DNA of 64,000 bases from Lachnospiraceae bacterium P6A3 (GTDB taxonomy: Bacteria > Bacillota > Clostridia > Lachnospirales > Lachnospiraceae), in the NCBI GenBank assembly GCA_000702085.1, contig JNKP01000004.1, positions 186,001 through 250,000 on the forward strand, written 5' to 3'. Positions 1 through 64,000 of the stretch are shown here, piece by piece. The notes under the pieces were generated by a model. It saw only the letters and a program-made list of their open reading frames with translations. It had not been told where the DNA came from and did not search any database. A program made the position numbers and the translations under genes. How positions within the stretch are numbered: position 1 is the stretch's first letter; the number at the start of each line of letters is the position of its first letter.

Positions 1-1763
1 GCTTCATCCATAGTAAGGTAGTACATATCTTCCGGCTTTTCTATGAGACCGCTTCCGGCAAACCTGTCTCCCATGGTATCAAAGATGAGTCTTACGATTC
101 CGTATATCCTGCTGCGGTTAAGTCTTGATTTTTCTCTTCCCGCTATACCGGCAGCACATCTTTTTCCCAGAAACCTTGTGACAGGGTCTGCTTTTATCGA
201 GAGTTCCTCACTGCGGTTTATATCCTCATACATCTTCTTAAGTCGGGAAGGATCTTTTCTGTATTCTTCGATCCTTTCATCCAGAAGTGAAGGCGTAGAT
301 CTGAAAGTCCTTCTTTCCAGCTTTAATTCCTCAAGGTTTCTGTCCCCGTAAAGTCTTATATATTCTTTTTTACTCTTTTCGAAATCTTCTTCGGATAATT
401 CGTCTTTTCTGTAAGCCAGTTCTATAAGTGCCTTTACCGGCTTCATGCTTTCAATATCCGATATACCCGAAATATATTTATTGATATATGCATCATCACG
501 GTCATATTTCTTGCGAAGCCTGTTTTTTACAAGTCCCGTATAGATAAATGCATACATATCATTAAGAAGAGTAACATCCCATATACTCAGGAGCTTATCT
601 CTTACTTCATCATAAAGCCCGATCAGTTCATTAAGATCCATTTCCGGATCGTAGCTTTCATAAAAATGTTCATTTACTCTTACGAATTCTTTTTCAAGAC
701 TTCTCATATGTCTCGGAACGGACAGAAGTTCATACAAAGAATTCACATAAGTCATACAGCGGACAAAAGGGTTTAAGTTTACTTCTTTGTCGCTTACGGT
801 TTTATTCTTAACCCCGAGCATTTCCTGCCATACGGGAATGATCTTCTTATTAAAAGGAAGAAATTTCAGCACCGTATACCAGTTGCTGATCTTGTAATAC
901 ATTCTCCCGTTAGCATCACCGACCATGTTGTTGAAAACATCGGTGTGCTTGTTTAATTCTTTATCATTCTTAAGTACTCTTCGGCTTACACCTTTAAACA
1001 CGCCGCCGTAAACCATATGTACAAAAGATACTGTTAACGGCAGGGATAAACCCGGATAGCTCTCGACTATATTACTGTTGTCGAGTATCAGAGGATTGTC
1101 CCCTTTGATCGTAGTAATGGGTCTTGCCTGCAGGATATAAAGCTTTCCCTTTGAATATGCAAATTCTATATCCAGATAATCTCCGAGAAGCTCCCTGATC
1201 TTACCGGATACTTCCATCAACTCTTCTACCTGATCGGAAGAAAGAAGATCTTCTTTTCCTTCGAAGTAAAATAATTTATCAGTCTGATGGTAATAATATG
1301 TGGTCGTGTCAGAAGATCCGGATACCACACCTTCTCCCAGGCCTCTTGCACAAGCGATCACGCTTTCATTCAAAAGACCCTGAGGATTTGATGTAAACAA
1401 AACTCCCGACGTATCGGCATCTACCATGTCCTGGACAATAACGCACATCTTAAGATCGGCCGGGCTTAGCTTACGACTGTCCATATAACCGATTACATTT
1501 TCGGCATTGACCGAATCCCTGCACGCGCGGATCTTTTCAGGGATTTCTTCCGGCTTTACATTCAGATAAGTCACAAATTGCCCTGCGAAGCTTTGATCCG
1601 CACCGTCTTCGAGATTACAGCAGCTTCTTACGGCAACTTTTCCTTTTCTCGAAGTGAATCTGCTTTCATCAAATTCTTCGCCGAATTCTATTATCTCGAA
1701 AACGGGAACATTAAAGCCCGCCTCTTTCAATTTGATCAGATTGTCAGCTTTGCTTCCGTACAT
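1..1763 (-). CDS. PEP-synthase/rifampin-phosphotransferase-like dikinase B (3' end outside window)
   Basis: The reading frame is open from ATG at 1763 to the left edge (about 587 codons), so the C-terminus is missing. The N-terminal ATP-grasp (PPDK_N) fold is clear: GFNVP near residue 20, a SFAGQF motif in the first 90 residues, VIVQDMVDADTSGVLFT, and LYILQARPIT near residue 240. The last visible residues, YYLTMDE, are the linker that normally precedes the phosphohistidine domain, which would lie outside. The start is chosen by GGAAGGA just upstream, and the gene begins 1 nt after the ubiA stop. It is a paralogue of the dikinase at 4143-6650. These enzymes move the beta-phosphate of ATP through a histidine to an acceptor. 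The acceptor here is unknown; the lipid-gene context suggests a lipid alcohol or glycerol derivative (inference). Confidence 0.85.
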   Translation of the reverse strand, partial: MYGSKADNLIKLKEAGFNVPVFEIIEFGEEFDESRFTSRKGKVAVRSCCNLEDGADQSFAGQFVTYLNVKPEEIPEKIRACRDSVNAENVIGYMDSRKLSPADLKMCVIVQDMVDADTSGVLFTSNPQGLLNESVIACARGLGEGVVSGSSDTTTYYYHQTDKLFYFEGKEDLLSSDQVEELMEVSGKIRELLGDYLDIEFAYSKGKLYILQARPITTIKGDNPLILDNSNIVESYPGLSLPLTVSFVHMVYGGVFKGVSRRVLKNDKELNKHTDVFNNMVGDANGRMYYKISNWYTVLKFLPFNKKIIPVWQEMLGVKNKTVSDKEVNLNPFVRCMTYVNSLYELLSVPRHMRSLEKEFVRVNEHFYESYDPEMDLNELIGLYDEVRDKLLSIWDVTLLNDMYAFIYTGLVKNRLRKKYDRDDAYINKYISGISDIESMKPVKALIELAYRKDELSEEDFEKSKKEYIRLYGDRNLEELKLERRTFRSTPSLLDERIEEYRKDPSRLKKMYEDINRSEELSIKADPVTRFLGKRCAAGIAGREKSRLNRSRIYGIVRLIFDTMGDRFAGSGLIEKPEDMYYLTMDE

Positions 1764-1764
1764 C

Positions 1765-2664
1765 CTAGATCCTTCCGACAAGCAGGAACACCACTATAGT
1801 AAGCAGCATTGTCGATTCCTGCAGATAAGTGTATCTTTCGACTTTTTCCACCAGGACAAATTTCTCCGGGTCTTTCATATACTGAATAAATTTCCATGTC
1901 ATCCAGGATACCAGCAGGAACAATATTACAATCGAGATTTTGTTCAGTCTGAATACGAGAATAAAGTTTGTAATAATATCAGCGATGGTAAGTATCATTA
2001 CAAAGCGTGTTGATTTCTTATATCCGAACAGTTTCGAATAAGTAGTATAATCATTTTCGTCTTTTGGAGCTTTTATCTTACGTGATACTTCCCAGATAAG
2101 TGCAGGAAAATATAATGTCCACAAAGTCATGCATGTGGTCAGAGTGACTGCACGAAGATCATACTTTATGACAGTGAAAGAAATTATATACAGATTTACA
2201 AACATCTGAACAGGATTATGAGTTACAAGTGCAAGAGGCAGTGAAGGCTGGATCTTGGCTCTCTGGAAAAACCATTTACTCATGAGATATCCGTATGCAT
2301 AGAGAATACCGAAGAACAAAAGATTGTTCATATAGATTACATTCAAAACAACCGCAATGATCTCAAAAAATACACAGAGAATCATTACATCTTTTTTATA
2401 AACGGCTCCCCTTGCAAGAGGTCTGTCCGGGAATAAAACCTTATCGGTTTCAAAATCCTTAAGATCGTCCGCAATCCTGAGCCATAAGAGAAATGCAAAG
2501 ACCGTATACGCACCGGTGATCTCCTGCATCCCTATCTTAAAATCCGTCACGCCTTCGTTAAGAAGTATAATAAAATGAATTTCGAGAAATACGATGAGTC
2601 CCAATATCAATCTGGGAATCAGCGGATATCTTTCCTTCATATATATATGCATTCTTTTCAGCAT
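1765..2664 (-). CDS. UbiA-family prenyltransferase
   Basis: A 299-residue polytopic membrane protein with about eight hydrophobic segments. The first Asp-rich motif of the UbiA superfamily is visible as ADDLKDFETD (residues 65-74), followed by FPDRPLARG. The second conserved loop is SRKIKAPKDENDY near residue 200. UbiA enzymes bind a prenyl diphosphate through Mg2+ held by these aspartates and transfer the prenyl group to an acceptor in the membrane. Quinone synthesis is one role. Archaeal digeranylgeranylglyceryl phosphate synthase is another member of the same superfamily. Its start overlaps psd by 7 nt and its stop is 1 nt from the next gene, so it is translated as part of a lipid operon. 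The acceptor and donor cannot be read from the sequence. Confidence 0.85.
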   Translation of the reverse strand: MLKRMHIYMKERYPLIPRLILGLIVFLEIHFIILLNEGVTDFKIGMQEITGAYTVFAFLLWLRIADDLKDFETDKVLFPDRPLARGAVYKKDVMILCVFFEIIAVVLNVIYMNNLLFFGILYAYGYLMSKWFFQRAKIQPSLPLALVTHNPVQMFVNLYIISFTVIKYDLRAVTLTTCMTLWTLYFPALIWEVSRKIKAPKDENDYTTYSKLFGYKKSTRFVMILTIADIITNFILVFRLNKISIVILFLLVSWMTWKFIQYMKDPEKFVLVEKVERYTYLQESTMLLTIVVFLLVGRI

Positions 2665-3518
2665 GATGTTCCGACTCCTTCCCCGTACAATACTTTTGTT
2701 TCAATGTGATCTGCACTCATCCTGATTAGATCATAATCCGGCCGAACGGCATCTTTCTTAAAGAGCTGTACTATGGTCGAACCTCCGGGTTCAAAATATC
2801 CTTTCTCCTCACCCTTTTTAAAATCGGTCACATCCCTGTTTACGATTTTTCCAATAAGAAGTGCACCCACCTCGATATGTATAACTTCTCCGAAATGTTT
2901 TGTGGAGAGAACGTTTACCACTCTGTAATTTTCTTTATATATCTTATATGCCTCGGATAAAGGACTGACCGTGTGAAATTTTCCCTTTATCGTATGTGAA
3001 CAGGTAATCGTTCCGTCATCGATAAAACAATATCTGTGATAATCATCTACGCACAGGCGGTATACCAGGCACTTTCCTCCGGAGTACTCATCAAGATTAT
3101 CTACACCCGGTGCAATCTCTTCCAAAGAATAAGTTCTTCCCTTAATATCAATTCTTGTAGAATCTCCTATGTCATAGATCAGAAGCTTCGAGTCGGCGGG
3201 AGATATCAGTCTGTTTTCATCACTGTCTATTGTCCTTGCTCCCGGCCTTATCTTTCTGGTAAAGAAATCGTTAAATGACTCGTACTCCCTGTCTTCAAAA
3301 TCTTCCATCCTGATTTTGTTGGATTCAATAAAACCGGGAATCTTTTTCTTACTGGCTTTACCTGAATTAACCTTACCGTATATTCGTGACACAAAAGGAG
3401 ATACGGCAATACGCAGAAGAACCCTTCCGGCAAAATTTCCATACAGGAATTTCAATGCTCCCTGACCATATTGAACAATCTCCTCATACTCTTTTGTTTT
3501 CCTGTCATATATTCTCAT
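2658..3518 (-). CDS. psd: phosphatidylserine decarboxylase proenzyme
   Basis: A 286-residue protein that decarboxylates phosphatidylserine to phosphatidylethanolamine at the membrane, using a pyruvoyl group made by self-cleavage. The cleavage site GGST lies at residues 245-248 (Ser247 would become the pyruvoyl). The first triad Asp is in SPADSKLL (Asp109) and the conserved His is in DDYHRYC (His161), so the Asp-His-Ser set for autoprocessing is present. The length fits the proenzyme family. The start overlaps the pssA stop as ATGA and the 3' end overlaps ubiA by 7 nt, so PssA, Psd and UbiA are translationally coupled. An archaetidylserine or other ether-lipid substrate is possible given the CarS-like gene upstream (inference). 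Confidence 0.9.
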   Translation of the reverse strand: MRIYDRKTKEYEEIVQYGQGALKFLYGNFAGRVLLRIAVSPFVSRIYGKVNSGKASKKKIPGFIESNKIRMEDFEDREYESFNDFFTRKIRPGARTIDSDENRLISPADSKLLIYDIGDSTRIDIKGRTYSLEEIAPGVDNLDEYSGGKCLVYRLCVDDYHRYCFIDDGTITCSHTIKGKFHTVSPLSEAYKIYKENYRVVNVLSTKHFGEVIHIEVGALLIGKIVNRDVTDFKKGEEKGYFEPGGSTIVQLFKKDAVRPDYDLIRMSADHIETKVLYGEGVGTSC

Positions 3519-4129
3519 ACTGCAAATACGTAAAGTGCGATCACTGCTATCGCAAGTATTCCGAAGAATGCATATGCCAATCCTTTAGGCTTAACCATCT
3601 TCACCTTGATCACTTCAAGTATGGTAACGATGACCATTGATAATGTATATACGACCGCAAATATCTCCCCGGGAAGAATCTTTACCGTAAGATACATTAT
3701 GGAGAAAACAAGTGCAGCATAGGTGATGGGAAGACCGGTGTAATATTTTACGGGGCCTTCACTGTCAGCTGTTATTACATTAAAATATCCCAATCTCGCA
3801 ATTCCGGCGACGGCATACAGGACATATATGATCAGATGAACCGGAGACATTAATCCGATATTCATATAGATCGATACGGGAAGAGCAATAAAACTTATTA
3901 CATCAACAAGAGAGTCCAGTTCAATTCCGAATGCTTTTTCTTCTTCGGTTCTCTTGAATCTTCTTGCAACGGATCCGTCAAACAGATCACATATTCCGCA
4001 CAAAGCAAGACAGATAAAACTGTAACTGATCAGTCCCTTAACGGACAGGAAGATTCCGACTACAGCCAGACTCATTCCGATATAAGTAAGTATCACGGAC
4101 GGATTCCAGAAGCCTACGATTTTTTTCAT
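3515..4129 (-). CDS. pssA: CDP-alcohol phosphatidyltransferase, PssA type (CDP-diacylglycerol-serine O-phosphatidyltransferase)
   Basis: A 204-residue integral membrane enzyme with about six hydrophobic helices. The CDP-alcohol phosphotransferase signature is present as DGSVARRF (residues about 53-60) followed by FGIELDSLVD, giving the metal-binding Asp residues. The spacing between the AR pair and the Gly is 11 residues, slightly longer than in Bacillus PssA. The RTEEEKAFG linker is, from memory, common in clostridial relatives. The enzyme swaps CMP for L-serine on a CDP-activated lipid. Coupling to psd supports serine as the alcohol. It starts 13 nt after the dikinase at 4143-6650. Whether the lipid tail is diacylglycerol or an ether/prenyl lipid is not visible. 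Confidence 0.88.
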   Translation of the reverse strand: MKKIVGFWNPSVILTYIGMSLAVVGIFLSVKGLISYSFICLALCGICDLFDGSVARRFKRTEEEKAFGIELDSLVDVISFIALPVSIYMNIGLMSPVHLIIYVLYAVAGIARLGYFNVITADSEGPVKYYTGLPITYAALVFSIMYLTVKILPGEIFAVVYTLSMVIVTILEVIKVKMVKPKGLAYAFFGILAIAVIALYVFAV

Positions 4130-4142
4130 ATCAGTTCTCCGA

Positions 4143-6650
4143 TCACTTAACTATCGTAACCGTTCCGGTACTTCCGTCTATGGTTACGGTCTGTCCGTCG
4201 CGGATCTTTTGCATCGCATCCTTGCAGCATACGATTGCAGGTATTCCGTATTCTCTCGATACGATGGCAGCATGACAGAGTATGCCGCCGTATTCCGTTA
4301 CAATTCCGGAAAGGATCGCAAACTTAGGTGTCCATCCCGTATCCGTGAATCTTGTAACCAGAATATCGCCTTCCCGGAGTCTGTCTATCTGAGTAAAGTC
4401 TTCTATCACTCTTGCGATTCCGGTAACACTTCCGTTATTTGCGCCCAGTCCCTTTATGGAAGCATCCTTAACCTGCGCATCTCCTCTTTGTTTTGAAAAT
4501 ACGGTTCCTATCTCGTTATCGCTTATATAATTTCTGTAGCAATCGTAATAGTACTTATTTCTGATTATGATGTTTCGAAGATCTTCTGCTGTTTTCTTAC
4601 CGTCAATATAATCCCACAGATCTCCGACTTTCAAAAACCATACATCCTCATAACTTTCAAGAACACCTTTTCCCGTCAGATGCTTTGCATACTCCATGGT
4701 ATATATTCTGAGCATGTAATAAAATCTGGTGGAAACATCTCTGAACTCTTCTCTCCACCAAAGCATCTTTCTCATTCCGGAGACTTTCTTTTCCACTTTA
4801 CGGAAAGTACGGTCGGATACCTTGGCACGGACCTTCTTTAAAACCTCGGTATACATTCTGTGTCCGTTTTCCTTATCTTCAAGAGGCGAGTACGAATCCT
4901 CAAGAAGGACCATATCCTTAACCATGGCAATTATGGTTTCGGGTTCTTCGTAATAACAGGGATAAGTGATATCAAGTTCTTTGTCAGAGTGATATCCGTA
5001 CTTATCTATGATAGCTTTTATCGCCGGGATATAATTGCTTTCCGATGTAAGCTCACCTGCGATCTTTTCAGCTCCTGTATTTTTCCAATATGCAAATGCC
5101 TTTTCGTCTTCCCGGATCCGTCTTGTAGCATCCCACATTTCATAGAAAGGAAGGAGATGAGAGATATTGTCTATATTTCCGAGAAGAGACAGATACTCAC
5201 TTTCGGATACATACTTAAGCAGACTGTCCTTATATAACGACTGATGAATTGTATTGATAAATATCTGCCAGAAATATGTAGTCTCACTTCTGAGATATGT
5301 TTTCTTTGTGATCTTTACAAATTCCTTTTCGATATCGGGAATGGTTTTGTTGTCGTAGTTTTCTTTATACTTATAGTACTGCTCAAGTAATTCGTCTTTA
5401 TATCTCTGATTGTTTTCTCTTCTGCCTTTAAGAATCTGACTCTGCTTTATGACAATACGGATCATTCTCGTAACGGATGAAGGAGTAATCTTTGTGGTCT
5501 GTCCGTCGCCTTCATAATCTCCGATGATCCCGTATTCACTGTCGAACTCTCTTTCCTTATATCCTATGACCTGACTCATGGCTTTTTTGACTGCGGACAT
5601 ATTCCAATAAGGACGTCCGTAGAACATTTCACCGAGTTTTTTGGGAAGCTCGTCATCTCTTAATATCTCCGACTTTACTATGAATGACCGAAGGGCAAAT
5701 TCCCATATATATTCATAAAGGCTCCACATGTACGGAGTGCAGACCGTTGCGGATACGCCTCCGTCCTTAAAGTCCGCGGTAGTCCACATGTCGGTGATAC
5801 CGTTATATCCGATCTTTGTGATTCTGCGTGCCTGCAGTATAAACAGCTTCTCATCCGCTATGGCAAATTCGATATCGCATGGATATCCGAAAAAGTGCTG
5901 GATATCCGAGAATACTTTCGCATATTTCTCAACGGTTTCCGGTGCAAGGAATTTATTTGAATTATTTCTTTTGACTTCCTTTCCGTTGTACCAGTCATAG
6001 AAATACTGCTCGGGAGCGGTCTTTCCGCTTACAATGTTTTCACCCAGTCCTTCGGAAACCTCAATAAGCATCTCTTTATCAAATCCGTTTACGGGATCGA
6101 TGGTGAAACAGATTCCGCTCAGATCGGAGTCAACCATTTCCTGAACGACTACGGACATTTTCATCGAAGGAGCATCAATACCGTTATTGGCAACATACTG
6201 AAGTATCACTTCTCCGAACATGGATCTGTAGCAATCGATCACTTTGGAAGCGATATCTTCTTTGCTGACATTCAAAAAAGTATCGTACTGTCCGGCAAAA
6301 GAATACTCTTCCAGATCTTCCATGTTGCCGCTGCTTCTTACAGCAAAAAGCTTTCCTTCCTGTGCAAGCTTATCAATCTGTGTGCCTATATCTGAAGGAA
6401 TTTTAACTTTATCAAACAAAGCATTTATTTCTTCCGATATCTGCTTTACATTATCTTTGGTCAACTTACCCAGAGATTCTTTTACGGAAGTGCCTATAGC
6501 ATTTGCTGCTATCACCTCATCGTATATATCGGTGTCGAGTATGAATCCGCCCGGAACATTAAATCCGTTTTTCTTCATCTGAAGAAGAAATTTACCTTTA
6601 TTTCCGAGTTTGTCCTCTCTTTTTTCATCAAGTTCAAGTTTTACGATCAT
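4143..6650 (-). CDS. Rifampin-phosphotransferase-like three-domain dikinase A
   Basis: An 835-residue enzyme. The N-terminal ATP-grasp domain shows GFNVPGGFILD, RSSGNMEDLEEYSFAGQYDT, VVVQEMVDSDLSGICFT and LFILQARRIT (residues about 28-280). A long central region follows (about 290-745) with no match I recognise. The C-terminal swivelling phosphohistidine domain ends the protein: TEYGGILCHAAIVSREYG, with His793 as the expected phosphocarrier. The TIM-barrel PEP/pyruvate domain of true PEP synthase is absent, so the layout matches rifampin phosphotransferase: ATP domain, acceptor-binding domain, His domain. It is therefore expected to phosphorylate a hydroxyl acceptor and release AMP and Pi. 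The acceptor is unknown. Position in a lipid operon 15 nt after the CarS-like gene suggests a lipid or lipid precursor; antibiotic inactivation is the main alternative. Confidence 0.85.
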   Translation of the reverse strand: MIVKLELDEKREDKLGNKGKFLLQMKKNGFNVPGGFILDTDIYDEVIAANAIGTSVKESLGKLTKDNVKQISEEINALFDKVKIPSDIGTQIDKLAQEGKLFAVRSSGNMEDLEEYSFAGQYDTFLNVSKEDIASKVIDCYRSMFGEVILQYVANNGIDAPSMKMSVVVQEMVDSDLSGICFTIDPVNGFDKEMLIEVSEGLGENIVSGKTAPEQYFYDWYNGKEVKRNNSNKFLAPETVEKYAKVFSDIQHFFGYPCDIEFAIADEKLFILQARRITKIGYNGITDMWTTADFKDGGVSATVCTPYMWSLYEYIWEFALRSFIVKSEILRDDELPKKLGEMFYGRPYWNMSAVKKAMSQVIGYKEREFDSEYGIIGDYEGDGQTTKITPSSVTRMIRIVIKQSQILKGRRENNQRYKDELLEQYYKYKENYDNKTIPDIEKEFVKITKKTYLRSETTYFWQIFINTIHQSLYKDSLLKYVSESEYLSLLGNIDNISHLLPFYEMWDATRRIREDEKAFAYWKNTGAEKIAGELTSESNYIPAIKAIIDKYGYHSDKELDITYPCYYEEPETIIAMVKDMVLLEDSYSPLEDKENGHRMYTEVLKKVRAKVSDRTFRKVEKKVSGMRKMLWWREEFRDVSTRFYYMLRIYTMEYAKHLTGKGVLESYEDVWFLKVGDLWDYIDGKKTAEDLRNIIIRNKYYYDCYRNYISDNEIGTVFSKQRGDAQVKDASIKGLGANNGSVTGIARVIEDFTQIDRLREGDILVTRFTDTGWTPKFAILSGIVTEYGGILCHAAIVSREYGIPAIVCCKDAMQKIRDGQTVTIDGSTGTVTIVK

Positions 6651-6665
6651 GTCTTTCTCCGAATC

Positions 6666-7274
6666 TTAAAATGGATTTTTTCTGAGCTTACACAAATAGA
6701 GCAGTACATTCATTACGATATGTGTAAATGCTCCGACCAGCACATAAAGTAAATATAATCCTATGCCAAGGTCATAGAATAACCACACAACAAGTGCACA
6801 TCCGAATATGGAATCCGCCTGATCCAGGAAAATGAAAAAGAATCTCCATCCTCCCGATATGGTCTTCCCGGGTGTTATGTCCAATCTTCTCTTAAGAAAG
6901 CTGTTGGGTAATTCAAAGAGTGCATATCCGAGTCCGAGTAAGAATCCCGTCATCAGATTAAACAGAAATGTGTTTTCATGATATGCATAGAAAAAATTAA
7001 GATGTTCGATATTTGCCGCATGGCATACCACGCCCCAGATCACTGTCGAGACCGTACCAAAGAGCAGATATCCGATAAAACCTTTCCAGGTTTTGTTATC
7101 CCCGAATATCCTCTTTCCGTCGCAGAAATTCTTACCCATATCCATGGGCTTCATCGCGGGCTTCATTATTTTGGTCTTGCACCAGACCATAACAAGTACC
7201 CCCGCAATAATGGCAGGAAGCAATGTGACATACATCTTCACTATCGTCTCCGCCAGAAACTTTAAACTGTTCAT
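6666..7274 (-). CDS. CDP-archaeol synthase-like (CarS/DUF46) membrane cytidylyltransferase
   Basis: A 202-residue protein with about five membrane segments. It carries the conserved CarS pattern: FGDNKTWKGF (57-66), ELPNSFLKRRLDITPG (121-136) and LDQADSIFG (150-158). In archaea this family transfers CMP from CTP to unsaturated archaetidic acid (digeranylgeranylglyceryl phosphate), giving CDP-archaeol. Bacterial relatives exist and their substrates are mostly unproven. It is the first gene of the lipid operon and is followed after 15 nt by the dikinase. A CDP-activated lipid is exactly what the PssA two genes downstream needs. A normal CdsA role is less likely because the motifs are of the CarS rather than CdsA kind. 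The start ATG is preceded by GGAG. Confidence 0.8.
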   Translation of the reverse strand: MNSLKFLAETIVKMYVTLLPAIIAGVLVMVWCKTKIMKPAMKPMDMGKNFCDGKRIFGDNKTWKGFIGYLLFGTVSTVIWGVVCHAANIEHLNFFYAYHENTFLFNLMTGFLLGLGYALFELPNSFLKRRLDITPGKTISGGWRFFFIFLDQADSIFGCALVVWLFYDLGIGLYLLYVLVGAFTHIVMNVLLYLCKLRKNPF

Positions 7275-7306
7275 TATTGTTTTTCTCCGGGTAGGACTAC
7301 AGTAAA

Positions 7307-7339
7307 AGGCGTATGCTCCTCATACCGGAACATACGCCT
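7307..7339 (-). terminator. Rho-independent terminator after the GNAT gene
   Basis: Nine-base-pair stem AGGCGTATG / CATACGCCT followed on the minus strand by TTTTACTG. It lies 30 nt past the stop of the acetyltransferase at 7369-7821 and just before the lipid operon. It may also form in the 5' leader of that operon if transcription starts upstream (a TATGGTAAAAT -10-like box lies at about 7343-7353). Confidence 0.7.
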
Positions 7340-7368
7340 CTATTTTACCATATTTATGCCGTTTTCGC

Positions 7369-7821
7369 CTAAAACTTATACTGCATGAAATTTCCGTTTT
7401 TGACAAAACCGAAATCCGTATAAAGCAGAACTCCCATGTCGGAAGCTGTTATCTGAACGACACCGCATCCGTAATTTCTTGCCTCTTCAACCACTCTGGA
7501 TAACAGCTCTTTGGCAATACCTTTTCTGCGGTAATCCGGATCGGTAAACATGCTGGACAAAAGACCTATCTTTCCACTGGGACAACTGAAATAGGGTGGC
7601 TTTTCCACAAAAGACATGCCGCTTGTCCCCACTATTTTGTCCCCGTCCATGGCAAGCCAGGATACGAAGGTTCCGTCACTCATATGCCTGTTGTAATAAT
7701 CCTTGAGATGAGGTACAAGATCGATATCTTCCGTCGCTCCTTCTTCACGAAGCTGCTTTATTCGCATACTGATGAATGTATCAAGCCGGTTTTCGGATAA
7801 TTTACAATAACTGATTCCCAT
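7369..7821 (-). CDS. GNAT-family N-acetyltransferase
   Basis: A 150-residue single-domain GNAT. The acetyl-CoA pyrophosphate loop is DPDYRRKGIAKELL (about 99-112), followed by a helix and a hydrophobic beta strand (VVQITASD) and the usual C-terminal hydrophobic GF segment (LLYTDFGFVKNG). A strong Shine-Dalgarno (ACGGAGGTGATGG) precedes the ATG. It is a single-gene unit: a terminator hairpin lies on each side. It transfers an acetyl group from acetyl-CoA to an amine whose identity cannot be inferred. Confidence 0.85.
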   Translation of the reverse strand: MGISYCKLSENRLDTFISMRIKQLREEGATEDIDLVPHLKDYYNRHMSDGTFVSWLAMDGDKIVGTSGMSFVEKPPYFSCPSGKIGLLSSMFTDPDYRRKGIAKELLSRVVEEARNYGCGVVQITASDMGVLLYTDFGFVKNGNFMQYKF

Positions 7822-7902
7822 ACCATCACCTCCGTAAGATTAATTTTTCATCATAACCTGTTATATGCGGTTTCACATTAATTTTATCACAATATAAAAA
7901 GT

Positions 7903-7933
7903 ACCGGCAGAACATACTGATATGCCTGCCGGT
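7903..7933 (-). terminator. Rho-independent terminator after the MerR-methyltransferase gene
   Basis: Stem ACCGGCAG / CTGCCGGT with a 15-nt loop, followed on the minus strand by ACTTTTTATA. It lies 32 nt past the stop of the gene at 7965-9146. Confidence 0.8.
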
Positions 7934-7964
7934 CAAAGGATTAATATAAAGAGAAAAAGAATAG

Positions 7965-9146
7965 TTATTTACTGCATCTGCGGAAAAGAGAACCGTAAGT
8001 ATAAGTTATCTCTCCATTGTTATTAATGTCGTCTTCGAATACTTTTATTATCTTCTTACGATTATCATTCAGGAATTTCTGCTGGCCCGGATACCTCGCG
8101 CACATACGATCGAACAGTTCTTCAGCCTCTGTAAAATGCCAGGTATTTTCAAGAGTGATAAGATCCACCTTCTTGAAATACTTCTTCAGCATCTCATCAC
8201 AGGCATCCTGACCCGATTGTTCCTCATTTACGATCTCATCTATAAATGAAGAATTAAGTCCGGCTTTTTTCAGATATTCCTTGTTAAATGCATGCCATCC
8301 GTTGACCGATGCCGCATTACAGGAGAAAATTCCGCCTTTACCCAGAACCTTACTCGATCTCTCCACAAGAGCTTCGAAGTCTTTCACCTGATAACTCAGA
8401 TAGTGGGCTATGATAAGATCATATTCTTTATTCCCCGAAATCTTCTTCCATGCGCTCTCACCTTCCAGATCATCGAATTCGAGAGATATCTCCACTCCCT
8501 TCGGAAATTTGTTTTTGTTTTCCGAAACATACTTTTCGAAATCATCCGCCCAGCTTCCGTGAATGTCATAACCGAAGATCTTGCTTCCTTTAGGGATATC
8601 ATCGCGGTTATTTCTCCAGAGCTTTGCATATCCGCATCCCAGATCCAGGATCTTCATATCGGGAGAAAGATTCAGAGATTTGAATATCTTTACATACCAG
8701 TCTTCTTCCTGAGAAGTATGCTTAAGTGCATCCCAATGTCTTTCATCCGCTGCCTGATCGAGATTTATGGTTCTCACCATCTCTGCCACATCATCCCAGT
8801 CAAGATTTCCGGTATTTCTTTCGAAGGTTCTGTTTATCGCTGCGATGACTTTTTCAATGCGATACTTTTTGTCCTCCATGTTCTTAAGCTGGATTTTCAG
8901 AGCCTCTTCTACATTCGAAGCTTCTCCCTGAATGAGATTGTCCCTGATCTCTTCAAGTGAAAAACCTATCTGCTTAAGTGCCACGATCTTTTCAAGAACC
9001 TGAAGTGCCGCCGTGTCATACAGACGATAATTTCCTTCGGAATAATCCGATGGTTTGAGAAGGCCCTTCTCATCGTACAGACGAACTGCCTTCTGAGATA
9101 CGCCTGCTTTTTTTGCAATTTCCCCTGATGTCATTTTGTCGTTCAT
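7965..9146 (-). CDS. MerR-family regulator fused to a SAM-dependent methyltransferase
   Basis: A 393-residue two-domain protein. Residues 1-70 are a MerR winged helix-turn-helix (GEIAKKAGVSQKAVRLYDEK, then GNYRLYD and IGFSLEEI). A dimerisation coiled coil follows (about 75-115). From about 160 a class I methyltransferase begins with ILDLGCGYAK (motif I) and YDLIIAHYLSYQV (motif IV region), reaching the C-terminus. The methyltransferase probably acts as the effector domain, sensing or modifying a small molecule. A strong RBS (AAGGAGGTTCC) and a MerR-type promoter lie directly upstream, so autoregulation is likely. It stands alone between its promoter and a terminator. Confidence 0.85.
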   Translation of the reverse strand: MNDKMTSGEIAKKAGVSQKAVRLYDEKGLLKPSDYSEGNYRLYDTAALQVLEKIVALKQIGFSLEEIRDNLIQGEASNVEEALKIQLKNMEDKKYRIEKVIAAINRTFERNTGNLDWDDVAEMVRTINLDQAADERHWDALKHTSQEEDWYVKIFKSLNLSPDMKILDLGCGYAKLWRNNRDDIPKGSKIFGYDIHGSWADDFEKYVSENKNKFPKGVEISLEFDDLEGESAWKKISGNKEYDLIIAHYLSYQVKDFEALVERSSKVLGKGGIFSCNAASVNGWHAFNKEYLKKAGLNSSFIDEIVNEEQSGQDACDEMLKKYFKKVDLITLENTWHFTEAEELFDRMCARYPGQQKFLNDNRKKIIKVFEDDINNNGEITYTYGSLFRRCSK

Positions 9147-9172
9147 ATGGGAACCTCCTTTCTTATAATATC

Positions 9173-9203
9173 ACCTTAGAGGGTTCCCTTGGGGAAGAGT
9201 CAA
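9173..9203 (-). promoter_or_regulatory. MerR-type promoter/operator with 19-bp spacer
   Basis: On the minus strand the -35 box TTGACT (9198-9203) and a -10-like TAAGGT (9173-9178) are separated by 19 bp, the lengthened spacer typical of MerR-activated promoters. The spacer holds the dyad TTCCC-CAA-GGGAA. It lies 26 nt upstream of the MerR-methyltransferase start, so the protein probably controls its own gene. Confidence 0.75.
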
Positions 9204-9216
9204 CAACATTTTTTTA

Positions 9217-10338
9217 TTAATATCCGAGTACTTCAGATGCCTCTTTCATCAGCTCAATGATGGGCAGATGCTGGGGACAAACTCGCTCGCACTGACCGCA
9301 GCCTACGCAGTCTGATGCTTTACCTGATCTCTTCGTTAATCCGGAATAGAAATTCTTGCTTCTCCAGTCATCGGGATATCTTCGAAGTGTATTGATGGTT
9401 CTGAACACGTCAGGAATACTTATCTTCATAGGACATCCGTCACAGCAATACTTGCAGGCCGTACATCCGATCTGCGGAATCTTAAGTATCTCATCCGTCA
9501 CACGGTTTACTATTGCAAATTCTTCATCGGATAAAGGTTCGAAATTCGTAAACGTTCCGATGTTATCATTCATCTGTTCTTCGTTGGACATTCCGGACAG
9601 AATTGTCATTACTCCGGGAAGAGATCCCACAAAGCGAAGAGCCCATGAAGCTATGGATTTATCCGGTCTCTTCTTTTTAAAGATATCTTCGATCTCGGGA
9701 GTAAACCCCGCGAGTGCGCCTCCGCGAACAGGTTCCATTACAATGATCGGAATATTTCTCTCACGGAGAATGTCATACAATTCCTGAGATCTTACAACAG
9801 GATTTGTTCTGTCCAGATAGTTAAGCTGGATCTGAACGAATTCTACTTCGGGATGTTTATCGAGTATCTCCTTGAGAAGCTCGGGACTTCCGTGGAAAGA
9901 AAAACCGAAATGCCTGATCTTTCCATCAGCTTTCTTTTTTAATCCCCAATTGAAACAATCATACTTTACATATACATCGTAATTGTTTCCTTCTTCAATC
10001 GAATGCAGGAGATAGAAATCAATATAATCAACGCCCAGCTTTTCCAGCTGTTCATTAAAGATTCTTTCTACATCCTCTTCTTTTTTGACTTCCCATGCGG
10101 GAAGCTTGGTTGCGATCATAAAATCTTCTCTGGGATAACGCTTAACAAGCGCTTCCCTTGCGGCGATTTCCGACCTGCCTCCGTGATATACATAAGCCGT
10201 ATCAAAATAATTCATTCCGGCTTCCATATATTTATCAACCATTTTGCACACATGCTCATGATCGATCACCCCGTCTTTTTCCGGAAGCCTCATAAGTCCG
10301 AAGCCCAGCTTCGGCATTTTGTTCAGATCAATACCCAT
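9217..10338 (-). CDS. Aldo/keto reductase with C-terminal [4Fe-4S] ferredoxin domain
   Basis: A 373-residue protein. An aldo/keto reductase (beta/alpha)8 barrel covers about 1-270, with the catalytic Asp and Tyr in FDTAYVYHGG, Lys in ATKLPAW, and His in YLLHSIEEG. The last 100 residues hold two cysteine groups, CTACKYCCDGCP and CVGCGQCERVCP, expected to bind iron-sulfur clusters. This is a common anaerobe architecture (from family knowledge), probably a cytoplasmic oxidoreductase that can exchange electrons with ferredoxin as well as NAD(P)H. The substrate is unknown. It is followed after 12 nt on its upstream side by the DUF3737 gene, so the two may be co-transcribed. Confidence 0.88.
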   Translation of the reverse strand: MGIDLNKMPKLGFGLMRLPEKDGVIDHEHVCKMVDKYMEAGMNYFDTAYVYHGGRSEIAAREALVKRYPREDFMIATKLPAWEVKKEEDVERIFNEQLEKLGVDYIDFYLLHSIEEGNNYDVYVKYDCFNWGLKKKADGKIRHFGFSFHGSPELLKEILDKHPEVEFVQIQLNYLDRTNPVVRSQELYDILRERNIPIIVMEPVRGGALAGFTPEIEDIFKKKRPDKSIASWALRFVGSLPGVMTILSGMSNEEQMNDNIGTFTNFEPLSDEEFAIVNRVTDEILKIPQIGCTACKYCCDGCPMKISIPDVFRTINTLRRYPDDWRSKNFYSGLTKRSGKASDCVGCGQCERVCPQHLPIIELMKEASEVLGY

Positions 10339-10350
10339 ACATTTACCCCG

Positions 10351-11181
10351 TTAATTTGTTTTGATAACACCCTTTGCATTAGGATCATCCATTATGATCT
10401 CTCCTACTTCCGGTAAAGTAATTGTTCCGGAAAGAGGATTCTTGATACTGATCATAGGTGTGGTTACCGTTGCCTCAACATCGGATTTTTCGAAAGCAAG
10501 ATCCGCATCAAGCATCATACAATTGATCAGTTTCAGATTCCTGCAATAGCAAAGAGGCTGCGTTCCGCTGATGGTACAGTTTTCAAATGTCACATTCTCG
10601 CAGTACCACGCAAGGTACTCACCGTTAATAACTGAATTTCTTACCACTACATTCTTCGCATGCCAGAATGCATCCTTGGTATTGAAATTGCAATTCTCGA
10701 AAACGGAATCGGTTATGTATTGGAATGAATACTTTCCCTTCAGTGATACATTTTCAAACTTAAGATTATTCGAACGCATCATGAAGTATTCGCTCTCGGC
10801 ACTTGAGTCTTTCATCTCGATCCCGTTTACCGACCAGCCGAATTCCGGTGATATGATATCGCAGGCCTGTATCCTGATATCCGAACATTCTCTGAGAGCT
10901 TTGATGCCGTGCATCTTAGTATCTGTGATCGTTGCGTTATTCGTATACCACAAAGCAGCCCTGCACTTATCGGTCATCTCACTACCGGAGATTGTCAGAT
11001 TATCATCATGCCAGAAGGGATATCTGAGATTAAAAAAGCAATCCTTAACCTCAATATTCCTTCCTTCTTTAAACGCACTCTCTCCGTCGGCGGGACCGTC
11101 GAATCTGCAATCACTTACCACAATCCCGTCACTTCCGTAGAGAGCTCTTTCTTCATCAAATGTCTGTCCGCTGATTATCAT
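10351..11181 (-). CDS. DUF3737-like parallel beta-helix protein
   Basis: A 276-residue protein made almost entirely of short repeats of the form N-x-x-hydrophobic-x-x-hydrophobic-x-hydrophobic (for example VTFENCTISG, LKFENVSLKG, LKLINCMML). That pattern predicts a right-handed parallel beta-helix. The sequence resembles the DUF3737 family (recognised by eye). There is no signal peptide or membrane segment, so it should be cytoplasmic. It sits between an iron alcohol dehydrogenase and a ferredoxin-type aldo/keto reductase, spaced 15 and 12 nt. Function is unknown. Confidence 0.75.
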   Translation of the reverse strand: MIISGQTFDEERALYGSDGIVVSDCRFDGPADGESAFKEGRNIEVKDCFFNLRYPFWHDDNLTISGSEMTDKCRAALWYTNNATITDTKMHGIKALRECSDIRIQACDIISPEFGWSVNGIEMKDSSAESEYFMMRSNNLKFENVSLKGKYSFQYITDSVFENCNFNTKDAFWHAKNVVVRNSVINGEYLAWYCENVTFENCTISGTQPLCYCRNLKLINCMMLDADLAFEKSDVEATVTTPMISIKNPLSGTITLPEVGEIIMDDPNAKGVIKTN

Positions 11182-11196
11182 ATATATATCCTCTGG

Positions 11197-12372
11197 TTAA
11201 ACCATCATCTTATAGATCTCGGCGCACTCTTTTTCGTTGAGTGTGATAAATCCGGAGATGGTTCCTTTTCTTCCGTCGCCGTTGCAGAGTACATCAACAA
11301 GCTTGGGAATATCCTCTTCCTTTGCACCGAGTTCTTCAAAATTCTTAGGCATTCCGATAGAGATAAGGAAGTTTCTGAATGCCTCGATACCTGCCTTTGC
11401 CGTTACTTCGGGATGTGCAAAATCCATCTGGCATCCCCATACTCTTACCGCAACCTGGGCAAATCTCATAACGTTGTGGCTCATTTCGTAAGTAAATACC
11501 GCGGGCATGGTAACCGCAAGTCCTGCACCGTGTGCGCAGTCATAAAGAGCTGAGAGCTCATGTTCGATGGTGTGGCTGAGCCAGTCCTGGCTTCTTCCTA
11601 CACCAACTGCGTTGGTGTGAGCCATAGTTCCTGCCCACATGATATTTGCTCTTGCTTCATAATTGTTGGGATCCGCAATAACTCTGGGGCCTTCGTGTAC
11701 CATTGTAAGGAGAAGTGCCTCAATAAGTCTGTCGGTTACTTCAACCTCCTCGGAATTGGTCAGATATCTCTCATAAAGGTGAGCCATGATATCCGTAATT
11801 CCCGCTGCGGTCTGATATGCGGGAAGTGTCTGGGTAAGGGCGGGATTCAGGATACTGAACTTGGGTCTGATTGCATCGGATCCGGCTCCGCGCTTGAACA
11901 TTCCCTCTTCCTTGGTAATAACGGAGTCTCCGCTTCCTTCACTTCCTGCTGCTGCAATGGTAAGAACGGTTCCTACGGGAAGGGCGGTTTCAATTCTCTT
12001 TCCCTGATAGAAATCCCAGAAATCTCCGTCATAAGGCACGCCTGCTGCTATTGCCTTGGATGAGTCGATGGCACTTCCTCCGCCTACCGCAAGTATGAAA
12101 TCAACCTTTTCTTTTCTGCAAAGGTCGATTCCTTCATATACAAGTCCGCTTCTGGGATTGGGCTTAACCCCTCCCAGCTCTACGTACTCTACGCCCGCTT
12201 TCTCAAGTGATTTCTTTACTCTGTCCAGCAGTCCCGAACGAACCACACTTCCGCCGCCGTAATGAATGAGGACTTTGTTTCCGCCGAATCTCTTAACGCA
12301 TGCTCCGGCCTTCTCCTCAGAATCTTTTCCGAATATAAAACAAGTGGGTGAATAGAATGAAAAATTCTCCAT
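11197..12372 (-). CDS. Iron-containing alcohol dehydrogenase (YqhD/BdhA type)
   Basis: A 391-residue NAD(P)H-dependent alcohol/aldehyde dehydrogenase. The cofactor site GGGSAIDSSKAIAAG, the metal-site Asp and His in TDIMAHLYERY, and two further His in HTIEHELSALYDCAHGAG are all present. The frame stays open to 12507, but that extension runs through a terminator hairpin at 12466-12493. The ATG at 12372 has a good RBS (GGAAAGGAAAG) and the usual N-terminus (MENFSFYSPT). It probably reduces C3-C5 aldehydes to alcohols to reoxidise NAD(P)H, with substrate range inferred from the family. Confidence 0.88.
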   Translation of the reverse strand: MENFSFYSPTCFIFGKDSEEKAGACVKRFGGNKVLIHYGGGSVVRSGLLDRVKKSLEKAGVEYVELGGVKPNPRSGLVYEGIDLCRKEKVDFILAVGGGSAIDSSKAIAAGVPYDGDFWDFYQGKRIETALPVGTVLTIAAAGSEGSGDSVITKEEGMFKRGAGSDAIRPKFSILNPALTQTLPAYQTAAGITDIMAHLYERYLTNSEEVEVTDRLIEALLLTMVHEGPRVIADPNNYEARANIMWAGTMAHTNAVGVGRSQDWLSHTIEHELSALYDCAHGAGLAVTMPAVFTYEMSHNVMRFAQVAVRVWGCQMDFAHPEVTAKAGIEAFRNFLISIGMPKNFEELGAKEEDIPKLVDVLCNGDGRKGTISGFITLNEKECAEIYKMMV

Positions 12373-12400
12373 AAATCTTTCCTTTCCGCCGACTGTGGCT

Positions 12401-12415
12401 ATACATGTTATGTAT
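12401..12415. promoter_or_regulatory. 15-bp inverted repeat upstream of the iron alcohol dehydrogenase
   Basis: ATACATGTTATGTAT is a perfect dyad (6-bp arms, 3-nt centre) 29 nt upstream of the alcohol dehydrogenase start, in the expected promoter/leader region. It could be a repressor site. No regulator is assigned. Confidence 0.35.
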
Positions 12416-12465
12416 TTAGGATAACATTGCCGTTCCCACTGCACTAACGGTATTTTGTAAAAAAA

Positions 12466-12493
12466 GGACCGCTTTTTGTTCTTAAAACGGTCC
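12466..12493 (-). terminator. Rho-independent terminator after the AlkZ-related gene
   Basis: Stem GGACCG / CGGTCC with a 16-nt loop, and T-runs on both strands (TTTTTTT after the stem on the minus strand). It ends the ybaK / MBL / AlkZ-like operon 18 nt beyond the stop at 12512. Confidence 0.8.
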
Positions 12494-12511
12494 ATTTTTT
12501 GATTCATACCT

Positions 12512-13204
12512 TTATTTCAGCACTTTTCTGATCTGAGCCTCATCCGCATCCGGAATGATCTTCTTCATATGAGTCACTATCCTTTCCAGCGATTCCTCGG
12601 GGCTTCTTTTATAGACTTTATCGGTAAACTTCTTACCCATGTACTTTTCGGGAGTGGTATATTCCGCTATACCCCAGCCGTATTCATTACCGAATTTGTC
12701 CTTGGCATGGGTAAAGTTACTTGTGATCACGTAACACTGCTTCTGAAGACGGGTTATTGAAGAATCAAATCCTTTTTTCCCGCCCTTACGGTAATTTCCT
12801 ATCTCCTTAAGCTCCTTTGACAGTATCGGGGCATTCTCGTCTACAAGTTCGAAGAGAGTCTTATCATTATAGGAAGCCAGTCCGTCCTCATACCTTGCGT
12901 CAAAGTCATATCCGTCCCGCCTGTAATTGGCAAAATCCGGAAACCACTCACTGCTTATATACACTGCCTTGTTTGCAAGGAATTTTCCGTAGGCACACTT
13001 TGTTTTCCTGATAACGGGTCCTTTCCACTCCCAGGCTTCCCATGGATCGGAATCGTAATACCAGCATCCGTCAGCAATGTGTTCTTCCAAAGAAAAGCCC
13101 TCTATGTCTCCCGCAAAAAAAGGAACGAATCCGAATTCTTTTACGGCAGCTGCCAGCTCTTCCATGGAGCCTATCTCAAAAGTGTCACTGTAAGTTCTGT
13201 TCAT
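12512..13204 (-). CDS. AlkZ-related uncharacterised protein
   Basis: A 230-residue soluble protein. The central segment PWEAWEWKGPVIRK and the following YGKFLANKAVYISSEWFPDF resemble the AlkZ/YcaQ-like family of DNA-glycosylase winged-helix proteins; this is from memory. The full AlkZ glycosylase is longer (about 400 residues), so this is at most a partial or divergent member. Its start overlaps the stop of the metallo-beta-lactamase gene (ATGA), making it the last gene of a three-gene operon. Activity is not established. Confidence 0.55.
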   Translation of the reverse strand: MNRTYSDTFEIGSMEELAAAVKEFGFVPFFAGDIEGFSLEEHIADGCWYYDSDPWEAWEWKGPVIRKTKCAYGKFLANKAVYISSEWFPDFANYRRDGYDFDARYEDGLASYNDKTLFELVDENAPILSKELKEIGNYRKGGKKGFDSSITRLQKQCYVITSNFTHAKDKFGNEYGWGIAEYTTPEKYMGKKFTDKVYKRSPEESLERIVTHMKKIIPDADEAQIRKVLK

Positions 13205-14037
13205 AATATGATCTCATCTCCGGAATGAACGTAGATGAGTTTATCTCCCATCACTGCTTTCATGATATCAAAAGCTTCAACTCCCGTACAATGACAAGTG
13301 TAGAAAACTGTGGGATAATCACTGAGTTTCCGGGCGATATCTTCGATCTCTTTTACCTGATCCTCTCTGTAGGGAGTCTTCTTCATCAGATGGAATCCGC
13401 TTATGACGGCACCCGGAGCTTTTCCGTACTTTTCAATATAAGCATCCATGATGCTCAGAATACCGTTGTGGGCACATCCGCCCATAAGTACGCTCTTTCC
13501 TCCCTCGGTCAAAACAAGGAAATGCTCATGTCTGAAGTCATCACGCACAAGCTCCCCACCTGTTTTCATCAGAAGTCTTTTATTGGTAAAGGGCAGCTCA
13601 TGAGTTCTGCTTTTTATCGTAAACAGCTCGATCCCGTCACCGATAACGAAGTCCCCGGAAATCTTCATAACCTGCGAAAGTTCTGCAATGCTCTTGTCTA
13701 TACCGATGTATCTGTAACGGTCTCCTTCGGCACTTTCTCCGTCATCGGCATAGTAATCTCCCAGGGCAAGATCCTGCATATATATCTCCGCATGATCGTT
13801 GACCTTCGAAAAAGGAATTATGCCTCCCGAATGATCGTAGTGGCCGTGACTTAAGATGACCGTATCAACCGTTCCGAGATCTACTCCCAAAGACCCGGCA
13901 TTTTTCAGAGTATCCTCCGAAGGACCCAGATCCATCAGAATCTTCCGATCACCTTTTTCTATATAGAAGGAAAGACCGTGTGCATAGATGCATCCTGCCT
14001 TACCTTCCGTATTTTCGATCAGATTAACTATTCTCAT
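13201..14037 (-). CDS. Metallo-beta-lactamase-fold hydrolase
   Basis: A 278-residue MBL-fold protein starting MRIVNLIENTEG. The metal motif is LSHGHYDHSGG (HxHxDH), with later ligands expected in GGCAHNG (first His) and SGFHLMKK (second His). Database entries for this shape often read 7,8-dihydropterin-6-methyl-4-aminobenzene-phosphate synthase-like, but no specific reaction can be read. The frame is open further upstream to 14130, but the ATG at 14037 has GGGAAG before it and overlaps the ybaK stop by only 14 nt, as in coupled genes. Confidence 0.82.
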   Translation of the reverse strand: MRIVNLIENTEGKAGCIYAHGLSFYIEKGDRKILMDLGPSEDTLKNAGSLGVDLGTVDTVILSHGHYDHSGGIIPFSKVNDHAEIYMQDLALGDYYADDGESAEGDRYRYIGIDKSIAELSQVMKISGDFVIGDGIELFTIKSRTHELPFTNKRLLMKTGGELVRDDFRHEHFLVLTEGGKSVLMGGCAHNGILSIMDAYIEKYGKAPGAVISGFHLMKKTPYREDQVKEIEDIARKLSDYPTVFYTCHCTGVEAFDIMKAVMGDKLIYVHSGDEIIL

Positions 14038-14509
14038 CAGCTTCCCAGCCTTTGCATACGTCGCACCATCCCAGTGCGCCGGATGCTTTCTCAAGTTCAT
14101 CGGGAGTGAGCTTAACCGAAGTAAAATCATTTCCTCCCGCGGGATGAACGTACTCGAATCTCTTCATTGATATATCCAGCCATACCGGAATGTCTTCTTT
14201 AATCCCGAAGGGACATACACCGCCCGGGAGAAATCCTATCAGTTCTTCAACCATATCTCTGGGCACCATTGAAGGCTTGGTATGAAACTTTGCTTTGAAC
14301 TTGGAGCTGTTAACTCTTCCGTCACCCGCCATTACAACAATGACCGGTTTATCATCTACGATAAAAGAAAGAGTTTTGGCAATCTCCGCTTCACTGCATC
14401 CGATCTGCCGGGCCGCATGCTCAACTGTATCTATGGTCTCTGAGTGGTCCTCGATGCGGTCTTCAAATCCTTTGTCCCTAAGGAACTCTGCTACTTTTTC
14501 ATTTCTCAT
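14024..14509 (-). CDS. YbaK/EbsC-family aminoacyl-tRNA deacylase (prolyl-tRNA editing domain)
   Basis: A 161-residue editing-domain protein. Features of the family are the early VEHAARQIGC segment, KTLSFIVDDKPVIVVMAGD with the conserved Lys, and the C-terminal GGVCPFGIKE loop. Such proteins hydrolyse mischarged aminoacyl-tRNAs in the cytoplasm, Cys-tRNA(Pro) in the case of YbaK. First gene of a three-gene operon; an extended -10 (TGGTATAAT) lies 41 nt upstream. Confidence 0.88.
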   Translation of the reverse strand: MRNEKVAEFLRDKGFEDRIEDHSETIDTVEHAARQIGCSEAEIAKTLSFIVDDKPVIVVMAGDGRVNSSKFKAKFHTKPSMVPRDMVEELIGFLPGGVCPFGIKEDIPVWLDISMKRFEYVHPAGGNDFTSVKLTPDELEKASGALGWCDVCKGWEADENS

Positions 14510-14549
14510 GGCTGTAAACCGTCTTCCTTTATGATAATCATGCCCGTTT

Positions 14550-14558
14550 ATTATACCA
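14550..14558 (-). promoter_or_regulatory. Extended -10 promoter for the ybaK operon
   Basis: TGGTATAAT on the minus strand: a perfect -10 hexamer (14550-14555) with the TG extension and no clear -35 box, 41 nt upstream of the ybaK-like start. Confidence 0.6.
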
Positions 14559-14564
14559 TGAAAT

Positions 14565-14599
14565 GAACCGGGGAGACGGTTCCCTCGTTCTCCCGGTTC
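14565..14599. terminator. Stem-loop between rsgA and the ybaK operon
   Basis: Arms GAACCGGGGAG and CTCCCGGTTC pair with a single-base bulge. It lies 14 nt past the rsgA stop. The T-run is weak on both strands, so termination efficiency is uncertain. Confidence 0.5.
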
Positions 14600-14612
14600 A
14601 CTGACATCAGGC

Positions 14613-15638
14613 TTAATAGATATTGTTCATATCCTTGAATTTCTTTGCTTCCTTAGCCCACATGGATATCTTCTTTTTCTTGGCATAATTCCGCTGATTC
14701 TCGGTTCCGAGAGACTTATACAGCATATACCTTTCTTCAGACAGCTCTCCGCTTTCGATGGCCGCTTTTATTGCGCATCCCGGCTCAGTATCATGCCTGC
14801 AGTCACTGAACCTGCACATATGCTCAAGCTCCACTATGTCGGAAAAGGTCTCATCTATTCCTTCTTGGGTCTCCGCCATACCGATCTCTCTCATACCCGG
14901 AGTGTCGATCACCGAAACACCGTTTTTCAGTTTGATCAGCTGTCTGTGTGTGGTGGTGTGCTTACCGGTCGAATCGGATTCTCTTACTTCCGATGTTTTC
15001 ATTACTTCCCCACCGGACAATGAATTGATAAGTGTGGACTTTCCCGCACCGGATGAACCCATGAGGCATATTGTTACTCCGGGTTTCATGTATTCTTCCA
15101 GTTCATCCGTTCCGATTCCGTATATTGCCGAGATTGCATGAACCCTTACTTTATCGGAAATGGATTCCACTTCTCTTATATATCTTCCGGGATTGGAGCA
15201 CAGATCCGATTTCGTCAGAACCACAACGGGGACCGATCCGCCCTGAAGCACCACGCTCACATATCTTGCTATTCTGTTATACGAATAGTCTTCATTAAGA
15301 GACGTGATGATAAATGTGTAATCCACATTTGCCACCATATACTGCATAACCGCAGTCTTGGCCTGGTCCGGTCTTTGAAGCAGGTTCTTTCTTTCGCATA
15401 CACCGAGTATCATCGATTCCCCCACAGGGTTATACCGGAACACCACATAGTCTCCCACAACAGGAAGACTCTCCGTTTCTTCTCCGTAAAAACTTCCTTT
15501 GAGCTTTCCCGGAATCTCTTCATCTTCATATCCGATGATAAAGCTGTTTTTTTGAACCGACATAATTCTGCCGGTCAGTTCTTCGTTTTGATTGATTATT
15601 ATTTTACTCAATTTTGATTCTCCATAAATGTGATTCAT
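14613..15638 (-). CDS. rsgA: Ribosome small-subunit-dependent GTPase A
   Basis: A 341-residue circularly permuted GTPase that checks late 30S assembly. An N-terminal OB fold (about 15-85) is followed by permuted G motifs: VVLTKSDL (G4), GSSGAGKSTLIN (P-loop, G1) and DTPGMRE (G3). The C-terminal zinc-binding set CRFSDCRHDTEPGC is complete. Length is somewhat above the family's 290-300 because of a longer N-terminus. It is a single gene; a mini-gene with its own terminator lies upstream. Confidence 0.93.
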   Translation of the reverse strand: MNHIYGESKLSKIIINQNEELTGRIMSVQKNSFIIGYEDEEIPGKLKGSFYGEETESLPVVGDYVVFRYNPVGESMILGVCERKNLLQRPDQAKTAVMQYMVANVDYTFIITSLNEDYSYNRIARYVSVVLQGGSVPVVVLTKSDLCSNPGRYIREVESISDKVRVHAISAIYGIGTDELEEYMKPGVTICLMGSSGAGKSTLINSLSGGEVMKTSEVRESDSTGKHTTTHRQLIKLKNGVSVIDTPGMREIGMAETQEGIDETFSDIVELEHMCRFSDCRHDTEPGCAIKAAIESGELSEERYMLYKSLGTENQRNYAKKKKISMWAKEAKKFKDMNNIY

Positions 15639-15680
15639 AGTATGGAGACCATCAGCTCAGATGCCCTTTGGGCAAAAGAA

Positions 15681-15704
15681 AACCGTGACTGTAAAGCCAC
15701 GGTT
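15681..15704 (-). terminator. Terminator of the 21-codon mini-gene
   Basis: Stem AACCGTG / CACGGTT, extendable by G-T and C-G pairs, followed on the minus strand by TTCTTTT. It lies 22 nt past the mini-gene stop and 43 nt before rsgA, so it ends a short transcript of about 140 nt. Confidence 0.75.
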
Positions 15705-15726
15705 CAGATATCATTTCATTTTAAGA

Positions 15727-15792
15727 TCAATGAGCATAAACCGAGGTCGTCATACTATATTCGTTTGTGGTAACTATTCTGTTTACAAACAT
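15727..15792 (-). CDS. 21-residue small protein or leader peptide in its own transcription unit
   Basis: An ATG-initiated frame encoding MFVNRIVTTNEY followed by nine more residues ending SVYAH, closed by TGA. Upstream are GCGAGGT as Shine-Dalgarno at normal spacing and a near-consensus promoter (TTGACA-17-TATTCT). A terminator stem follows 22 nt after the stop. The combination of promoter, RBS, ORF and terminator in a 180-nt gap argues for a real gene. It may be a standalone peptide, a leader peptide that controls read-through into rsgA, or an sRNA with incidental coding. It has no run of one regulatory amino acid, which weighs against classic attenuation. Confidence 0.5.
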   Translation of the reverse strand: MFVNRIVTTNEYSMTTSVYAH

Positions 15793-15829
15793 TAAAACTA
15801 CCTCGCTTTCTTTTTTATTTTGTGAGTTA

Positions 15830-15858
15830 AGAATATCAGCGTAAGTAAATAATGTCAA
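15830..15858 (-). promoter_or_regulatory. Strong sigma-A promoter of the 21-codon mini-gene
   Basis: Perfect -35 TTGACA at 15853-15858, 17-bp spacer, -10 TATTCT at 15830-15835, minus strand. Predicted start of transcription near 15823, about 30 nt before the ATG. Confidence 0.75.
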
Positions 15859-15860
15859 CA

Positions 15861-15889
15861 AAAAGGTGACCGCTACGCGATCACCTTTT
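15861..15889 (-). terminator. Terminator after trpB
   Basis: Thirteen-base-pair near-perfect stem (AAAAGGTGATCGC against GCGGTCACCTTTT, one G-T pair) with a 3-nt loop and T-runs at both ends. It lies 31 nt beyond the trpB stop. Confidence 0.88.
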
Positions 15890-15920
15890 CTATATTAAAG
15901 GAAGTTATGAAAAAGCAAAA

Positions 15921-17300
15921 TTAATTCTCAGGTACTTTGGGAAGCTTTGCAACGGATGCTGCGATCTCTTCATCGGTAGGGATGTAGTCGCTCATCTCAC
16001 CGTCGTTGAACTTCTGATATGCAACAAGGTCGAAGTATCCTGTTCCGGTAAGTCCGAATACTATGGTCTTCTCCTCACCGCTCTCTTTGCACTTAAGTGC
16101 TTCGTCGATTGCTGCTCTGATAGCATGTGAGCTTTCGGGAGCGGGAAGAATTCCCTCTACTCTTGCGAACATCTCGGCTGCTTCGAATACCGAAGTCTGC
16201 TCTACGCTGGTTGCCTCCATGTATCCGTCATGATACAGCTGGGAAAGAGTTGAGCTCATGCCGTGAAATCTCAGACCGCCTGCATGGTTTGCGGAAGGAA
16301 TGAAGCTGCTTCCGAGAGTGTACATCTTGGCAAGAGGACAGATCATTCCGGTATCGCAGAAATCATATGCGAAGGTTCCTCTTGTGAAGCTGGGGCATGA
16401 TGCGGGCTCTACGGCGATGATACGGTAGTCTGCTTCACCGCGAAGCTTCTCGCCCATGAAAGGAGCGATAAGTCCGCCCAGGTTGGATCCGCCGCCCGCA
16501 CATCCGATAATGATGTCGGGCTTTATTCCGTACTTATCAAGTGCGGTCTTGGTCTCAAGTCCGATAACAGACTGGTGAAGGAGAACCTGGTTAAGAACGC
16601 TTCCGAGTACATATCTGTATCCGGGATTCTTGGTAGCTACTTCAACCGCTTCGGAAATAGCACATCCGAGGCTTCCGGTTGTTCCGGGGAACTCTGCAAG
16701 GATCTTTCTTCCGATCTCGGTAGTCTCGGAAGGTGAAGGAACAACAGATGCTCCGTATGTACGCATTACTTCACGGCGGAAAGGCTTCTGCTCGTAAGAA
16801 ACCTTAACCATGTATACCTTACAGTCAAGTCCGAAATATGAACAAGCCATGGAAAGAGCGGTTCCCCACTGACCTGCTCCGGTCTCCGTGGTAACACCCT
16901 TGAGGCCCTGCTTCTTGGCATAATATGCCTGAGCGATTGCGGAATTAAGCTTGTGGCTTCCGCTGGTATTGTTTCCCTCGAACTTGTAATAGATCTTGGC
17001 GGGAGTTCCGAGCTTCTCCTCAAGACAGTAAGCACGAACAAGAGGTGAAGGTCTGAACATCTTATAGAAACTTCTGATCTCTTCGGGAATCTCGATGAAA
17101 GGAGTGGTATCATCAAGTTCCTGCGCAACCAGTTCTTCACAGAATATGGGAGAAAGCTCCTCTGCAGTCAGAGGCTTTCCTGTTCCGGGATTAAGAAGAG
17201 GCGCCGGTTTGTTCTTCATGTCTGCTCTGAGGTTATACCATGCTTTTGGCATATCCTCTTCGGAAAGATAAATCTTGTAGGGAATCGTCTTGTCAGCCAT
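15921..17300 (-). CDS. trpB: Tryptophan synthase beta-chain-like PLP enzyme (TrpB2 type)
   Basis: A 459-residue PLP-dependent enzyme of the longer TrpB2/TrpB-related subfamily (standard TrpB is about 400 residues). The PLP lysine is in NTSGSHKLNSA, TETGAGQWGTAL is conserved, and the phosphate-binding glycine loop is GCAGGGSNLGG. It joins indole and L-serine to form tryptophan. No trpA or other trp genes are adjacent, so it may work as an indole-salvage enzyme. A T-box with a TGG specifier directly upstream shows that expression follows the charging of tRNA-Trp. RBS AAGGAGAAA precedes ATG 17300. Its own terminator closes a monocistronic unit. Confidence 0.92.
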   Translation of the reverse strand: MADKTIPYKIYLSEEDMPKAWYNLRADMKNKPAPLLNPGTGKPLTAEELSPIFCEELVAQELDDTTPFIEIPEEIRSFYKMFRPSPLVRAYCLEEKLGTPAKIYYKFEGNNTSGSHKLNSAIAQAYYAKKQGLKGVTTETGAGQWGTALSMACSYFGLDCKVYMVKVSYEQKPFRREVMRTYGASVVPSPSETTEIGRKILAEFPGTTGSLGCAISEAVEVATKNPGYRYVLGSVLNQVLLHQSVIGLETKTALDKYGIKPDIIIGCAGGGSNLGGLIAPFMGEKLRGEADYRIIAVEPASCPSFTRGTFAYDFCDTGMICPLAKMYTLGSSFIPSANHAGGLRFHGMSSTLSQLYHDGYMEATSVEQTSVFEAAEMFARVEGILPAPESSHAIRAAIDEALKCKESGEEKTIVFGLTGTGYFDLVAYQKFNDGEMSDYIPTDEEIAASVAKLPKVPEN

Positions 17301-17352
17301 AGTTTTCTCCTTTCCTGGCTTAAACCTTTCGGTTTCCTTTCGGGACAGGGAT

Positions 17353-17396
17353 AAAAAAATACCTGTCCCACAGTAATAGTTACTGCTGGGACAGGT
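17353..17396 (-). terminator. T-box terminator hairpin
   Basis: ACCTGTCCCA pairs with TGGGACAGGT; the stem includes further CAGTAA/TTACTG pairing and is followed on the minus strand by ATTTTTTT (17353-17360). The regulated terminator of the trpB T-box. Confidence 0.92.
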
Positions 17397-17629
17397 AGAA
17401 TGTTTACCTGCGGTGCCACCCGGCTTGGTGTGATCTCACACCCACTTAGCGCATACGACCATATGCCGAATTTGTTAACGGAGATTCACCTCCGTCTCTC
17501 ATACTCCGTATTTAACGTTTCTGATCGCCCTCAGAAGTCCATTCGGTTAAAACACTTTTACCGCAATCCCACCGCCTGCGGCTCTCTCTGAAAAGGAGGT
17601 AATAACTTACTTACTCTTCATCAACGGTT
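17353..17629 (-). promoter_or_regulatory. tRNA-Trp T-box riboswitch controlling trpB
   Basis: The minus-strand leader has the T-box antiterminator sequence GGGTGGCACCGCAGG (17407-17421). Stem I carries the specifier loop GAATGGACTTCTGAG, placing the Trp codon TGG at 17539-17541. The bulge base after TGG is C, which would pair with the G discriminator of tRNA-Trp. A terminator (17361-17396) competes with the antiterminator. Uncharged tRNA-Trp should promote read-through into trpB. Confidence 0.93.
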
Positions 17630-17635
17630 TATCTG

Positions 17636-17665
17636 AATGTATCACAGCGAAAAAAGCCCTGTCAA
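17636..17665 (-). promoter_or_regulatory. Promoter of the T-box/trpB transcript
   Basis: TTGACA at 17660-17665, 18-bp spacer, TACATT at 17636-17641 on the minus strand, placing the transcript start near 17629 at the base of T-box Stem I. Confidence 0.7.
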
Positions 17666-17687
17666 GAGGAAACGGAGGAACCGTCCC

Positions 17688-18743
17688 CTAGTTTCTCTTC
17701 AGTTCATAGTCAATCAGAGTCATTTTGTCGTTTATGACCTTCTCTTCTCCGACTCTGACAAATCCGCATTTCTCATACAGATGACAGTTGGCGGGTTCCT
17801 GAAGTATGGTTTCCAGCTTCCAGGTCTTTACATCGGGAAGAAGTTCAAATGCTTTTTGAATAGCGATGTATCCTATTCCGCGGTTTTGATATTCCGGAAG
17901 GACGAACAGAGGACTGATGAAGGAGACCTCATGCTCATCGGGATCGTTATGACCTATATTAATAACTCCGACCCTTGCTCCGTCCAGCAGGATGAAATAG
18001 TATTTCCTGTTTGTAACGGAAAATCTTCTTTGTATTCTTTCCACAGGCTCTATCGCAGGGGATCCCTCATCGTGATATTTCTCGTAGAGGGTCACAAAAC
18101 TCTTCACCTGCATATCATGAAGTATTCCGATCTCATGCTCTTTGGCTTCATCCAGTTTGATCCGGTTTGCAAGGTCCGCATTTCCCTTATCGGGAAGATT
18201 AAATCTTTCCTTGATCATCCGTGCAACCACATCAGGCTCAAGATTTGTATTGTCTATCTTGATGTAATTCTCAAACGGGATCTCTCCGTCTTTGCTGACA
18301 ATACGGTATTTTGTCTCTTCTCTGAGCATGCGTCCTTCAGAAGCTTCGATGTCACGTTTGGATGCTTTATTCTTCAGTCTGTTTTCGGATTTGTTTCTCT
18401 CTAAACGCACCGCTCTGTCGGCAACGAGTTCAACATAATAAACCGTTCCTCCCGTTGCTTCGAACCTTTCTGCGACGGACTTGATATAATCCCAGTCCTC
18501 CTGCATATCAAAAGCCCACATATAGGTAAAGATCATGCCCTGATAATTGGTCTTCATGAACTCTTCGAAGACTACTTCGCGAAGTCTGCTGACGGCATTT
18601 CCGTCAAATTTTCCGAAGATCTCCAAAACCGGCTCGATCATCATATGATTGTGGAATAATCTGAAGTCCGTGATCTTCATCAGTTCCTGACCGGTTGTCA
18701 TCTTTCCGACTGCTCCGCTTCCTGTTATTACTATCAGATCCAT
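17688..18743 (-). CDS. P-loop kinase-GNAT acetyltransferase fusion
   Basis: A 351-residue two-domain protein. The N-terminal half (1-185) is a small P-loop kinase-like domain with Walker A GSGAVGKMTTG and a long helical lid rich in Arg/Lys (residues about 115-150), like shikimate-kinase-type phosphotransferases. The C-terminal half (about 195-351) is a GNAT with the CoA loop LPEYQNRGIGYIAIQKAF and the late CHLYEKCGF segment. Either domain could act on a small molecule. The fusion suggests phosphorylation and acetylation of related substrates, or resistance to a toxic compound (inference). The gene ends with TAG directly followed by GGGGACGGTTCC-like sequence. Confidence 0.75.
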   Translation of the reverse strand: MDLIVITGSGAVGKMTTGQELMKITDFRLFHNHMMIEPVLEIFGKFDGNAVSRLREVVFEEFMKTNYQGMIFTYMWAFDMQEDWDYIKSVAERFEATGGTVYYVELVADRAVRLERNKSENRLKNKASKRDIEASEGRMLREETKYRIVSKDGEIPFENYIKIDNTNLEPDVVARMIKERFNLPDKGNADLANRIKLDEAKEHEIGILHDMQVKSFVTLYEKYHDEGSPAIEPVERIQRRFSVTNRKYYFILLDGARVGVINIGHNDPDEHEVSFISPLFVLPEYQNRGIGYIAIQKAFELLPDVKTWKLETILQEPANCHLYEKCGFVRVGEEKVINDKMTLIDYELKRN

Positions 18744-18764
18744 ACCTTACCTCCTTAACAAAAA

Positions 18765-18792
18765 AACCGCCTATCCTGCAGGATAAGCGGTT
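18765..18792 (-). terminator. Terminator of the 34-codon mini-gene
   Basis: Stem AACCGCTTATCC / GGATAGGCGGTT around a TGCA loop, then TTTTTTTGTT on the minus strand. It lies 33 nt beyond the mini-gene stop and 22 nt before the kinase-GNAT start. Confidence 0.88.
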
Positions 18793-18824
18793 GTCATTCA
18801 TCTTCCTATCTTAGAAAACTGCTC

Positions 18825-18929
18825 TTATCTGCTACCCGGATATTTACATACACCATTAAGACCATATACATATTCAGCGTACATGGACATAATAGAAATA
18901 TGTGAATATCTCATAGCGTTATTTTTCAA
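18825..18929 (-). CDS. 34-residue small protein with its own promoter and terminator
   Basis: A TTG-initiated frame of 34 residues beginning LKNNAMRYSHIS, with MSMYAEYVYGLNG in the middle and ending KYPGSR, then TAA. Shine-Dalgarno GAGGAG lies 9 nt before the TTG. Upstream is a near-perfect promoter (TTGACA-17-TAGAAT) placed just after the stop of the preceding gene, and a canonical terminator follows. The peptide is Tyr-rich (five) with one Cys and has no membrane helix. A short Y-S-x-x-S with later [VM]-Y-A is shared with the mini-gene at 15727-15792, though this could be chance. Function unknown; candidates are a signalling or modified peptide, a leader peptide or a small regulatory protein. 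Confidence 0.55.
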   Translation of the reverse strand: MKNNAMRYSHISIMSMYAEYVYGLNGVCKYPGSR

Positions 18930-18958
18930 GAGTATGTCTCCTCAAAATTATTACGTTG

Positions 18959-18987
18959 ATTCTATCTCGGGTAATCCAAAGTGTCAA
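18959..18987 (-). promoter_or_regulatory. Strong sigma-A promoter of the 34-codon mini-gene
   Basis: TTGACA at 18982-18987, 17-bp spacer, TAGAAT at 18959-18964, minus strand; predicted start near 18952. It begins 12 nt after the stop codon of the 18999-19586 gene. Confidence 0.8.
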
Positions 18988-18998
18988 TACAGGAATTG

Positions 18999-19586
18999 CT
19001 ATAATTCAGCACCCGTTATATCCGAAGGTACATCCGGAATCTCTATATCGGGAAGAGTTCCTCCGTATTCCGTATTATCAGCCACCTCCTGAGGATCCGG
19101 ATATTCCTTCTTTTCTTCATCTTCCCAGAGAGACTTGTGCTTTTCGTGTTCCTTCTCCATCTGCTGAGCCATGGCCTGCATATTCTTGGCCATCTGATAC
19201 ATCTTATCGTCGTATTCCATCAGCTTCTTTTCATCGGTTAACGGAACTATATCTCCCTTGGCCAGTCTCCTGAACACGATCATGATCTTTCCGAGATTCT
19301 TCATCTCCTCTTCCATGGCATCGCCCTGCTGTCTGGAATTTTCCATATTGAAAGCAGCCACTTCCTGTTCACAAAGAGAATCAAGAACCTTCTGATTTTC
19401 ATCAAAAGCTTTCTGTGTTGCTTCAAGGGAAAGCTCCAGAGATGCTGCCTGTTCGGAAAATGTTTTATCCCCGGTAAGCTTATATGCGTTCTCGGCTTTT
19501 TCCTTACGGGCAAAAAGATCCCGTGTCTGATCTACCAGTTCACGCCTGTTGGCATAATATATCGGTTTGGCTTCACCTATCTTCAT
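18999..19586 (-). CDS. Uncharacterised coiled-coil protein
   Basis: A 195-residue soluble protein of unknown function. It is rich in Glu, Lys, Gln and Met, with long predicted helices and coiled coil over about 10-75 and 130-165 (MYQMAKNMQAMAQQMEKEHE), and an acidic, proline-rich tail (PDIEIPDVP). No signal peptide or known catalytic motif is visible. RBS GGAGGT precedes the ATG. No neighbour clearly shares its function. It may be a lineage-specific structural or chaperone-like protein. Confidence 0.7.
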   Translation of the reverse strand: MKIGEAKPIYYANRRELVDQTRDLFARKEKAENAYKLTGDKTFSEQAASLELSLEATQKAFDENQKVLDSLCEQEVAAFNMENSRQQGDAMEEEMKNLGKIMIVFRRLAKGDIVPLTDEKKLMEYDDKMYQMAKNMQAMAQQMEKEHEKHKSLWEDEEKKEYPDPQEVADNTEYGGTLPDIEIPDVPSDITGAEL

Positions 19587-19671
19587 ATGATACCTCCGTG
19601 TAGCAAATCATGAATTCCTTTTCATGAAGATAAACTTCCATATTGTATATCGGCTTGTACCTTTCTGATAT

Positions 19672-20574
19672 TTACCTGCCGAGTATTTTATTTACTTCTT
19701 CTAATTTAGGCGGATTCAGAGGCAGAGGAAAACGTGAGATTGCTATTGCCGAGCAGGCACTTGCAAATCTTACGGTCTCTTCATCATTCATCCCGTGCAA
19801 AAGCGCATATACGCATCCTGCCTTGAATGTATCACCGGCGCCGAGTGTGGATTTAACCTCCACATCAAAGGGTTTCATATAATGAATCTCTTCTCCCTTT
19901 CTTGCATAGAGCATCTCCGATCCGCCGCGGGTGATTATTGTAAGGCCTTCCGCTTCACTCTGCATAAGCTTCATGATTTCTTCGGAATCCATACCTTTAT
20001 AGTCACCCTCCGTACATTCTTTTGAGACCACATTAATCGCGGCATGCTTGTGAAGATACGAATCGTGTCTTGAATCGATGGTTACATATGGAATTCCATG
20101 CTTTACGCAAAGCTCCGCCGCAAGGCAGGTCTCATCTCCAAAGAATGGATCAATGGCAACAACTTTACTCGAAGTAATATCCTCCTCTTTGGGTATGCTC
20201 CACCAACGCTTACCTTCTGCGAAGAGGGTCTGAAATCTTCCCATGGGTGAACGGACAAGTCCGGCTATAACCACATAGTCCATTACTCCCGGGTCGTCAT
20301 AATCAAAATTCATGGATGAGAGATCAACACTTTTGCCCTTATAAAAATCCTTGAGCATCGGAGCAACTTCTTTACCGATCCATGTTCCGTCCATCTTGAC
20401 CGAAACCCCGAGAGAGCTTAATACTGTTGCCGCTGTTCCCGTCTCTCCTCCGGGCAGGAAATACTGCGCACCTATCTCCGAGTACTCATCAGGTTTTAAA
20501 AATCCGTCTTTTAACAGAAAAGAATGTGTTCCGAGAATCTGACCAAATAAATAAGCCTGCGATCTGTTTTCCAT
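19672..20574 (-). CDS. PfkB-family carbohydrate kinase
   Basis: A 300-residue ribokinase-fold kinase. The second PfkB signature STLGAGDTFKAGC (with the catalytic Asp) is present near residue 245, and GGETGTAATVLSSLG near residue 50 matches the substrate-binding Gly-Gly region. It phosphorylates a sugar or nucleoside with ATP in the cytoplasm. ATG 20574 is chosen because AAAGGA stands at the right distance; an in-frame ATG nine nt upstream overlaps the RBS. It follows the SLH-like gene and GH27 in one operon, so a sugar freed by the glycosidase could be its substrate (inference). Confidence 0.82.
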   Translation of the reverse strand: MENRSQAYLFGQILGTHSFLLKDGFLKPDEYSEIGAQYFLPGGETGTAATVLSSLGVSVKMDGTWIGKEVAPMLKDFYKGKSVDLSSMNFDYDDPGVMDYVVIAGLVRSPMGRFQTLFAEGKRWWSIPKEEDITSSKVVAIDPFFGDETCLAAELCVKHGIPYVTIDSRHDSYLHKHAAINVVSKECTEGDYKGMDSEEIMKLMQSEAEGLTIITRGGSEMLYARKGEEIHYMKPFDVEVKSTLGAGDTFKAGCVYALLHGMNDEETVRFASACSAIAISRFPLPLNPPKLEEVNKILGR

Positions 20575-20579
20575 AACTG

Positions 20580-20969
20580 TCATCCTTTCATTTTCAGAAT
20601 TGCTTCTTTCGCTTCCGAAGCGGTTATTTCGGAATTCGAATCAAATATCAGAAGTCCGCCGGGATACTCACGTGCTTTCATGATCCCTTTGAGATAAACC
20701 TGTGCGATATGATTTACACAAACTCTGCAATCATACAGATCCTTCAAACCGGAAGCGGATGAAATATCTTCCTCATCTTTTATATGCAGTACATTATGCA
20801 TGTACAGATGAAGTATCTTTGCCGCATCTTTGCGTAGAATTTTTTCTTCCGGATGTTCCGTTTCATGCATATCGATGATGCCAAGATTATGTGCCTTCTC
20901 TATGGCATTATCCGATTCAAAAACAATTGTCAAAAAATCCTTCAAGCTCACGAAGGCTTTATCCTCCAC
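20580..20969 (-). CDS. Small SLH-like domain protein
   Basis: A 129-residue protein with features of S-layer-homology repeats: LGIIDMHE, then LRKDAAKILHLYM, and LKDLYDCRVCVNHIAQVYLKGIM followed by SEITASEAKEAILKM. There is no signal peptide, so unlike true SLH proteins it should stay in the cytoplasm. It is sandwiched between GH27 (22-nt overlap) and the PfkB kinase (5-nt gap to the chosen kinase start), so it probably supports this sugar operon, perhaps as a carbohydrate- or protein-binding partner. The call rests on pattern recognition. Confidence 0.55.
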   Translation of the reverse strand: MEDKAFVSLKDFLTIVFESDNAIEKAHNLGIIDMHETEHPEEKILRKDAAKILHLYMHNVLHIKDEEDISSASGLKDLYDCRVCVNHIAQVYLKGIMKAREYPGGLLIFDSNSEITASEAKEAILKMKG

Positions 20970-22762
20970 ATGGCGGTTTCACATGCCTTGAGACCGGGCA
21001 CTTCAAATACTCCGCTTTCATTTACCTTTGTTTCTTCACTCCAAAGATCTGTGACGGTATATGCTTTTGCATTTTCGAATGCATCAGCATCTTTCATCTT
21101 TCCGCGAAGATACTTAAGAATAAGATCCTTATCCGCGGCTGTCTTCTCCGTTACATCTTCGGTATCAAGATTTATGAATGCAAGAGCTATGCTTCCGTCT
21201 GCCAGAGGTTTTGCCAATATATCAACTCGTTTATTATCCCGCAGATAAATCTTATCCGGGTTTTCTTTTTCAAGACTTGAATATATTCTCTTAGCCTGAA
21301 CTCCCAGGGGATCCTGATTTAATGAGATGAGATTTTTATTGGAAATAATCTTATGGATCCAATCTCCCTTTTCCACACGTCTCAGATCAAGTCCCAGCAT
21401 AAGAGGAGAATTGATCATACACCACATTGCCATATGGCTTTTACACATTGTCTCATCAAGTCCGTCCATTCCGATCATCATCATATCGGGATCGTTCCAT
21501 CCTTTATCAAGTCCGGAATACTCATCCATGATGACTGCTTTATTGTACTGATTCGTAACACCGGTGGTGTAGTCACCCGACCAGTTTGCATGTCCGGGAT
21601 CTCCGTCAGCGCCTACCTGAAATGTGATATCATTTAATATCCTCCAGGAATCGCCCACCTTATAGCCCCAGTTCTGAGGCTGGGTCTTACCCCATTCACA
21701 AATGGAAAGAATTATGTCTTTTCTCTGAGAACCCTTTTTAAAAGCATCTTCAAATCCTTTGACAAGCTCGGCATAGGAACAAAGGGTATTCTCCTGACGT
21801 CTGTGATTCATAAGACGTAAGGTGTTCTCTCCTTTTTTTAACCTGATCTTAATTGCTCCGGATTCGATAAAAGTTTGTTTACTTCCGGACTCGGGAAGAA
21901 GGTCGTCATAGAAATACCCGGCCGAATCTCCTTCTCCCACTGCAACCTGAAGCCAGCATCCGATTTCCGGTTCTCTTCCCGTTGCATACTCAACGAATAT
22001 ATCAGCTTCACAGTCTTCATCTGCGAGTATCGAAAACCTCAGTTCACTGCTGAGATCACCCACAGGAGACCGGTCAGGACCGGTTCCGTCGTATGTTCCG
22101 ATACCTTTTACAAATCCGGTTCCGTCTTCTTCGGTAATTACAGCTCCGCTTCCGGATATTATCCCTTTGGTTACAGCATCGAGATAAACCTCCGGTCCGC
22201 AACCCTTTATGCGAATTCCTTTGATGGCAGGGGCATATGTATATCTTGCATTTTCCGAATTCGAAAAAGTTGCATTATCCCACAGGTAATAACAATTATC
22301 TACCTTGATGAAATCTATGTCCCAGTCTATATAGGTCTGTGCATCCTCTGCCTCGTGACCGCAGGTTCCCACCGCAGCGCCCGCGCAAAGATTGGTTCCT
22401 ATATCATTGTACATTCCAAACTTTAGTCCCATGGAATGCAGGTGATCGGCCAGTGCTTTAAATCCTGAAGGGAATTTTTCTTCTTCATTTGAAAGAAGAC
22501 CGTTTACTCTTTCGGACTTATAGCATCCGTCATCAAGAACAACATATTTGTATCCCAGTTTATCAAGTCCAAGCTCAACCATTCTTTCGGCAACCCTCTT
22601 GGTAAGCACTTCCGTATTTCCGCTGCCGAATGCATTCCAGCTGTTCCAGCCCATGGCGGGAAGTCTGCCGCACTTTTTTCCGGGAACCGGGATCCCGTCA
22701 TTAAACAGGTCAAAGCGATAGGCCTTGTCCGTAATCTCCATCGGTCTTTCCGACAATTTCAT
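20948..22762 (-). CDS. GH27-family alpha-galactosidase-like glycoside hydrolase with inserted module
   Basis: About 604 residues. The GH27/melibiase barrel is clear: PAMGWNSWNAFG, LDDGCYKSER, nucleophile Asp in DFIKVDNCYY (residue about 155), SICEWGKTQPQNW, and the acid/base Asp in GWNDPDMMMIG (about 425). Between strand 4 and SICEWG, where most GH27 enzymes have about 45 residues, this one has about 200. The extra part (about 180-330: DIFVEYATG, CWLQVAVGEG, KIRLKKGENTLRLMNH) looks like a beta-sandwich carbohydrate-binding module. No signal peptide, so it is intracellular and should cleave imported oligosaccharides. ATG 22762 is preferred over 22768 because of RBS spacing. Confidence 0.85.
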   Translation of the reverse strand: MKLSERPMEITDKAYRFDLFNDGIPVPGKKCGRLPAMGWNSWNAFGSGNTEVLTKRVAERMVELGLDKLGYKYVVLDDGCYKSERVNGLLSNEEEKFPSGFKALADHLHSMGLKFGMYNDIGTNLCAGAAVGTCGHEAEDAQTYIDWDIDFIKVDNCYYLWDNATFSNSENARYTYAPAIKGIRIKGCGPEVYLDAVTKGIISGSGAVITEEDGTGFVKGIGTYDGTGPDRSPVGDLSSELRFSILADEDCEADIFVEYATGREPEIGCWLQVAVGEGDSAGYFYDDLLPESGSKQTFIESGAIKIRLKKGENTLRLMNHRRQENTLCSYAELVKGFEDAFKKGSQRKDIILSICEWGKTQPQNWGYKVGDSWRILNDITFQVGADGDPGHANWSGDYTTGVTNQYNKAVIMDEYSGLDKGWNDPDMMMIGMDGLDETMCKSHMAMWCMINSPLMLGLDLRRVEKGDWIHKIISNKNLISLNQDPLGVQAKRIYSSLEKENPDKIYLRDNKRVDILAKPLADGSIALAFINLDTEDVTEKTAADKDLILKYLRGKMKDADAFENAKAYTVTDLWSEETKVNESGVFEVPGLKACETAMWRIKPS

Positions 22763-22783
22763 AAACATACCCCCAATTAATTA

Positions 22784-22811
22784 AACCGCTTACCCCTGGG
22801 GATAAGCGGTT
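22784..22811. terminator. Stem-loop between the hybrid kinase and GH27 genes
   Basis: AACCGCTTATCCCC pairs with GGGGTAAGCGGTT (one bulged base) and has almost no loop. It is 5 nt beyond the histidine kinase stop. T-tracts are poor, but the position and strength suggest a terminator or mRNA 3'-end stabiliser. The arm shares AACCGCTTATCC with the terminator at 18765-18792. Confidence 0.6.
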
Positions 22812-22815
22812 ATTA

Positions 22816-25149
22816 TCATTTCGATGCGGTAAGATTTATGGCCTTTGCTACCGCTTCATATCGTTTCATCATCAGATCCTGTTTTCCTTTGATGGTATCG
22901 ATATCCGAATTATTCGCCGCCGCTTCCAGTTTTGCCGCCAGTTCAGACAATTCCATGGCTCCGATCATCTTGGAAGTGCTCTTAAGTGCATGAACATAAA
23001 CACCGTATTCTTTCCAGTCTTCTTTGGAGAATGATTCTTTAATCTTTTCAGACTTTTCCTGATAGCTTACGGCATACTCATTTAAAAGCGTACGGTAGAA
23101 TGCCTCATCATTATTTGTATACTGAAGTCCTTCGGACGGATCCACTCCGGCAGCTCTCAGAGCATTTAATCCGTCATCCGTTTTTTCTTCGGGTACGGGA
23201 TCAGGCTCGGGTTCGGGATCTTCTTTTATCATTACCATCTTTGACAGAGGCAAATGTCTCTTGAGCATTTTTTCAAGAGCATAACTGTCTATGGGCTTAG
23301 TAAGATAATCCGAAAAACCTTCCGACAGATATCTTTCTTTTGCACCGATAACCGCATCCGCGGTAAGACAGATGACAGGAGTCTTAGTGCTCTTTCCGCC
23401 GGATGTTTCGCGGATTTTATGAAGTGCTTCGGTTCCGTCCATTTCCGGCATGCGCTGATCCATAAGTATCAGATCATACGCATTCTCTTCCGCTTTCTTT
23501 ACAGCCTCGGCTCCCGAAAGCGCGGTATCGATCTGCATCAACGTACTCTTGAGAAGGTTTTGTACAACCGCAAGATTTATTCTCGTATCATCAACCACAA
23601 GAACTTTTGCGGAAGGAGCGCGGAAGGACTCTTTATAAACTCCGCCCTTTTGCATATTGGTCTCAAAACGTTCCTGGAAATTACCGACGGATACATTGGA
23701 GACTATTCTCTGGGGAATGGTTACGGTGAAAACAGAACCTTTTCCGTATTCACTTTCAACAGCGATGGTTCCGCCCATCATATCAAGGAGACGCTGTGTA
23801 ATGACAAGTCCCAGACCTGTTCCTTCAACCGTACTGTTTCTTTCCATCTCAAGACGCTGGAACTTTGTAAACAGTTTTTCTTTATCCTCGGGACGGATTC
23901 CGATTCCCGTATCGGATATTTCCGCTTTAAGAAGAACTGTTCCGTCGCCCTGTTCTTCGCCGCGAAGAGTAAGTCTGACCGATCCCTTTTCGGTATACTT
24001 AACGGCATTTCCGAGAATATTCGTCAGTACCTGTCTTACTCTGACCTCATCTCCGTACAGATCATCGGGAAGAGTACGGTCGACATCAATCTTGAAATCC
24101 AGCTTCTTGTCCTGAGCCTTGAACAGGATCATGTTATTGAGATCGTTCAGAAGGGAACTGAGCTGGTAAGGTGCTTCGGTAATGTCCATCTTGCCGGCTT
24201 CGATCTTGGAAAAATCAAGAATATCATTTACGATGGCCAGAAGATTATGTCCCGCATTTTTTACATCATTGGCATAAACATTGATGTTCTTAAGAGTTTC
24301 CAGCATGGCTTCGGAATCATCCTTAGCCAGTTCCTGTGCACGGTGATCTTCTCTCAAGATCATCTCATTCATTCCGAGAACGGCATTTATGGGAGTCCTG
24401 ATCTCGTGTGACATATTGGCGAGGAAATCACTCTTTGCGTGATTCGCACTCTCCGCACGCACCTTTTCCGCAAGCAGTTCTCCCTGTGCACGGACAAAGG
24501 GTCTTACGGTAATAAGAGAAAGACCGGCTGCAACCAGCAGAGAAAAGAGAAGGATCACGGCATAGCTGATCATTGTGGAACGGGTCTGTTCGGTAAGCTG
24601 GTTCTCAAACCAGTCAACAGCAAAATCCGCGGCAACTATTCCGGCAACATTTCCTTCCGAATCAAATACCGGGCTGTAGGCACTGTAGAACTCACCCCAT
24701 GAATCCGAATAAGGCACCTCGTCAACCGCGGCCAATCCTCTTCCGGCACATGCCAGGGCTTCTGTATATTTTACGCTGTCTCCGTAAGCGGCCGGTCTGA
24801 CCTGATCCAGATCCATCGTAAAAATGAAGTCTTTCTCGCCTACCTGTTTAATGGCGTAAACGTATTCAAGTTCTACATTATCCCTGAATACCGCAAGTCT
24901 GCTGTACAGATCGTTGTACTCCGGACTTCCGATTGTAGTCTCATCCAAAGTCTTTAAAATATCCCCGTTAACCGATCCCGCGGCACAATTGGATATATCC
25001 AGCATTCTCTGCTGAATTGCCATCCTTATACCTACCCTGGCTCTGTATATTGAAACCGTACAAAACAAGGTACTTGTGATCAGTATGATTACTTCAACCA
25101 GGAATATGATCTTGGTGAACAGCTTGTTCTTGGATGCCGTATATCCCAT
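22816..25149 (-). CDS. Hybrid sensor histidine kinase with receiver and HPt domains
   Basis: A 777-residue inner-membrane phosphorelay protein. TM1 (about 13-30) and TM2 (about 193-215) flank an extracytoplasmic sensor of about 160 residues, probably Cache-like. HisKA follows with phospho-acceptor SHEIRTP, then the ATPase domain (DTGIGIRPEDK, GTGLGLVI). A receiver domain (VLVVDDTRINL; acceptor Asp in LILMDQRMPEMDG) and a C-terminal HPt with HALKSTSKMIG complete the relay. Output is not in the operon, so it probably phosphorylates a regulator elsewhere. The signal is unknown. Confidence 0.93.
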   Translation of the reverse strand: MGYTASKNKLFTKIIFLVEVIILITSTLFCTVSIYRARVGIRMAIQQRMLDISNCAAGSVNGDILKTLDETTIGSPEYNDLYSRLAVFRDNVELEYVYAIKQVGEKDFIFTMDLDQVRPAAYGDSVKYTEALACAGRGLAAVDEVPYSDSWGEFYSAYSPVFDSEGNVAGIVAADFAVDWFENQLTEQTRSTMISYAVILLFSLLVAAGLSLITVRPFVRAQGELLAEKVRAESANHAKSDFLANMSHEIRTPINAVLGMNEMILREDHRAQELAKDDSEAMLETLKNINVYANDVKNAGHNLLAIVNDILDFSKIEAGKMDITEAPYQLSSLLNDLNNMILFKAQDKKLDFKIDVDRTLPDDLYGDEVRVRQVLTNILGNAVKYTEKGSVRLTLRGEEQGDGTVLLKAEISDTGIGIRPEDKEKLFTKFQRLEMERNSTVEGTGLGLVITQRLLDMMGGTIAVESEYGKGSVFTVTIPQRIVSNVSVGNFQERFETNMQKGGVYKESFRAPSAKVLVVDDTRINLAVVQNLLKSTLMQIDTALSGAEAVKKAEENAYDLILMDQRMPEMDGTEALHKIRETSGGKSTKTPVICLTADAVIGAKERYLSEGFSDYLTKPIDSYALEKMLKRHLPLSKMVMIKEDPEPEPDPVPEEKTDDGLNALRAAGVDPSEGLQYTNNDEAFYRTLLNEYAVSYQEKSEKIKESFSKEDWKEYGVYVHALKSTSKMIGAMELSELAAKLEAAANNSDIDTIKGKQDLMMKRYEAVAKAINLTASK

Positions 25150-25173
25150 CCCCTTTAATCCCTCATATAATGA

Positions 25174-25422
25174 TCAGTTTCTTGTTGCCCATGTAACAAA
25201 TTTCCAAAACGATCTCCAGACGACTCTCCATAATATATACAGGATCAGTCCTGCAATCGGTGCTATCCACAGCGGTTTGTGTAACAGCCATACAATAGGA
25301 AGAGCTATGACCGAAGCAATCACTATGAATTTTATGGCAAAAATGATCCAGGCAATGCCCATTACGGCTTTTCCCAGATTTTCCTCTGCTTTTTCCTGTC
25401 TTTCTTTTTCCTGTTCAGTCAT
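25174..25422 (-). CDS. Small two-TM membrane protein
   Basis: An 82-residue protein with a charged, Glu/Lys-rich N-terminal helix (EQEKERQEKAEENL) followed by two hydrophobic segments (about 20-45 and 50-67). It lies 24 nt upstream of the hybrid histidine kinase and in the same direction, so it may be co-expressed. No family recognised. Confidence 0.65.
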   Translation of the reverse strand: MTEQEKERQEKAEENLGKAVMGIAWIIFAIKFIVIASVIALPIVWLLHKPLWIAPIAGLILYILWRVVWRSFWKFVTWATRN

Positions 25423-25513
25423 ATCCCCACCCCGAAACGGCCTAAACCGAAATCTTCCTTAATTAATTCCCTAACTCAGTATTTTATCAAAAACAGCCCC
25501 CCTACAACAATAG

Positions 25514-25542
25514 AAAAAAGAACCGGCTGGCGGTTCTTTTTT
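25514..25542 (-). terminator. Terminator after the MATE transporter gene
   Basis: Nearly perfect symmetrical hairpin AAAAAAGAACCG / CGGTTCTTTTTT with a 5-nt loop and T-tract on both strands, 35 nt beyond the transporter stop. Confidence 0.88.
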
Positions 25543-25577
25543 CCTTCAAAACTACCTGCGTAAAGCAGAGACGGCCC

Positions 25578-26942
25578 TCAGGCAACATTTTCTCTTGTTA
25601 TGTTTTTTATCCATCCGCCTTTCAGATAATGATGAACCGCAAAAGGCATCTTCGCAAATTCATCCGTACACATAAGTACATAAACGATAAGAGGAGGAAG
25701 TTTAAGTACAAAAGCACTTATAAGTCCCAGCGGAACCGCAAAACACCACATGCATATGATATCCAGCACCATTCCGTATTTTGAATTGCCGCCGCATCTG
25801 AAAATCGATGCGATCAGAACGGTATTTATGATCTGCCCCATCTGATAAGCGATATTGATGTACAGCATGATCTTCAGATATCCCACTGCCGTCTCTGTAA
25901 TATCCACAAGTCCGGGAACAAAAGGGCTCATAACAAACAGTACAAATCCGGATATAAATCCCGAAAAGATCGTTACCCGGAGTATCGACGATGCATCTTT
26001 TTCCGCTTCATCAAGACGGTTTTCTCCGATTTCCTTACCCAGCATGATGGATGCTGCCGCAGATATTCCGAATCCCACAACCGTAACAAGATCTCTTACC
26101 GAAGATACTACCGCATTGGCAGCCACAATGTCGGATCCCAGATGTCCCATGATGATCGAATTAACCGTAAATGCGAGCCCCCACATTATATCGTTGATGA
26201 ATGCGGGAAGAGAATACTTGAAGAAATCTGCGATAAGCGCTCTCGGGATCTTGAACATGATCACGGGATTTCTTGGTAATACTTTTTGTCTGAGAAAATC
26301 GATCAGGCAAATGAGTGCACCGGATCCGCATGATATCGACGTAGCGATCGCAGCTCCGGATATTCCCAGCTCCGGGAAGGGACCATGTCCGAATATCAGC
26401 AGCCAATTAAATATTACATTGATAATAAGAGCTGCCGTTGAAACCGCCGTAGAGAAAACAACTCTCTCGCAGCTCTTTAGAATTGTAAGATAGGGCTGGA
26501 ACAATCCCAGGAATATATAAGAAGGAGCCACATACCTGAGGTACACTGCGCCTGCCGCGATCAGTTCCGGGTCGTCAGTCCATATCCACATCACGTGTCT
26601 GGGTATGAAAAATGCAGCCGCGGAAAATGAAACCGTCACTACCAGAGCAATTATCAATCCGATACCCAGAATCTTGGATATGACCTTTACATCCTTCTTT
26701 CCCCAATACTGTGAAGCCAGGATGGTAAGCGCCGAATTCAGTCCGAAGAACATGACATTTATCAGAAACATCAGCTGACCGGCAAGCCCCGATGCGGAAA
26801 GAGAAGTCTGATCAACATTTCCCAGCATCAGAGTATCCGCAACACTAACGGACGAAGCTATTAAATTTTGTATTACGATAGGAATTACCAGAACAAAGAG
26901 CTCTTTATAGAATCCTTTTCTGGCTGCGAGAAATTTCTTCAT
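25578..26942 (-). CDS. MATE-family efflux transporter
   Basis: A 454-residue integral membrane protein with about 12 membrane segments in two homologous bundles, the MATE (NorM/DinF-like) layout. Family features include VIPIVIQNLIASSVSVADTL at the N-terminus and GISGAAIATSI before the middle. It exports cationic drugs or metabolites using an Na+ or H+ gradient. It is downstream of the small membrane protein at 26958 and pepT, with short gaps, so they probably form one operon. The substrate cannot be told. Confidence 0.9.
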   Translation of the reverse strand: MKKFLAARKGFYKELFVLVIPIVIQNLIASSVSVADTLMLGNVDQTSLSASGLAGQLMFLINVMFFGLNSALTILASQYWGKKDVKVISKILGIGLIIALVVTVSFSAAAFFIPRHVMWIWTDDPELIAAGAVYLRYVAPSYIFLGLFQPYLTILKSCERVVFSTAVSTAALIINVIFNWLLIFGHGPFPELGISGAAIATSISCGSGALICLIDFLRQKVLPRNPVIMFKIPRALIADFFKYSLPAFINDIMWGLAFTVNSIIMGHLGSDIVAANAVVSSVRDLVTVVGFGISAAASIMLGKEIGENRLDEAEKDASSILRVTIFSGFISGFVLFVMSPFVPGLVDITETAVGYLKIMLYINIAYQMGQIINTVLIASIFRCGGNSKYGMVLDIICMWCFAVPLGLISAFVLKLPPLIVYVLMCTDEFAKMPFAVHHYLKGGWIKNITRENVA

Positions 26943-26957
26943 TAATTAATAATCTTT

Positions 26958-27206
26958 CTATTTGGATTTATTCTTCCTGACCAATCCCAAGACAATTCGG
27001 ATGATTGCTGCGACCAAGGTCATACAAAACCCGGTCAGACTTAGGACATTTCCTATTCCCATATTGATCTCATATTGTATCTGCATTTCCACAGTAGGAT
27101 CCTGATAAGGTATTCCTGCCTTTATAATCATGTAATACAGCCCGATCAAAAGGATTACGGCACCGGAGATAATAAGTGATGTAAATGTTTTCTTTAATAC
27201 ATTCAT
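26958..27206 (-). CDS. Small two-TM membrane protein
   Basis: An 82-residue protein with two hydrophobic helices (about 10-30 and 52-75) and a basic C-terminal tail (VRKNKSK). Its start is directly next to the pepT stop (27207) and it ends 15 nt before the MATE gene. It is likely an operon member of unknown function. Confidence 0.65.
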   Translation of the reverse strand: MNVLKKTFTSLIISGAVILLIGLYYMIIKAGIPYQDPTVEMQIQYEINMGIGNVLSLTGFCMTLVAAIIRIVLGLVRKNKSK

Positions 27207-28427
27207 TTAGTTTTCCTTTGAATATGATCTTACGATCGAACAGATTGTTTTAACTACCGCATCCATTCCTTCTGCTGTAATATGCTCGAAAGGTCCATGG
27301 AATGCATATCCGCCTGTTCCCAGATTCGGACAGGGAAGTCCGCGGAATGAAAGCTGTGCTCCGTCCGTACCGCCTCTGATCGGAACATCTTTTACCGTAA
27401 GTCCCTGCTCGGCAACACATTTTTTGGCAGTCTCTACAATATGAATGTGAGGCTTGATCTTTTCAATCATGTTACGATACTGTTCCGTTACAGATAAAGT
27501 TACGGTTCCATCACCGTACTTCTCATTAAGGATCTTCTCTATTTTACGAAGTGTTTCAAGCTTTGCATTAAACAAAGATGCATCGTGATCTCTTACGATA
27601 TATTCGATCTTTGCATTTTCAACATCACCGTTTATATCGGTAAGATGATAAAAGCCTTCACGATCTTCCGTATGTGCGGGAGTCTCTGCTGCGGGAAGCA
27701 TCGATGATATCTCGCAGGCAACAAGTGCCGCATTGATCATTCTGTTCTTGGCATCACCGGGATGTACACTTATTCCCCTGACTTCAAACACGGCTTTTGC
27801 TGCGTTGAAGTTCTCATATTCGATCTCGTTTTCTGCTCCACCGTCAATTGTATATCCAAAGTCTGCATCAAATTTATCAAGATCAAGGAGTGATGCTCCA
27901 TGCCCTATTTCCTCATCAGGAGTAAAGGCAATACATATTTTCCCGTGAGGAATATTTTGCTTTTCCAGCTCTTCCACCATTGCCATGATCTCGGCGATTC
28001 CGGATTTATCATCTGCACCGAGAAGAGTTGTTCCGTCAGTTGTAATAAGTGTTCTTCCCTTAAGATCCTTTAAATGAGGAAACAGTTCGGTAGTCAGAAC
28101 ACGACCGTTTCCCAGATCTACATCTTTTCCGTCATAGTTTTCGTGAACGACGGGATGAACGTTTTCTCCAGAACTGTCGGGCGCTGTATCAAGGTGAGCT
28201 ATAAACCCGATCCCCGGTGCATTCTCACATCCCTTTGTTGCAGGAACATGTCCCATGACATAACAATTATCATCGACGGTGGCATCCTCAATACCCAGAT
28301 CCTTCATCTCCTTAACAAGAAGATTAGCAAGATCAAACTGCCTCTTTGTCGAGGGAACAGTTTTTGAATTTTCATCACTTGTTGTATGGATCACTACATA
28401 ATTTAGCAGTCTTTCATATGCTCTCAT
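27207..28427 (-). CDS. pepT: Peptidase T (tripeptide aminopeptidase)
   Basis: A 406-residue M20B zinc metallopeptidase that removes the N-terminal residue from tripeptides in the cytoplasm. Metal and catalytic motifs are present: FIAHLDTAPD (His/Asp), TLLGADDKSG (bridging Asp), FTPDEEIGHG (catalytic and metal Glu), and a C-terminal FHGPFEH with the last metal His. Length fits PepT. A -10 TATAAT and a 15-bp palindrome at the expected transcription start suggest repressor control. Confidence 0.93.
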   Translation of the reverse strand: MRAYERLLNYVVIHTTSDENSKTVPSTKRQFDLANLLVKEMKDLGIEDATVDDNCYVMGHVPATKGCENAPGIGFIAHLDTAPDSSGENVHPVVHENYDGKDVDLGNGRVLTTELFPHLKDLKGRTLITTDGTTLLGADDKSGIAEIMAMVEELEKQNIPHGKICIAFTPDEEIGHGASLLDLDKFDADFGYTIDGGAENEIEYENFNAAKAVFEVRGISVHPGDAKNRMINAALVACEISSMLPAAETPAHTEDREGFYHLTDINGDVENAKIEYIVRDHDASLFNAKLETLRKIEKILNEKYGDGTVTLSVTEQYRNMIEKIKPHIHIVETAKKCVAEQGLTVKDVPIRGGTDGAQLSFRGLPCPNLGTGGYAFHGPFEHITAEGMDAVVKTICSIVRSYSKEN

Positions 28428-28464
28428 GATTGTTTTTCATTCCTTCTTTCGTAAAATGCTTTTT

Positions 28465-28512
28465 TGCTAAATATTAGCACTATTATATCCCAGATAAGTC
28501 ATCCATGGTCAA
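28465..28512 (-). promoter_or_regulatory. pepT promoter with palindrome over the start site
   Basis: TTGACC (28507-28512) and TATAAT (28482-28487) are 19 bp apart on the minus strand. TGCTAAATATTAGCA (28465-28479), a perfect 15-bp dyad, spans the expected transcription start. It could bind a repressor; which one is not known. Confidence 0.55.
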
Positions 28513-28552
28513 TTTGTTCCTTATTTTGGTTACTTGCTTCTCTATAAAACTT

Positions 28553-28578
28553 AAGCCGGAGGAACCACCCTCCGGCTT
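28553..28578. terminator. Stem-loop terminator after the diguanylate cyclase gene
   Basis: AAGCCGGAGG pairs with CCTCCGGCTT. The T-run is strong on the plus strand (TTTTTGTTT) and weaker on the minus strand (AAGTTTTATAG). It lies 59 nt past the minus-strand gene at 28637. Confidence 0.7.
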
Positions 28579-28636
28579 TTTGTTTACTGCGCAGGCTAAA
28601 TCATCTGCGAATCATACTCGGTTCATAGCAGGTGAA

Positions 28637-30103
28637 CTATTTATCGGTTATATCAACGAACATTCCGACATATGATAAAGGAGTTCCGTCATCACGTCTT
28701 AAAAGCCTTCCGAGAGCATGGTATTTTCTCCATTCACCGCTCTTTGTTTTAAGGCGGTATTTCACATCGTAATTCTTCTCTCCGGAATAATCCGATATGG
28801 TATCTCTAAATTCTTTAAGGACATTTTCTTTATCATCCGGATGAAGACGGTCAGACCATGATTCCAATTTATTCGGAAAGTCATTCTCATCGGTAAATCC
28901 GAGCATTCTCCTGAATTCCGGGCTCCACTCAACGGATACCATATTACCGTCATCATCAAATTCCATTCCCCACATTCCGGAACCGAGAGCTTCATGCATA
29001 ACACGGATTGTTGCTTCCTTGTGTGCTGCAATTTGTCTTTCTTTGGAATTCTTTAATTTGGCTTTATTGGAATACATCTCCCTGTCTGCGGAAAGCATGG
29101 CCTGATGGATGTCTTTTTTCTCAACCATTTCATAACCGAATGCACACACATAATCTGTCTGTGCCAGTTCAGCCCGCATTTTCTCGATGTCTTTTTTTAC
29201 ATCATCCTCTTTTTTATTCAGATAAAAAATTGCATACTCATCGCCACCGATACGATATACTTTTTTGTTCTTTACTCTGTTTTTGGTAAGACATTCGGCA
29301 ACGGTATAAAGTGCTTTATCTCCGGCATCGTGACCCTGCGAGTCATTTATCTTCTTAAGATCATTCATATCCACAGATACAACCGCAGTTATCTGATCCT
29401 TCAGTTTATCCGAGTCCGAATAATAGCACTGACGATTTAACAGATGAGTAAGAGTATCTTCCTTGGCAGTAAGTACATACAAAGATAGATAGTAAATGAG
29501 TAGGAGAGACGCAAAAAGAGTGCTGTAATCTACATCAATCTCAAATATTATATTCAGAAGAACACCTATCGATGCTGCAATAATACTGATCAGTATGCCT
29601 TTTCTCTCGGCTGTGCCGTATCTGGCATATCTCATCGTAAAGGCTACTACAAACAAGATGACATAGAATAAAAACAGAAAATACGGATAGTATCTGAGTA
29701 CATTGTCAGCCGCGATATACAGGTTATTAGAATCGAACCAGTAAAAAAGATGTGTCCATTGAGATGTGTACAATAATGGAGCACTGATCAGAATGGGCAT
29801 ATACAGCAGTAATCTGCGCTTTTTGACAAATTCTGCCATATCCATAATTCCCAGCATGATAATGGGATGAAGCAGATAGACTGTGGGAGTAAGAACTATC
29901 CTAGTATAAGTCAGATATCCTATCTCCCTTGTCCATCTTTCGATAGCCCATAAAAGAGCCTCTGTGAATATTAAGATGATCACGATCCTGGTTGCCGTTA
30001 TCGTCCTCTTGTTCAAATGAACATTGGACTCCAGCATTACCCAAAGGCCCAAAAGTTCCGCAATCATTATATAATTGCTCAGCGTTAAAGATGCGATACT
30101 CAT
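28637..30103 (-). CDS. Membrane diguanylate cyclase with C-terminal PAS domain
   Basis: A 488-residue protein. Six or seven membrane segments (1-220) resemble the 7TM sensor found on histidine kinases. A GGDEF domain follows (about 230-365) with active-site RIGGDEYAIFY, so cyclic-di-GMP synthesis is expected; no RxxD inhibitory site stands out. A PAS domain (about 370-488: WGMEFDDDG, VEWSPEFRRMLGF, YVGMFVDITD) follows, an unusual order because PAS usually precedes GGDEF. An extended -10-like TGTGGTATTCT is upstream. Confidence 0.88.
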   Translation of the reverse strand: MSIASLTLSNYIMIAELLGLWVMLESNVHLNKRTITATRIVIILIFTEALLWAIERWTREIGYLTYTRIVLTPTVYLLHPIIMLGIMDMAEFVKKRRLLLYMPILISAPLLYTSQWTHLFYWFDSNNLYIAADNVLRYYPYFLFLFYVILFVVAFTMRYARYGTAERKGILISIIAASIGVLLNIIFEIDVDYSTLFASLLLIYYLSLYVLTAKEDTLTHLLNRQCYYSDSDKLKDQITAVVSVDMNDLKKINDSQGHDAGDKALYTVAECLTKNRVKNKKVYRIGGDEYAIFYLNKKEDDVKKDIEKMRAELAQTDYVCAFGYEMVEKKDIHQAMLSADREMYSNKAKLKNSKERQIAAHKEATIRVMHEALGSGMWGMEFDDDGNMVSVEWSPEFRRMLGFTDENDFPNKLESWSDRLHPDDKENVLKEFRDTISDYSGEKNYDVKYRLKTKSGEWRKYHALGRLLRRDDGTPLSYVGMFVDITDK

Positions 30104-30206
30104 ATATATCTCCTCTCTTTGGAGCAGAATCTTACATAATAGAATACCACACTTTATTTATTAAATTATAACTAACCGGCGTAAGCCTTCATTATTTCCA
30201 AATAAG

Positions 30207-31511
30207 TCACAAAATATCTATATATTCACCGTTTAATGCCTTATTCATACTTCTGACCGCGCAGAATTTACCGCACATGGAGCAGGTATCATCATGTTCC
30301 GGCTTACGATCGTCACGAATGCTTTTTGCTGTTTCCGGATCCAGTGCACATTCCCACTGGGCATCCCAGTCAAGTACTCTGCGTGCATCACCCATCTTGT
30401 CATCAATATCTCTTGCGTGAGGGATCTTCTTGGCAATGTCAGCTGCATGCGCTGCAATCTTAGATGCGATAATTCCCTGTTTTACATCATCCAGATTCGG
30501 AAGCGCCAGGTGCTCGGCAGGAGTTACGTAACAAAGGAATGCCGCACCGCTTGCCGCAGCAATAGCTCCGCCTATTGCGGAAGTAATATGGTCGTAACCG
30601 GGTGCGATATCGGTAACAAGAGGTCCCAGTACATAAAAAGGAGCTCCCATACAGATAGTCTGCTGCAACTTCATATTAGCCTCGATCTGATCCATGGGCA
30701 TATGTCCCGGACCTTCAACCATTACCTGAACATCCTTTTCCCACGCTCTCTTGGTAAGCTCCCCGAGTCTGACCAGTTCTTCGATCTGACATACATCACT
30801 TGCATCCGCAAGGCATCCCGGACGGCAGGCATCTCCAAGTGATATGGTCACATCATATTCACGGCAAATTTCAAGAATCTCATCATAATATTCGTAAAAC
30901 GGATTTTCTTCACCCGTCATGCACATCCATGCAAAGACAAGGGATCCTCCGCGGGATACGATATTCATCTTTCTCTTATGCTTTTTGATCTGTTCGATGG
31001 TCTTACGGGTAATGCCGCAGTGAAGAGTAACAAAATCAACTCCGTCCTCGGCATGCAGACGTACAACATCGATAAAGTCCTTTGCGGTAAGTGTTGCCAG
31101 ATCTCTCTGATAATGAATTACACTGTCATAAACGGGAACCGTTCCGATCATGGCAGGACACTCGGATGTCAGCTTTTTTCTAAAGGGCTGGGTGTTTCCG
31201 TGGGATGACAGATCCATTATGGCTTCCGCCCCCATATTTACGGCAGCCATAACCTTCTCCATCTCAACATCATAATCCTTGCAGTCTTTTGATACTCCAA
31301 GATTGACATTGATCTTGGTTCGAAGCATCGATCCTACACCGCTTGGATCGATACATGTATGAAGTTTGTTTGCACAAATGGCAACCTGTCCCTTTGCTAC
31401 AAGGTCTCTTATCTCCTCCTCGGTTCTGTACTCTTTTTTCGCAACAGCTTTCATTTCCTGAGTGATGATACCCTGTCTTGCGGCATCCATTTGTGTAGTG
31501 TAATTTCTCAC
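30207..31511 (-). CDS. thiC: Phosphomethylpyrimidine synthase
   Basis: A 434-residue radical-SAM enzyme that converts aminoimidazole ribotide to HMP-phosphate, the pyrimidine part of thiamine. The [4Fe-4S] cysteines form CSMCGKFC near the C-terminus (CxxCxxxC, as in clostridial ThiC). Conserved [13 protein letters not shown] and [14 protein letters not shown] are present. The start is GTG 31511 ([14 protein letters not shown]), with GAAAGGAAA before it; an earlier in-frame GTG at 31532 overlaps this RBS. It is the last gene of the TPP-riboswitch operon. Confidence 0.95.
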
Positions 31512-31534
31512 TATATTTTTCCTTTCAAGCACGA

Positions 31535-32338
31535 TTATTTTGAAAACTCACCGGTAAGATCAAAAGCATGGTTCATTGGCCCTGCGCCCTCCCCAAGATC
31601 CAGCATATAGGACAGTGCACCAGAGATATAATCCTTTGCTCTTTGTACGGATGTATCGAGGTCACAGCCTTTTGCCAGATTAGCAGCTATCGCACTGGAC
31701 AGAGTACATCCCGTACCGTGAGTATTTGGATTATCGATTCGCTTTCCTTTAAACCATTTATACGAACCATCACGGTATAAGAGATCGTTGGCATCATTTA
31801 TACTGTGCCCGCCTTTTAACAATACGGCGCAGGAATATGCCTTACCAATCTTTTCCGCAGCACAAAGCATGTCATCTTCACTTTGGATAGTCATATCCGC
31901 CAAAACCTGCGCTTCGGGAATATTGGGAGTGATCAATGTGGCAAGAGGTATCAGATGCTCCTTAAGTGTATCTATGGCATCTTCACTGATAAGTCTTGCT
32001 CCGCTGGTTGCTACCATTACCGTATCCAGCACGATGTTTTCCGCATTGTATTTTGATAACCTTTCGGAAATGACCTTTATCAGATCACCTGAACTTACCA
32101 TTCCGATCTTTACAGCATCAGGACGGATATCCTCAAATACCGCATCAATCTGCTGAACCAAAAAATCGGGAGTAACTTCCTGTACTCCTCTTACACCGGT
32201 AGTGTTTTGTGCCGTCAGTGCGGTTATCACACTCATGGCATAAACACCATTCATCGTCATTGTTTTCAAATCTGCTTGAATTCCGGCGCCTCCACTGCAG
32301 TCGCTTCCCGCAATGGTCAATGCTGTTTTCATTTTCAT
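31535..32338 (-). CDS. thiD: Hydroxymethylpyrimidine (phosphate) kinase
   Basis: A 267-residue ribokinase-fold enzyme that makes HMP-diphosphate in two steps. The substrate loop [17 protein letters not shown] is at the N-terminus, the anion-hole motif [18 protein letters not shown] near the C-terminus. RBS AAAGGAGAG precedes ATG 32338. It lies between thiE and thiC in the thiamine operon. Confidence 0.95.
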
Positions 32339-32411
32339 AAAGCTCTCCTTTCACTCAGCATCGTTTTATATAGCGGCATAAGGTGGTGCCCCCAATCTGC
32401 CGCAATTGTTT

Positions 32412-33053
32412 TCAGGCTTTTATCATTTCTTCAGACAGCTTATAAAGCTCCCTGCATTCACTTTCAATATCTTCGGATGCAAAGATCGCACTTACTAAAG
32501 CCACGCCATCTGCTCCGCTTCCGGAAAGCTTAAGAATATTTGATCTGTTTATTCCCCCTATCGCTACCACGGGTATATCAACAGCAGCGCATATATCACG
32601 AAGCGTTTCTTTCGGAAGCAGGTCCACATCTTTTTTCGTAGAAGTAGAAAACATTGAACCAACGCCAAGGCAATCCGCTCCGTTCTTAACGGCTTCAAGA
32701 GCTTCAGCAACAGAGTGGACCGAAACACCTATCATCATTTCCTCTCCGACTCTTTCGCGAACCTTGCTTGCTTCCATATCTTCCTGTCCGACATGGATCC
32801 CGTCTGCATGACACTTAATGGCAATGTCCACATTATCATTAATAAAAAAAGGAACTCCGTAGCTCTTGCACAATCTGCATATTTCTATTGCTTCTTTCAG
32901 AAATGACACTTCATCAAGTTCTTTTTCCCTAAGCTGAACACAGGTCACCCCGCCTTTAAGTGCAGACTCAACCTGCTCATACAGGCTTTGTTTTCCGGTC
33001 CACGCTCTGTCGGTCACGGCATAAAGCAACATTGTTTTTTTATCGCACTTCAT
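32412..33053 (-). CDS. thiE: Thiamine-phosphate synthase
   Basis: A 213-residue TIM-barrel enzyme that joins HMP-diphosphate and HET-phosphate to thiamine phosphate. Conserved CVQLREKELDE, INDNVDIAI, DGIHVGQEDM and GVGSMFSTSTKKD are all present. ATG 33053 is chosen for the RBS AGAAAGG; an upstream in-frame GTG overlaps it. The gene starts 14 nt inside thiM. Confidence 0.95.
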   Translation of the reverse strand: MKCDKKTMLLYAVTDRAWTGKQSLYEQVESALKGGVTCVQLREKELDEVSFLKEAIEICRLCKSYGVPFFINDNVDIAIKCHADGIHVGQEDMEASKVRERVGEEMMIGVSVHSVAEALEAVKNGADCLGVGSMFSTSTKKDVDLLPKETLRDICAAVDIPVVAIGGINRSNILKLSGSGADGVALVSAIFASEDIESECRELYKLSEEMIKA

Positions 33054-33861
33054 ATTTAGCACCTTTCTCCAGCATCTCCGGAGTCATATTGTAGATTGCA
33101 TCTATGATGTGGTTTCTGTAAGTTGCGTTTCCGTCCATATCACTTAATCTTCCGTAAGCGATCTCTCCGGCATATCCCATAGCAGAAACCGCAGCTGCTG
33201 CTGCCTCCAAAGTATATCCGGGATTAGCTGTCACAAATGCCGCGGTCATTGCTGAAAGCTGACATCCCGTTCCGGTTACGGAAGACATCATCGGATGACC
33301 GTTTCGTATACAATATGCTTTCCCCGAATCCGCTACGATATCGATAACTCCGGTGATTGCTACAACGGCTCCCGTTTTTTCGGAAAATGCTTTTGCGAAT
33401 GCTACAACATCATCAAGATTTTCTTCTGTCACTTTATCGGTAACATCAGCATCCACACCCTTTGTAGAAGAACTTCCGGAAGCAAGTGCTTTAATTTCAG
33501 AGATATTCCCCCTAATAACCGTAAACTTTACTTCATCAAGAAGTCTTAATGCAGTTTCAGTTCTGAGTTTTGATGCACCTGCCCCGACCGGGTCAAGTAC
33601 TACCGGATGGTTTAATTCGTTTGCCTTTTTTCCGGCAATCAGCATTGACTCAATCGTGCGGCTGTTAAGAGTTCCGATATTGATATTTAATCCGTTACAT
33701 ATGGAAGTAATATCCGCTGCTTCTCCTTTATCATCTGCCATGATAGGCGATGCTCCACATGCGATCACTATATTTGCGCAATCATTTACGGTTACATAAT
33801 TTGTAATGTTGTGGATGAGCGGACTCTTACTTCTTACGTTCTCAAACATTTCCCGAAACAT
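33040..33861 (-). CDS. thiM: Hydroxyethylthiazole kinase
   Basis: A 273-residue ribokinase-like enzyme that phosphorylates salvaged 4-methyl-5-hydroxyethylthiazole. Features are PLIHNITNYVTVNDCAN at the N-terminus and the active-site Cys/Gly loop SVTGTGCQLSAM. It is upstream of and overlaps thiE by 14 nt. With thiW it gives a thiazole salvage route. Confidence 0.95.
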   Translation of the reverse strand: MFREMFENVRSKSPLIHNITNYVTVNDCANIVIACGASPIMADDKGEAADITSICNGLNINIGTLNSRTIESMLIAGKKANELNHPVVLDPVGAGASKLRTETALRLLDEVKFTVIRGNISEIKALASGSSSTKGVDADVTDKVTEENLDDVVAFAKAFSEKTGAVVAITGVIDIVADSGKAYCIRNGHPMMSSVTGTGCQLSAMTAAFVTANPGYTLEAAAAAVSAMGYAGEIAYGRLSDMDGNATYRNHIIDAIYNMTPEMLEKGAKYEVR

Positions 33862-33873
33862 TTCTTTACCCTC

Positions 33874-34392
33874 TTATTTATTCAGTGATTCCTGCATGGT
33901 TTGCAGAACTCCGGATTTCTTAAGACTGTATATCAAAACCGCTGAAATGATCGCGCCTCCGGCAGTTGAGATCAGGAACGGAATTATATAGACATAAAAA
34001 GCCAGTTCCGCCGCATTTTTTCCCATCAGGAAAACAGCAACAGGATACGCACACAACCCTCCGAGAATTGCTGTTCCGAATACTTCACCTATAAGTGTCA
34101 CTGGTATATTCTTTGTTTTGTCATAAGCAATTCCGCAAAGCAATGCGCCGAACATACTGCCGGGAAAAGCCATCAGGCTTCCAAGACCGAGCAGATTACG
34201 GATCAGTGATGCGGCAAAAGCAGCAGCAACTCCATAATATGGACCGAGAGTAACCGCACACAGTATATTTACCATGTGCTGAACAGGAGCACATTTACTT
34301 CCGAGCACAGGAAATGAAAACAGACTTCCCACAACGGCTACGGCGATGTAAACACCGGCAATTGCCAATTTCTTAGTATTTGTTTTTTTCAT
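33874..34392 (-). CDS. thiW: ThiW, ECF-type thiazole transporter S component
   Basis: A 172-residue membrane protein with about five segments, the size of an ECF S component. MKKTNTKKLAIAGVYIA at the start, FPGSMFGALLCG and CAYPVAVFLMG are typical of ThiW, predicted to take up hydroxyethylthiazole using a shared energy module. The frame remains open 33 codons upstream, but ATG 34392 has an AAAGGAG RBS and the upstream part is a structured leader. Confidence 0.88.
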   Translation of the reverse strand: MKKTNTKKLAIAGVYIAVAVVGSLFSFPVLGSKCAPVQHMVNILCAVTLGPYYGVAAAFAASLIRNLLGLGSLMAFPGSMFGALLCGIAYDKTKNIPVTLIGEVFGTAILGGLCAYPVAVFLMGKNAAELAFYVYIIPFLISTAGGAIISAVLIYSLKKSGVLQTMQESLNK

Positions 34393-34560
34393 GACTTGAT
34401 TTCTCCTTTGAGTAAACAGGGTTTCCCACACAGTGGTTCGGTCGATGCTTACTGGCATCCTCTCACGCCGGAACACGGCTTCCCATCGCATATCTACAAG
34501 ACTCAGGGCGCTCCCCCTCAGTCCGCCACGTATGTGGTATGTTCCCTCCTTTCAAATGAG
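34393..34560 (-). other. Unassigned GC-rich structured leader between TPP terminator and thiW
   Basis: About 170 nt that would be transcribed after the TPP-controlled terminator. Potential stems include CCAC/GTGG (CCACATACGTGG), GACTGAGGG/CCCTGAGTC, GATGC/GCATC, CCACTGTGTGG, and a longer-range GGAACA/TGTTCC pairing. It is more G+C-rich than its surroundings. The in-frame 33-codon extension of thiW from 34491 crosses it, so it is either a second cis-RNA, an unusual N-terminal coding stretch, or both. Not matched to any motif I know. Confidence 0.4.
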
Positions 34561-34567
34561 ATAAAAA

Positions 34568-34598
34568 ACAGGAGAATACCTTTTGGGCATCCTCCTGT
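34568..34598 (-). terminator. Riboswitch-controlled terminator upstream of thiW
   Basis: ACAGGAG / CTCCTGT stem extended by ATGCC/GGTAT pairing, then TTTTTTATC on the minus strand. It lies 16 nt downstream of the TPP aptamer, as expected for TPP-induced termination. Confidence 0.88.
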
Positions 34599-34613
34599 AA
34601 AAAATCCTTGTGT

Positions 34614-34703
34614 ATGACTTCCTACGACGGCATTATCCGCATCAGGTTAAAGGGTCGAAGTTCGGTTACTTCCTCTCAGCCTGCTACACAAGCTCCCCTG
34701 ACT
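34614..34703 (-). promoter_or_regulatory. TPP riboswitch (THI element) controlling thiW-thiM-thiE-thiD-thiC
   Basis: The minus strand carries the conserved TPP aptamer blocks GGGGAGC, CTGAGAGG, GACCCTTTAACCTGA, and GCGGATAATGCCG followed by TCGTAGGAA. Spacing and order match the TPP class. A terminator directly downstream indicates transcriptional attenuation when TPP is high. Confidence 0.97.
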
Positions 34704-34716
34704 TTATTCGTTCTAA

Positions 34717-34745
34717 TTTATACCCCTTATTCAGATAAAATTCAA
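34717..34745 (-). promoter_or_regulatory. Promoter of the thiamine operon
   Basis: TTGAAT (34740-34745), 17-bp spacer, TATAAA (34717-34722) on the minus strand, just upstream of the TPP aptamer. The same stretch can form a small ACCCCTT/AAGGGGT hairpin (34722-34751) that may serve as terminator of the esterase gene. Confidence 0.75.
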
Positions 34746-34763
34746 GGGGTTAGAAAAAATATC

Positions 34764-35819
34764 TCAATTCTTTTTATCATATGCTATCTGTTTGAACAGA
34801 TTATAAAGCCCGCTTCTAATTGCATTGTTATCATGATCCGCGCCGCTTATCTCATACCAGATATGATCGGTTCCGTTTGCTTCAAGGATTTCATGATATG
34901 ACTTGGGATAATCCCCAACAACAGAATCGGAAGTTCCGCAGCAGATTATAAATACATTCGGCTCGGTTGCACCGTCTGCAAAATGCATTTCACTTTCTTC
35001 CATCTGGCCGGTATGGCTCATAAATTTATCGGTTGTAGCCACAACTCCCGGAGCTGCTGAGATTGCACATACATATCCGAAAAGTTCAGGTCTCTTAAGA
35101 GTGATATAGATTGTCTCTCTGCCACCCATTGAAAATCCGGCCAGATAAGTGTTTTCTCTTCCGGTAAGAACAGAATAATTCTCTTCAATATATGGCATAA
35201 GATCATTGGTCAGATCGTTGATGAAGTTGTCATAAGGAAGACAGCTTTCGGCATCAAAACCGGGCTTTTGATCAGGATCCCATGCAGCAAACATATTGGG
35301 ACATACTACAATAGTCTCGTCGATAATTCCGTCGGCAGCCATATTTCCGACAATCTCTTTTATCTTATTTCCCGAATCTCCGGAAAAAGAATATTCATCA
35401 CCAAAGATTCCGTGTAACAGATAAAGCACGGGATATTTTTTATCTTCACTGTATGAAGCAGGCAGAAGGATACTGTATCCTCTCTCCATGCCGCAGGTCT
35501 CCGAATAGTAAGTCCCGTGAGTATACTCACCATATTCTACTTCGGAACGTGTTGCGGTTAATGTTGTAGGACATCTTTCTTCGATCTCATTGTTAAGAAC
35601 GATTTCTCCGTTTGTCGCAGTATCTTCAGGTATCTCTTCCGTATCATCCGCAGCGATACCACTTGCAAAAGAACTCATATCCTCTTCGCTTATTTCCGTT
35701 TCTTCGGATGTGATGTTGTTATCCTCCATGATAACATCCTCCTGAATATTACTTCCGCATGCGCCAAGCGCAAGCATTAGAACAAGTGAGATTGTAATAC
35801 ATTTAGATCTCATTTTCAT
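34764..35819 (-). CDS. Esterase-like alpha/beta-hydrolase lipoprotein
   Basis: A 351-residue exported hydrolase. A lipoprotein signal peptide with lipobox LALGAC places it on the outer face of the membrane. An acidic, low-complexity linker (about 25-75) leads to an esterase-D/feruloyl-esterase-like domain with the oxyanion segment PVLYLLHGIFGDEYSF, nucleophile elbow AGFSMGG, and the catalytic His in GADHDNNAI. It could cleave feruloyl or acetyl esters from plant polysaccharide, as is common in rumen Lachnospiraceae (inference). Its start overlaps the APH-like gene upstream (ATGA). Confidence 0.85.
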   Translation of the reverse strand: MKMRSKCITISLVLMLALGACGSNIQEDVIMEDNNITSEETEISEEDMSSFASGIAADDTEEIPEDTATNGEIVLNNEIEERCPTTLTATRSEVEYGEYTHGTYYSETCGMERGYSILLPASYSEDKKYPVLYLLHGIFGDEYSFSGDSGNKIKEIVGNMAADGIIDETIVVCPNMFAAWDPDQKPGFDAESCLPYDNFINDLTNDLMPYIEENYSVLTGRENTYLAGFSMGGRETIYITLKRPELFGYVCAISAAPGVVATTDKFMSHTGQMEESEMHFADGATEPNVFIICCGTSDSVVGDYPKSYHEILEANGTDHIWYEISGADHDNNAIRSGLYNLFKQIAYDKKN

Positions 35820-36805
35820 ATCTTCCTTTCAAGAACTTTACAAACATCATCTTCTATTTCGCTCAGATATCGTATCCTGTCTATGGTATTTTTCACTTCT
35901 GTATCCCCGAGTCTGATTTCCTCATTATCCGAACTCTCTATACCCAGTGCCCGCTTTATATTATATTCAAGCCATTCAAGCCATGTATATGATATCCCGT
36001 ACACTTTGTCATATGATCTGAATCCGTTATCATATTCTTTCAGGTATCCCTTTAGAAACGCTTCCAGATTTTCTTTTTTGAAGCTTCCGGTCACAGTCCC
36101 TGCCCATTGAAGAGCAAGTTCGATACAGGATGAAACAGGATTACTGTAACCCAGACACTCAAGATCTATCACATATGCTTTTCCGTTATCCCACATTATA
36201 TTCTTGGGATCCATGTCATCATCGCTTATAACTCTGATTGGCGGAAGCTTCTTTCTTGCAAGATTTAACCTGTCCTGTGCATATTCCAGCAATTCCATAT
36301 TTTCCTCAAGACTTGAGAAAACAGGACTCTCTTTTTTCTCTGCCAATTTCAGATACTTCTTAAAATCTATATTGCTTAACTCAGGTACTTCATTTTCTAC
36401 ATTTTGAGATTCAATAGAATGAATTCTTCCGAGTATCTCTCCTGCTTTTAAACATTGCTTTGTGGCTATATTATCAAAATCGGTTATATGTCCTTCTACC
36501 CAATTAAATATATAGAAATACCTGCCGCCTTCTTCCATCATCTTCTTATCCGAAAAAGAAATAGCAGATACTACCGGAATATTATTATTCTCAAGAACTC
36601 TTTCAAGTCTTTCTGCTTCGGCATAATTGTCGAATGCTCCTGGTCTTTTCATTATTTCCAGATTGAGACATTTAACTGCATATGTTCTATTTGCAGTCCT
36701 TACTTTATACATTTTATGCATTAAACCACCGGAAACGGGGAGCACATCTTCCGTGAGCTCCCCGAGTCCGATACGTTCAAATAATTCTGATATTATTTCT
36801 TTCAT
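35816..36805 (-). CDS. Aminoglycoside-phosphotransferase-family (APH) kinase
   Basis: A 329-residue small-molecule kinase of the protein-kinase-like APH fold. The catalytic loop SDDDMDPKNIMWD keeps the Asp and Asn, although the usual preceding His is replaced, and the metal-binding motif is VIDLECLGY. Such enzymes phosphorylate antibiotics, choline, homoserine or sugars. Start overlaps the AraC-type regulator stop and it is coupled to the esterase lipoprotein, giving a three-gene unit. Substrate unknown. Confidence 0.78.
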   Translation of the reverse strand: MKEIISELFERIGLGELTEDVLPVSGGLMHKMYKVRTANRTYAVKCLNLEIMKRPGAFDNYAEAERLERVLENNNIPVVSAISFSDKKMMEEGGRYFYIFNWVEGHITDFDNIATKQCLKAGEILGRIHSIESQNVENEVPELSNIDFKKYLKLAEKKESPVFSSLEENMELLEYAQDRLNLARKKLPPIRVISDDDMDPKNIMWDNGKAYVIDLECLGYSNPVSSCIELALQWAGTVTGSFKKENLEAFLKGYLKEYDNGFRSYDKVYGISYTWLEWLEYNIKRALGIESSDNEEIRLGDTEVKNTIDRIRYLSEIEDDVCKVLERKI

Positions 36806-37692
36806 TTCTTTTTAATCGGAATCCACAATTCGCAGAATATATCCGGTCTGGTACCATCGTAGTAAAGTTCATAGTCGGTTTCTTCCGATGATTCGTAACC
36901 CATCTGGGGCAGAAATTCTTTATAGAACTTCACCCAGGTCTTAGCAATGCAGTCTCCGTCTTCGCCAACACAATCGAATACTACATAAGTTCCGGGATTA
37001 ACGTCCCAAATTCGGAAGCCTTTCTTCTCCAATTCCGCCTGATCAAACTCTGCGGTATCCTCGTCGACGATAATGCCGATTCCGTATTCAAAGGTGTCCT
37101 TTCCATCTGTTGTGGGACTGCAAAGGCCATAAAGATCGCGCTTTCCGTCCTCTCTCAGCATCCAGATAGGAGACAGCATCTGCTTGCTGTTGACCTCACC
37201 CCAGAAATCCGCAACATCATGGTTAGCTTCATCGTTAATTATTGCATTATTGAATTCTCTTACAAGTGCGATAAATTTCTTTTCTTTGGTCTGTACGATT
37301 CTGTAATCCATACTTATTCCTCCTTCAACCGTTAACTTGATCACAAGAGGATTAAAAAGCTTTAGTTTGGACGATTCTTCTCTGGCCGATTTGGGAGATA
37401 TCCCATGAAATCTTGTAAATGCCTTGGTAAAACTTTCCGGGGTTTCATATCCGTACTTAAATGATATATCCGTTATCCTGGCATCTGTTTCAACGATTTC
37501 TTTTCCGGCAAGGGAAAGCCTTCTGTTCCGGATATATGCATTGGCAGTCATGCCTGTCAGGAAACTGAACGCTCTGTGAAACTCGTAGCCGGAAGTGTGC
37601 ACATGCTTCGCTACATCTTCATAATTGATCTCTTCCATCAGATGCTCTTCCATATAGACGATTGCTTCCTGCATTGCTGCTATCCATTCCAT
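36802..37692 (-). CDS. AraC-family regulator with GyrI-like effector domain
   Basis: A 296-residue protein with an N-terminal AraC double HTH (about 1-105: INYEDVAKHVHTSGYEFHRA, FKYGYETPESFTKAFTRFHG) and a C-terminal GyrI/AraC-effector-binding domain (about 125-296: DYRIVQTKEKKFIALV, GTYVVFDCVGED). It is the N-terminal HTH layout of Rob/SoxS-type regulators, where the C-terminal half binds small molecules. ATG 37692 is chosen since AGGAGG stands 7 nt upstream; the in-frame GTG at 37710 overlaps the RBS. It probably controls its own operon with the APH kinase and esterase. Confidence 0.87.
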   Translation of the reverse strand: MEWIAAMQEAIVYMEEHLMEEINYEDVAKHVHTSGYEFHRAFSFLTGMTANAYIRNRRLSLAGKEIVETDARITDISFKYGYETPESFTKAFTRFHGISPKSAREESSKLKLFNPLVIKLTVEGGISMDYRIVQTKEKKFIALVREFNNAIINDEANHDVADFWGEVNSKQMLSPIWMLREDGKRDLYGLCSPTTDGKDTFEYGIGIIVDEDTAEFDQAELEKKGFRIWDVNPGTYVVFDCVGEDGDCIAKTWVKFYKEFLPQMGYESSEETDYELYYDGTRPDIFCELWIPIKKK

Positions 37693-37775
37693 GCTTTTTC
37701 CTCCTGTCACGGTCTATTATGGGGGCAATCCGTTTTGATCACATTTCCGTTCTTGCTAAGATTTGTCAGGTACTG

Positions 37776-38546
37776 TTATTTTACAAAATCATCCCTTTTT
37801 ACTTCGTAACTTTCCGTCTCTATCCATGTGGGAACAAATCCGCAGGACAGCGCAATCTTCCATGAACGGATATTGGACAGACTTGTTCCGTAATAGGGGA
37901 TGGCGCCTCTTCTGAGGGTTTCATCCCTTAACAATGCAACCAGAGTTTTTCCTATACCCCTGCCTCTGTATTCGGGAAGTACGTCTATACCGATCTGCCA
38001 CATTTCCGGCGTATCTGCCGAGCATCCTGCCATACCGCATATCTTATCACCGTCAAGTGCAATTACTGCAAGCAAATCCGGTCTTTCCGGTTTAAACCGG
38101 TCACAAAGTGCATTGGAAAATTCATCTCTACCGTAATATTCTCCAATATCTTTCTGCTCCAACCATTTAATATTCAGATCGGTTTTGACATTCAGATATT
38201 CGGGAGTCGGGATAAACATATGATGGGTCAGTGCCATCTTATATCCATATTCCCTAAGCTTGGTTTCCAATTCATAGAAATTGTGCTGTTCTAAAAGCCA
38301 ATAACCTTTCTTGTCGCGAACCCATTCCCCAAGCCATGGATGCAGGCTTTCATCTGCGGATATAACGGCATTATTTCCGAAAGTCACAATCTGAAAAAAG
38401 AAAGGCTTCTCCGAAAACTTTCTTCTCTTCTCATGCAAATTTGCGGAAGTAATTATATTCTCTTCACTCGAGAAATCTTCCGGTTCACAATTCAGTTCAT
38501 ATGATAATTGTCTTTTAACAGATTCTATGATTTGTTTTTCGGTCAT
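37776..38546 (-). CDS. GNAT-family N-acetyltransferase
   Basis: About 256 residues. The C-terminal half has the acetyl-CoA loop PEYRGRGIGKTLVAL and a late YGTSLSNIRSWKIALSCGF. The N-terminal half (about 1-130) is divergent and may be a degenerate second GNAT lobe. ATG 38546 is used; an upstream in-frame ATG (38603) overlaps the previous gene by 44 nt. RBS is weak for both. It transfers an acetyl group to an unknown amine. Confidence 0.75.
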   Translation of the reverse strand: MTEKQIIESVKRQLSYELNCEPEDFSSEENIITSANLHEKRRKFSEKPFFFQIVTFGNNAVISADESLHPWLGEWVRDKKGYWLLEQHNFYELETKLREYGYKMALTHHMFIPTPEYLNVKTDLNIKWLEQKDIGEYYGRDEFSNALCDRFKPERPDLLAVIALDGDKICGMAGCSADTPEMWQIGIDVLPEYRGRGIGKTLVALLRDETLRRGAIPYYGTSLSNIRSWKIALSCGFVPTWIETESYEVKRDDFVK

Positions 38547-38559
38547 GACTTGTTCTGTT

Positions 38560-39171
38560 TTACAAATTAATCTTGATATGTTCAAATCGCAATCCGGCTT
38601 CATCCGCTTCTATGAGAAGGAAAGAAGGATCTTCAAGTCCCGTGGCAGAAACCGCTGCCACATTTCCTTTCACAAAATTCCGGTGACAATGACCGACAAC
38701 GACGAGATCGTATTTACGGATCTGTTCATTTCCGCATGCCTCATCGAATGTTCCGTTCTTCAATGATGAAAGAGGCAGATAGGGATATGTATCTTCAATA
38801 TTTAAAAACAGAAAATGTGTGAACAGGAATTTATGACCCTCATACTCTTTTTCAAAGAACAGAGGCATATTATTTACAAATTGCATTTGTTCATCGGAAA
38901 GTCTGCTTCTGATTCCGTCATAGTATTCTCGGAGGTATTCCACATCCGGATCGATATCAACACCGTTTGCAGCATAGAGTTCACAGTTCCCTTTTATGCA
39001 TATCGCTCCGGATTCTTTCAAAAGATCCAGGCATTCAATTTCTTCATTTCCCCGCTGAAAAATATCTCCGAGAAAAATTATTTCATCAGCATTCTTTTCT
39101 TTAATCTGTTCCAGTACTTTCTTTAATGCTTTCAGATTTCCGTGAACATCGGAAAAAACCGCAATTTTCAT
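38560..39171 (-). CDS. YfcE/MJ0936-type metallophosphoesterase
   Basis: A 203-residue calcineurin-like phosphodiesterase. The two-metal motifs are AVFSDVHGNLKA (DxHG), FLGDIFQRG (GDxxxRG), IKGNCE (GN[HC]E with Cys in place of His), and VVVGHCHRNF (GHCH). It would hydrolyse a phosphodiester in the cytoplasm; the natural substrate of this subfamily is often not known. Confidence 0.85.
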   Translation of the reverse strand: MKIAVFSDVHGNLKALKKVLEQIKEKNADEIIFLGDIFQRGNEEIECLDLLKESGAICIKGNCELYAANGVDIDPDVEYLREYYDGIRSRLSDEQMQFVNNMPLFFEKEYEGHKFLFTHFLFLNIEDTYPYLPLSSLKNGTFDEACGNEQIRKYDLVVVGHCHRNFVKGNVAAVSATGLEDPSFLLIEADEAGLRFEHIKINL

Positions 39172-39202
39172 TATATTACTTATTACTCCTGATTAACGAA
39201 CC

Positions 39203-39979
39203 TTATTTCTTCAGACGTTTGATTCTCTCCGTAGTGTATTCTTCGATCTGTTTCCACAACGAGTTCAGCTGCTTCTTATGAACACAGAGTTTTTCCGTGC
39301 AATTCTTACACTGAAGATAATCGTTTGTCATCTCGGAAAACCTTTCCGGATGAAGATAAAATGTTATTTCCCATCGTACAAGTAATGCAACGGAAAGTAT
39401 CAGCAAACTCCACGTATATGTCTTTCGTACAAAAAACAAAGGAGTAAACATCATGGCATAATCCCAGTTGTAGATTCTGCAGCTGCTGCAGCATTTATTT
39501 TTCATGAACCACGTCTGGAAGGGACAGAAGAATAAAATGCAGATGATATCACAAATTGAATATGCGCTGCATAGAAGGATCATAATTCCGTCATCCAAAA
39601 TTCCTGCCATATATAAAGCACCGAAAAATCCGTTAAACACCACCCATATCAATGCCACCAGCATTGTGGCGTTATTGTCATGGATTACAATTTCGGTTGA
39701 ACCGGATTTTATATAGTTCTTCGCAAACTGTTTTTGACATCCGGGGCTTTCGTATTTTGACGGAAAAAACCGAAACACAATTTCCACTACAAACACGGCC
39801 CACGTTACTACAATAATGGTCGGCATCTTTTCAACGCTTTCAATGATCGATGCTTCTGAAAAGAAACGGAATCTGATATAACTGATCAGAAGCAAGATGA
39901 ACAACGCCGATCTGTAGATCAGACGAACATAATGCCATGTACTTACAACACTTAGTTTTTTCTTTACTTTTCTCTGCAT
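39203..39979 (-). CDS. Cysteine-motif multipass membrane protein
   Basis: A 258-residue protein with about six hydrophobic segments. Two cysteine-rich cytoplasmic motifs stand out: KCCSSCRIYNWD (about 168-179) and CKNCTEKLCVHKK near the C-terminus, which could bind zinc or iron. I recognise it as a family occurring in clostridia without known function. A 5-nt gap separates it from the methyltransferase upstream. Confidence 0.65.
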   Translation of the reverse strand: MQRKVKKKLSVVSTWHYVRLIYRSALFILLLISYIRFRFFSEASIIESVEKMPTIIVVTWAVFVVEIVFRFFPSKYESPGCQKQFAKNYIKSGSTEIVIHDNNATMLVALIWVVFNGFFGALYMAGILDDGIMILLCSAYSICDIICILFFCPFQTWFMKNKCCSSCRIYNWDYAMMFTPLFFVRKTYTWSLLILSVALLVRWEITFYLHPERFSEMTNDYLQCKNCTEKLCVHKKQLNSLWKQIEEYTTERIKRLKK

Positions 39980-39983
39980 CTTT

Positions 39984-40787
39984 TTATTTCTTCTTCAGCC
40001 AGGCAATCGAAACATAATGCTTAATATCAAAAGATTCAGGATATGCTTCAAGCATCTTCTCATGTTCATCGTTCCATAATGCGAGCTCCTCAGGAGACAT
40101 AGAAGCGCTGGTTCCTCTGCAGGCACGCATCCTTCCATGCCAGCTTTCTCTCGTAAACGGAACATCAACACGGAATTCTTCCTGTTTTACCAAATCGAAA
40201 TAATCCAAATACTCATCCGGTACCAATACATGATGAACCGTGTCTCCGCAGCCGTTCCATACTGGATTATATTTCAGGATCAATTCTTCGCTCTTTCCTG
40301 CGATCTCATCTTCAAAGGGAAGCCATCCCATATACAGGATCAGAAAACTGCCATCTTTTTTTAGAAATCTTGCAAATTTGGGTGCGGTGATCTTGTGATC
40401 CAGATACCATATACACTGACAGGCAGTAATCACATCAAAGGATGCATCCGGTTTATCCAGATCCTTTGCATCGCATGTATAAAATTCAATGTCCATATTT
40501 GCATCGAGGGCAATCTTTTTAGCCTCTTCTATCTGATTCTCGGATATATCTGTACCGGTCCAACGAGCTCCGTACTTGTACATATTGATAGGAAGAACTC
40601 CCGTACCCGTTCCGACATCAAGTACTGCCTGTCCGTCCTTGCACAGACCCAGTCCTAAAATATACCGGTAGAATTCCTGCGGATAGATATCTCTGAAACG
40701 GGCATAATCTTTGGAAGTCTTTCCCCAATCGAATTCTTTCCCTTCGTCTATACCGGTTATACTGATTTTTTTACTATCTTTATCCAC
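39984..40787 (-). CDS. Class I SAM-dependent methyltransferase
   Basis: A 267-residue protein with Rossmann motif I VLDVGTGTGVLP, acidic motif II TGTDISENQI, and motif IV ITACQCIWYLD. GTG start with GGAGGATAA upstream. The substrate is unknown. It starts 3 nt after the stop of the GNAT at 40790-41341, so the two are coupled. Confidence 0.85.
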   Translation of the reverse strand: MDKDSKKISITGIDEGKEFDWGKTSKDYARFRDIYPQEFYRYILGLGLCKDGQAVLDVGTGTGVLPINMYKYGARWTGTDISENQIEEAKKIALDANMDIEFYTCDAKDLDKPDASFDVITACQCIWYLDHKITAPKFARFLKKDGSFLILYMGWLPFEDEIAGKSEELILKYNPVWNGCGDTVHHVLVPDEYLDYFDLVKQEEFRVDVPFTRESWHGRMRACRGTSASMSPEELALWNDEHEKMLEAYPESFDIKHYVSIAWLKKK

Positions 40788-40789
40788 GT

Positions 40790-41341
40790 TTATTTATCCT
40801 CCGCCTTTTTCTCCCATTCTGTACGGGTAATCATACAGGTGTACTCCCCCGAAGTTTTTCCGGTCCTTGGATATGTTCGAGTGCCTTTATCATCAATACA
40901 CTTCATTCCTATTTTGCGCATAACCCCGAAGGATGCAGGATTATTAACATCACACTGTGCATATACCTTATCAATTCCGAGATTTTCAAATGCAAAGTCA
41001 AGAAGGGCCAATGCAGCCTCTGCTGCATAGCCCCTGTTTCTGTATGCTTTGTTTATTATCCATCCGAGTGTAGCATAGGACCTGTCTTCACTGTGGCCCA
41101 GATCGCAATCACACCCGCCGATTATTTTATCGTCTAACAGAATTACAAATTCGAAATCCGTCTGATCTTCCGAGTTCCACTCTTCCGCATTCTTTTTAAC
41201 AAATTCAACTGTTTCCTCAAAAGTATCGTTCGGAAGCCAGAACATCATTGTAATTTCTTTATCACCTGCATACTCATGTATTTCTTTTTCATCACCTATG
41301 CGTACAGGTCTGAGTGTCAAATGTTTTGTTTTAATCTTCAT
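40790..41341 (-). CDS. RimJ/RimL-type GNAT acetyltransferase
   Basis: A 183-residue GNAT of the ribosomal-protein acetyltransferase type. N-terminal HLTLRPVRIGDEKEIHEYA, CoA loop NKAYRNRGYAAEAALAL and NPASFGVMRKIGM are typical. It may acetylate a protein N-terminus or a small amine; the exact target is unknown. Confidence 0.85.
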   Translation of the reverse strand: MKIKTKHLTLRPVRIGDEKEIHEYAGDKEITMMFWLPNDTFEETVEFVKKNAEEWNSEDQTDFEFVILLDDKIIGGCDCDLGHSEDRSYATLGWIINKAYRNRGYAAEAALALLDFAFENLGIDKVYAQCDVNNPASFGVMRKIGMKCIDDKGTRTYPRTGKTSGEYTCMITRTEWEKKAEDK

Positions 41342-41391
41342 ACTTGATTATCTTTGGAATTGTTTTCCGAAATTTTTCAAAATTTTAATCC

Positions 41392-41901
41392 TTACGTATA
41401 ATCCGCCCTGTTTATCTCCATCTCGATAACATTCCAGGGTTCTTTTATAACGACTTCTTTATCCTTAAATCCCAGACTGCTGTAACATTTGTGAGCCGGT
41501 TCATTGTTTTCAAAAACCCCCAGGGTTACCTTGTCGACGTTCAATATTTCAAAAGCATATTTAAGTCCCAGTTCCAGCATCCGGTTACCGTACCCTTTGC
41601 CTCTCAGACTGTCATCTACGATTACCCATCCGAAACGAAGATTCTTTCTGTCGCCATGCATATAGCGCATTATAAAATGTCCTACAACCGTACCCTCATC
41701 ATCAAACAAAACCCAGGGGTAGAAATTGTCAGGTTCGTCACATTTTCCGTTATTCAACCGATACATATCATCAATGGTCCCGGCCGTTATCGGAAAATCT
41801 CCAAATAAAAGTCCTCCCCATTTTTTGAAGACTTCTTCGTCCCTTATCCACTTTTCTATGGTCTCTGAATCGCAGGATTTATATGGTCTTAAACTAAGCA
41901 T
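41392..41901 (-). CDS. GNAT-family N-acetyltransferase
   Basis: A 169-residue RimJ/RimL-like GNAT: MLSLRPYKSCDSETIEKW at the start, CoA loop SLRGKGYGNRMLEL, and ENNEPAHKCYSSLGF. It overlaps the 3' end of the EAL gene by 13 nt and is probably co-transcribed with it. Substrate unknown. Confidence 0.83.
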   Translation of the reverse strand: MLSLRPYKSCDSETIEKWIRDEEVFKKWGGLLFGDFPITAGTIDDMYRLNNGKCDEPDNFYPWVLFDDEGTVVGHFIMRYMHGDRKNLRFGWVIVDDSLRGKGYGNRMLELGLKYAFEILNVDKVTLGVFENNEPAHKCYSSLGFKDKEVVIKEPWNVIEMEINRADYT

Positions 41902-43772
41902 AAATACTTTTCCTCATATTCCTCAAGGGGAATCGGTTTACTGTAGTAGTAACCCTGAATAATCTCACAGCCAAGGTCACGGAGTCTTGTTATCTGTGCG
42001 CTTCTTTCGGCACCTTCGGCAAGGCAGACAAATCCAAGTTCTTTAGCAAGGGAGATTATATGCCGCAGAAGAATAATATCTTCATCTCGTTCGGCATCGC
42101 CGGCAATCGTATCGACAAAGCTCTTGTCTATTTTCAATGTATCGATCGGCATCTGTGTCAAAAGCGACAGGGAGGAATAGCCGGTCCCAAAATCGTCCAT
42201 GGATATTTTAAATCCGTGTTCACGAAGCTCTCTCAAAACATACAGCATACGCTCCATATTATCGTAGGTGGCGCTTTCCGTAAGTTCAAAGTCTATAAGG
42301 TGATGATCCACGCCATATGAATCTACAATGCCTGTAAGTTTATTGATAAGATTTTCATCATACATGCGGCTGCGGGAAAGATTCACGGAAACCGGATAAA
42401 GAGGTTTTCCTTCTTTCTTCCAAAGGCTCATGGTCTCACAGATTTTTTTCAGAACAAGATCATCAATCTTATCAATAGTCCCGTCTTTTTCAAAATACGG
42501 AACGAATTTATAGGGTGATAACAACTCTCTATTCTTATAATTCCAGCGTATGAGCGCTTCTGCACCCTTTATCTTTTCCGTTTTTATATCAAATTTGGGC
42601 TGAAGAAACACGACGAATTCATCCTGTTCGATTGCTGTTTCCACATAGGCCTTTATGTAATTGCCCCACGAAAGATCGTCATGCATTTTATCAGTGTAAA
42701 AAACGATCTCCGTACCCTTTTTATTTGTGCAAAGTGCCTGTGCCATCTTTGCAGCATCCGCAACTCTGTTTCCGGAAAGCATGGCACGTCGCATAGGAAC
42801 AACCCCGCACTTGTAATATACTTTATAGTACGGATCTTCATCCAACACGGAATTTTTTTCAAACAGGTCGTGAAGCTTCTGTTTCAGTTCCGGCTCCGGC
42901 ATATCCTTAAGGATCATCGCGAAATTATCATTATGACACCGTGCGCTTGCATAGACGAAATCAGCTTCGTTCATTGCTTTTACGATATTGCTCAAAACCT
43001 TATTTGCAGCTATGTGTCCGTAAGCCTCATTAATTACACGGAACTGTTTGATATCAAAATGCGCGAAAGCATAGTCACCTATCTCTTTGTCTCCGGGAAC
43101 TTCCAGAAATGCCTCAAGATGACTCCAAGTGTAATTACCGGTTATATGATCCGTAAATGCAAGTCTGTATAATTCTTCTTTTTGGAACCGGTCATGATCG
43201 TCATTTATAACATGGATTGCCCTGTCGTTATAAAGCTTCCATTCATGCAGTATCCTGAATTTTCTATACCCGTGAAATACAGAGATAACCTCAGGTTCTT
43301 CTTCTATACATAAATCGCTATAGGGCCTGTGTGCATCATCATCCCCGGCAATCTCTTTAAATAGATTTCTGACAAACGGAAGATCTATCTCAGCATCATC
43401 GTCAATTTCTATCGAATAATAAAAGGACGCATCAAGCTCAAATGATTTCATTTCCGTCGGATATTCGATACGTGAATCTCCGTTTCGGAATTCAATGCCT
43501 ATTACCTCTTTCTGCAAGTGACGGACATAAAAGACCCCGGGATAGTCATAAACCCCAAATGCGTCGGCATATTTTTCTACCAACTGCGGAACCACACCTT
43601 TATAGAAGGACAGTATGTCCTCCTTCGAAGCGTCTATATAATAGAGAGTTCTTTTTGGTTTATACAGTTGGTTCAGTCTGTTAATGATCATTCTGTGCAC
43701 CGCCTTCACGCAGTCTACTCTTTCTACTCGATATGATTGTATTGCATCACACCATCGGCTTTTTACATTCAA
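41889..43772 (-). CDS. c-di-GMP phosphodiesterase (EAL) with degenerate GGDEF
   Basis: A 627-residue cytoplasmic protein. An N-terminal region of unknown fold (1-190) is followed by a GGDEF-like domain (about 200-365) in which the active loop reads HNDNF (280-284), so cyclase activity is lost. The EAL domain (about 372-627) keeps GAEALIRW (EAL 405-407), the ELTES region, MDDFGTGYSSL and the AEGAE loop, so c-di-GMP hydrolysis is plausible. The dead GGDEF may bind GTP and regulate the EAL domain. Its start overlaps the PAS gene (ATGA), implying a PAS-EAL pair. Confidence 0.88.
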   Translation of the reverse strand: MNVKSRWCDAIQSYRVERVDCVKAVHRMIINRLNQLYKPKRTLYYIDASKEDILSFYKGVVPQLVEKYADAFGVYDYPGVFYVRHLQKEVIGIEFRNGDSRIEYPTEMKSFELDASFYYSIEIDDDAEIDLPFVRNLFKEIAGDDDAHRPYSDLCIEEEPEVISVFHGYRKFRILHEWKLYNDRAIHVINDDHDRFQKEELYRLAFTDHITGNYTWSHLEAFLEVPGDKEIGDYAFAHFDIKQFRVINEAYGHIAANKVLSNIVKAMNEADFVYASARCHNDNFAMILKDMPEPELKQKLHDLFEKNSVLDEDPYYKVYYKCGVVPMRRAMLSGNRVADAAKMAQALCTNKKGTEIVFYTDKMHDDLSWGNYIKAYVETAIEQDEFVVFLQPKFDIKTEKIKGAEALIRWNYKNRELLSPYKFVPYFEKDGTIDKIDDLVLKKICETMSLWKKEGKPLYPVSVNLSRSRMYDENLINKLTGIVDSYGVDHHLIDFELTESATYDNMERMLYVLRELREHGFKISMDDFGTGYSSLSLLTQMPIDTLKIDKSFVDTIAGDAERDEDIILLRHIISLAKELGFVCLAEGAERSAQITRLRDLGCEIIQGYYYSKPIPLEEYEEKYLCLV

Positions 43773-44146
43773 ATGTTGTACATCTTCATTGTTTCCCGAT
43801 TACGATACTCATGTTTCTCATAGTATGCAATCAATTCTCCGGCTCCGTTTCTAAGTGCAACCATATACACATCCTTATTTTCCTTCTCATTATATGACGT
43901 ATATACAATATTGTTATTCTTAGATGTCTTGAACCAATCCAACACCTTTATGATCATTTCGCGTGATTTATCATTGTGGCAATTGAGAAGACTTTGTCCC
44001 ATAAGGTTCTCACCGCCCCATTTCTCGTATCGATTTATCGCTGCAGGATTCATATAGATGATATTGTGGTCAAGATCACATATAACTATTGCGGCCTTGT
44101 CTGCTTCCAGTACACTTTTATAAACTTCATTAATATCTATCATCAT
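43769..44146 (-). CDS. Stand-alone PAS-domain protein
   Basis: About 125 residues forming one PAS fold: ADKAAIVICDLDHNIIYMNP, then GQSLLNCHNDKSR and VYTSYNEKE with the final strand GELIAYYEKHEYRN. ATG 44146 is preferred (GGAG at 6-7 nt); earlier in-frame TTG/ATG codons lack an RBS. Overlap with the EAL gene suggests it senses a ligand or redox state for that phosphodiesterase. Confidence 0.78.
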   Translation of the reverse strand: MMIDINEVYKSVLEADKAAIVICDLDHNIIYMNPAAINRYEKWGGENLMGQSLLNCHNDKSREMIIKVLDWFKTSKNNNIVYTSYNEKENKDVYMVALRNGAGELIAYYEKHEYRNRETMKMYNI

Positions 44147-44167
44147 TTTGTACTCCATATACTTCAA

Positions 44168-44776
44168 TTAAACCGTAATACTATCTCTGAATTTTTCAAA
44201 CAGTTCATGTGAATACACTTTCTTCATATCCGAGTCTCTTACGATCCTCCAAAGAGAAGCAGCTGCTTTCAGTCTTTCATCGTATATCTTCGTTGCTTCA
44301 TCCGCGAAGAAATCTTTTACAAACTTATTCCATTGGAGCGCTGATTTATCATATTTGACATATGGATTTTTTCCATAGTAGATATCCAGGAGATTCCCCA
44401 ATGTGAAGGATTCATCACCATTTTCTTTTACAGCCTTAACAGACGCAACCATGTCAACATTGAACTTGAATGGTCTTACCCCCGTTTGCTCCGCAAAGAA
44501 TTCTCGAAATCTGTTACCAAATGTGAATCCACACTCTAATAGTCCTGTACCAAGAGTCAATTCCTTTATCGCGGATTTCGAACGATTAGTTTTTCTCTTT
44601 TCCGGCAGGATCATATCACCGGAGAAATATGCTTTGATAACATCGTTTAATTCTATTTTGCTTCCACTTGCCTTAAGTCCAAGATCTTTACATATTTGGA
44701 TCAATTCTTCGCGATACCAATAATATTTGCAAAACTCGTCATAATCTTTTATTTTGGTAAACTCCGGGCGTTCCAT
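44168..44776 (-). CDS. SAP-motif-like DUF6434-type protein
   Basis: A 202-residue protein. Residues 8-45 (YDEFCKYYWYREELIQICKD, then KIELNDVIKAY) form a SAP-like helix-extended-helix, often DNA-binding. The C-terminal part (about 60-200) has KRKTNRSKSA and a helical domain with KYDKSALQWNKF. I recall this as a DUF6434-like protein of firmicutes without known function. ATG 44776 is chosen for AGAGGAT upstream. Confidence 0.6.
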   Translation of the reverse strand: MERPEFTKIKDYDEFCKYYWYREELIQICKDLGLKASGSKIELNDVIKAYFSGDMILPEKRKTNRSKSAIKELTLGTGLLECGFTFGNRFREFFAEQTGVRPFKFNVDMVASVKAVKENGDESFTLGNLLDIYYGKNPYVKYDKSALQWNKFVKDFFADEATKIYDERLKAAASLWRIVRDSDMKKVYSHELFEKFRDSITV

Positions 44777-44789
44777 ATTAGTTATCCTC

Positions 44790-45806
44790 TCATTTCTCGG
44801 AGTCATCATACACTTCCTCCCGGATCTTCCTCATTCTCGACCATACATTATCCCCATAATTACTGAGAATGACTGTGATCATTCCATTATCAGGATTGTA
44901 TTCGGAGATCGCACTCACTCCATCGTCGACTCCCTGCATATACACATAGTCCTGCCCGTCCGGATTGTCGATAATCCATACTCCGTAGCCGTAATACCCC
45001 TCTTCCGGATCCTTCCCGTCACCGCTTTGTTTGGAAAACATCTCCGATACCATTTTCTCAGAAAGCAGCTCATGTCTGATCAGGCTGTTCCAGAATTTCA
45101 CGATATCCCCTACGGTCACAAATACCCCTCCGTCACCGGTGCCCTTTGCTCCGACAGAATAAATATTAGTGCGGTAGTCTTTTGTATCCGGACAATAGAT
45201 ATAGCTGTTTGCGCATCTTGCAGGCAGCTTATCAAAAGCAAAATATCCGGTAGAACTCATGCCACATTTATCAAATAGATTTTTCTGAAGATATTCATCA
45301 AAATACATACCTGTGATCTTTTCAATGATCATAGCGAGCAGTATGTATCCGGTATTGTTGTACTGAAACTTTTCCCCTTTCGGATACATCATGGGTTTAT
45401 CTATAAACAGCGGAAGCATATCCTCGTTATGTCTTATCCTGTAATTAGGATAATCTGTCCAAAGCGCCCCATAATCATCCATGACTGACTCATCGAAATA
45501 ATCCGGTACGCCGGAAGTGTGGTTCAAAAGCTGCTTCACGGTGACACCCGGATCAATGCTTTTCAGATCGATATCAAGAATAGCTCCAAGAGTATCCTCA
45601 AATCTTAGTTTCCCGGCTTCGATTAGCTGAAGGATCCCCACGGCCACAAATGTTTTACCCATGGATGCAGTTGCAAATCTTGTATTAAGAGTATTCGGTA
45701 TCTCATTCGCCATATCTGCATACCCACCGCTGTAATTCAGCAAGACTTCATCACTTTTGATGATATAAGCATTTCCTCTGAATTTGTTGTCCATTTCAAT
45801 TATCAT
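44790..45806 (-). CDS. Class C beta-lactamase-fold serine hydrolase
   Basis: A 338-residue protein with the serine beta-lactamase/PBP fold: SxxK as ASMGKTF near residue 46, YxN as FQYNNTGY, and a C-terminal SNYGDN strand. No signal peptide, so it is probably a cytoplasmic esterase or peptidase rather than a true beta-lactamase. The chosen ATG (45806) overlaps the preceding GNAT by 11 nt. Confidence 0.8.
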   Translation of the reverse strand: MIIEMDNKFRGNAYIIKSDEVLLNYSGGYADMANEIPNTLNTRFATASMGKTFVAVGILQLIEAGKLRFEDTLGAILDIDLKSIDPGVTVKQLLNHTSGVPDYFDESVMDDYGALWTDYPNYRIRHNEDMLPLFIDKPMMYPKGEKFQYNNTGYILLAMIIEKITGMYFDEYLQKNLFDKCGMSSTGYFAFDKLPARCANSYIYCPDTKDYRTNIYSVGAKGTGDGGVFVTVGDIVKFWNSLIRHELLSEKMVSEMFSKQSGDGKDPEEGYYGYGVWIIDNPDGQDYVYMQGVDDGVSAISEYNPDNGMITVILSNYGDNVWSRMRKIREEVYDDSEK

Positions 45807-46728
45807 AACCGATCCCTTTTTTCCAAAAACTCCGGTGCAGTCCCTTTCCATATCCGATCTTCTCATAGAAAGAATCACCTCCGCCTGTCATATGTGTCGC
45901 CCCAAGCGCTTTCATCCTGCGGTAATGAACGGTTAATGCCGCCGCGGCAAGGCCTTTTCTCCTATGTTCAGGTGCAGTACAGAGAGGTTCCATATATGCC
46001 AGATGGTTCTCTGGCACCCACCACATTCCCGAAAAGCAGACATATTCGCCCTGCTCATCGGCTATGATAATGTCATATTCATGTGTTGCATGCGGGAGCG
46101 GTGCCATGATGTCGCCAAGACAATCTTTATAGGATTTTTCCGGAGTCCAGTCAAAGGATGTATCCTGTTTGTCCCAGTTTACAAATTCCCCCTTGTCCCC
46201 ATGATCAAATCCATACCAGCATAGCTTTCCGATCTTAACGGGATCTATATCTTCAGGTTCAACAAAATGATAGCCTTCCGGCAATTCGTAATTCAGCTCG
46301 TTTTTGAAATCAAAGAACCTGTCCTCATATTCAAATACTTTATTAAATCCGCGCTTCTTTGCGGCTTCCATAAGATATTCCTGACCATTAAACAGAACTA
46401 ACTGCTGAGCATCATCCCAATTCGGCATGGTAGTCATGGCATACTCGATCAGTTCATCCGCAAGATATTCATATCCCCTGCGTACGCTGAAATAGATATC
46501 CGTTGCGGGAGCTTCATAGAAAACAAAGGCCACAACCATATCTCCATCGAACCAGAACCGGTTCAGATAAGAATACGAATTGTCCATCCATGATGCCAGG
46601 ATCGCATGTTCAAAGAAGGGTGCAGCGACCCCGCTGCCATTTTCACGATCATAGATATCCGTCAGAAAATCCCATACGAGATTGATATCTGTCAGTATTT
46701 GAAATTGCTTTGTTCTCAATTCTTTCAT
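45796..46728 (-). CDS. GNAT-family N-acetyltransferase (two-lobe)
   Basis: A 310-residue GNAT. The CoA loop CTAPEHRRKGLAAAALTVHY and TGGGDSFYEKIGYG lie in the C-terminal third; the N-terminal part may be a second degenerate GNAT lobe. Its ATG overlaps the TGA of the rlmD-tail relic (46725-46799). It is followed by the serine hydrolase in one unit. Substrate unknown. Confidence 0.8.
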   Translation of the reverse strand: MKELRTKQFQILTDINLVWDFLTDIYDRENGSGVAAPFFEHAILASWMDNSYSYLNRFWFDGDMVVAFVFYEAPATDIYFSVRRGYEYLADELIEYAMTTMPNWDDAQQLVLFNGQEYLMEAAKKRGFNKVFEYEDRFFDFKNELNYELPEGYHFVEPEDIDPVKIGKLCWYGFDHGDKGEFVNWDKQDTSFDWTPEKSYKDCLGDIMAPLPHATHEYDIIIADEQGEYVCFSGMWWVPENHLAYMEPLCTAPEHRRKGLAAAALTVHYRRMKALGATHMTGGGDSFYEKIGYGKGLHRSFWKKGIGYDN

Positions 46729-46799
46729 TTGTTATCCTTGATCCTATAGTAATCCTCCGCATCAATAGTGATTTCAATATGTTCCTTTGCGGATCTTAA
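46725..46799 (-). pseudogene. Relic of an rlmD 3' end
   Basis: In this gap the minus strand encodes a 24-residue tail LRSAKEHIEITIDAEDYYRI (continuing KDNK) followed by TGA. It matches the C-terminus of the intact RlmD at 49054-50529 (YMQIGIDAEDYYRIKD). A stop codon lies three codons upstream, so only the tail is left. Synonymous positions differ widely from rlmD, so the copy is old. As at the intact gene, the tail's stop codon overlaps the start of a GNAT gene. Confidence 0.65.
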
Positions 46800-46874
46800 C
46801 TCTCAAGCAAATATGAATGCATGATAAGCATTTTTCTTTTCCCTGCGAAGCGGGGTGACAAGAATCTGTACTTA

Positions 46875-47525
46875 TTATTTTTCAGCCCTGAGTGTGTGGG
46901 TCGTATCCCAGCTGCCGAGTTCCTCGACTTTTGAAAAGCCGGCAGAGAGGAGTATTCTCTTTTCATGCTCGGCCGTCATAGGCGTATCATAATGATAGAA
47001 AACATCATTCGGCAGGTTCTGTTCTTTTCTGAGCCTTAAAAGTTCCCGCCTGAAATAAGCTTCCTGGTCATCCGTATCGGCATAAAAATCAGTCAGCACA
47101 AAGTATCCTCCCGGCTTTAAAGCTTCCCAAAGCTTTTTATAAAGCGGGAGTTTTTCTTCTTCGGAAAAATGATGCAGCGACTCTACCGAAACGGCGGCAT
47201 TGAAAGCTTCTTTCCCAAAGGGTACATCAAAATAAGAACCGCAGACGGTCGTGATCGCTTTATCGGGAAACTTGTCTTTAAGCGCTTTAAGCATGGCTTC
47301 GGTAAGATCGATCCCCGTAACCTTTGCGGCAGGATTAATATCAAAATACGCTTCAAGTTCCAGACCCGTACCGCAGCCAAGGTCGAGAACTTCAGCACCC
47401 TCTTCCTCGGGAAGCAGCGAAGCCGTATAGGCATAAAATTTCGAGTCTTCTTCAACATACTGCCTCATATGTTCATCGTAACCGTCTACACGGGCAGTGA
47501 AAAAATCATCCATTCTTTCTAACAT
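46875..47525 (-). CDS. Class I SAM-dependent methyltransferase
   Basis: A 216-residue protein with motif I VLDLGCGTGLELE, motif II VTGIDLTEAML and motif IV FNAAVSVESLHHF. The fold is that of small-molecule methyltransferases. RBS GAGGTAA. It follows the next methyltransferase by 12 nt. A small hairpin downstream (about 46835-46860) is a weak terminator candidate. Confidence 0.86.
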   Translation of the reverse strand: MLERMDDFFTARVDGYDEHMRQYVEEDSKFYAYTASLLPEEEGAEVLDLGCGTGLELEAYFDINPAAKVTGIDLTEAMLKALKDKFPDKAITTVCGSYFDVPFGKEAFNAAVSVESLHHFSEEEKLPLYKKLWEALKPGGYFVLTDFYADTDDQEAYFRRELLRLRKEQNLPNDVFYHYDTPMTAEHEKRILLSAGFSKVEELGSWDTTHTLRAEK

Positions 47526-47537
47526 TAGCTATTTACC

Positions 47538-48470
47538 TCATATTTCTCCCTTGGCAAATAGATTGTCCTTGCCCATGCCGCACACATACGGATTTTGATC
47601 ATACATATGACAAAATTCAAGGAAATCCAGCCTTTGCGCAGGATCATTCACGATCTTAACAAGTATCTCATTGGGAATCGTCCTTGCAAAAGCACCGGGA
47701 CCTGCCAGTTCAACATTCTTTACACCGTTCTTTTCAAGAATCCCCCTAAGTTCGTCAGGCATGAAATGATACGAGATACTCCATGGTGCCTCGCCTCTGT
47801 CATACGCTTTCTTACTCTCTTCAATATCCCCGAAGAGCCCCGTTTCATATGTTTTCATGATCGAATCTTTTGAAAAAGAAAACTGCTCGATCATCTGTTC
47901 ACGGCTGCTTAAGCACCACTGCACCCATCCGTCTTTACAGTCCTTATCGAGAATAAACTGATTCTTCTGGATAGGGTTTGCAAGATATGGCAGAGCCCCC
48001 AATCGGCTTGATACACTTATCATAATACGCTTACGGGCAAGTCTGACCAGTTCACTGATCGTCTTCTCCTGATGAGGATACGTGTACGAGATTGGAGAAT
48101 CAAAAGACATAACAAGATCGAAAGATTTATCCGCATAAGCAGACAGATCTTCCAATGCTCCCTGTACAAATGTGATCCTGTCAAGAACGCCTTCTTTTTC
48201 CGCAAGTTCCTTTGCTTTATCGATCATGGGTCGGGAGATATCAAAGTGTGTTACTTTTAGGCCTTGCTTTGCGAGAAGTATGGAAAAACGTCCACAACCT
48301 GCGCCGCCGTCAAATACAGTTTCGATACCATCAAGATTAGATAACAGTTCCTTTTCTATGTGTGATTTCTGTACAATATCATCAATGAATGTGTTTTCGC
48401 GTTCCGCTTCAAGTTCACCTTTATCAGGCCGGTTCCACATTCTTTCTGATATTCTGGTGCTGTAATCCAT
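47538..48470 (-). CDS. Class I SAM-dependent methyltransferase
   Basis: A 310-residue protein: motif I VFDGGAGCGRFSI, DISRPMIDKAKELAEKEGV, then FDLVMSFDSPISY. It has a longer C-terminal half than its neighbour (47538 end), perhaps for substrate binding. It is coupled to the GNAT upstream (3-nt gap) and to the methyltransferase downstream. Substrate unknown. Confidence 0.85.
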   Translation of the reverse strand: MDYSTRISERMWNRPDKGELEAERENTFIDDIVQKSHIEKELLSNLDGIETVFDGGAGCGRFSILLAKQGLKVTHFDISRPMIDKAKELAEKEGVLDRITFVQGALEDLSAYADKSFDLVMSFDSPISYTYPHQEKTISELVRLARKRIMISVSSRLGALPYLANPIQKNQFILDKDCKDGWVQWCLSSREQMIEQFSFSKDSIMKTYETGLFGDIEESKKAYDRGEAPWSISYHFMPDELRGILEKNGVKNVELAGPGAFARTIPNEILVKIVNDPAQRLDFLEFCHMYDQNPYVCGMGKDNLFAKGEI

Positions 48471-48473
48471 AAT

Positions 48474-49061
48474 CTATCGTCTCCCGGCTCTATCATCCAT
48501 AAAGTATCCAAAATTAAACCTGATCTCATGACGGGCTATATCGCGATTTGTATAGCAACATGTGTCATATCCAATCAATTCGAATCCCTGGCTGCGGTAA
48601 AAAGAAATTGCTCGGACATTACAGGATTGCGTCTCCAAAATGATGGCTCGTCTGTTCTGAAGCTTGGCTTGTTCTTTTGCAAGATTCATAAGTGCGGTTC
48701 CGATTCCCCGCCTGTGAAGTTCATCCGAAACCCACAGCTCCGTCACCATCAGTCGGTTGCTCCACTCTTCGGGACAGATTTCGATACAGGCCATCATCTT
48801 CTTTTTGCCATTCTCTTCGGAAACAATTCCGAAAGCCTCTGCTTTTTCCCAATGATCCTGATACAAACTGTCGGGGAAATCATATTCCTCCGGAGTATGT
48901 GTTACCGGAGTATCAAACTTTTTCTTTACCATTTTCACTGAAAAAGAATCCGTGCTCTCCGTCTTTTCAAGATCGAAGTATTCTTCCGTGGTGTATCTCA
49001 TCATAATAGGAATTCCCTTCCATTCTGACTTGGGTAAGGGAATTATTTTGTATTCATTCAT
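48474..49061 (-). CDS. GNAT-family N-acetyltransferase
   Basis: About 195 residues with CoA loop ELHRRGIGTALMNLAKEQ and CNVRAISFYRSQGFELIGYD, the classic GNAT core. The start is ambiguous between ATG 49061 and 49073; both overlap the rlmD stop. Co-transcription with rlmD is likely. Substrate unknown. Confidence 0.82.
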   Translation of the reverse strand: MNEYKIIPLPKSEWKGIPIMMRYTTEEYFDLEKTESTDSFSVKMVKKKFDTPVTHTPEEYDFPDSLYQDHWEKAEAFGIVSEENGKKKMMACIEICPEEWSNRLMVTELWVSDELHRRGIGTALMNLAKEQAKLQNRRAIILETQSCNVRAISFYRSQGFELIGYDTCCYTNRDIARHEIRFNFGYFMDDRAGRR

Positions 49062-50529
49062 TGCTCTTTGCATCCTTTATTCTGTAATAATCTTCAGCAT
49101 CTATCCCTATTTGCATGTATTCTTTCGGCTTCGAAAATTTGTTGCCCAACAAAACTACCGTCTCAACATGGCTCGAATGGGGGAACATATCTACAGGTGT
49201 TGCTTTTACAAGATCATAACCGCCTTCGCGGAAAATCTTGATATCACGGGCAAGAGTTGCGGGATCGCAGCTTACGTATACGACTCTTTTCGGAGAAAGA
49301 GTAAGTATCGCATCGATGCAGCTTCTCGCGCATCCTTTTCTGGGAGGATCCACTACAACAACATCCGGAGTTTTTCTGTTTCCTTCACCGGGAAGCATGG
49401 TCTGTATAACATCTTCCGCAGCACCGGTTATAAATTCGGAATTGCCGATGGCATTTATCTTGGCATTTTCCTTAGCATCATTAATTGCTCTGTCTACAAT
49501 CTCAACTCCGGTAACATGTCCTGCTTTTTTGGAAAGCATAAGCGAGATGGTTCCGATTCCGCAGTAAAGATCAAGTACTTCCTCTTCACCGGAAAGGCTC
49601 GCGTAGTCTCTTGCAAGGCCGTAGAGTTTTTCTGTCTGCACAGGATTTACCTGATAGAAAGAAAGAGGTGAAATCTTAAATGTAATTCCAACAAGCGTAT
49701 CGGTAATATACCCTTCACCGAATATCGTTCTGTAGGAATCTCCGAGAATTACATTGTCTCTTCTTGTATTTGAACAGACGGTAATTGACTTCAGATTCTC
49801 CGGCATAATATCCGTAAGCATCTTAATCAGTCCCGCTTCATCCGGGATTTTACTTCCGTTAATTACGAGATTTACCTGACACTCCCCCGAAGTAAAACCA
49901 TGTCTGATAAGCACATGTCTTACAAGGCCTTTTCCGGTCTCTTCGTCATATGCTTTGACATGATTCTTATTCATCCAGTTAAGAACCGCATCAAGAAGTT
50001 TTGAATTTATCTCCGGCTCGATCAGACAATCATCCGTCTCAATAACGGAATGTGTATGACCTGCGAAAAATCCCGCATGAGGTTTTCCGTCTTTACCCAT
50101 TCGGACGGGATACTGAGCCTTGTTACGATATCTGTAGGGATCGTCCATTCCGACTATGGGAAGAAGCTTTTCTGCAACTTCTTCTGCTGATATTCCTCCG
50201 ATCCTTATCAGATCATTTTTTACTTTATTAAATTTGTACTCAAGCTGCTTTTCATATTTGTAATTCTGAAGAGAACAGCCTCCGCATTTTTCGAAAGCAC
50301 TGCAACGAGCCTTGCATCTACCGTTTGAAGATTCTATGATCTCCATGCATCTTGCAAAGCCGTAGCTTTTTGTGACCTTCATTACTTTTGCTTTAATGCG
50401 GTCTCCGGGTAATGTGTTTTTAACAAAAAAAATGAATCCGTCACTCCGTCCTATCCCGGATCCGTCATCCGAGATATCATCAATGGTCAGAATGATTTCA
50501 TCATTTTTCTTAAAAGAGTATTCTTTCAT
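49054..50529 (-). CDS. rlmD: 23S rRNA (uracil-5-)-methyltransferase RlmD/RumA
   Basis: A 491-residue enzyme that methylates U in 23S rRNA using SAM. It has an N-terminal TRAM domain, [4Fe-4S] cysteines (CSAFEKCGGCSLQ), the methyltransferase motif I VLDLYCGIGTIS, the DPPRKGC motif and a catalytic Cys in VYVSCDPATLARD. Length is normal for Clostridia. Its C-terminal tail (IDAEDYYRIKD) is the part that recurs at 46725. Good RBS absent from memory, but N-terminus MKEYSFKKNDEI fits the family. Confidence 0.93.
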   Translation of the reverse strand: MKEYSFKKNDEIILTIDDISDDGSGIGRSDGFIFFVKNTLPGDRIKAKVMKVTKSYGFARCMEIIESSNGRCKARCSAFEKCGGCSLQNYKYEKQLEYKFNKVKNDLIRIGGISAEEVAEKLLPIVGMDDPYRYRNKAQYPVRMGKDGKPHAGFFAGHTHSVIETDDCLIEPEINSKLLDAVLNWMNKNHVKAYDEETGKGLVRHVLIRHGFTSGECQVNLVINGSKIPDEAGLIKMLTDIMPENLKSITVCSNTRRDNVILGDSYRTIFGEGYITDTLVGITFKISPLSFYQVNPVQTEKLYGLARDYASLSGEEEVLDLYCGIGTISLMLSKKAGHVTGVEIVDRAINDAKENAKINAIGNSEFITGAAEDVIQTMLPGEGNRKTPDVVVVDPPRKGCARSCIDAILTLSPKRVVYVSCDPATLARDIKIFREGGYDLVKATPVDMFPHSSHVETVVLLGNKFSKPKEYMQIGIDAEDYYRIKDAKSNE

Positions 50530-50534
50530 TATTC

Positions 50535-51491
50535 TTATTCCGTTGTTATGGTTGACCTTACGTTAGAGTCATTCAGGAATTTTCTGGGTCCCAGCCACTG
50601 TCCTTTTTTCTCCGCATTTGCTTCAAAGAGTTCGGTGTATATCTCTATCTTTGAATCACACTCATCGGCAAGATTAAGAGCCATTGCTTCAACCAGCTCG
50701 GGAAGCTTCGGTGATCCGAATTCATACTTTCCGTGATGAGCAAGTATGCAGTGCTGAAGCTGAGTGAGTTTTATGTTGGGAAATCCTTCGATTTCTTTTG
50801 CGGCAGCGCCGACCATTTCGGAGCCCATTACGATATGTCCGAGTAACTGACCTTCATCGGAATAATCGTTCTCAGGAAAAGGAGTAAGTTCCTTGGTCTT
50901 GGCGATATCATGGCAAAGAGCAGCGGTTACGAGAAGGTCTCTGTTAAGAACCGGATAGGATTTGCTGAGAAAATCACAAACGGAGGCAACTCCCAGAGTG
51001 TGCTGCATGAGTCCTCCCACAAACCCGTGATGAACTGTCTTGGCAGCAGAGCATGTTCTGAATTTCTTAACAAGCTCGGCATCTTCAACAAAGAACTTTT
51101 TTAGAAGAGCGTTATAGTGCTTATCGCCGATGCTGTCTATAACGGACAGAATCTCTTTATACATTTCATCATTGTTACGGCTGCTTACGGGAAGATATTC
51201 TCCGGGATCGTACTCTCCCTCGGATGCAACTCTTATTCTTTTGATATTAAGCTGCTTTGCGTTATTCCAGACATTGACATCAGCATTTACTTCAACATAA
51301 TCATGTTTATCGAAGTCGTCTATTCCCGGATCGCCGGGATCCCAGATCTTACCGTCAACGGTTCCTGTTCTGTCCATCAGCTGAACATTAAGGTATTCTT
51401 TTCCATTCTTGGTTACGGCGTGAGAGATTCCCTTGCACAGATAAATCTCTCTTACGTGGTCGCCTTCATTAATTTCAGAGATATGTTTCAT
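50535..51491 (-). CDS. yhaM: 3'-5' exoribonuclease YhaM-like (OB fold plus HD domain)
   Basis: A 318-residue protein. An N-terminal OB fold (about 10-90: YLNVQLMDRTGTVDGKIW) is followed by an HD metal-dependent phosphohydrolase domain with HHGFVGGLMQHTLGV and LCHDIAKTKEL (His-Asp pairs), and HHGKYEFGSPKLPE. This is the YhaM/CBF1 architecture of Firmicutes, a 3'-5' exonuclease on single-stranded RNA/DNA. RBS AAAGGATAG. It lies 5 nt upstream of rlmD, so the two are probably co-expressed. Confidence 0.9.
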   Translation of the reverse strand: MKHISEINEGDHVREIYLCKGISHAVTKNGKEYLNVQLMDRTGTVDGKIWDPGDPGIDDFDKHDYVEVNADVNVWNNAKQLNIKRIRVASEGEYDPGEYLPVSSRNNDEMYKEILSVIDSIGDKHYNALLKKFFVEDAELVKKFRTCSAAKTVHHGFVGGLMQHTLGVASVCDFLSKSYPVLNRDLLVTAALCHDIAKTKELTPFPENDYSDEGQLLGHIVMGSEMVGAAAKEIEGFPNIKLTQLQHCILAHHGKYEFGSPKLPELVEAMALNLADECDSKIEIYTELFEANAEKKGQWLGPRKFLNDSNVRSTITTE

Positions 51492-51517
51492 TTCTATCCT
51501 TTCAAAACCGCTTAAGT

Positions 51518-52915
51518 TTATTCATATATGGTGCCGGATGAACGTGCAGTCATGATATATTCCAGCTCTACATATTCCTGCTGTGATTTTCTCATCACCA
51601 CCGCAGTGACCTTATCACCCACATTGTAGGTTTGAAGCGCTGTGATATAGTCGGAATAATTCGTGATCTGAGTGTCACCGAGTCTGACTATTACATCGCC
51701 TGTTCTTATGCCCGCAAGCATAGCAGGTGAATCCATGTCGGTTCGAAGTACATATGCACCGTAGGGAACACCGAGTTCGGAATTAGCTTCGCTGGTTACA
51801 TACGTTCCGATTATTCCGAGATATATGGTAGGATCGCCGTTAGCCATTGCCGCAATCCTGCTCTTAAGTTCGCTTATTCCGTACGCCCAGATGAGTCCGT
51901 CAACATCACTCTTATCCTGATCCGGAGCAATGACTCCAATAACCTGTCCGGTGAAGTTGAACAGGAAACCTCCGGCATTATGAGCTCCGTATATATCTGT
52001 CTGGAGCATTGTATCTGCGGTGTCGGCATATTCTACGGTACTTCTGGATGCACTGATCATTCCGTATCCGATGGAGCCTACACTTCCCATGGGACTTCCG
52101 AGTGCAACTACAGGAGTACCTATGGTTGCAAATGTGCTTCCGAGGCTGGCAACATGAGGGTCTGCCGCAAGATCCTGGCTGAGATTGGATATCTTAACCG
52201 AGAACATGGCAAGTCCGGTTGCCGCATCCACTGCCCGAAGAGTACCTACGGTAGTGTAGTTATTACTGAATTTTACCTTGAAAGAATCCGCTCCTTCGAG
52301 AGGAGAATAATCCGCAATAATATATAAATCCAGAGTTCCGGTAGCAACTATTAGTCCGGAAGCCTGATTACTGTGCTGCTCGGTCATTCCGGTCCAGTCA
52401 GTATCGGATGTGATTGCAGTGATTGTAACGACGGACTTGTTCATTTCCATGGCATATAAAGCCATAGACTGGTACAAAAGTCTGTAATCTTTCTGATCGA
52501 GGATCATCTTGGAAAAAAGAGCCTGGATCTGCTCGTCGGTAAGAGGGATCTCGGCAAGCGTATTTTCATCAGGAGTGTCGTTTCCGAGAAAAGCTTCCTG
52601 ATCCATATAATCGACCAATACTTCCTGCGGGGTTATTTCTGCTTCCGAATCGATGAAGTGTACTTCGTCCCTGACCGTTGTCGTACCGGGTTTGGAAACC
52701 CATTTACTCAAAACCGGTTCCAGAAGCCATATGGTGATCGATGCGATAATACCGAATACAATGGCAAGGAGTGCCGTTATAGCGGTTTTTCTGAGAAGAC
52801 GATACTTGTTGATCGGCCTTTTCCTGATCTGTTCGGAAATAATACTCTGCTGAAAAGAACCCGGTTTTTCCGTCTTCGGCTTATTCGATTTTTCCGTGTT
52901 TTTCACATCTTCCAT
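51518..52915 (-). CDS. Membrane-anchored HtrA-like pseudoprotease with PDZ domain
   Basis: A 465-residue protein: cytoplasmic N-terminus (1-43), one TM (about 45-66), a trypsin-like beta-barrel domain (about 160-355) and a PDZ domain (about 365-455: DMDSPAMLAGIRTGDVIV). The fold of DegP/HtrA is clear from ALGSPMGSVGSIGYGMISAS and GVIAP. All three catalytic residues are gone: the His loop is IIADYSPL, the Asp site is AATGLAMF, and GNSGGP has become HNAGGF (Ala314). It should therefore bind, not cut, proteins outside the membrane. The ATG has no RBS but has a -10 TATACT 9 nt upstream. Confidence 0.85.
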   Translation of the reverse strand: MEDVKNTEKSNKPKTEKPGSFQQSIISEQIRKRPINKYRLLRKTAITALLAIVFGIIASITIWLLEPVLSKWVSKPGTTTVRDEVHFIDSEAEITPQEVLVDYMDQEAFLGNDTPDENTLAEIPLTDEQIQALFSKMILDQKDYRLLYQSMALYAMEMNKSVVTITAITSDTDWTGMTEQHSNQASGLIVATGTLDLYIIADYSPLEGADSFKVKFSNNYTTVGTLRAVDAATGLAMFSVKISNLSQDLAADPHVASLGSTFATIGTPVVALGSPMGSVGSIGYGMISASRSTVEYADTADTMLQTDIYGAHNAGGFLFNFTGQVIGVIAPDQDKSDVDGLIWAYGISELKSRIAAMANGDPTIYLGIIGTYVTSEANSELGVPYGAYVLRTDMDSPAMLAGIRTGDVIVRLGDTQITNYSDYITALQTYNVGDKVTAVVMRKSQQEYVELEYIMTARSSGTIYE

Positions 52916-52924
52916 GGTTATTTC

Positions 52925-52953
52925 AGTATATCTTTACGCTCCAAAAAAGTAAA
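52925..52953 (-). promoter_or_regulatory. Promoter of the HtrA-like gene
   Basis: TTTACT (52948-52953), 17-bp spacer, TATACT (52925-52930) on the minus strand. Only 9 nt separate the -10 from ATG 52915, so the transcript would start 2-4 nt before the codon (leaderless). Confidence 0.65.
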
Positions 52954-52971
52954 GAAATAAGCCATTTCCTG

Positions 52972-52980
52972 TGATATACT
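52972..52980 (+). promoter_or_regulatory. Extended -10 promoter of mutS2
   Basis: TGATATACT gives a TG-extended -10 (TATACT, 52975-52980). ATG 52990 is 9 nt after the hexamer, so transcription should start near 52987 with almost no leader. No Shine-Dalgarno is visible. Confidence 0.65.
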
Positions 52981-52989
52981 TAACATATC

Positions 52990-55461
52990 ATGAACAGCAG
53001 AGTTTTAAAGACATTAGAATACGACAAAATACTGTCTCTTTTATCGGAAGAAGCCGATTCGGCCCCCGGAAAAGAACAGATAAAAGCCCTTTCTCCCGTA
53101 TGTGACTTAAAACAGATCGACGAATGGCAGACCCAGACCGCAGACGCCCTTTCCAGACTCATAAAAAGCGGAAGAACAAGCTTTGGAGGTAATGCGGATC
53201 TCAGATACATCGTTAAATCCCTTGAATCCGGTTCCTCCCTTTCCGCAACGGAACTTCTGCAGATAGCGGGGCAGCTGGAGAATGCCGCAAGACTTGTTAA
53301 ATACGGAGAAGAATCCGGAGGCGGAATTGCCTCCGCTCTTTCTGCACTTAATACGGGAACCAGGCATTCCGTTGATCAGGAAGAAGGTGCAAAGGCCGAA
53401 AGAGAAGATGATTCGGATTTTACCGACTCCCTTTCGGATATGTTTGCCTCTCTCTCTCCTCTTCCCCTTATTTCGGGAGAAATCAGGAAGTGTATCATTT
53501 CCGAAGAAGAGATCGCTGACGATGCTTCACCGGAGCTTAAGAAGATAAGAAGACAGCTCCTTCAAACCGGAGATAAGATCCATTCTTCCCTTACTTCCAT
53601 GATAAACGGCTCCATGAGAACATATCTTCAGGATGCCGTTATCACCATGAGGGACGGCAGATACTGCGTACCTGTTAAATCCGAGTATAAATCTCAGGTT
53701 CCGGGTATGATACATGATCAGTCCTCCACCGGTTCCACATATTTTATCGAACCCGCATCTGTAGTTAATCTCAACAATGAGATCAGAACACTCATGCGCG
53801 AGGAAGAAAAAGAGATCGAAAGAATCCTTGCAGACCTCAGTGCAAAGTGCGGACTTCATACGGAAGAAATCTCACTTAATCAGAAGACCCAGACTGCCCT
53901 CGATGTGATCTTTGCAAGAGGAAGACTGGCTCTTAACATGGATGCAACCAGACCCGCATATAACAGAAAGCATTATCTTGTACTGAAAAAGGCAAGACAT
54001 CCCCTTATAGATAAGAAGAAAGTCGTTCCCATTGATATCTCTCTCGGAAGAGATTTTGACCTGCTCGTCATTACCGGACCAAATACCGGCGGAAAGACCG
54101 TTTCCATCAAGACCGTAGGTCTCTTATGTCTTATGGGACAGTCGGGACTCCATGTACCCGCGGCTTCTCATTCCGAGCTTTGCGTTTTTAACGATATCTT
54201 TGCCGATATCGGTGATGAACAGAGCATAGAGCAGTCACTGTCCACTTTCTCGTCCCATATGGTAAACATTGTGGACATTCTGAAAAAAGCGGACAGGCAT
54301 TCCCTGTGCCTTTTTGATGAGCTTGGTGCCGGAACGGATCCTTCCGAAGGTGCCGCTCTTGCGGTTTCGATACTTGAGCACATGCATAATCTCGGTATCA
54401 GAACCATAGCGACTACCCACTACACGGAGATCAAGATCTTCGCTCTTAAGACAGAGGGAGTCGAAAACGGATGCTGTGAATTCAATGTCGAAACCTTGAG
54501 TCCCACATACAGGCTTCTCATCGGTGTTCCCGGAAAGAGTAATGCTTTTGCAATATCACAGAAGCTGGGCCTTCCCGAAGACATTATTAATGATGCAAAG
54601 AAGCATATAGATGCGGATGCGGAGAGTTTCGAGGATGTAATTCAAAATCTCCAGCAAGCCAGGATCGAATCCGAAAATGACCGGAAAGAAATTGCGGAAT
54701 ATAAGGCCAAGATCCGTACCCTTCAGGATCAGCTTCACAATAAGAATGTTAAGATTGACGAACAAAAAGCCGGCATCATGAGACGTGCCAACGATGAAGC
54801 CGTTAAGATCCTTGAAGAAGCCAAAGAAATTGCGGACAAGACCATCCGTGATATGCAGAAGGCCGGTATCACATCCGGAATGGCAGATCTGGAAAAAGAA
54901 AGAACCGCTCTGAGGGAGAAGATCAAAGAGCTGAATGAAAAAGATGAAGCTCCCAAAAAGAACTCTGCTAAGAAAGCTGCGGTTACCGACCCTTCCAAAC
55001 TTACCAAAGATACTCATGTCATTGTCCACTCTTTGGGCATGAAGGGTATTGTCCAGAGTGAACCCGACGCAAAGGGAGATCTCTTTGTAATGTGCGGTTC
55101 CATGAGAATGGCAGTCAATGTAAAAGATCTTAAGATCGATTACAATGCGGTTCCCGAAGAAAAGCCCGGTACTTCCGGAACATTTTCGGGTTCTCTCAAG
55201 ATGGAAAAATCCCTGAGTATCTCTGCAGAGATCAATCTTCTCGGCATGACAACCGATGAAGCCGTTTCCGCGGTATCAAAATACCTGGACGATGCTTACG
55301 TGGCTCATATGTCACCGGTACGCATTGTACACGGAAAGGGAACCGGTGCTTTGAGAAATGCGATTCATTCGTACTTAAGAAAGCAAAAAAATATTGCTGA
55401 ATTCAGACTCGGCGAATACGGTGAGGGTGACGCCGGAGTCACGATTGTAAAGTTCAAATAG
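52990..55461 (+). CDS. mutS2: Endonuclease MutS2 with Smr domain
   Basis: An 823-residue MutS-family ATPase without the mismatch-recognition domain. MutS core and clamp (1-325), ATPase with Walker A GPNTGGKTVS, Walker B region CLFDELGAGTDPSEGAALA and THYTEIK, a coiled coil (about 530-640), and a C-terminal Smr domain (about 750-823) with HGKGTGALR. The Smr LDLRG motif is changed to INLLGM, which may weaken nuclease activity. It acts in recombination control or rescue of collided ribosomes (family knowledge). First plus-strand gene, with a probable leaderless start. Confidence 0.93.
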   Translation: MNSRVLKTLEYDKILSLLSEEADSAPGKEQIKALSPVCDLKQIDEWQTQTADALSRLIKSGRTSFGGNADLRYIVKSLESGSSLSATELLQIAGQLENAARLVKYGEESGGGIASALSALNTGTRHSVDQEEGAKAEREDDSDFTDSLSDMFASLSPLPLISGEIRKCIISEEEIADDASPELKKIRRQLLQTGDKIHSSLTSMINGSMRTYLQDAVITMRDGRYCVPVKSEYKSQVPGMIHDQSSTGSTYFIEPASVVNLNNEIRTLMREEEKEIERILADLSAKCGLHTEEISLNQKTQTALDVIFARGRLALNMDATRPAYNRKHYLVLKKARHPLIDKKKVVPIDISLGRDFDLLVITGPNTGGKTVSIKTVGLLCLMGQSGLHVPAASHSELCVFNDIFADIGDEQSIEQSLSTFSSHMVNIVDILKKADRHSLCLFDELGAGTDPSEGAALAVSILEHMHNLGIRTIATTHYTEIKIFALKTEGVENGCCEFNVETLSPTYRLLIGVPGKSNAFAISQKLGLPEDIINDAKKHIDADAESFEDVIQNLQQARIESENDRKEIAEYKAKIRTLQDQLHNKNVKIDEQKAGIMRRANDEAVKILEEAKEIADKTIRDMQKAGITSGMADLEKERTALREKIKELNEKDEAPKKNSAKKAAVTDPSKLTKDTHVIVHSLGMKGIVQSEPDAKGDLFVMCGSMRMAVNVKDLKIDYNAVPEEKPGTSGTFSGSLKMEKSLSISAEINLLGMTTDEAVSAVSKYLDDAYVAHMSPVRIVHGKGTGALRNAIHSYLRKQKNIAEFRLGEYGEGDAGVTIVKFK

Positions 55462-55473
55462 GGGAGAATAATT

Positions 55474-56181
55474 ATGGCTGATAAACAGAAGATACTGATT
55501 GTCGATGATGACAACAACATTGCGGAATTGATATCTCTTTATCTCGTCAAGGAATGCTACGATACTCTTATTGTTAATGACGGAGAATCCGCGCTCGATA
55601 AAATTCCCGAATTCAAACCTGACCTGATGCTTCTTGACATCATGCTTCCCGGTATAGACGGATATGAAGTATGCAGACGTGTACGCACTACTTCCGAACT
55701 TCCCATCATCATGCTTTCGGCAAAGGGCGAAACTTTTGACAAAGTCCTCGGTCTTCAGCTTGGTGCGGATGATTATATCGAGAAGCCTTTCGATTCCAAA
55801 GAAATGGTAGCGAGAGTCAAAGCCGTCCTCAGAAGAAGCGCATCCAAATCGCCCGAGGTCAAAGATACTCTCGACTCCGATATTGATGCGGTTGCTTATC
55901 CCGATCTTTTGATCAATCTTACCAATTATTCTGTTACATATAAGGGAAGCACCATTGATATGCCTCCCAAGGAACTCGAACTGTTATATTTCCTTGCTTC
56001 ATCTCCTAACAGAGTATTTACAAGAGAGCAGCTTCTCGATCGTATATGGGGATATGAATACAGCGGTGATACCAGAACCGTAGATGTTCATATCAAAAGA
56101 ATACGTGAGAAAATCGGTGAAGGTGATTCCTGGAGAATCTCAACGATCTGGGGAAAAGGATATAAGTTCGAAACCGTATGA
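55474..56181 (+). CDS. OmpR/PhoB-family response regulator
   Basis: A 235-residue regulator. Receiver domain (1-120): ILIVDDDNNIAELI, phospho-Asp in LMLLDIMLPGIDGYEV, and KPF. The winged-helix DNA-binding domain (about 140-235) has KELELLYFLASSPNRVFTRE and TRTVDVHIKRIREKI. RBS GGGGAGAA. Its stop overlaps the histidine kinase start (ATGA), so it works with that kinase. Confidence 0.95.
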   Translation: MADKQKILIVDDDNNIAELISLYLVKECYDTLIVNDGESALDKIPEFKPDLMLLDIMLPGIDGYEVCRRVRTTSELPIIMLSAKGETFDKVLGLQLGADDYIEKPFDSKEMVARVKAVLRRSASKSPEVKDTLDSDIDAVAYPDLLINLTNYSVTYKGSTIDMPPKELELLYFLASSPNRVFTREQLLDRIWGYEYSGDTRTVDVHIKRIREKIGEGDSWRISTIWGKGYKFETV

Positions 56182-57596
56182 GACACACACTTTATCTGAA
56201 ATTTATTATCGGATATGTGATATTCGGTCTGTTTTCTTTTCTGGCCGTCTCTCTTTTTGTGCCCCGGATCACCAGAGAATATGTCATTAATCAAAAGGCT
56301 CAGAATCTGTATTCGGAAGCATCCCTAATTGCTGATACATATGCAAAGGGTCTGTATTCATCGCGAACTTCTCTTGAAACCGTTACTCTTCAGCTGGATT
56401 CCTTAAGCGTTTATATGGATGCGGATATCCGCATTATTTCTCCCGACGGCATCATCATTCTTGATACCGCAAGCTCGGATCCCGAATCCGCTGCCGTTAT
56501 TCAGAATTTCGATCCTTCATCGGGCGGCAGCACTTATTATCTTATCGGAAATTTCTTCAATTCATTTGATGAAGAAGTTCTTTCCGTAATATGTCCGATC
56601 ATCACCAAATACAGGACCAAAGGATATGTCACCATTCATATATCAATGGCTGATATCGAATCGGAGTGTAATTCCCTTCTGAATATTTCATACATTACTC
56701 TGATCATAATGTTCCTGCTCTCGCTGATCATTCTTATCTTTTTTACCACGCTGGTTTACATGCCACTCAGAAAGATCACCAAGGGTGCAGAGAGTTTTGC
56801 GGACGGCAATTATCATTACGAAGTAAATGTGGACAGCCGCGACGAAATGGGATATCTTGCTGCAGCCCTTAACTACATGTCAGGTAAGATTGCGGATTCG
56901 GAAGACGATCAGAAAAAATTCATTGCGAATGTTTCTCACGACTTCCGTTCTCCTCTTACATCAATAAAAGGATATCTCGAGGCGATGCTGGACGGAACCA
57001 TACCTCCGGAGATGCATGAAAAATATCTCGGTATCGTACTTAACGAAACGGAAAGACTTACAAAACTTACCAACGGTCTCCTTGCCCTCAACAATCTGAA
57101 TACAAAAGGTATGCATCTTGATATCACGGATTTTGATATCAATGATACTGTCAGAAAAGTTGCGGAGACCTTCGAAGGAACCTGCAGAAAAAAATCCATC
57201 GCAATAGAACTTGTTCTTACAGGTGAAGAATTATTTGTACATGCCGATAAGGGCAGAATAGAGCAGATCATTTACAACCTTACGGATAATGCGGTTAAGT
57301 TTTCCAACCATGATTCCGTAATCAAGATTGAAACAACTGAAAAGAAAAATAAGATCTATGTATCCGTCAAAGATAACGGCATTGGAATTCCTCCCGAAGA
57401 TATCTCAATGATATTCAACCGTTTCTATAAATCCGATTCTTCAAGAGGTAAGGATAAGAAAGGAACGGGTCTTGGTCTTTCAATCGTAAAAGAAATACTT
57501 ACGGCACACAGTGAAAATATTAATGTAATATCAACTCCGGGTGAAGGAAGTGAATTTATCTTCTCACTGCAGCCCTCGGATCCCGATGAGATTTAA
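56178..57596 (+). CDS. Sensor histidine kinase with HAMP domain
   Basis: A 472-residue membrane kinase. TM1 (about 10-30), an extracytoplasmic loop (about 30-165), TM2 (about 165-190), HAMP, HisKA with phospho-His in NVSHDFRSPLTS, and HATPase motifs DNAVKFS, DNGIGIPPED and GTGLGLSIVKEI. It partners the overlapping response regulator. The signal is unknown. The last base of its TAA is the first base of the long inverted repeat at 57596-57679. Confidence 0.94.
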   Translation: MRHTLYLKFIIGYVIFGLFSFLAVSLFVPRITREYVINQKAQNLYSEASLIADTYAKGLYSSRTSLETVTLQLDSLSVYMDADIRIISPDGIIILDTASSDPESAAVIQNFDPSSGGSTYYLIGNFFNSFDEEVLSVICPIITKYRTKGYVTIHISMADIESECNSLLNISYITLIIMFLLSLIILIFFTTLVYMPLRKITKGAESFADGNYHYEVNVDSRDEMGYLAAALNYMSGKIADSEDDQKKFIANVSHDFRSPLTSIKGYLEAMLDGTIPPEMHEKYLGIVLNETERLTKLTNGLLALNNLNTKGMHLDITDFDINDTVRKVAETFEGTCRKKSIAIELVLTGEELFVHADKGRIEQIIYNLTDNAVKFSNHDSVIKIETTEKKNKIYVSVKDNGIGIPPEDISMIFNRFYKSDSSRGKDKKGTGLGLSIVKEILTAHSENINVISTPGEGSEFIFSLQPSDPDEI

Positions 57597-57679
57597 AGTG
57601 ACAGTGGGGACGCTTCTATTTTGTCATCAAATGATATTCATCATCTGATGACAAAATAGAAGCGTCCCCACTGTCACTT
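57596..57679. repeat. 34-bp perfect inverted repeat between convergent genes
   Basis: Arms 57596-57629 and 57646-57679 are exact reverse complements (34 of 34) starting AAGTGACAGTGGGGACGC. The 16-nt centre itself forms five more pairs (57631-57635 with 57640-57644), leaving a 4-nt loop. The arms begin in the stop codon of the histidine kinase and end in the stop codon of the convergent gene at 57678. It lacks a T-run. The GGGGACG core recalls small palindromic repeats seen across Firmicutes. Confidence 0.9.
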
Positions 57680-58472
57680 AGTATTTCATTCTATACAGAT
57701 AAGACCGTCCCCTGTTTCCTATCTTTTCTATTACCCCAACTTTATATAAAAACGCAATGATAAGACTTGCTTCGTCCCTTTTCATTCCTAGTCCCGCTGC
57801 GTCATTAACGGTAAATTCTTCCGGTATTTCGGGAGGAAGGAGCTGAAGATAATCTTCGGGACATTCAAAAGTAATGTCATCTATTATATCCGTCGGAACT
57901 TTATCAAGCCATGTTCCGTATTTTTTATTATCCTTACCGTATCCGTTTTTTATCCTGAATTCATCGGCATCTATCACTACCAAACGTACACTCAGATTAG
58001 GATTACCTATATATTCTTTAATACCGTAAACTTCTCTTATGGCAGATTCTATGCTTCCGACTCTTGGTGAACTTCGTCTTGGTTTACTCATTTCACCTGT
58101 ATCCGGATCTATCCAGTATATCTTTTTTTTCCTGATTACCGGATGGACTACGGTTACTTTATACATGGGAAGAAAATCCCCGAGCTTTTCATGAAGTCTT
58201 TTCAGATTCTGAGTCTGTATCTCATAGATATGATCACCGGTATAGATATCCGCTACATGAGTTCCTATGGGAATTTCCTGCTTGTCCTCATCTGCTTCGA
58301 TATAATTTTTAATAACCGCATGAATAGTTTTCTCGGACAAAGTTCCTATCGTGGGTCTTTCTCTTTCCGATGTAACATTTATGAGAGCATTATGAAAACG
58401 CTCCCGCATTTCCTTGGTTACGGAAGTGGGAGCGTTTATAGTTTCTTGTACTTTTACTTTTTTATTTCGCAT
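57678..58472 (-). CDS. Uncharacterised PD-(D/E)xK-like protein with C-terminal winged helix
   Basis: About 264 residues from ATG 58472. An N-terminal helix (SEKTIHAVIKNYIE) and VADIYTGDHIYEIQTQNL with Asp75, Glu84 and Gln86 give the E...D...ExQ pattern of a restriction-endonuclease-like fold in which the usual Lys is Gln. A basic KPRRSSPRVG segment follows. The C-terminal 50 residues (EFTVNDAAGLGMKRDEASLI and VGVIEKIGNRGRS) look like a winged helix. The start is uncertain: TTG 58547 and ATGs at 58505 and 58496 are in frame, all overlapping the antiporter stop. It is not a match to any enzyme I can name. Confidence 0.65.
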   Translation of the reverse strand: MRNKKVKVQETINAPTSVTKEMRERFHNALINVTSERERPTIGTLSEKTIHAVIKNYIEADEDKQEIPIGTHVADIYTGDHIYEIQTQNLKRLHEKLGDFLPMYKVTVVHPVIRKKKIYWIDPDTGEMSKPRRSSPRVGSIESAIREVYGIKEYIGNPNLSVRLVVIDADEFRIKNGYGKDNKKYGTWLDKVPTDIIDDITFECPEDYLQLLPPEIPEEFTVNDAAGLGMKRDEASLIIAFLYKVGVIEKIGNRGRSYLYRMKY

Positions 58473-59655
58473 GTACCTGTCTCGGATGTCTGTCATCCGC
58501 TGCATATAAAGCTTTAAGTATGATAGGTGTTGAAATACTTGATACAACTATCAGCAGGATTACTGCGGTGAAATATTCGGAACCGATCATTCCTACGCTG
58601 AGTCCCTTTTGTGATACGATCAGCGCAACCTCTCCTCTCGTCATCATACCGACACCGATCTTAAGTGAATCGTGCCAGGAGAATCTGCAAAGCCTTCCTA
58701 CAAGTCCGCATCCGATTATCTTACAGATAAGGCCTACAAGTACAAAGCAGATGCAGAAGAGTATCAGACTTCCGTCAATTGCGGTAAGGTTAGTTTTAAG
58801 TCCGATGGATGCGAAGAATACGGGACCGAAGAGCATATAGGAATTGGTATCCATCTTCTCTGCGATGTAGCTTGAATCTTTGATCGAACATAGAACTACG
58901 CCGGCAACATAAGCACCTGTGATATCCGCAATTCCGAAATATGTCTCTGCAACATATGCTAGGCAGAAGCAGAGAGCAAGTCCCATAATGGGAATTCTTC
59001 TGGTATGAGGATATTTCATATCCGCAAGTTTAAATATCTTGTAGATGATCCATCCTATACCGAGTGCCGCAACAAAGAACAATGCGGTATTGATGATTAC
59101 CTTACCGGGATTTGAATCGGGATTCTTAAATCCAATAACGAATGTGAGAACTATGATTCCGATGACATCATCGATGATCGCAGCACTCATGATCGTCTGT
59201 CCGATCTCACCCTTAAGTTTACCCATTTCTCGAAGAGTAGAAACCGTGATACTTACACTCGTTGCAGTCAGGATTACTCCTACAAAAACCGCTGTGTAAA
59301 ATTCCGACGATCCGACTTCCGAGAATCCGTAGAAACACATGTACAGGATTGTTCCGCCGATCAGTGGAACCGTTACTCCGGAAACAGCAATAAGAAATGC
59401 TTTGAATCCTGTCTTAAGCAGATCCTTGAGATTAGTCTCAAGTCCTGCGGAGAACATAAGGAGGATAACTCCTATCTCCGCCATCTGTGTTATAAAATCG
59501 CTTTGATCAACAAAGTGAAGAACGCTGGGACCGATCAAAAGACCTGCAATGATCTCACCTACTACCTGCGGCGCCTTTACCCTTCTTGCAAGAAGTCCGA
59601 AAACTTTAGCAAATACAATAATGATTGCAAGATCTCTTAATATTGTGTAATCCAT
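58462..59655 (-). CDS. Cation:proton antiporter (CPA2/Kef type)
   Basis: A 397-residue membrane protein with about 12 segments. The CPA2 pattern is visible as VKAPQVVGEIIAGLLIGPSV near the N-terminus and SAAIIDDVIGIIVL in the middle (the conserved Asp pair region). No C-terminal RCK/TrkA domain follows. It would exchange Na+ or K+ for H+ for pH or ion balance. It is 6 nt downstream of the gyrA stop and may share its transcript. Confidence 0.9.
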   Translation of the reverse strand: MDYTILRDLAIIIVFAKVFGLLARRVKAPQVVGEIIAGLLIGPSVLHFVDQSDFITQMAEIGVILLMFSAGLETNLKDLLKTGFKAFLIAVSGVTVPLIGGTILYMCFYGFSEVGSSEFYTAVFVGVILTATSVSITVSTLREMGKLKGEIGQTIMSAAIIDDVIGIIVLTFVIGFKNPDSNPGKVIINTALFFVAALGIGWIIYKIFKLADMKYPHTRRIPIMGLALCFCLAYVAETYFGIADITGAYVAGVVLCSIKDSSYIAEKMDTNSYMLFGPVFFASIGLKTNLTAIDGSLILFCICFVLVGLICKIIGCGLVGRLCRFSWHDSLKIGVGMMTRGEVALIVSQKGLSVGMIGSEYFTAVILLIVVSSISTPIILKALYAADDRHPRQVHAK

Positions 59656-59661
59656 TTTTTA

Positions 59662-62247
59662 TCAACCGTCCTCTTCACTGTCGTCCTGAACGGGAATGAT
59701 CACTTCTTCGTCATCATCCTCTTCAAAGGAACCGGCCATATTCTCGCTTTCTTTATCCATAGCCTCTTCGCCCTCTTCGAGTGAAGCGAATTCTTTTTCA
59801 CCGTTTGAAAGTCTGTCACGGACCTTCGCAACGTTGGCTATCTTCTCACCGCCGGAAAGATTCATGAGTTTAACTCCGGAAGTGATCCTGGAAAGAATGC
59901 TTATATCGTCTATACGTATTCTGATCATCTGACCGCCATCGGTGATCATGATAAGTTCTTCATCACCGTTAACGGCTTTTGCAGCAAGCAGGTCACCGGT
60001 CTTATCGGTGATCTTGTAACACTTAACACCCTTACCTGCTCTGTGCTGTCCGTTGAATTCATCAATGTCGGTACGTTTACCCATTCCCTTTTCGGAAATG
60101 AAGGTCATGTACTTACCCTGGGAAGCAAGCTGCATTGCAACAACTTCATCACCTCCGGCAAGATTCATTCCTATAACACCGATACTTCCTCTTCCTGTTG
60201 TACGTACTTCTTCTTCTCTGAATCTGATGCACATACCCTGCTTGGTAGCAAGAAGGATCTCGGAATCGGAATCCGTTATCTTAACATCGATAAGCTCATT
60301 TCCGTCTACAAGAGTGATGGCTCTGAGTCCGCTCTTTCTGACATTCATAAGCTCGTCCATCTTCATCTTCTTGACTGTGCCGTTCTTGGTTGCGATGAAG
60401 AGATTCTTTCCTTCTTCAAATCCCCAGATGGGAATGATCGCACTTACCTTTTCTCCGGGTTCAAGCTGAAGGAGATTAACTATCGCAACACCCCTTGATG
60501 TACGTGAACACTCGGGAATATCGTAAGCCTTCATTCTGTAAACTCTTCCCGCAGTGGTGAAGAAATTAAGTGAGTGGTGTGTTGTGGTCATGAGGAGATC
60601 TTCAACATAATCGTCCTCAATCGTTGCCATACCTTTTATTCCCTTACCTCCGCGATTCTGAGCCTTGAAATTATCAACGCTCATTCTCTTGATATAACCG
60701 AGTCTGGTCATTGCGATAACGGTATTCTCGTGAGGGATCATATCCTCATCGGGAATATCAAATATGTCATTGCTGAAATGAGTATGTCTCTCATCACCGT
60801 ATTTATCAGCGGTTTCGGAGATTTCCTTTTTGATGACTCCAAGGAGAAGTTTCTCATCGGCAAGTATTGCTCTGAGTTCTTCGATCTTGGCAAGGAGTTC
60901 ATTATGCTCGGCAAGAAGTCTGTCTCTCTCAAGTCCTGTGAGAGCTCTCAGTCTCATATCTACGATAGCCTGAGCCTGAACATCATCAAGTCCGAATCTT
61001 GCAATGAGTTTTTCTTTTGCTTCAGCGGGAGTTGCGGATCCTCTTATGATGCTGATGACTTCATCGATGAAATCAAGAGCCTTAAGAAGTCCCTGGAGAA
61101 TATGATCTCTTTCTTCCGCTTTTCCGAGATCGAATTTGGTACGTCTGGTTACTACGTCTTCCTGGTGCTTCAGATACTGCTGAAGTACTTCGAGAAGTGT
61201 CAATACCTTGGGCTCGTTATTAACAAGCGCAAGCATGATGACACCGAAAGTATCCTGAAGCTGTGTATGCTTGTAGAGCTGATTTAAGATGACATTTGCA
61301 TTGGCATCTTTACGAAGCTCGATTACAACTCTTACACCTTCTCTGTTACTCTCATCTCTGATGTCGGTGATACCGTCAATCTTCTTGAGCTTAACAAGCT
61401 CGGCAATCTTGATCTGAAGATTTGCCTTATTTACCATGTAAGGAAGCTCGGTAACAATGATCTGGCTCTTTCCGTTGGGAAGCTGCTCAATCTCGGTAAC
61501 CGCTCTTACTCTGATCTTACCGCGTCCGGTTCTGTAGGCTTCCTCTACACCTCTGTGTCCGAGGATAAGTCCGCCGGTAGGAAAATCGGGACCCTGGATA
61601 ATTTCCATTACGTCCTCAATGGTGGTTTCTTTTCCTTCAATACGATTGTCAATGATCTTGATAACACCGCCGACCGCTTCTCTCAGATTGTGAGGAGGAA
61701 TGTTGGTGGCCATACCTACCGCAATTCCGGTTGCTCCGTTAACGAGAAGATTGGGATAGCGGCTGGGTAAAACAACAGGCTCTGACTCTGTTCCGTCAAA
61801 GTTGGGAATAAAGTCTACGGTGTTTTTATTGATATCCGCAAGAAGTTCCATACTGATCTTGGAAAGTCTTGCCTCAGTATATCTCATTGCCGCAGCGCCG
61901 TCGCCGTCCATGGAACCGAAGTTTCCGTGTCCGTCTACAAGAGGATATCTCATGGACCAGGGCTGAGCCATGAATACGAGTGATCCGTAAATGGAACTGT
62001 CACCGTGAGGATGGTATTTACCCATCGTATCACCGACGATACGTGCACTCTTTCTGTGAGGCTTATCAGGTCCGTTATTGAGTTCTACCATGGAATAGAG
62101 AACTCTTCTCTGAACAGGCTTGAGTCCGTCCCTTACATCGGGAAGGGCTCTTGCCGCGATTACGCTCATTGCATAATCGATGTAGAAGGTCTCCATTTTT
62201 TCTTTGAGATCTACTTCCTGTATTTTGTCAAAAATAGTATCTTCCAT
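59662..62247 (-). CDS. gyrA: DNA gyrase subunit A
   Basis: An 861-residue topoisomerase II subunit that cuts and rejoins DNA to add negative supercoils. The active Tyr lies in [12 protein letters not shown]. The GyrA-box of the C-terminal pinwheel reads QNRGGKG. The quinolone region is [11 protein letters not shown]: Ser at E. coli position 83, but Gly at position 87. A strongly acidic tail ([18 protein letters not shown]) ends the protein. RBS AGAGGAAT; 34 nt after gyrB, so the two are one operon. Confidence 0.97.
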
Positions 62248-62281
62248 AATTCCTCTTTCGAACGAAAGTCTTTATCAATTA

Positions 62282-64000
<1,719 letters not shown>

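Follow-up and report, generated by a model that had tools for sequence, protein, structure and literature searches.

Two lipid pathways provide the closest described counterparts of the gene set analyzed here. The phosphosphingolipid pathway of Caulobacter, as outlined in the relevant part of PMC11324152, includes AasR, the ceramide synthase CerS (CC_1154), a ceramide kinase (CC_1160) and the CDP-alcohol transferase-like protein CC_1161, while the archaeal glycerophospholipid pathway, in the portion of PMC9385802 devoted to it, combines a UbiA-fold enzyme with CarS, serine transfer and decarboxylation. A further point of reference is rifampin phosphotransferase (RPH), treated in PMC4844700, where the section concerned presents the PEP-synthase-like dikinases as a large unexplored group.

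The operon described here begins in a stretch of 64,000 nucleotides from Lachnospiraceae bacterium P6A3 (contig JNKP01000004.1, positions 186,001 to 250,000; the window) and continues beyond its left edge. Like the Caulobacter pathway in the outline cited, it would have an acyl-activating ligase, an N-acyltransferase, a lipid-alcohol kinase and a CDP-alcohol transferase serve one lipid. It differs in that UbiA and a dikinase would take the place of serine palmitoyltransferase, for which one query (the Pseudomonas veronii protein, run without a positive control) gave no match in the organism's own genome, in that its kinase is a dikinase or DgkA, and in that its explicit CarS, PssA and Psd would lead to ethanolamine and not to phosphoglycerate (PMC11324152). 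With the archaeal pathway, as far as it is outlined in PMC9385802, the operon shares all four elements named above, but it adds a kinase step, an acyl ligase and an acyltransferase, its UbiA has an altered motif 3, and a geranylgeranylglyceryl phosphate (GGGP) synthase was not found in the genome. Our main reading, to which we give about even chances, is that the operon is dedicated to a phosphoethanolamine lipid built on a core other than ordinary diacylglycerol.

An eight-gene operon in rumen and gut Clostridia

The six tightly packed genes reported in the preliminary description of the window are confirmed: all lie on the minus strand, match Pfam families (Table 1) and are separated by small gaps (CarS-DK1, 15 nt; DK1-PssA, 13 nt) or overlap (PssA/Psd, 4 nt; Psd/UbiA, 7 nt). 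UbiA and DK2 are 1 nt apart when the ATG at 1763 is taken as the start of DK2, in agreement with the consensus start of its relatives; with an alternative TTG start, the two genes overlap. The full DK2 gene (L002:9505-11781) extends left to G000:C3:185505. Further left, where it had been suggested that archaeal ether-lipid genes could lie, we found a GNAT gene that overlaps DK2 by 4 nt and, after a gap of 20 nt, an AMP-binding ligase gene, which extends the operon to eight genes. Both lie outside the window and were therefore missed in the preliminary description; together they indicate an acyl chain on the lipid core. Past the ligase follow genes for an esterase, a LytTR protein and a DUF3021 protein and a hairpin that resembles a terminator. 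The locus (L002) gave no Rfam match.

Table 1. Genes of the operon. Positions refer to the window unless given as G000:C3; domain calls are from Pfam, scores in bits.
Feature	Position	Strand	Domain matches and remarks
CarS-like CTP-dependent cytidylyltransferase, 202 aa	6666..7274	-	PF01864 82.9, cut-off 22; operon gene 1
Dikinase 1 (DK1), 835 aa, RPH-like ATP-grasp/substrate/phosphohistidine protein	4143..6650	-	PPDK_N 205.3, PEP-utilizers 89.3; proposed lipid-alcohol kinase
PssA-like CDP-alcohol phosphatidyltransferase (serine), 204 aa	3515..4129	-	PF01066 52.9
Psd, phosphatidylserine decarboxylase family, 286 aa	2658..3518	-	PF02666 159
UbiA-superfamily membrane protein, 299 aa	1765..2664	-	PF01040 36.2, cut-off 34.2
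Dikinase 2 (DK2), N-terminal part	1..1763	-	PPDK_N 143; PEP-utilizers domain past edge
GNAT, YghO/ceramide-synthase (CerS)-like acyltransferase	G000:C3:184447-185508		Outside window, adjoins DK2
Acyl-AMP ligase	G000:C3:182960-184426		Outside window, after GNAT

The operon is conserved in many rumen and gut Clostridia, and the expectation that its genes stay together in relatives was borne out. All eight genes, in the order CarS, DK1, PssA, Psd, UbiA, DK2, GNAT, ligase, occur in 45 of 89 non-duplicate Clostridia loci, some of the others being interrupted by contig ends. Presence was counted in these 89 loci, order and adjacency in 88 (L088 was left out). Where both genes of a pair are present, they are nearly always neighbors, mostly across small gaps (CarS-DK1 71/72, DgkA-CarS 8/8, PssA-Psd 67/68, Psd-UbiA 79/81, UbiA-DK2 83/85, DK2-GNAT 82/82, GNAT-ligase 66/66), and this conservation argues that the arrangement is more than chance. 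Within three ORFs of the cluster, counting those of at least 100 aa, the commonest further family is an ABC ATPase, in at most 15 loci. Several irregularities count against a single dedicated pathway: of the 89 loci, 19 gave no PssA and 7 no Psd, a few of them being cut by contig ends; the ligase is missing from six of the eight DgkA loci; and in L085 and L106 neither CarS nor a kinase immediately precedes UbiA-DK2-GNAT-ligase.

Among 250 genomes of the same family, strong CarS matches occur in exactly the 12 genomes that also contain UbiA. Weak CarS matches in 39 others are open frames of 267-308 aa, which are CdsA-sized and which we read as probable CdsA, and weak GNAT matches in 13 others were taken as other YghO-like proteins. 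In a phylum-wide sample of 398 genomes the UbiA profile matched only its own, which suggests that the cluster is clade-limited; plasmids gave no UbiA match.

CarS, the head-group enzymes and the kinase step

CarS reaches 92.6 bits against the NCBIfam equivalog model for archaeal CarS, below the cut-off of 148, and passes the Pfam cut-off. The preliminary description had held that a CdsA homologue, together with a lipidome of only ordinary lipids, could mark CarS as redundant; a separate CdsA is indeed present, but since CarS is then unneeded for diacyl lipids, we read it as dedicated and not as redundant. For PssA, the best NCBIfam match is archaetidylserine synthase (80.9), followed by pssA (72.1), both below cut-off. 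Psd scores 273 bits against PRK00723 (cut-off 371) and is the only Psd in 8 of 12 genomes, where it must therefore also serve any ordinary phosphatidylethanolamine (PE); this counts against the dedicated pathway. It would suit an operon for ordinary PE, in which CarS would be an alternative CDP-diacylglycerol synthase, PssA and Psd would make normal PE and the remaining genes would be unrelated or accessory, as would the fact that PssA and Psd are at times located outside the cluster. We regard such an operon as unlikely, given that CdsA is separate, that the kinase (DK1 or DgkA), CarS, UbiA, DK2 and GNAT are all more constant than PssA, and that on a tree five of six stand-alone PssA proteins are separate from the cluster PssA.

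The most informative evidence on mechanism comes from the kinase gene beside CarS. Across the 89 loci it is DK1 only in 75 and DgkA only in 8; six loci have neither, and none has both. When whole genomes were searched, DgkA was absent from all six genomes with DK1 and present once, inside the cluster, in all six others. A tree of four proteins from 69 loci (L088 is not in it, and L024, L038, L048, L049, L054, L070, L078 and L103 were excluded for broken, cut or odd genes) forces two switches between DK1 and DgkA, and a single DgkA clade is rejected (p-AU 0.003). Taken together, the mutual exclusion, the DgkA-free DK1 genomes and the two switches make it probable that DK1 acts as the lipid-alcohol kinase that supplies CarS, PssA and Psd, which, for DK1, supports the earlier proposal that a dikinase phosphorylates a lipid alcohol ahead of CarS. 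DgkA, the prokaryotic diacylglycerol/undecaprenol kinase (PF01219), holds the same pathway position in eight loci, but as a protein it is unrelated to DK1 (~835 aa), whose homologies predict the release of AMP and phosphate.

In Gram-positive bacteria, DgkA is often an undecaprenol kinase, a role that would fit a polyprenol substrate instead and that counts against the two-chain lipid which we favor. DK1 or DgkA might then phosphorylate a polyprenol, from which CarS would form CDP-polyprenol and PssA and Psd a single-chain polyprenyl-phosphoethanolamine, or the kinase might feed the cell-wall carrier pool; a carrier lipid of this kind leaves the acyltransferase and the acyl ligase unexplained, and we think it quite unlikely.

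UbiA, the dikinases and the acyltransferase

UbiA has the fold of its superfamily, passes the Pfam cut-off and retains an intact first Asp-rich motif. Its nearest structures are those of digeranylgeranylglyceryl phosphate (DGGGP) synthase, tied with Aeropyrum pernix UbiA, but against the DGGGP synthase equivalog model PRK12883 it reaches only 26.3 bits, far below the cut-off of 353. Motif 3, the second Asp-rich motif of DGGGP synthase as given in the part of PMC9385802 that treats it, is replaced by Arg195-Lys196, invariant in 45 of 45 aligned rows, the correspondence having been placed by eye. The donor may therefore not be a prenyl diphosphate, which counts against the route proposed below. 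Each of the 12 genomes has one trans-prenyl synthase. PcrB/GGGP synthase (PF01884) gave no match in the organism's own genome, which is 98.97% complete; in the control search, 7 of 14 genomes matched, five of them above the cut-off. The preliminary description had pointed toward an archaeal-type ether lipid, taken here as two isoprenoid chains on glycerol-1-phosphate, and archaeal lipid enzymes do appear among the matching models for each of CarS, PssA and UbiA, just as DGGGP synthase appears among the nearest UbiA structures. This core is not supported and strikes us as very unlikely, because no GGGP synthase was found in the genome and motif 3 is altered; in addition, UbiA remains far under the DGGGP synthase cut-off and the archaeal route needs no lipid-alcohol kinase.

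DK1 and DK2 share with RPH the three-part architecture of an ATP-grasp domain, a central domain and a C-terminal phosphohistidine, and both retain the phosphohistidine and the nearby Arg-Glu pair as given for RPH in the part of PMC4844700 concerned with them. DK1 aligns to RPH and has His793 in all 37 aligned rows; in DK2, His713 is invariant in 27 of 27. They differ from RPH in that they sit in a lipid operon, that DK1 is exchanged for DgkA and that they score far below the NCBIfam model RIF_Ptrans_rph (328.2 bits for DK1 and 202.8 for DK2; cut-off 999). A secondary-metabolite or drug-inactivation cluster, with dikinases phosphorylating an antibiotic as RPH does, is extremely unlikely, and rifampin resistance as the main role was rejected, since, even though RPH is the nearest solved structure to both dikinases, the model scores are low, no other family recurs in more than 15 loci among the neighbors within three ORFs and DK1 is swapped for a lipid kinase. 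No RPH-type dikinase is known to act on lipids, which counts against the lipid kinase role proposed here.

Compared with the YghO family by hhalign, GNAT gave 99.8% (E 1e-30, 314 columns), a control GNAT 9.5%; judged from its sequence profile, it is a YghO homologue. A sequence search for solved structures returned no convincing relative (one match, E 0.52). YghO homologues lie at most 7 kb from genes similar to serine palmitoyltransferase in Pseudomonas veronii and Sphingomonas, and none is annotated near those of E. coli K-12, Vescimonas and Bacteroides finegoldii, which counts against the route proposed below. Partly on the strength of the two neighborhoods, we equate YghO with the CerS family, to which the Caulobacter N-acyltransferase CC_1154 presumably belongs; a Nat Chem Biol study of 2022 reportedly dealt with bacterial ceramide synthesis.

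A proposed pathway to a phosphoethanolamine lipid

The dedicated lipid pathway and the head group installed as serine and converted to ethanolamine by PssA and Psd, both suggested in the preliminary description, are supported, the latter by inference. The core that we favor would combine a single isoprenoid chain with a single acyl chain and carry phosphoethanolamine. First, the AMP ligase would activate a fatty acid, and the YghO/CerS-like GNAT would attach the acyl group, probably to an amine and possibly to a hydroxyl. Second, UbiA would attach an isoprenoid from the cell's single trans-prenyl synthase, with DK2 phosphorylating the acceptor or an intermediate for this attachment. The acceptor, the nature of the two chains and the role of DK2 are what we infer here, and the operon contains no enzyme for making the acceptor or the amine, which counts against the scheme. 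The third to sixth steps would be the phosphorylation of a free hydroxyl of the assembled lipid by DK1 (DgkA in other members), conversion of the lipid phosphate into a CDP-lipid by CarS, exchange of CMP for serine by PssA and decarboxylation to ethanolamine by Psd; support for these comes from the gene content, the conservation, the exclusion between DK1 and DgkA, the conserved catalytic residues and the homologies observed here. More tentatively, the product may possibly be a hybrid of one archaeal-style isoprenoid ether chain and one amide-linked fatty acyl chain, an isoprenoid analogue of ceramide that carries phosphoethanolamine, for which UbiA and an RPH-type dikinase would replace serine palmitoyltransferase and the second RPH-type dikinase would represent a new family of lipid kinases.

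Searches of the open-licence PMC literature brought up no description of the cluster. Its carriers include the cultured strains Butyrivibrio sp. INlla14, Butyrivibrio sp. XPD2006 and Lachnospiraceae bacterium AC2028, so that lipidomics can test the predicted lipid directly. If the proposal is correct, rumen and gut bacteria possess an entire class of phospholipid that has so far gone undescribed; its non-diacylglycerol or mixed isoprenoid/acyl core would be relevant to the lipid divide and to ceramide-like host signaling, and many PEP-synthase-like dikinases that lack an assigned substrate would gain a lipid as one.

Layout of the operon and its family matches

The six genes that the preliminary description had assigned to a candidate lipid pathway with archaeal-style enzymes (CarS, dikinase 1 or DK1, PssA, Psd, UbiA and dikinase 2 or DK2) indeed lie at the positions reported there. 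All are on the minus strand, separated by 1 to 15 nt or overlapping slightly, and each of the names proposed for them is backed by Pfam. NCBIfam matches of the operon proteins are mostly below cut-off: the best match of UbiA is a generic prenyltransferase model (PRK13592, 404.8 vs. a cut-off of 443), and that of DK2 is a phosphoenolpyruvate synthase model (PRK06241.2-3, 830.8 vs. 850). DNA to the left of the window (included in locus L002) adds genes for a GNAT-type acyltransferase and an acyl-AMP ligase. Relatives of the esterase and LytTR genes that extend the operon lie near the cluster in only three and five loci, respectively, the window's locus counted in both; the esterase, LytTR and DUF3021 genes are therefore not core. 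The hairpin that follows them has 11 pairs and a T run; terminator-like sites number 16 in the whole stretch vs. 9.4 expected.

Operon genes beyond the window's left edge and further features observed in this and related loci
Feature	Location	Size	Remark
DK2, complete	L002:9505-11781		whole once DNA left of the window is added
GNAT		353 aa	left of the window, past DK2
AMP-binding ligase		488 aa	left of the window, beyond GNAT
Esterase, LytTR regulator and DUF3021 genes	L002:5371-6950		extend the operon in the window's genome, then terminator-like hairpin
Hairpin, ~12 pairs, then TTTT	window 7304-7340		by eye; ~30 nt ahead of the CarS start, between CarS and an upstream GNAT gene (7369-7821); either a terminator for the upstream gene or an attenuator in the leader
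Open reading frame	window 7965-9146		translation, by eye: resembles a fusion of a MerR-type DNA-binding start with a methyltransferase-like domain
UbiA and DK2 in one open segment	L088:9441-12467		separate frames in other loci; the UbiA match extends to model-region residue 291
DK2 split across two reading frames	L024:10647-13053; L096:10897-13171		either frameshift or assembly error
YghO-like GNAT, Vescimonas fastidiosa (Clostridia)	L112:8977-10155		on a large plasmid; no SPT-like gene annotated beside it
Second, stand-alone PssA-Psd pair	G000:C5:89381-90834 (L221:3382-4835)		window's genome

Conservation and distribution

UbiA is present in 12 of 250 genomes of the same family, the window's own included. 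In each of the 12, CarS, UbiA, DK2 and GNAT form a cluster (CarS inverted in one); the genes stay together in relatives. Strong CarS matches, scoring at least 40 bits, occur in exactly these 12 genomes, and strong GNAT matches in the same 12 and in one genome whose contig starts inside DK2. A profile scan of a named-genome collection matched 330 stretches, 269 of them relatives, and the best 80 of these 269 are mostly from rumen and gut Clostridia; carriers include Butyrivibrio sp. INlla14, Butyrivibrio sp. XPD2006, Lachnospiraceae bacterium AC2028 and Ruminococcaceae bacterium YRB3002. The window's locus, 11 relatives and these best 80 gave 92 loci, or 89 once three duplicates were removed. 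Among the 89, UbiA is found in 89, DK2 in 86, GNAT in 83, Psd in 82, CarS in 81, DK1 in 75, PssA in 70, the ligase in 66 and DgkA in eight, some absences being contig ends. Of the 88 loci examined for gene order (L088, cut inside GNAT, was left out), 45 show the complete series CarS-DK1-PssA-Psd-UbiA-DK2-GNAT-ligase. Since a phylum-wide sample of 398 genomes yielded UbiA in the own genome only, the cluster looks clade-limited and patchy.

The two dikinases and the exchange of DK1 for DgkA

Eight loci lacking DK1 carry a protein of 115-134 aa of the prokaryotic diacylglycerol kinase family (DgkA; Pfam), encoded directly upstream of CarS in 8/8. By locus (n = 89), DK1 alone is present in 75, DgkA alone in eight, both in none and neither in six, four of which (L041, L046, L053, L094) are cut at the contig edge, while L085 and L106 have another gene upstream. 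When 12 cluster genomes were searched in full, none of the six with DK1 contained DgkA, and each of the remaining six had one copy, inside the cluster. On the UbiA tree (88 rows) the kinase label needs two changes, only one of which is forced by well-supported branches. A joined tree of four proteins was built from 43 loci; these were thinned from the 69 that had one kinase and the complete set of four genes, eight others being excluded by name. Its well-supported branches force two kinase changes, and a single DgkA clade is rejected (p-AU 0.003). DgkA phosphorylates a lipid alcohol. Because unrelated proteins are exchanged at one position, DK1 and DgkA most likely do the same job, and DK1 is thus probably a lipid-alcohol kinase feeding CarS.

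DK1 and DK2 are paralogues (25% identity across 725 columns), and both align with rifampin phosphotransferase. With this enzyme they share the phosphohistidine (DK1 His793 in 37/37 rows, DK2 His713 in 27/27) and the Arg-Glu pair (DK1, Arg 36/37 and Glu 37/37; DK2, both 27/27), residues as given in PMC4844700, but they score far under its model (328.2 and 202.8, respectively, vs. a cut-off of 999). For DK2, we infer a role in the pathway.

Head group, acyltransferase and proposed product

PssA and Psd are each present in 12/12 UbiA genomes. In the PssA tree, five of six stand-alone copies form a separate supported group together with the copy of L055, which lies ~3 kb from a cluster; the sixth (L132) has a long branch and an unsure placement, and the cluster copies of L027 and L028 are nearer to the stand-alone group than to the other cluster copies. 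As the cluster Psd is the sole one in 8/12 genomes, it may serve both diacyl lipids and the operon lipid. CdsA is located elsewhere in the own genome, outside the cluster, and CarS is therefore dispensable for diacyl lipids.

The operon GNAT matches E. coli YghO in profile comparison and a six-member YghO family with 99.8% (hhalign, E 1e-30, 314 columns), vs. 9.5% for an ordinary GNAT adjoining the operon. In Pseudomonas veronii, a YghO homologue has an AONS/SPT-like gene at a distance of ~3 kb. The Sphingomonas homologue lies ~6 kb from genes for a class I/II aminotransferase and for an acyl carrier protein, and in Roseomonas a gene of the acylglycerol kinase family and one for a CDP-alcohol transferase are ~5 kb away. 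For the homologues of E. coli K-12, Vescimonas and Bacteroides finegoldii, the annotation shows no SPT-like neighbour. A search for serine palmitoyltransferase (SPT) in the own genome, run without a positive control, gave no match. Thirteen same-family genomes with an empty UbiA search hold more distant YghO/ceramide-synthase-like proteins (e.g., G224, G055, G039 and G160; loci L205-L208). We take Caulobacter CC_1154 to be a YghO family member. According to PMC11324152, this N-acyltransferase has been proposed as ceramide synthase, and CC_1160 is a ceramide kinase.

A description of this cluster was not found in the open-licence PMC literature searched. The ligase and the ceramide-synthase-like acyltransferase, followed by lipid kinase, cytidylyltransferase, serine transferase and decarboxylase, would lead to a phosphoethanolamine lipid. 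The head-group half of this pathway is well supported; the core half we infer. In sphingolipid clusters, SPT and ceramide reductase hold the position taken here by UbiA and DK2. The product is most likely a lipid with two chains, one isoprenoid and the other acyl.
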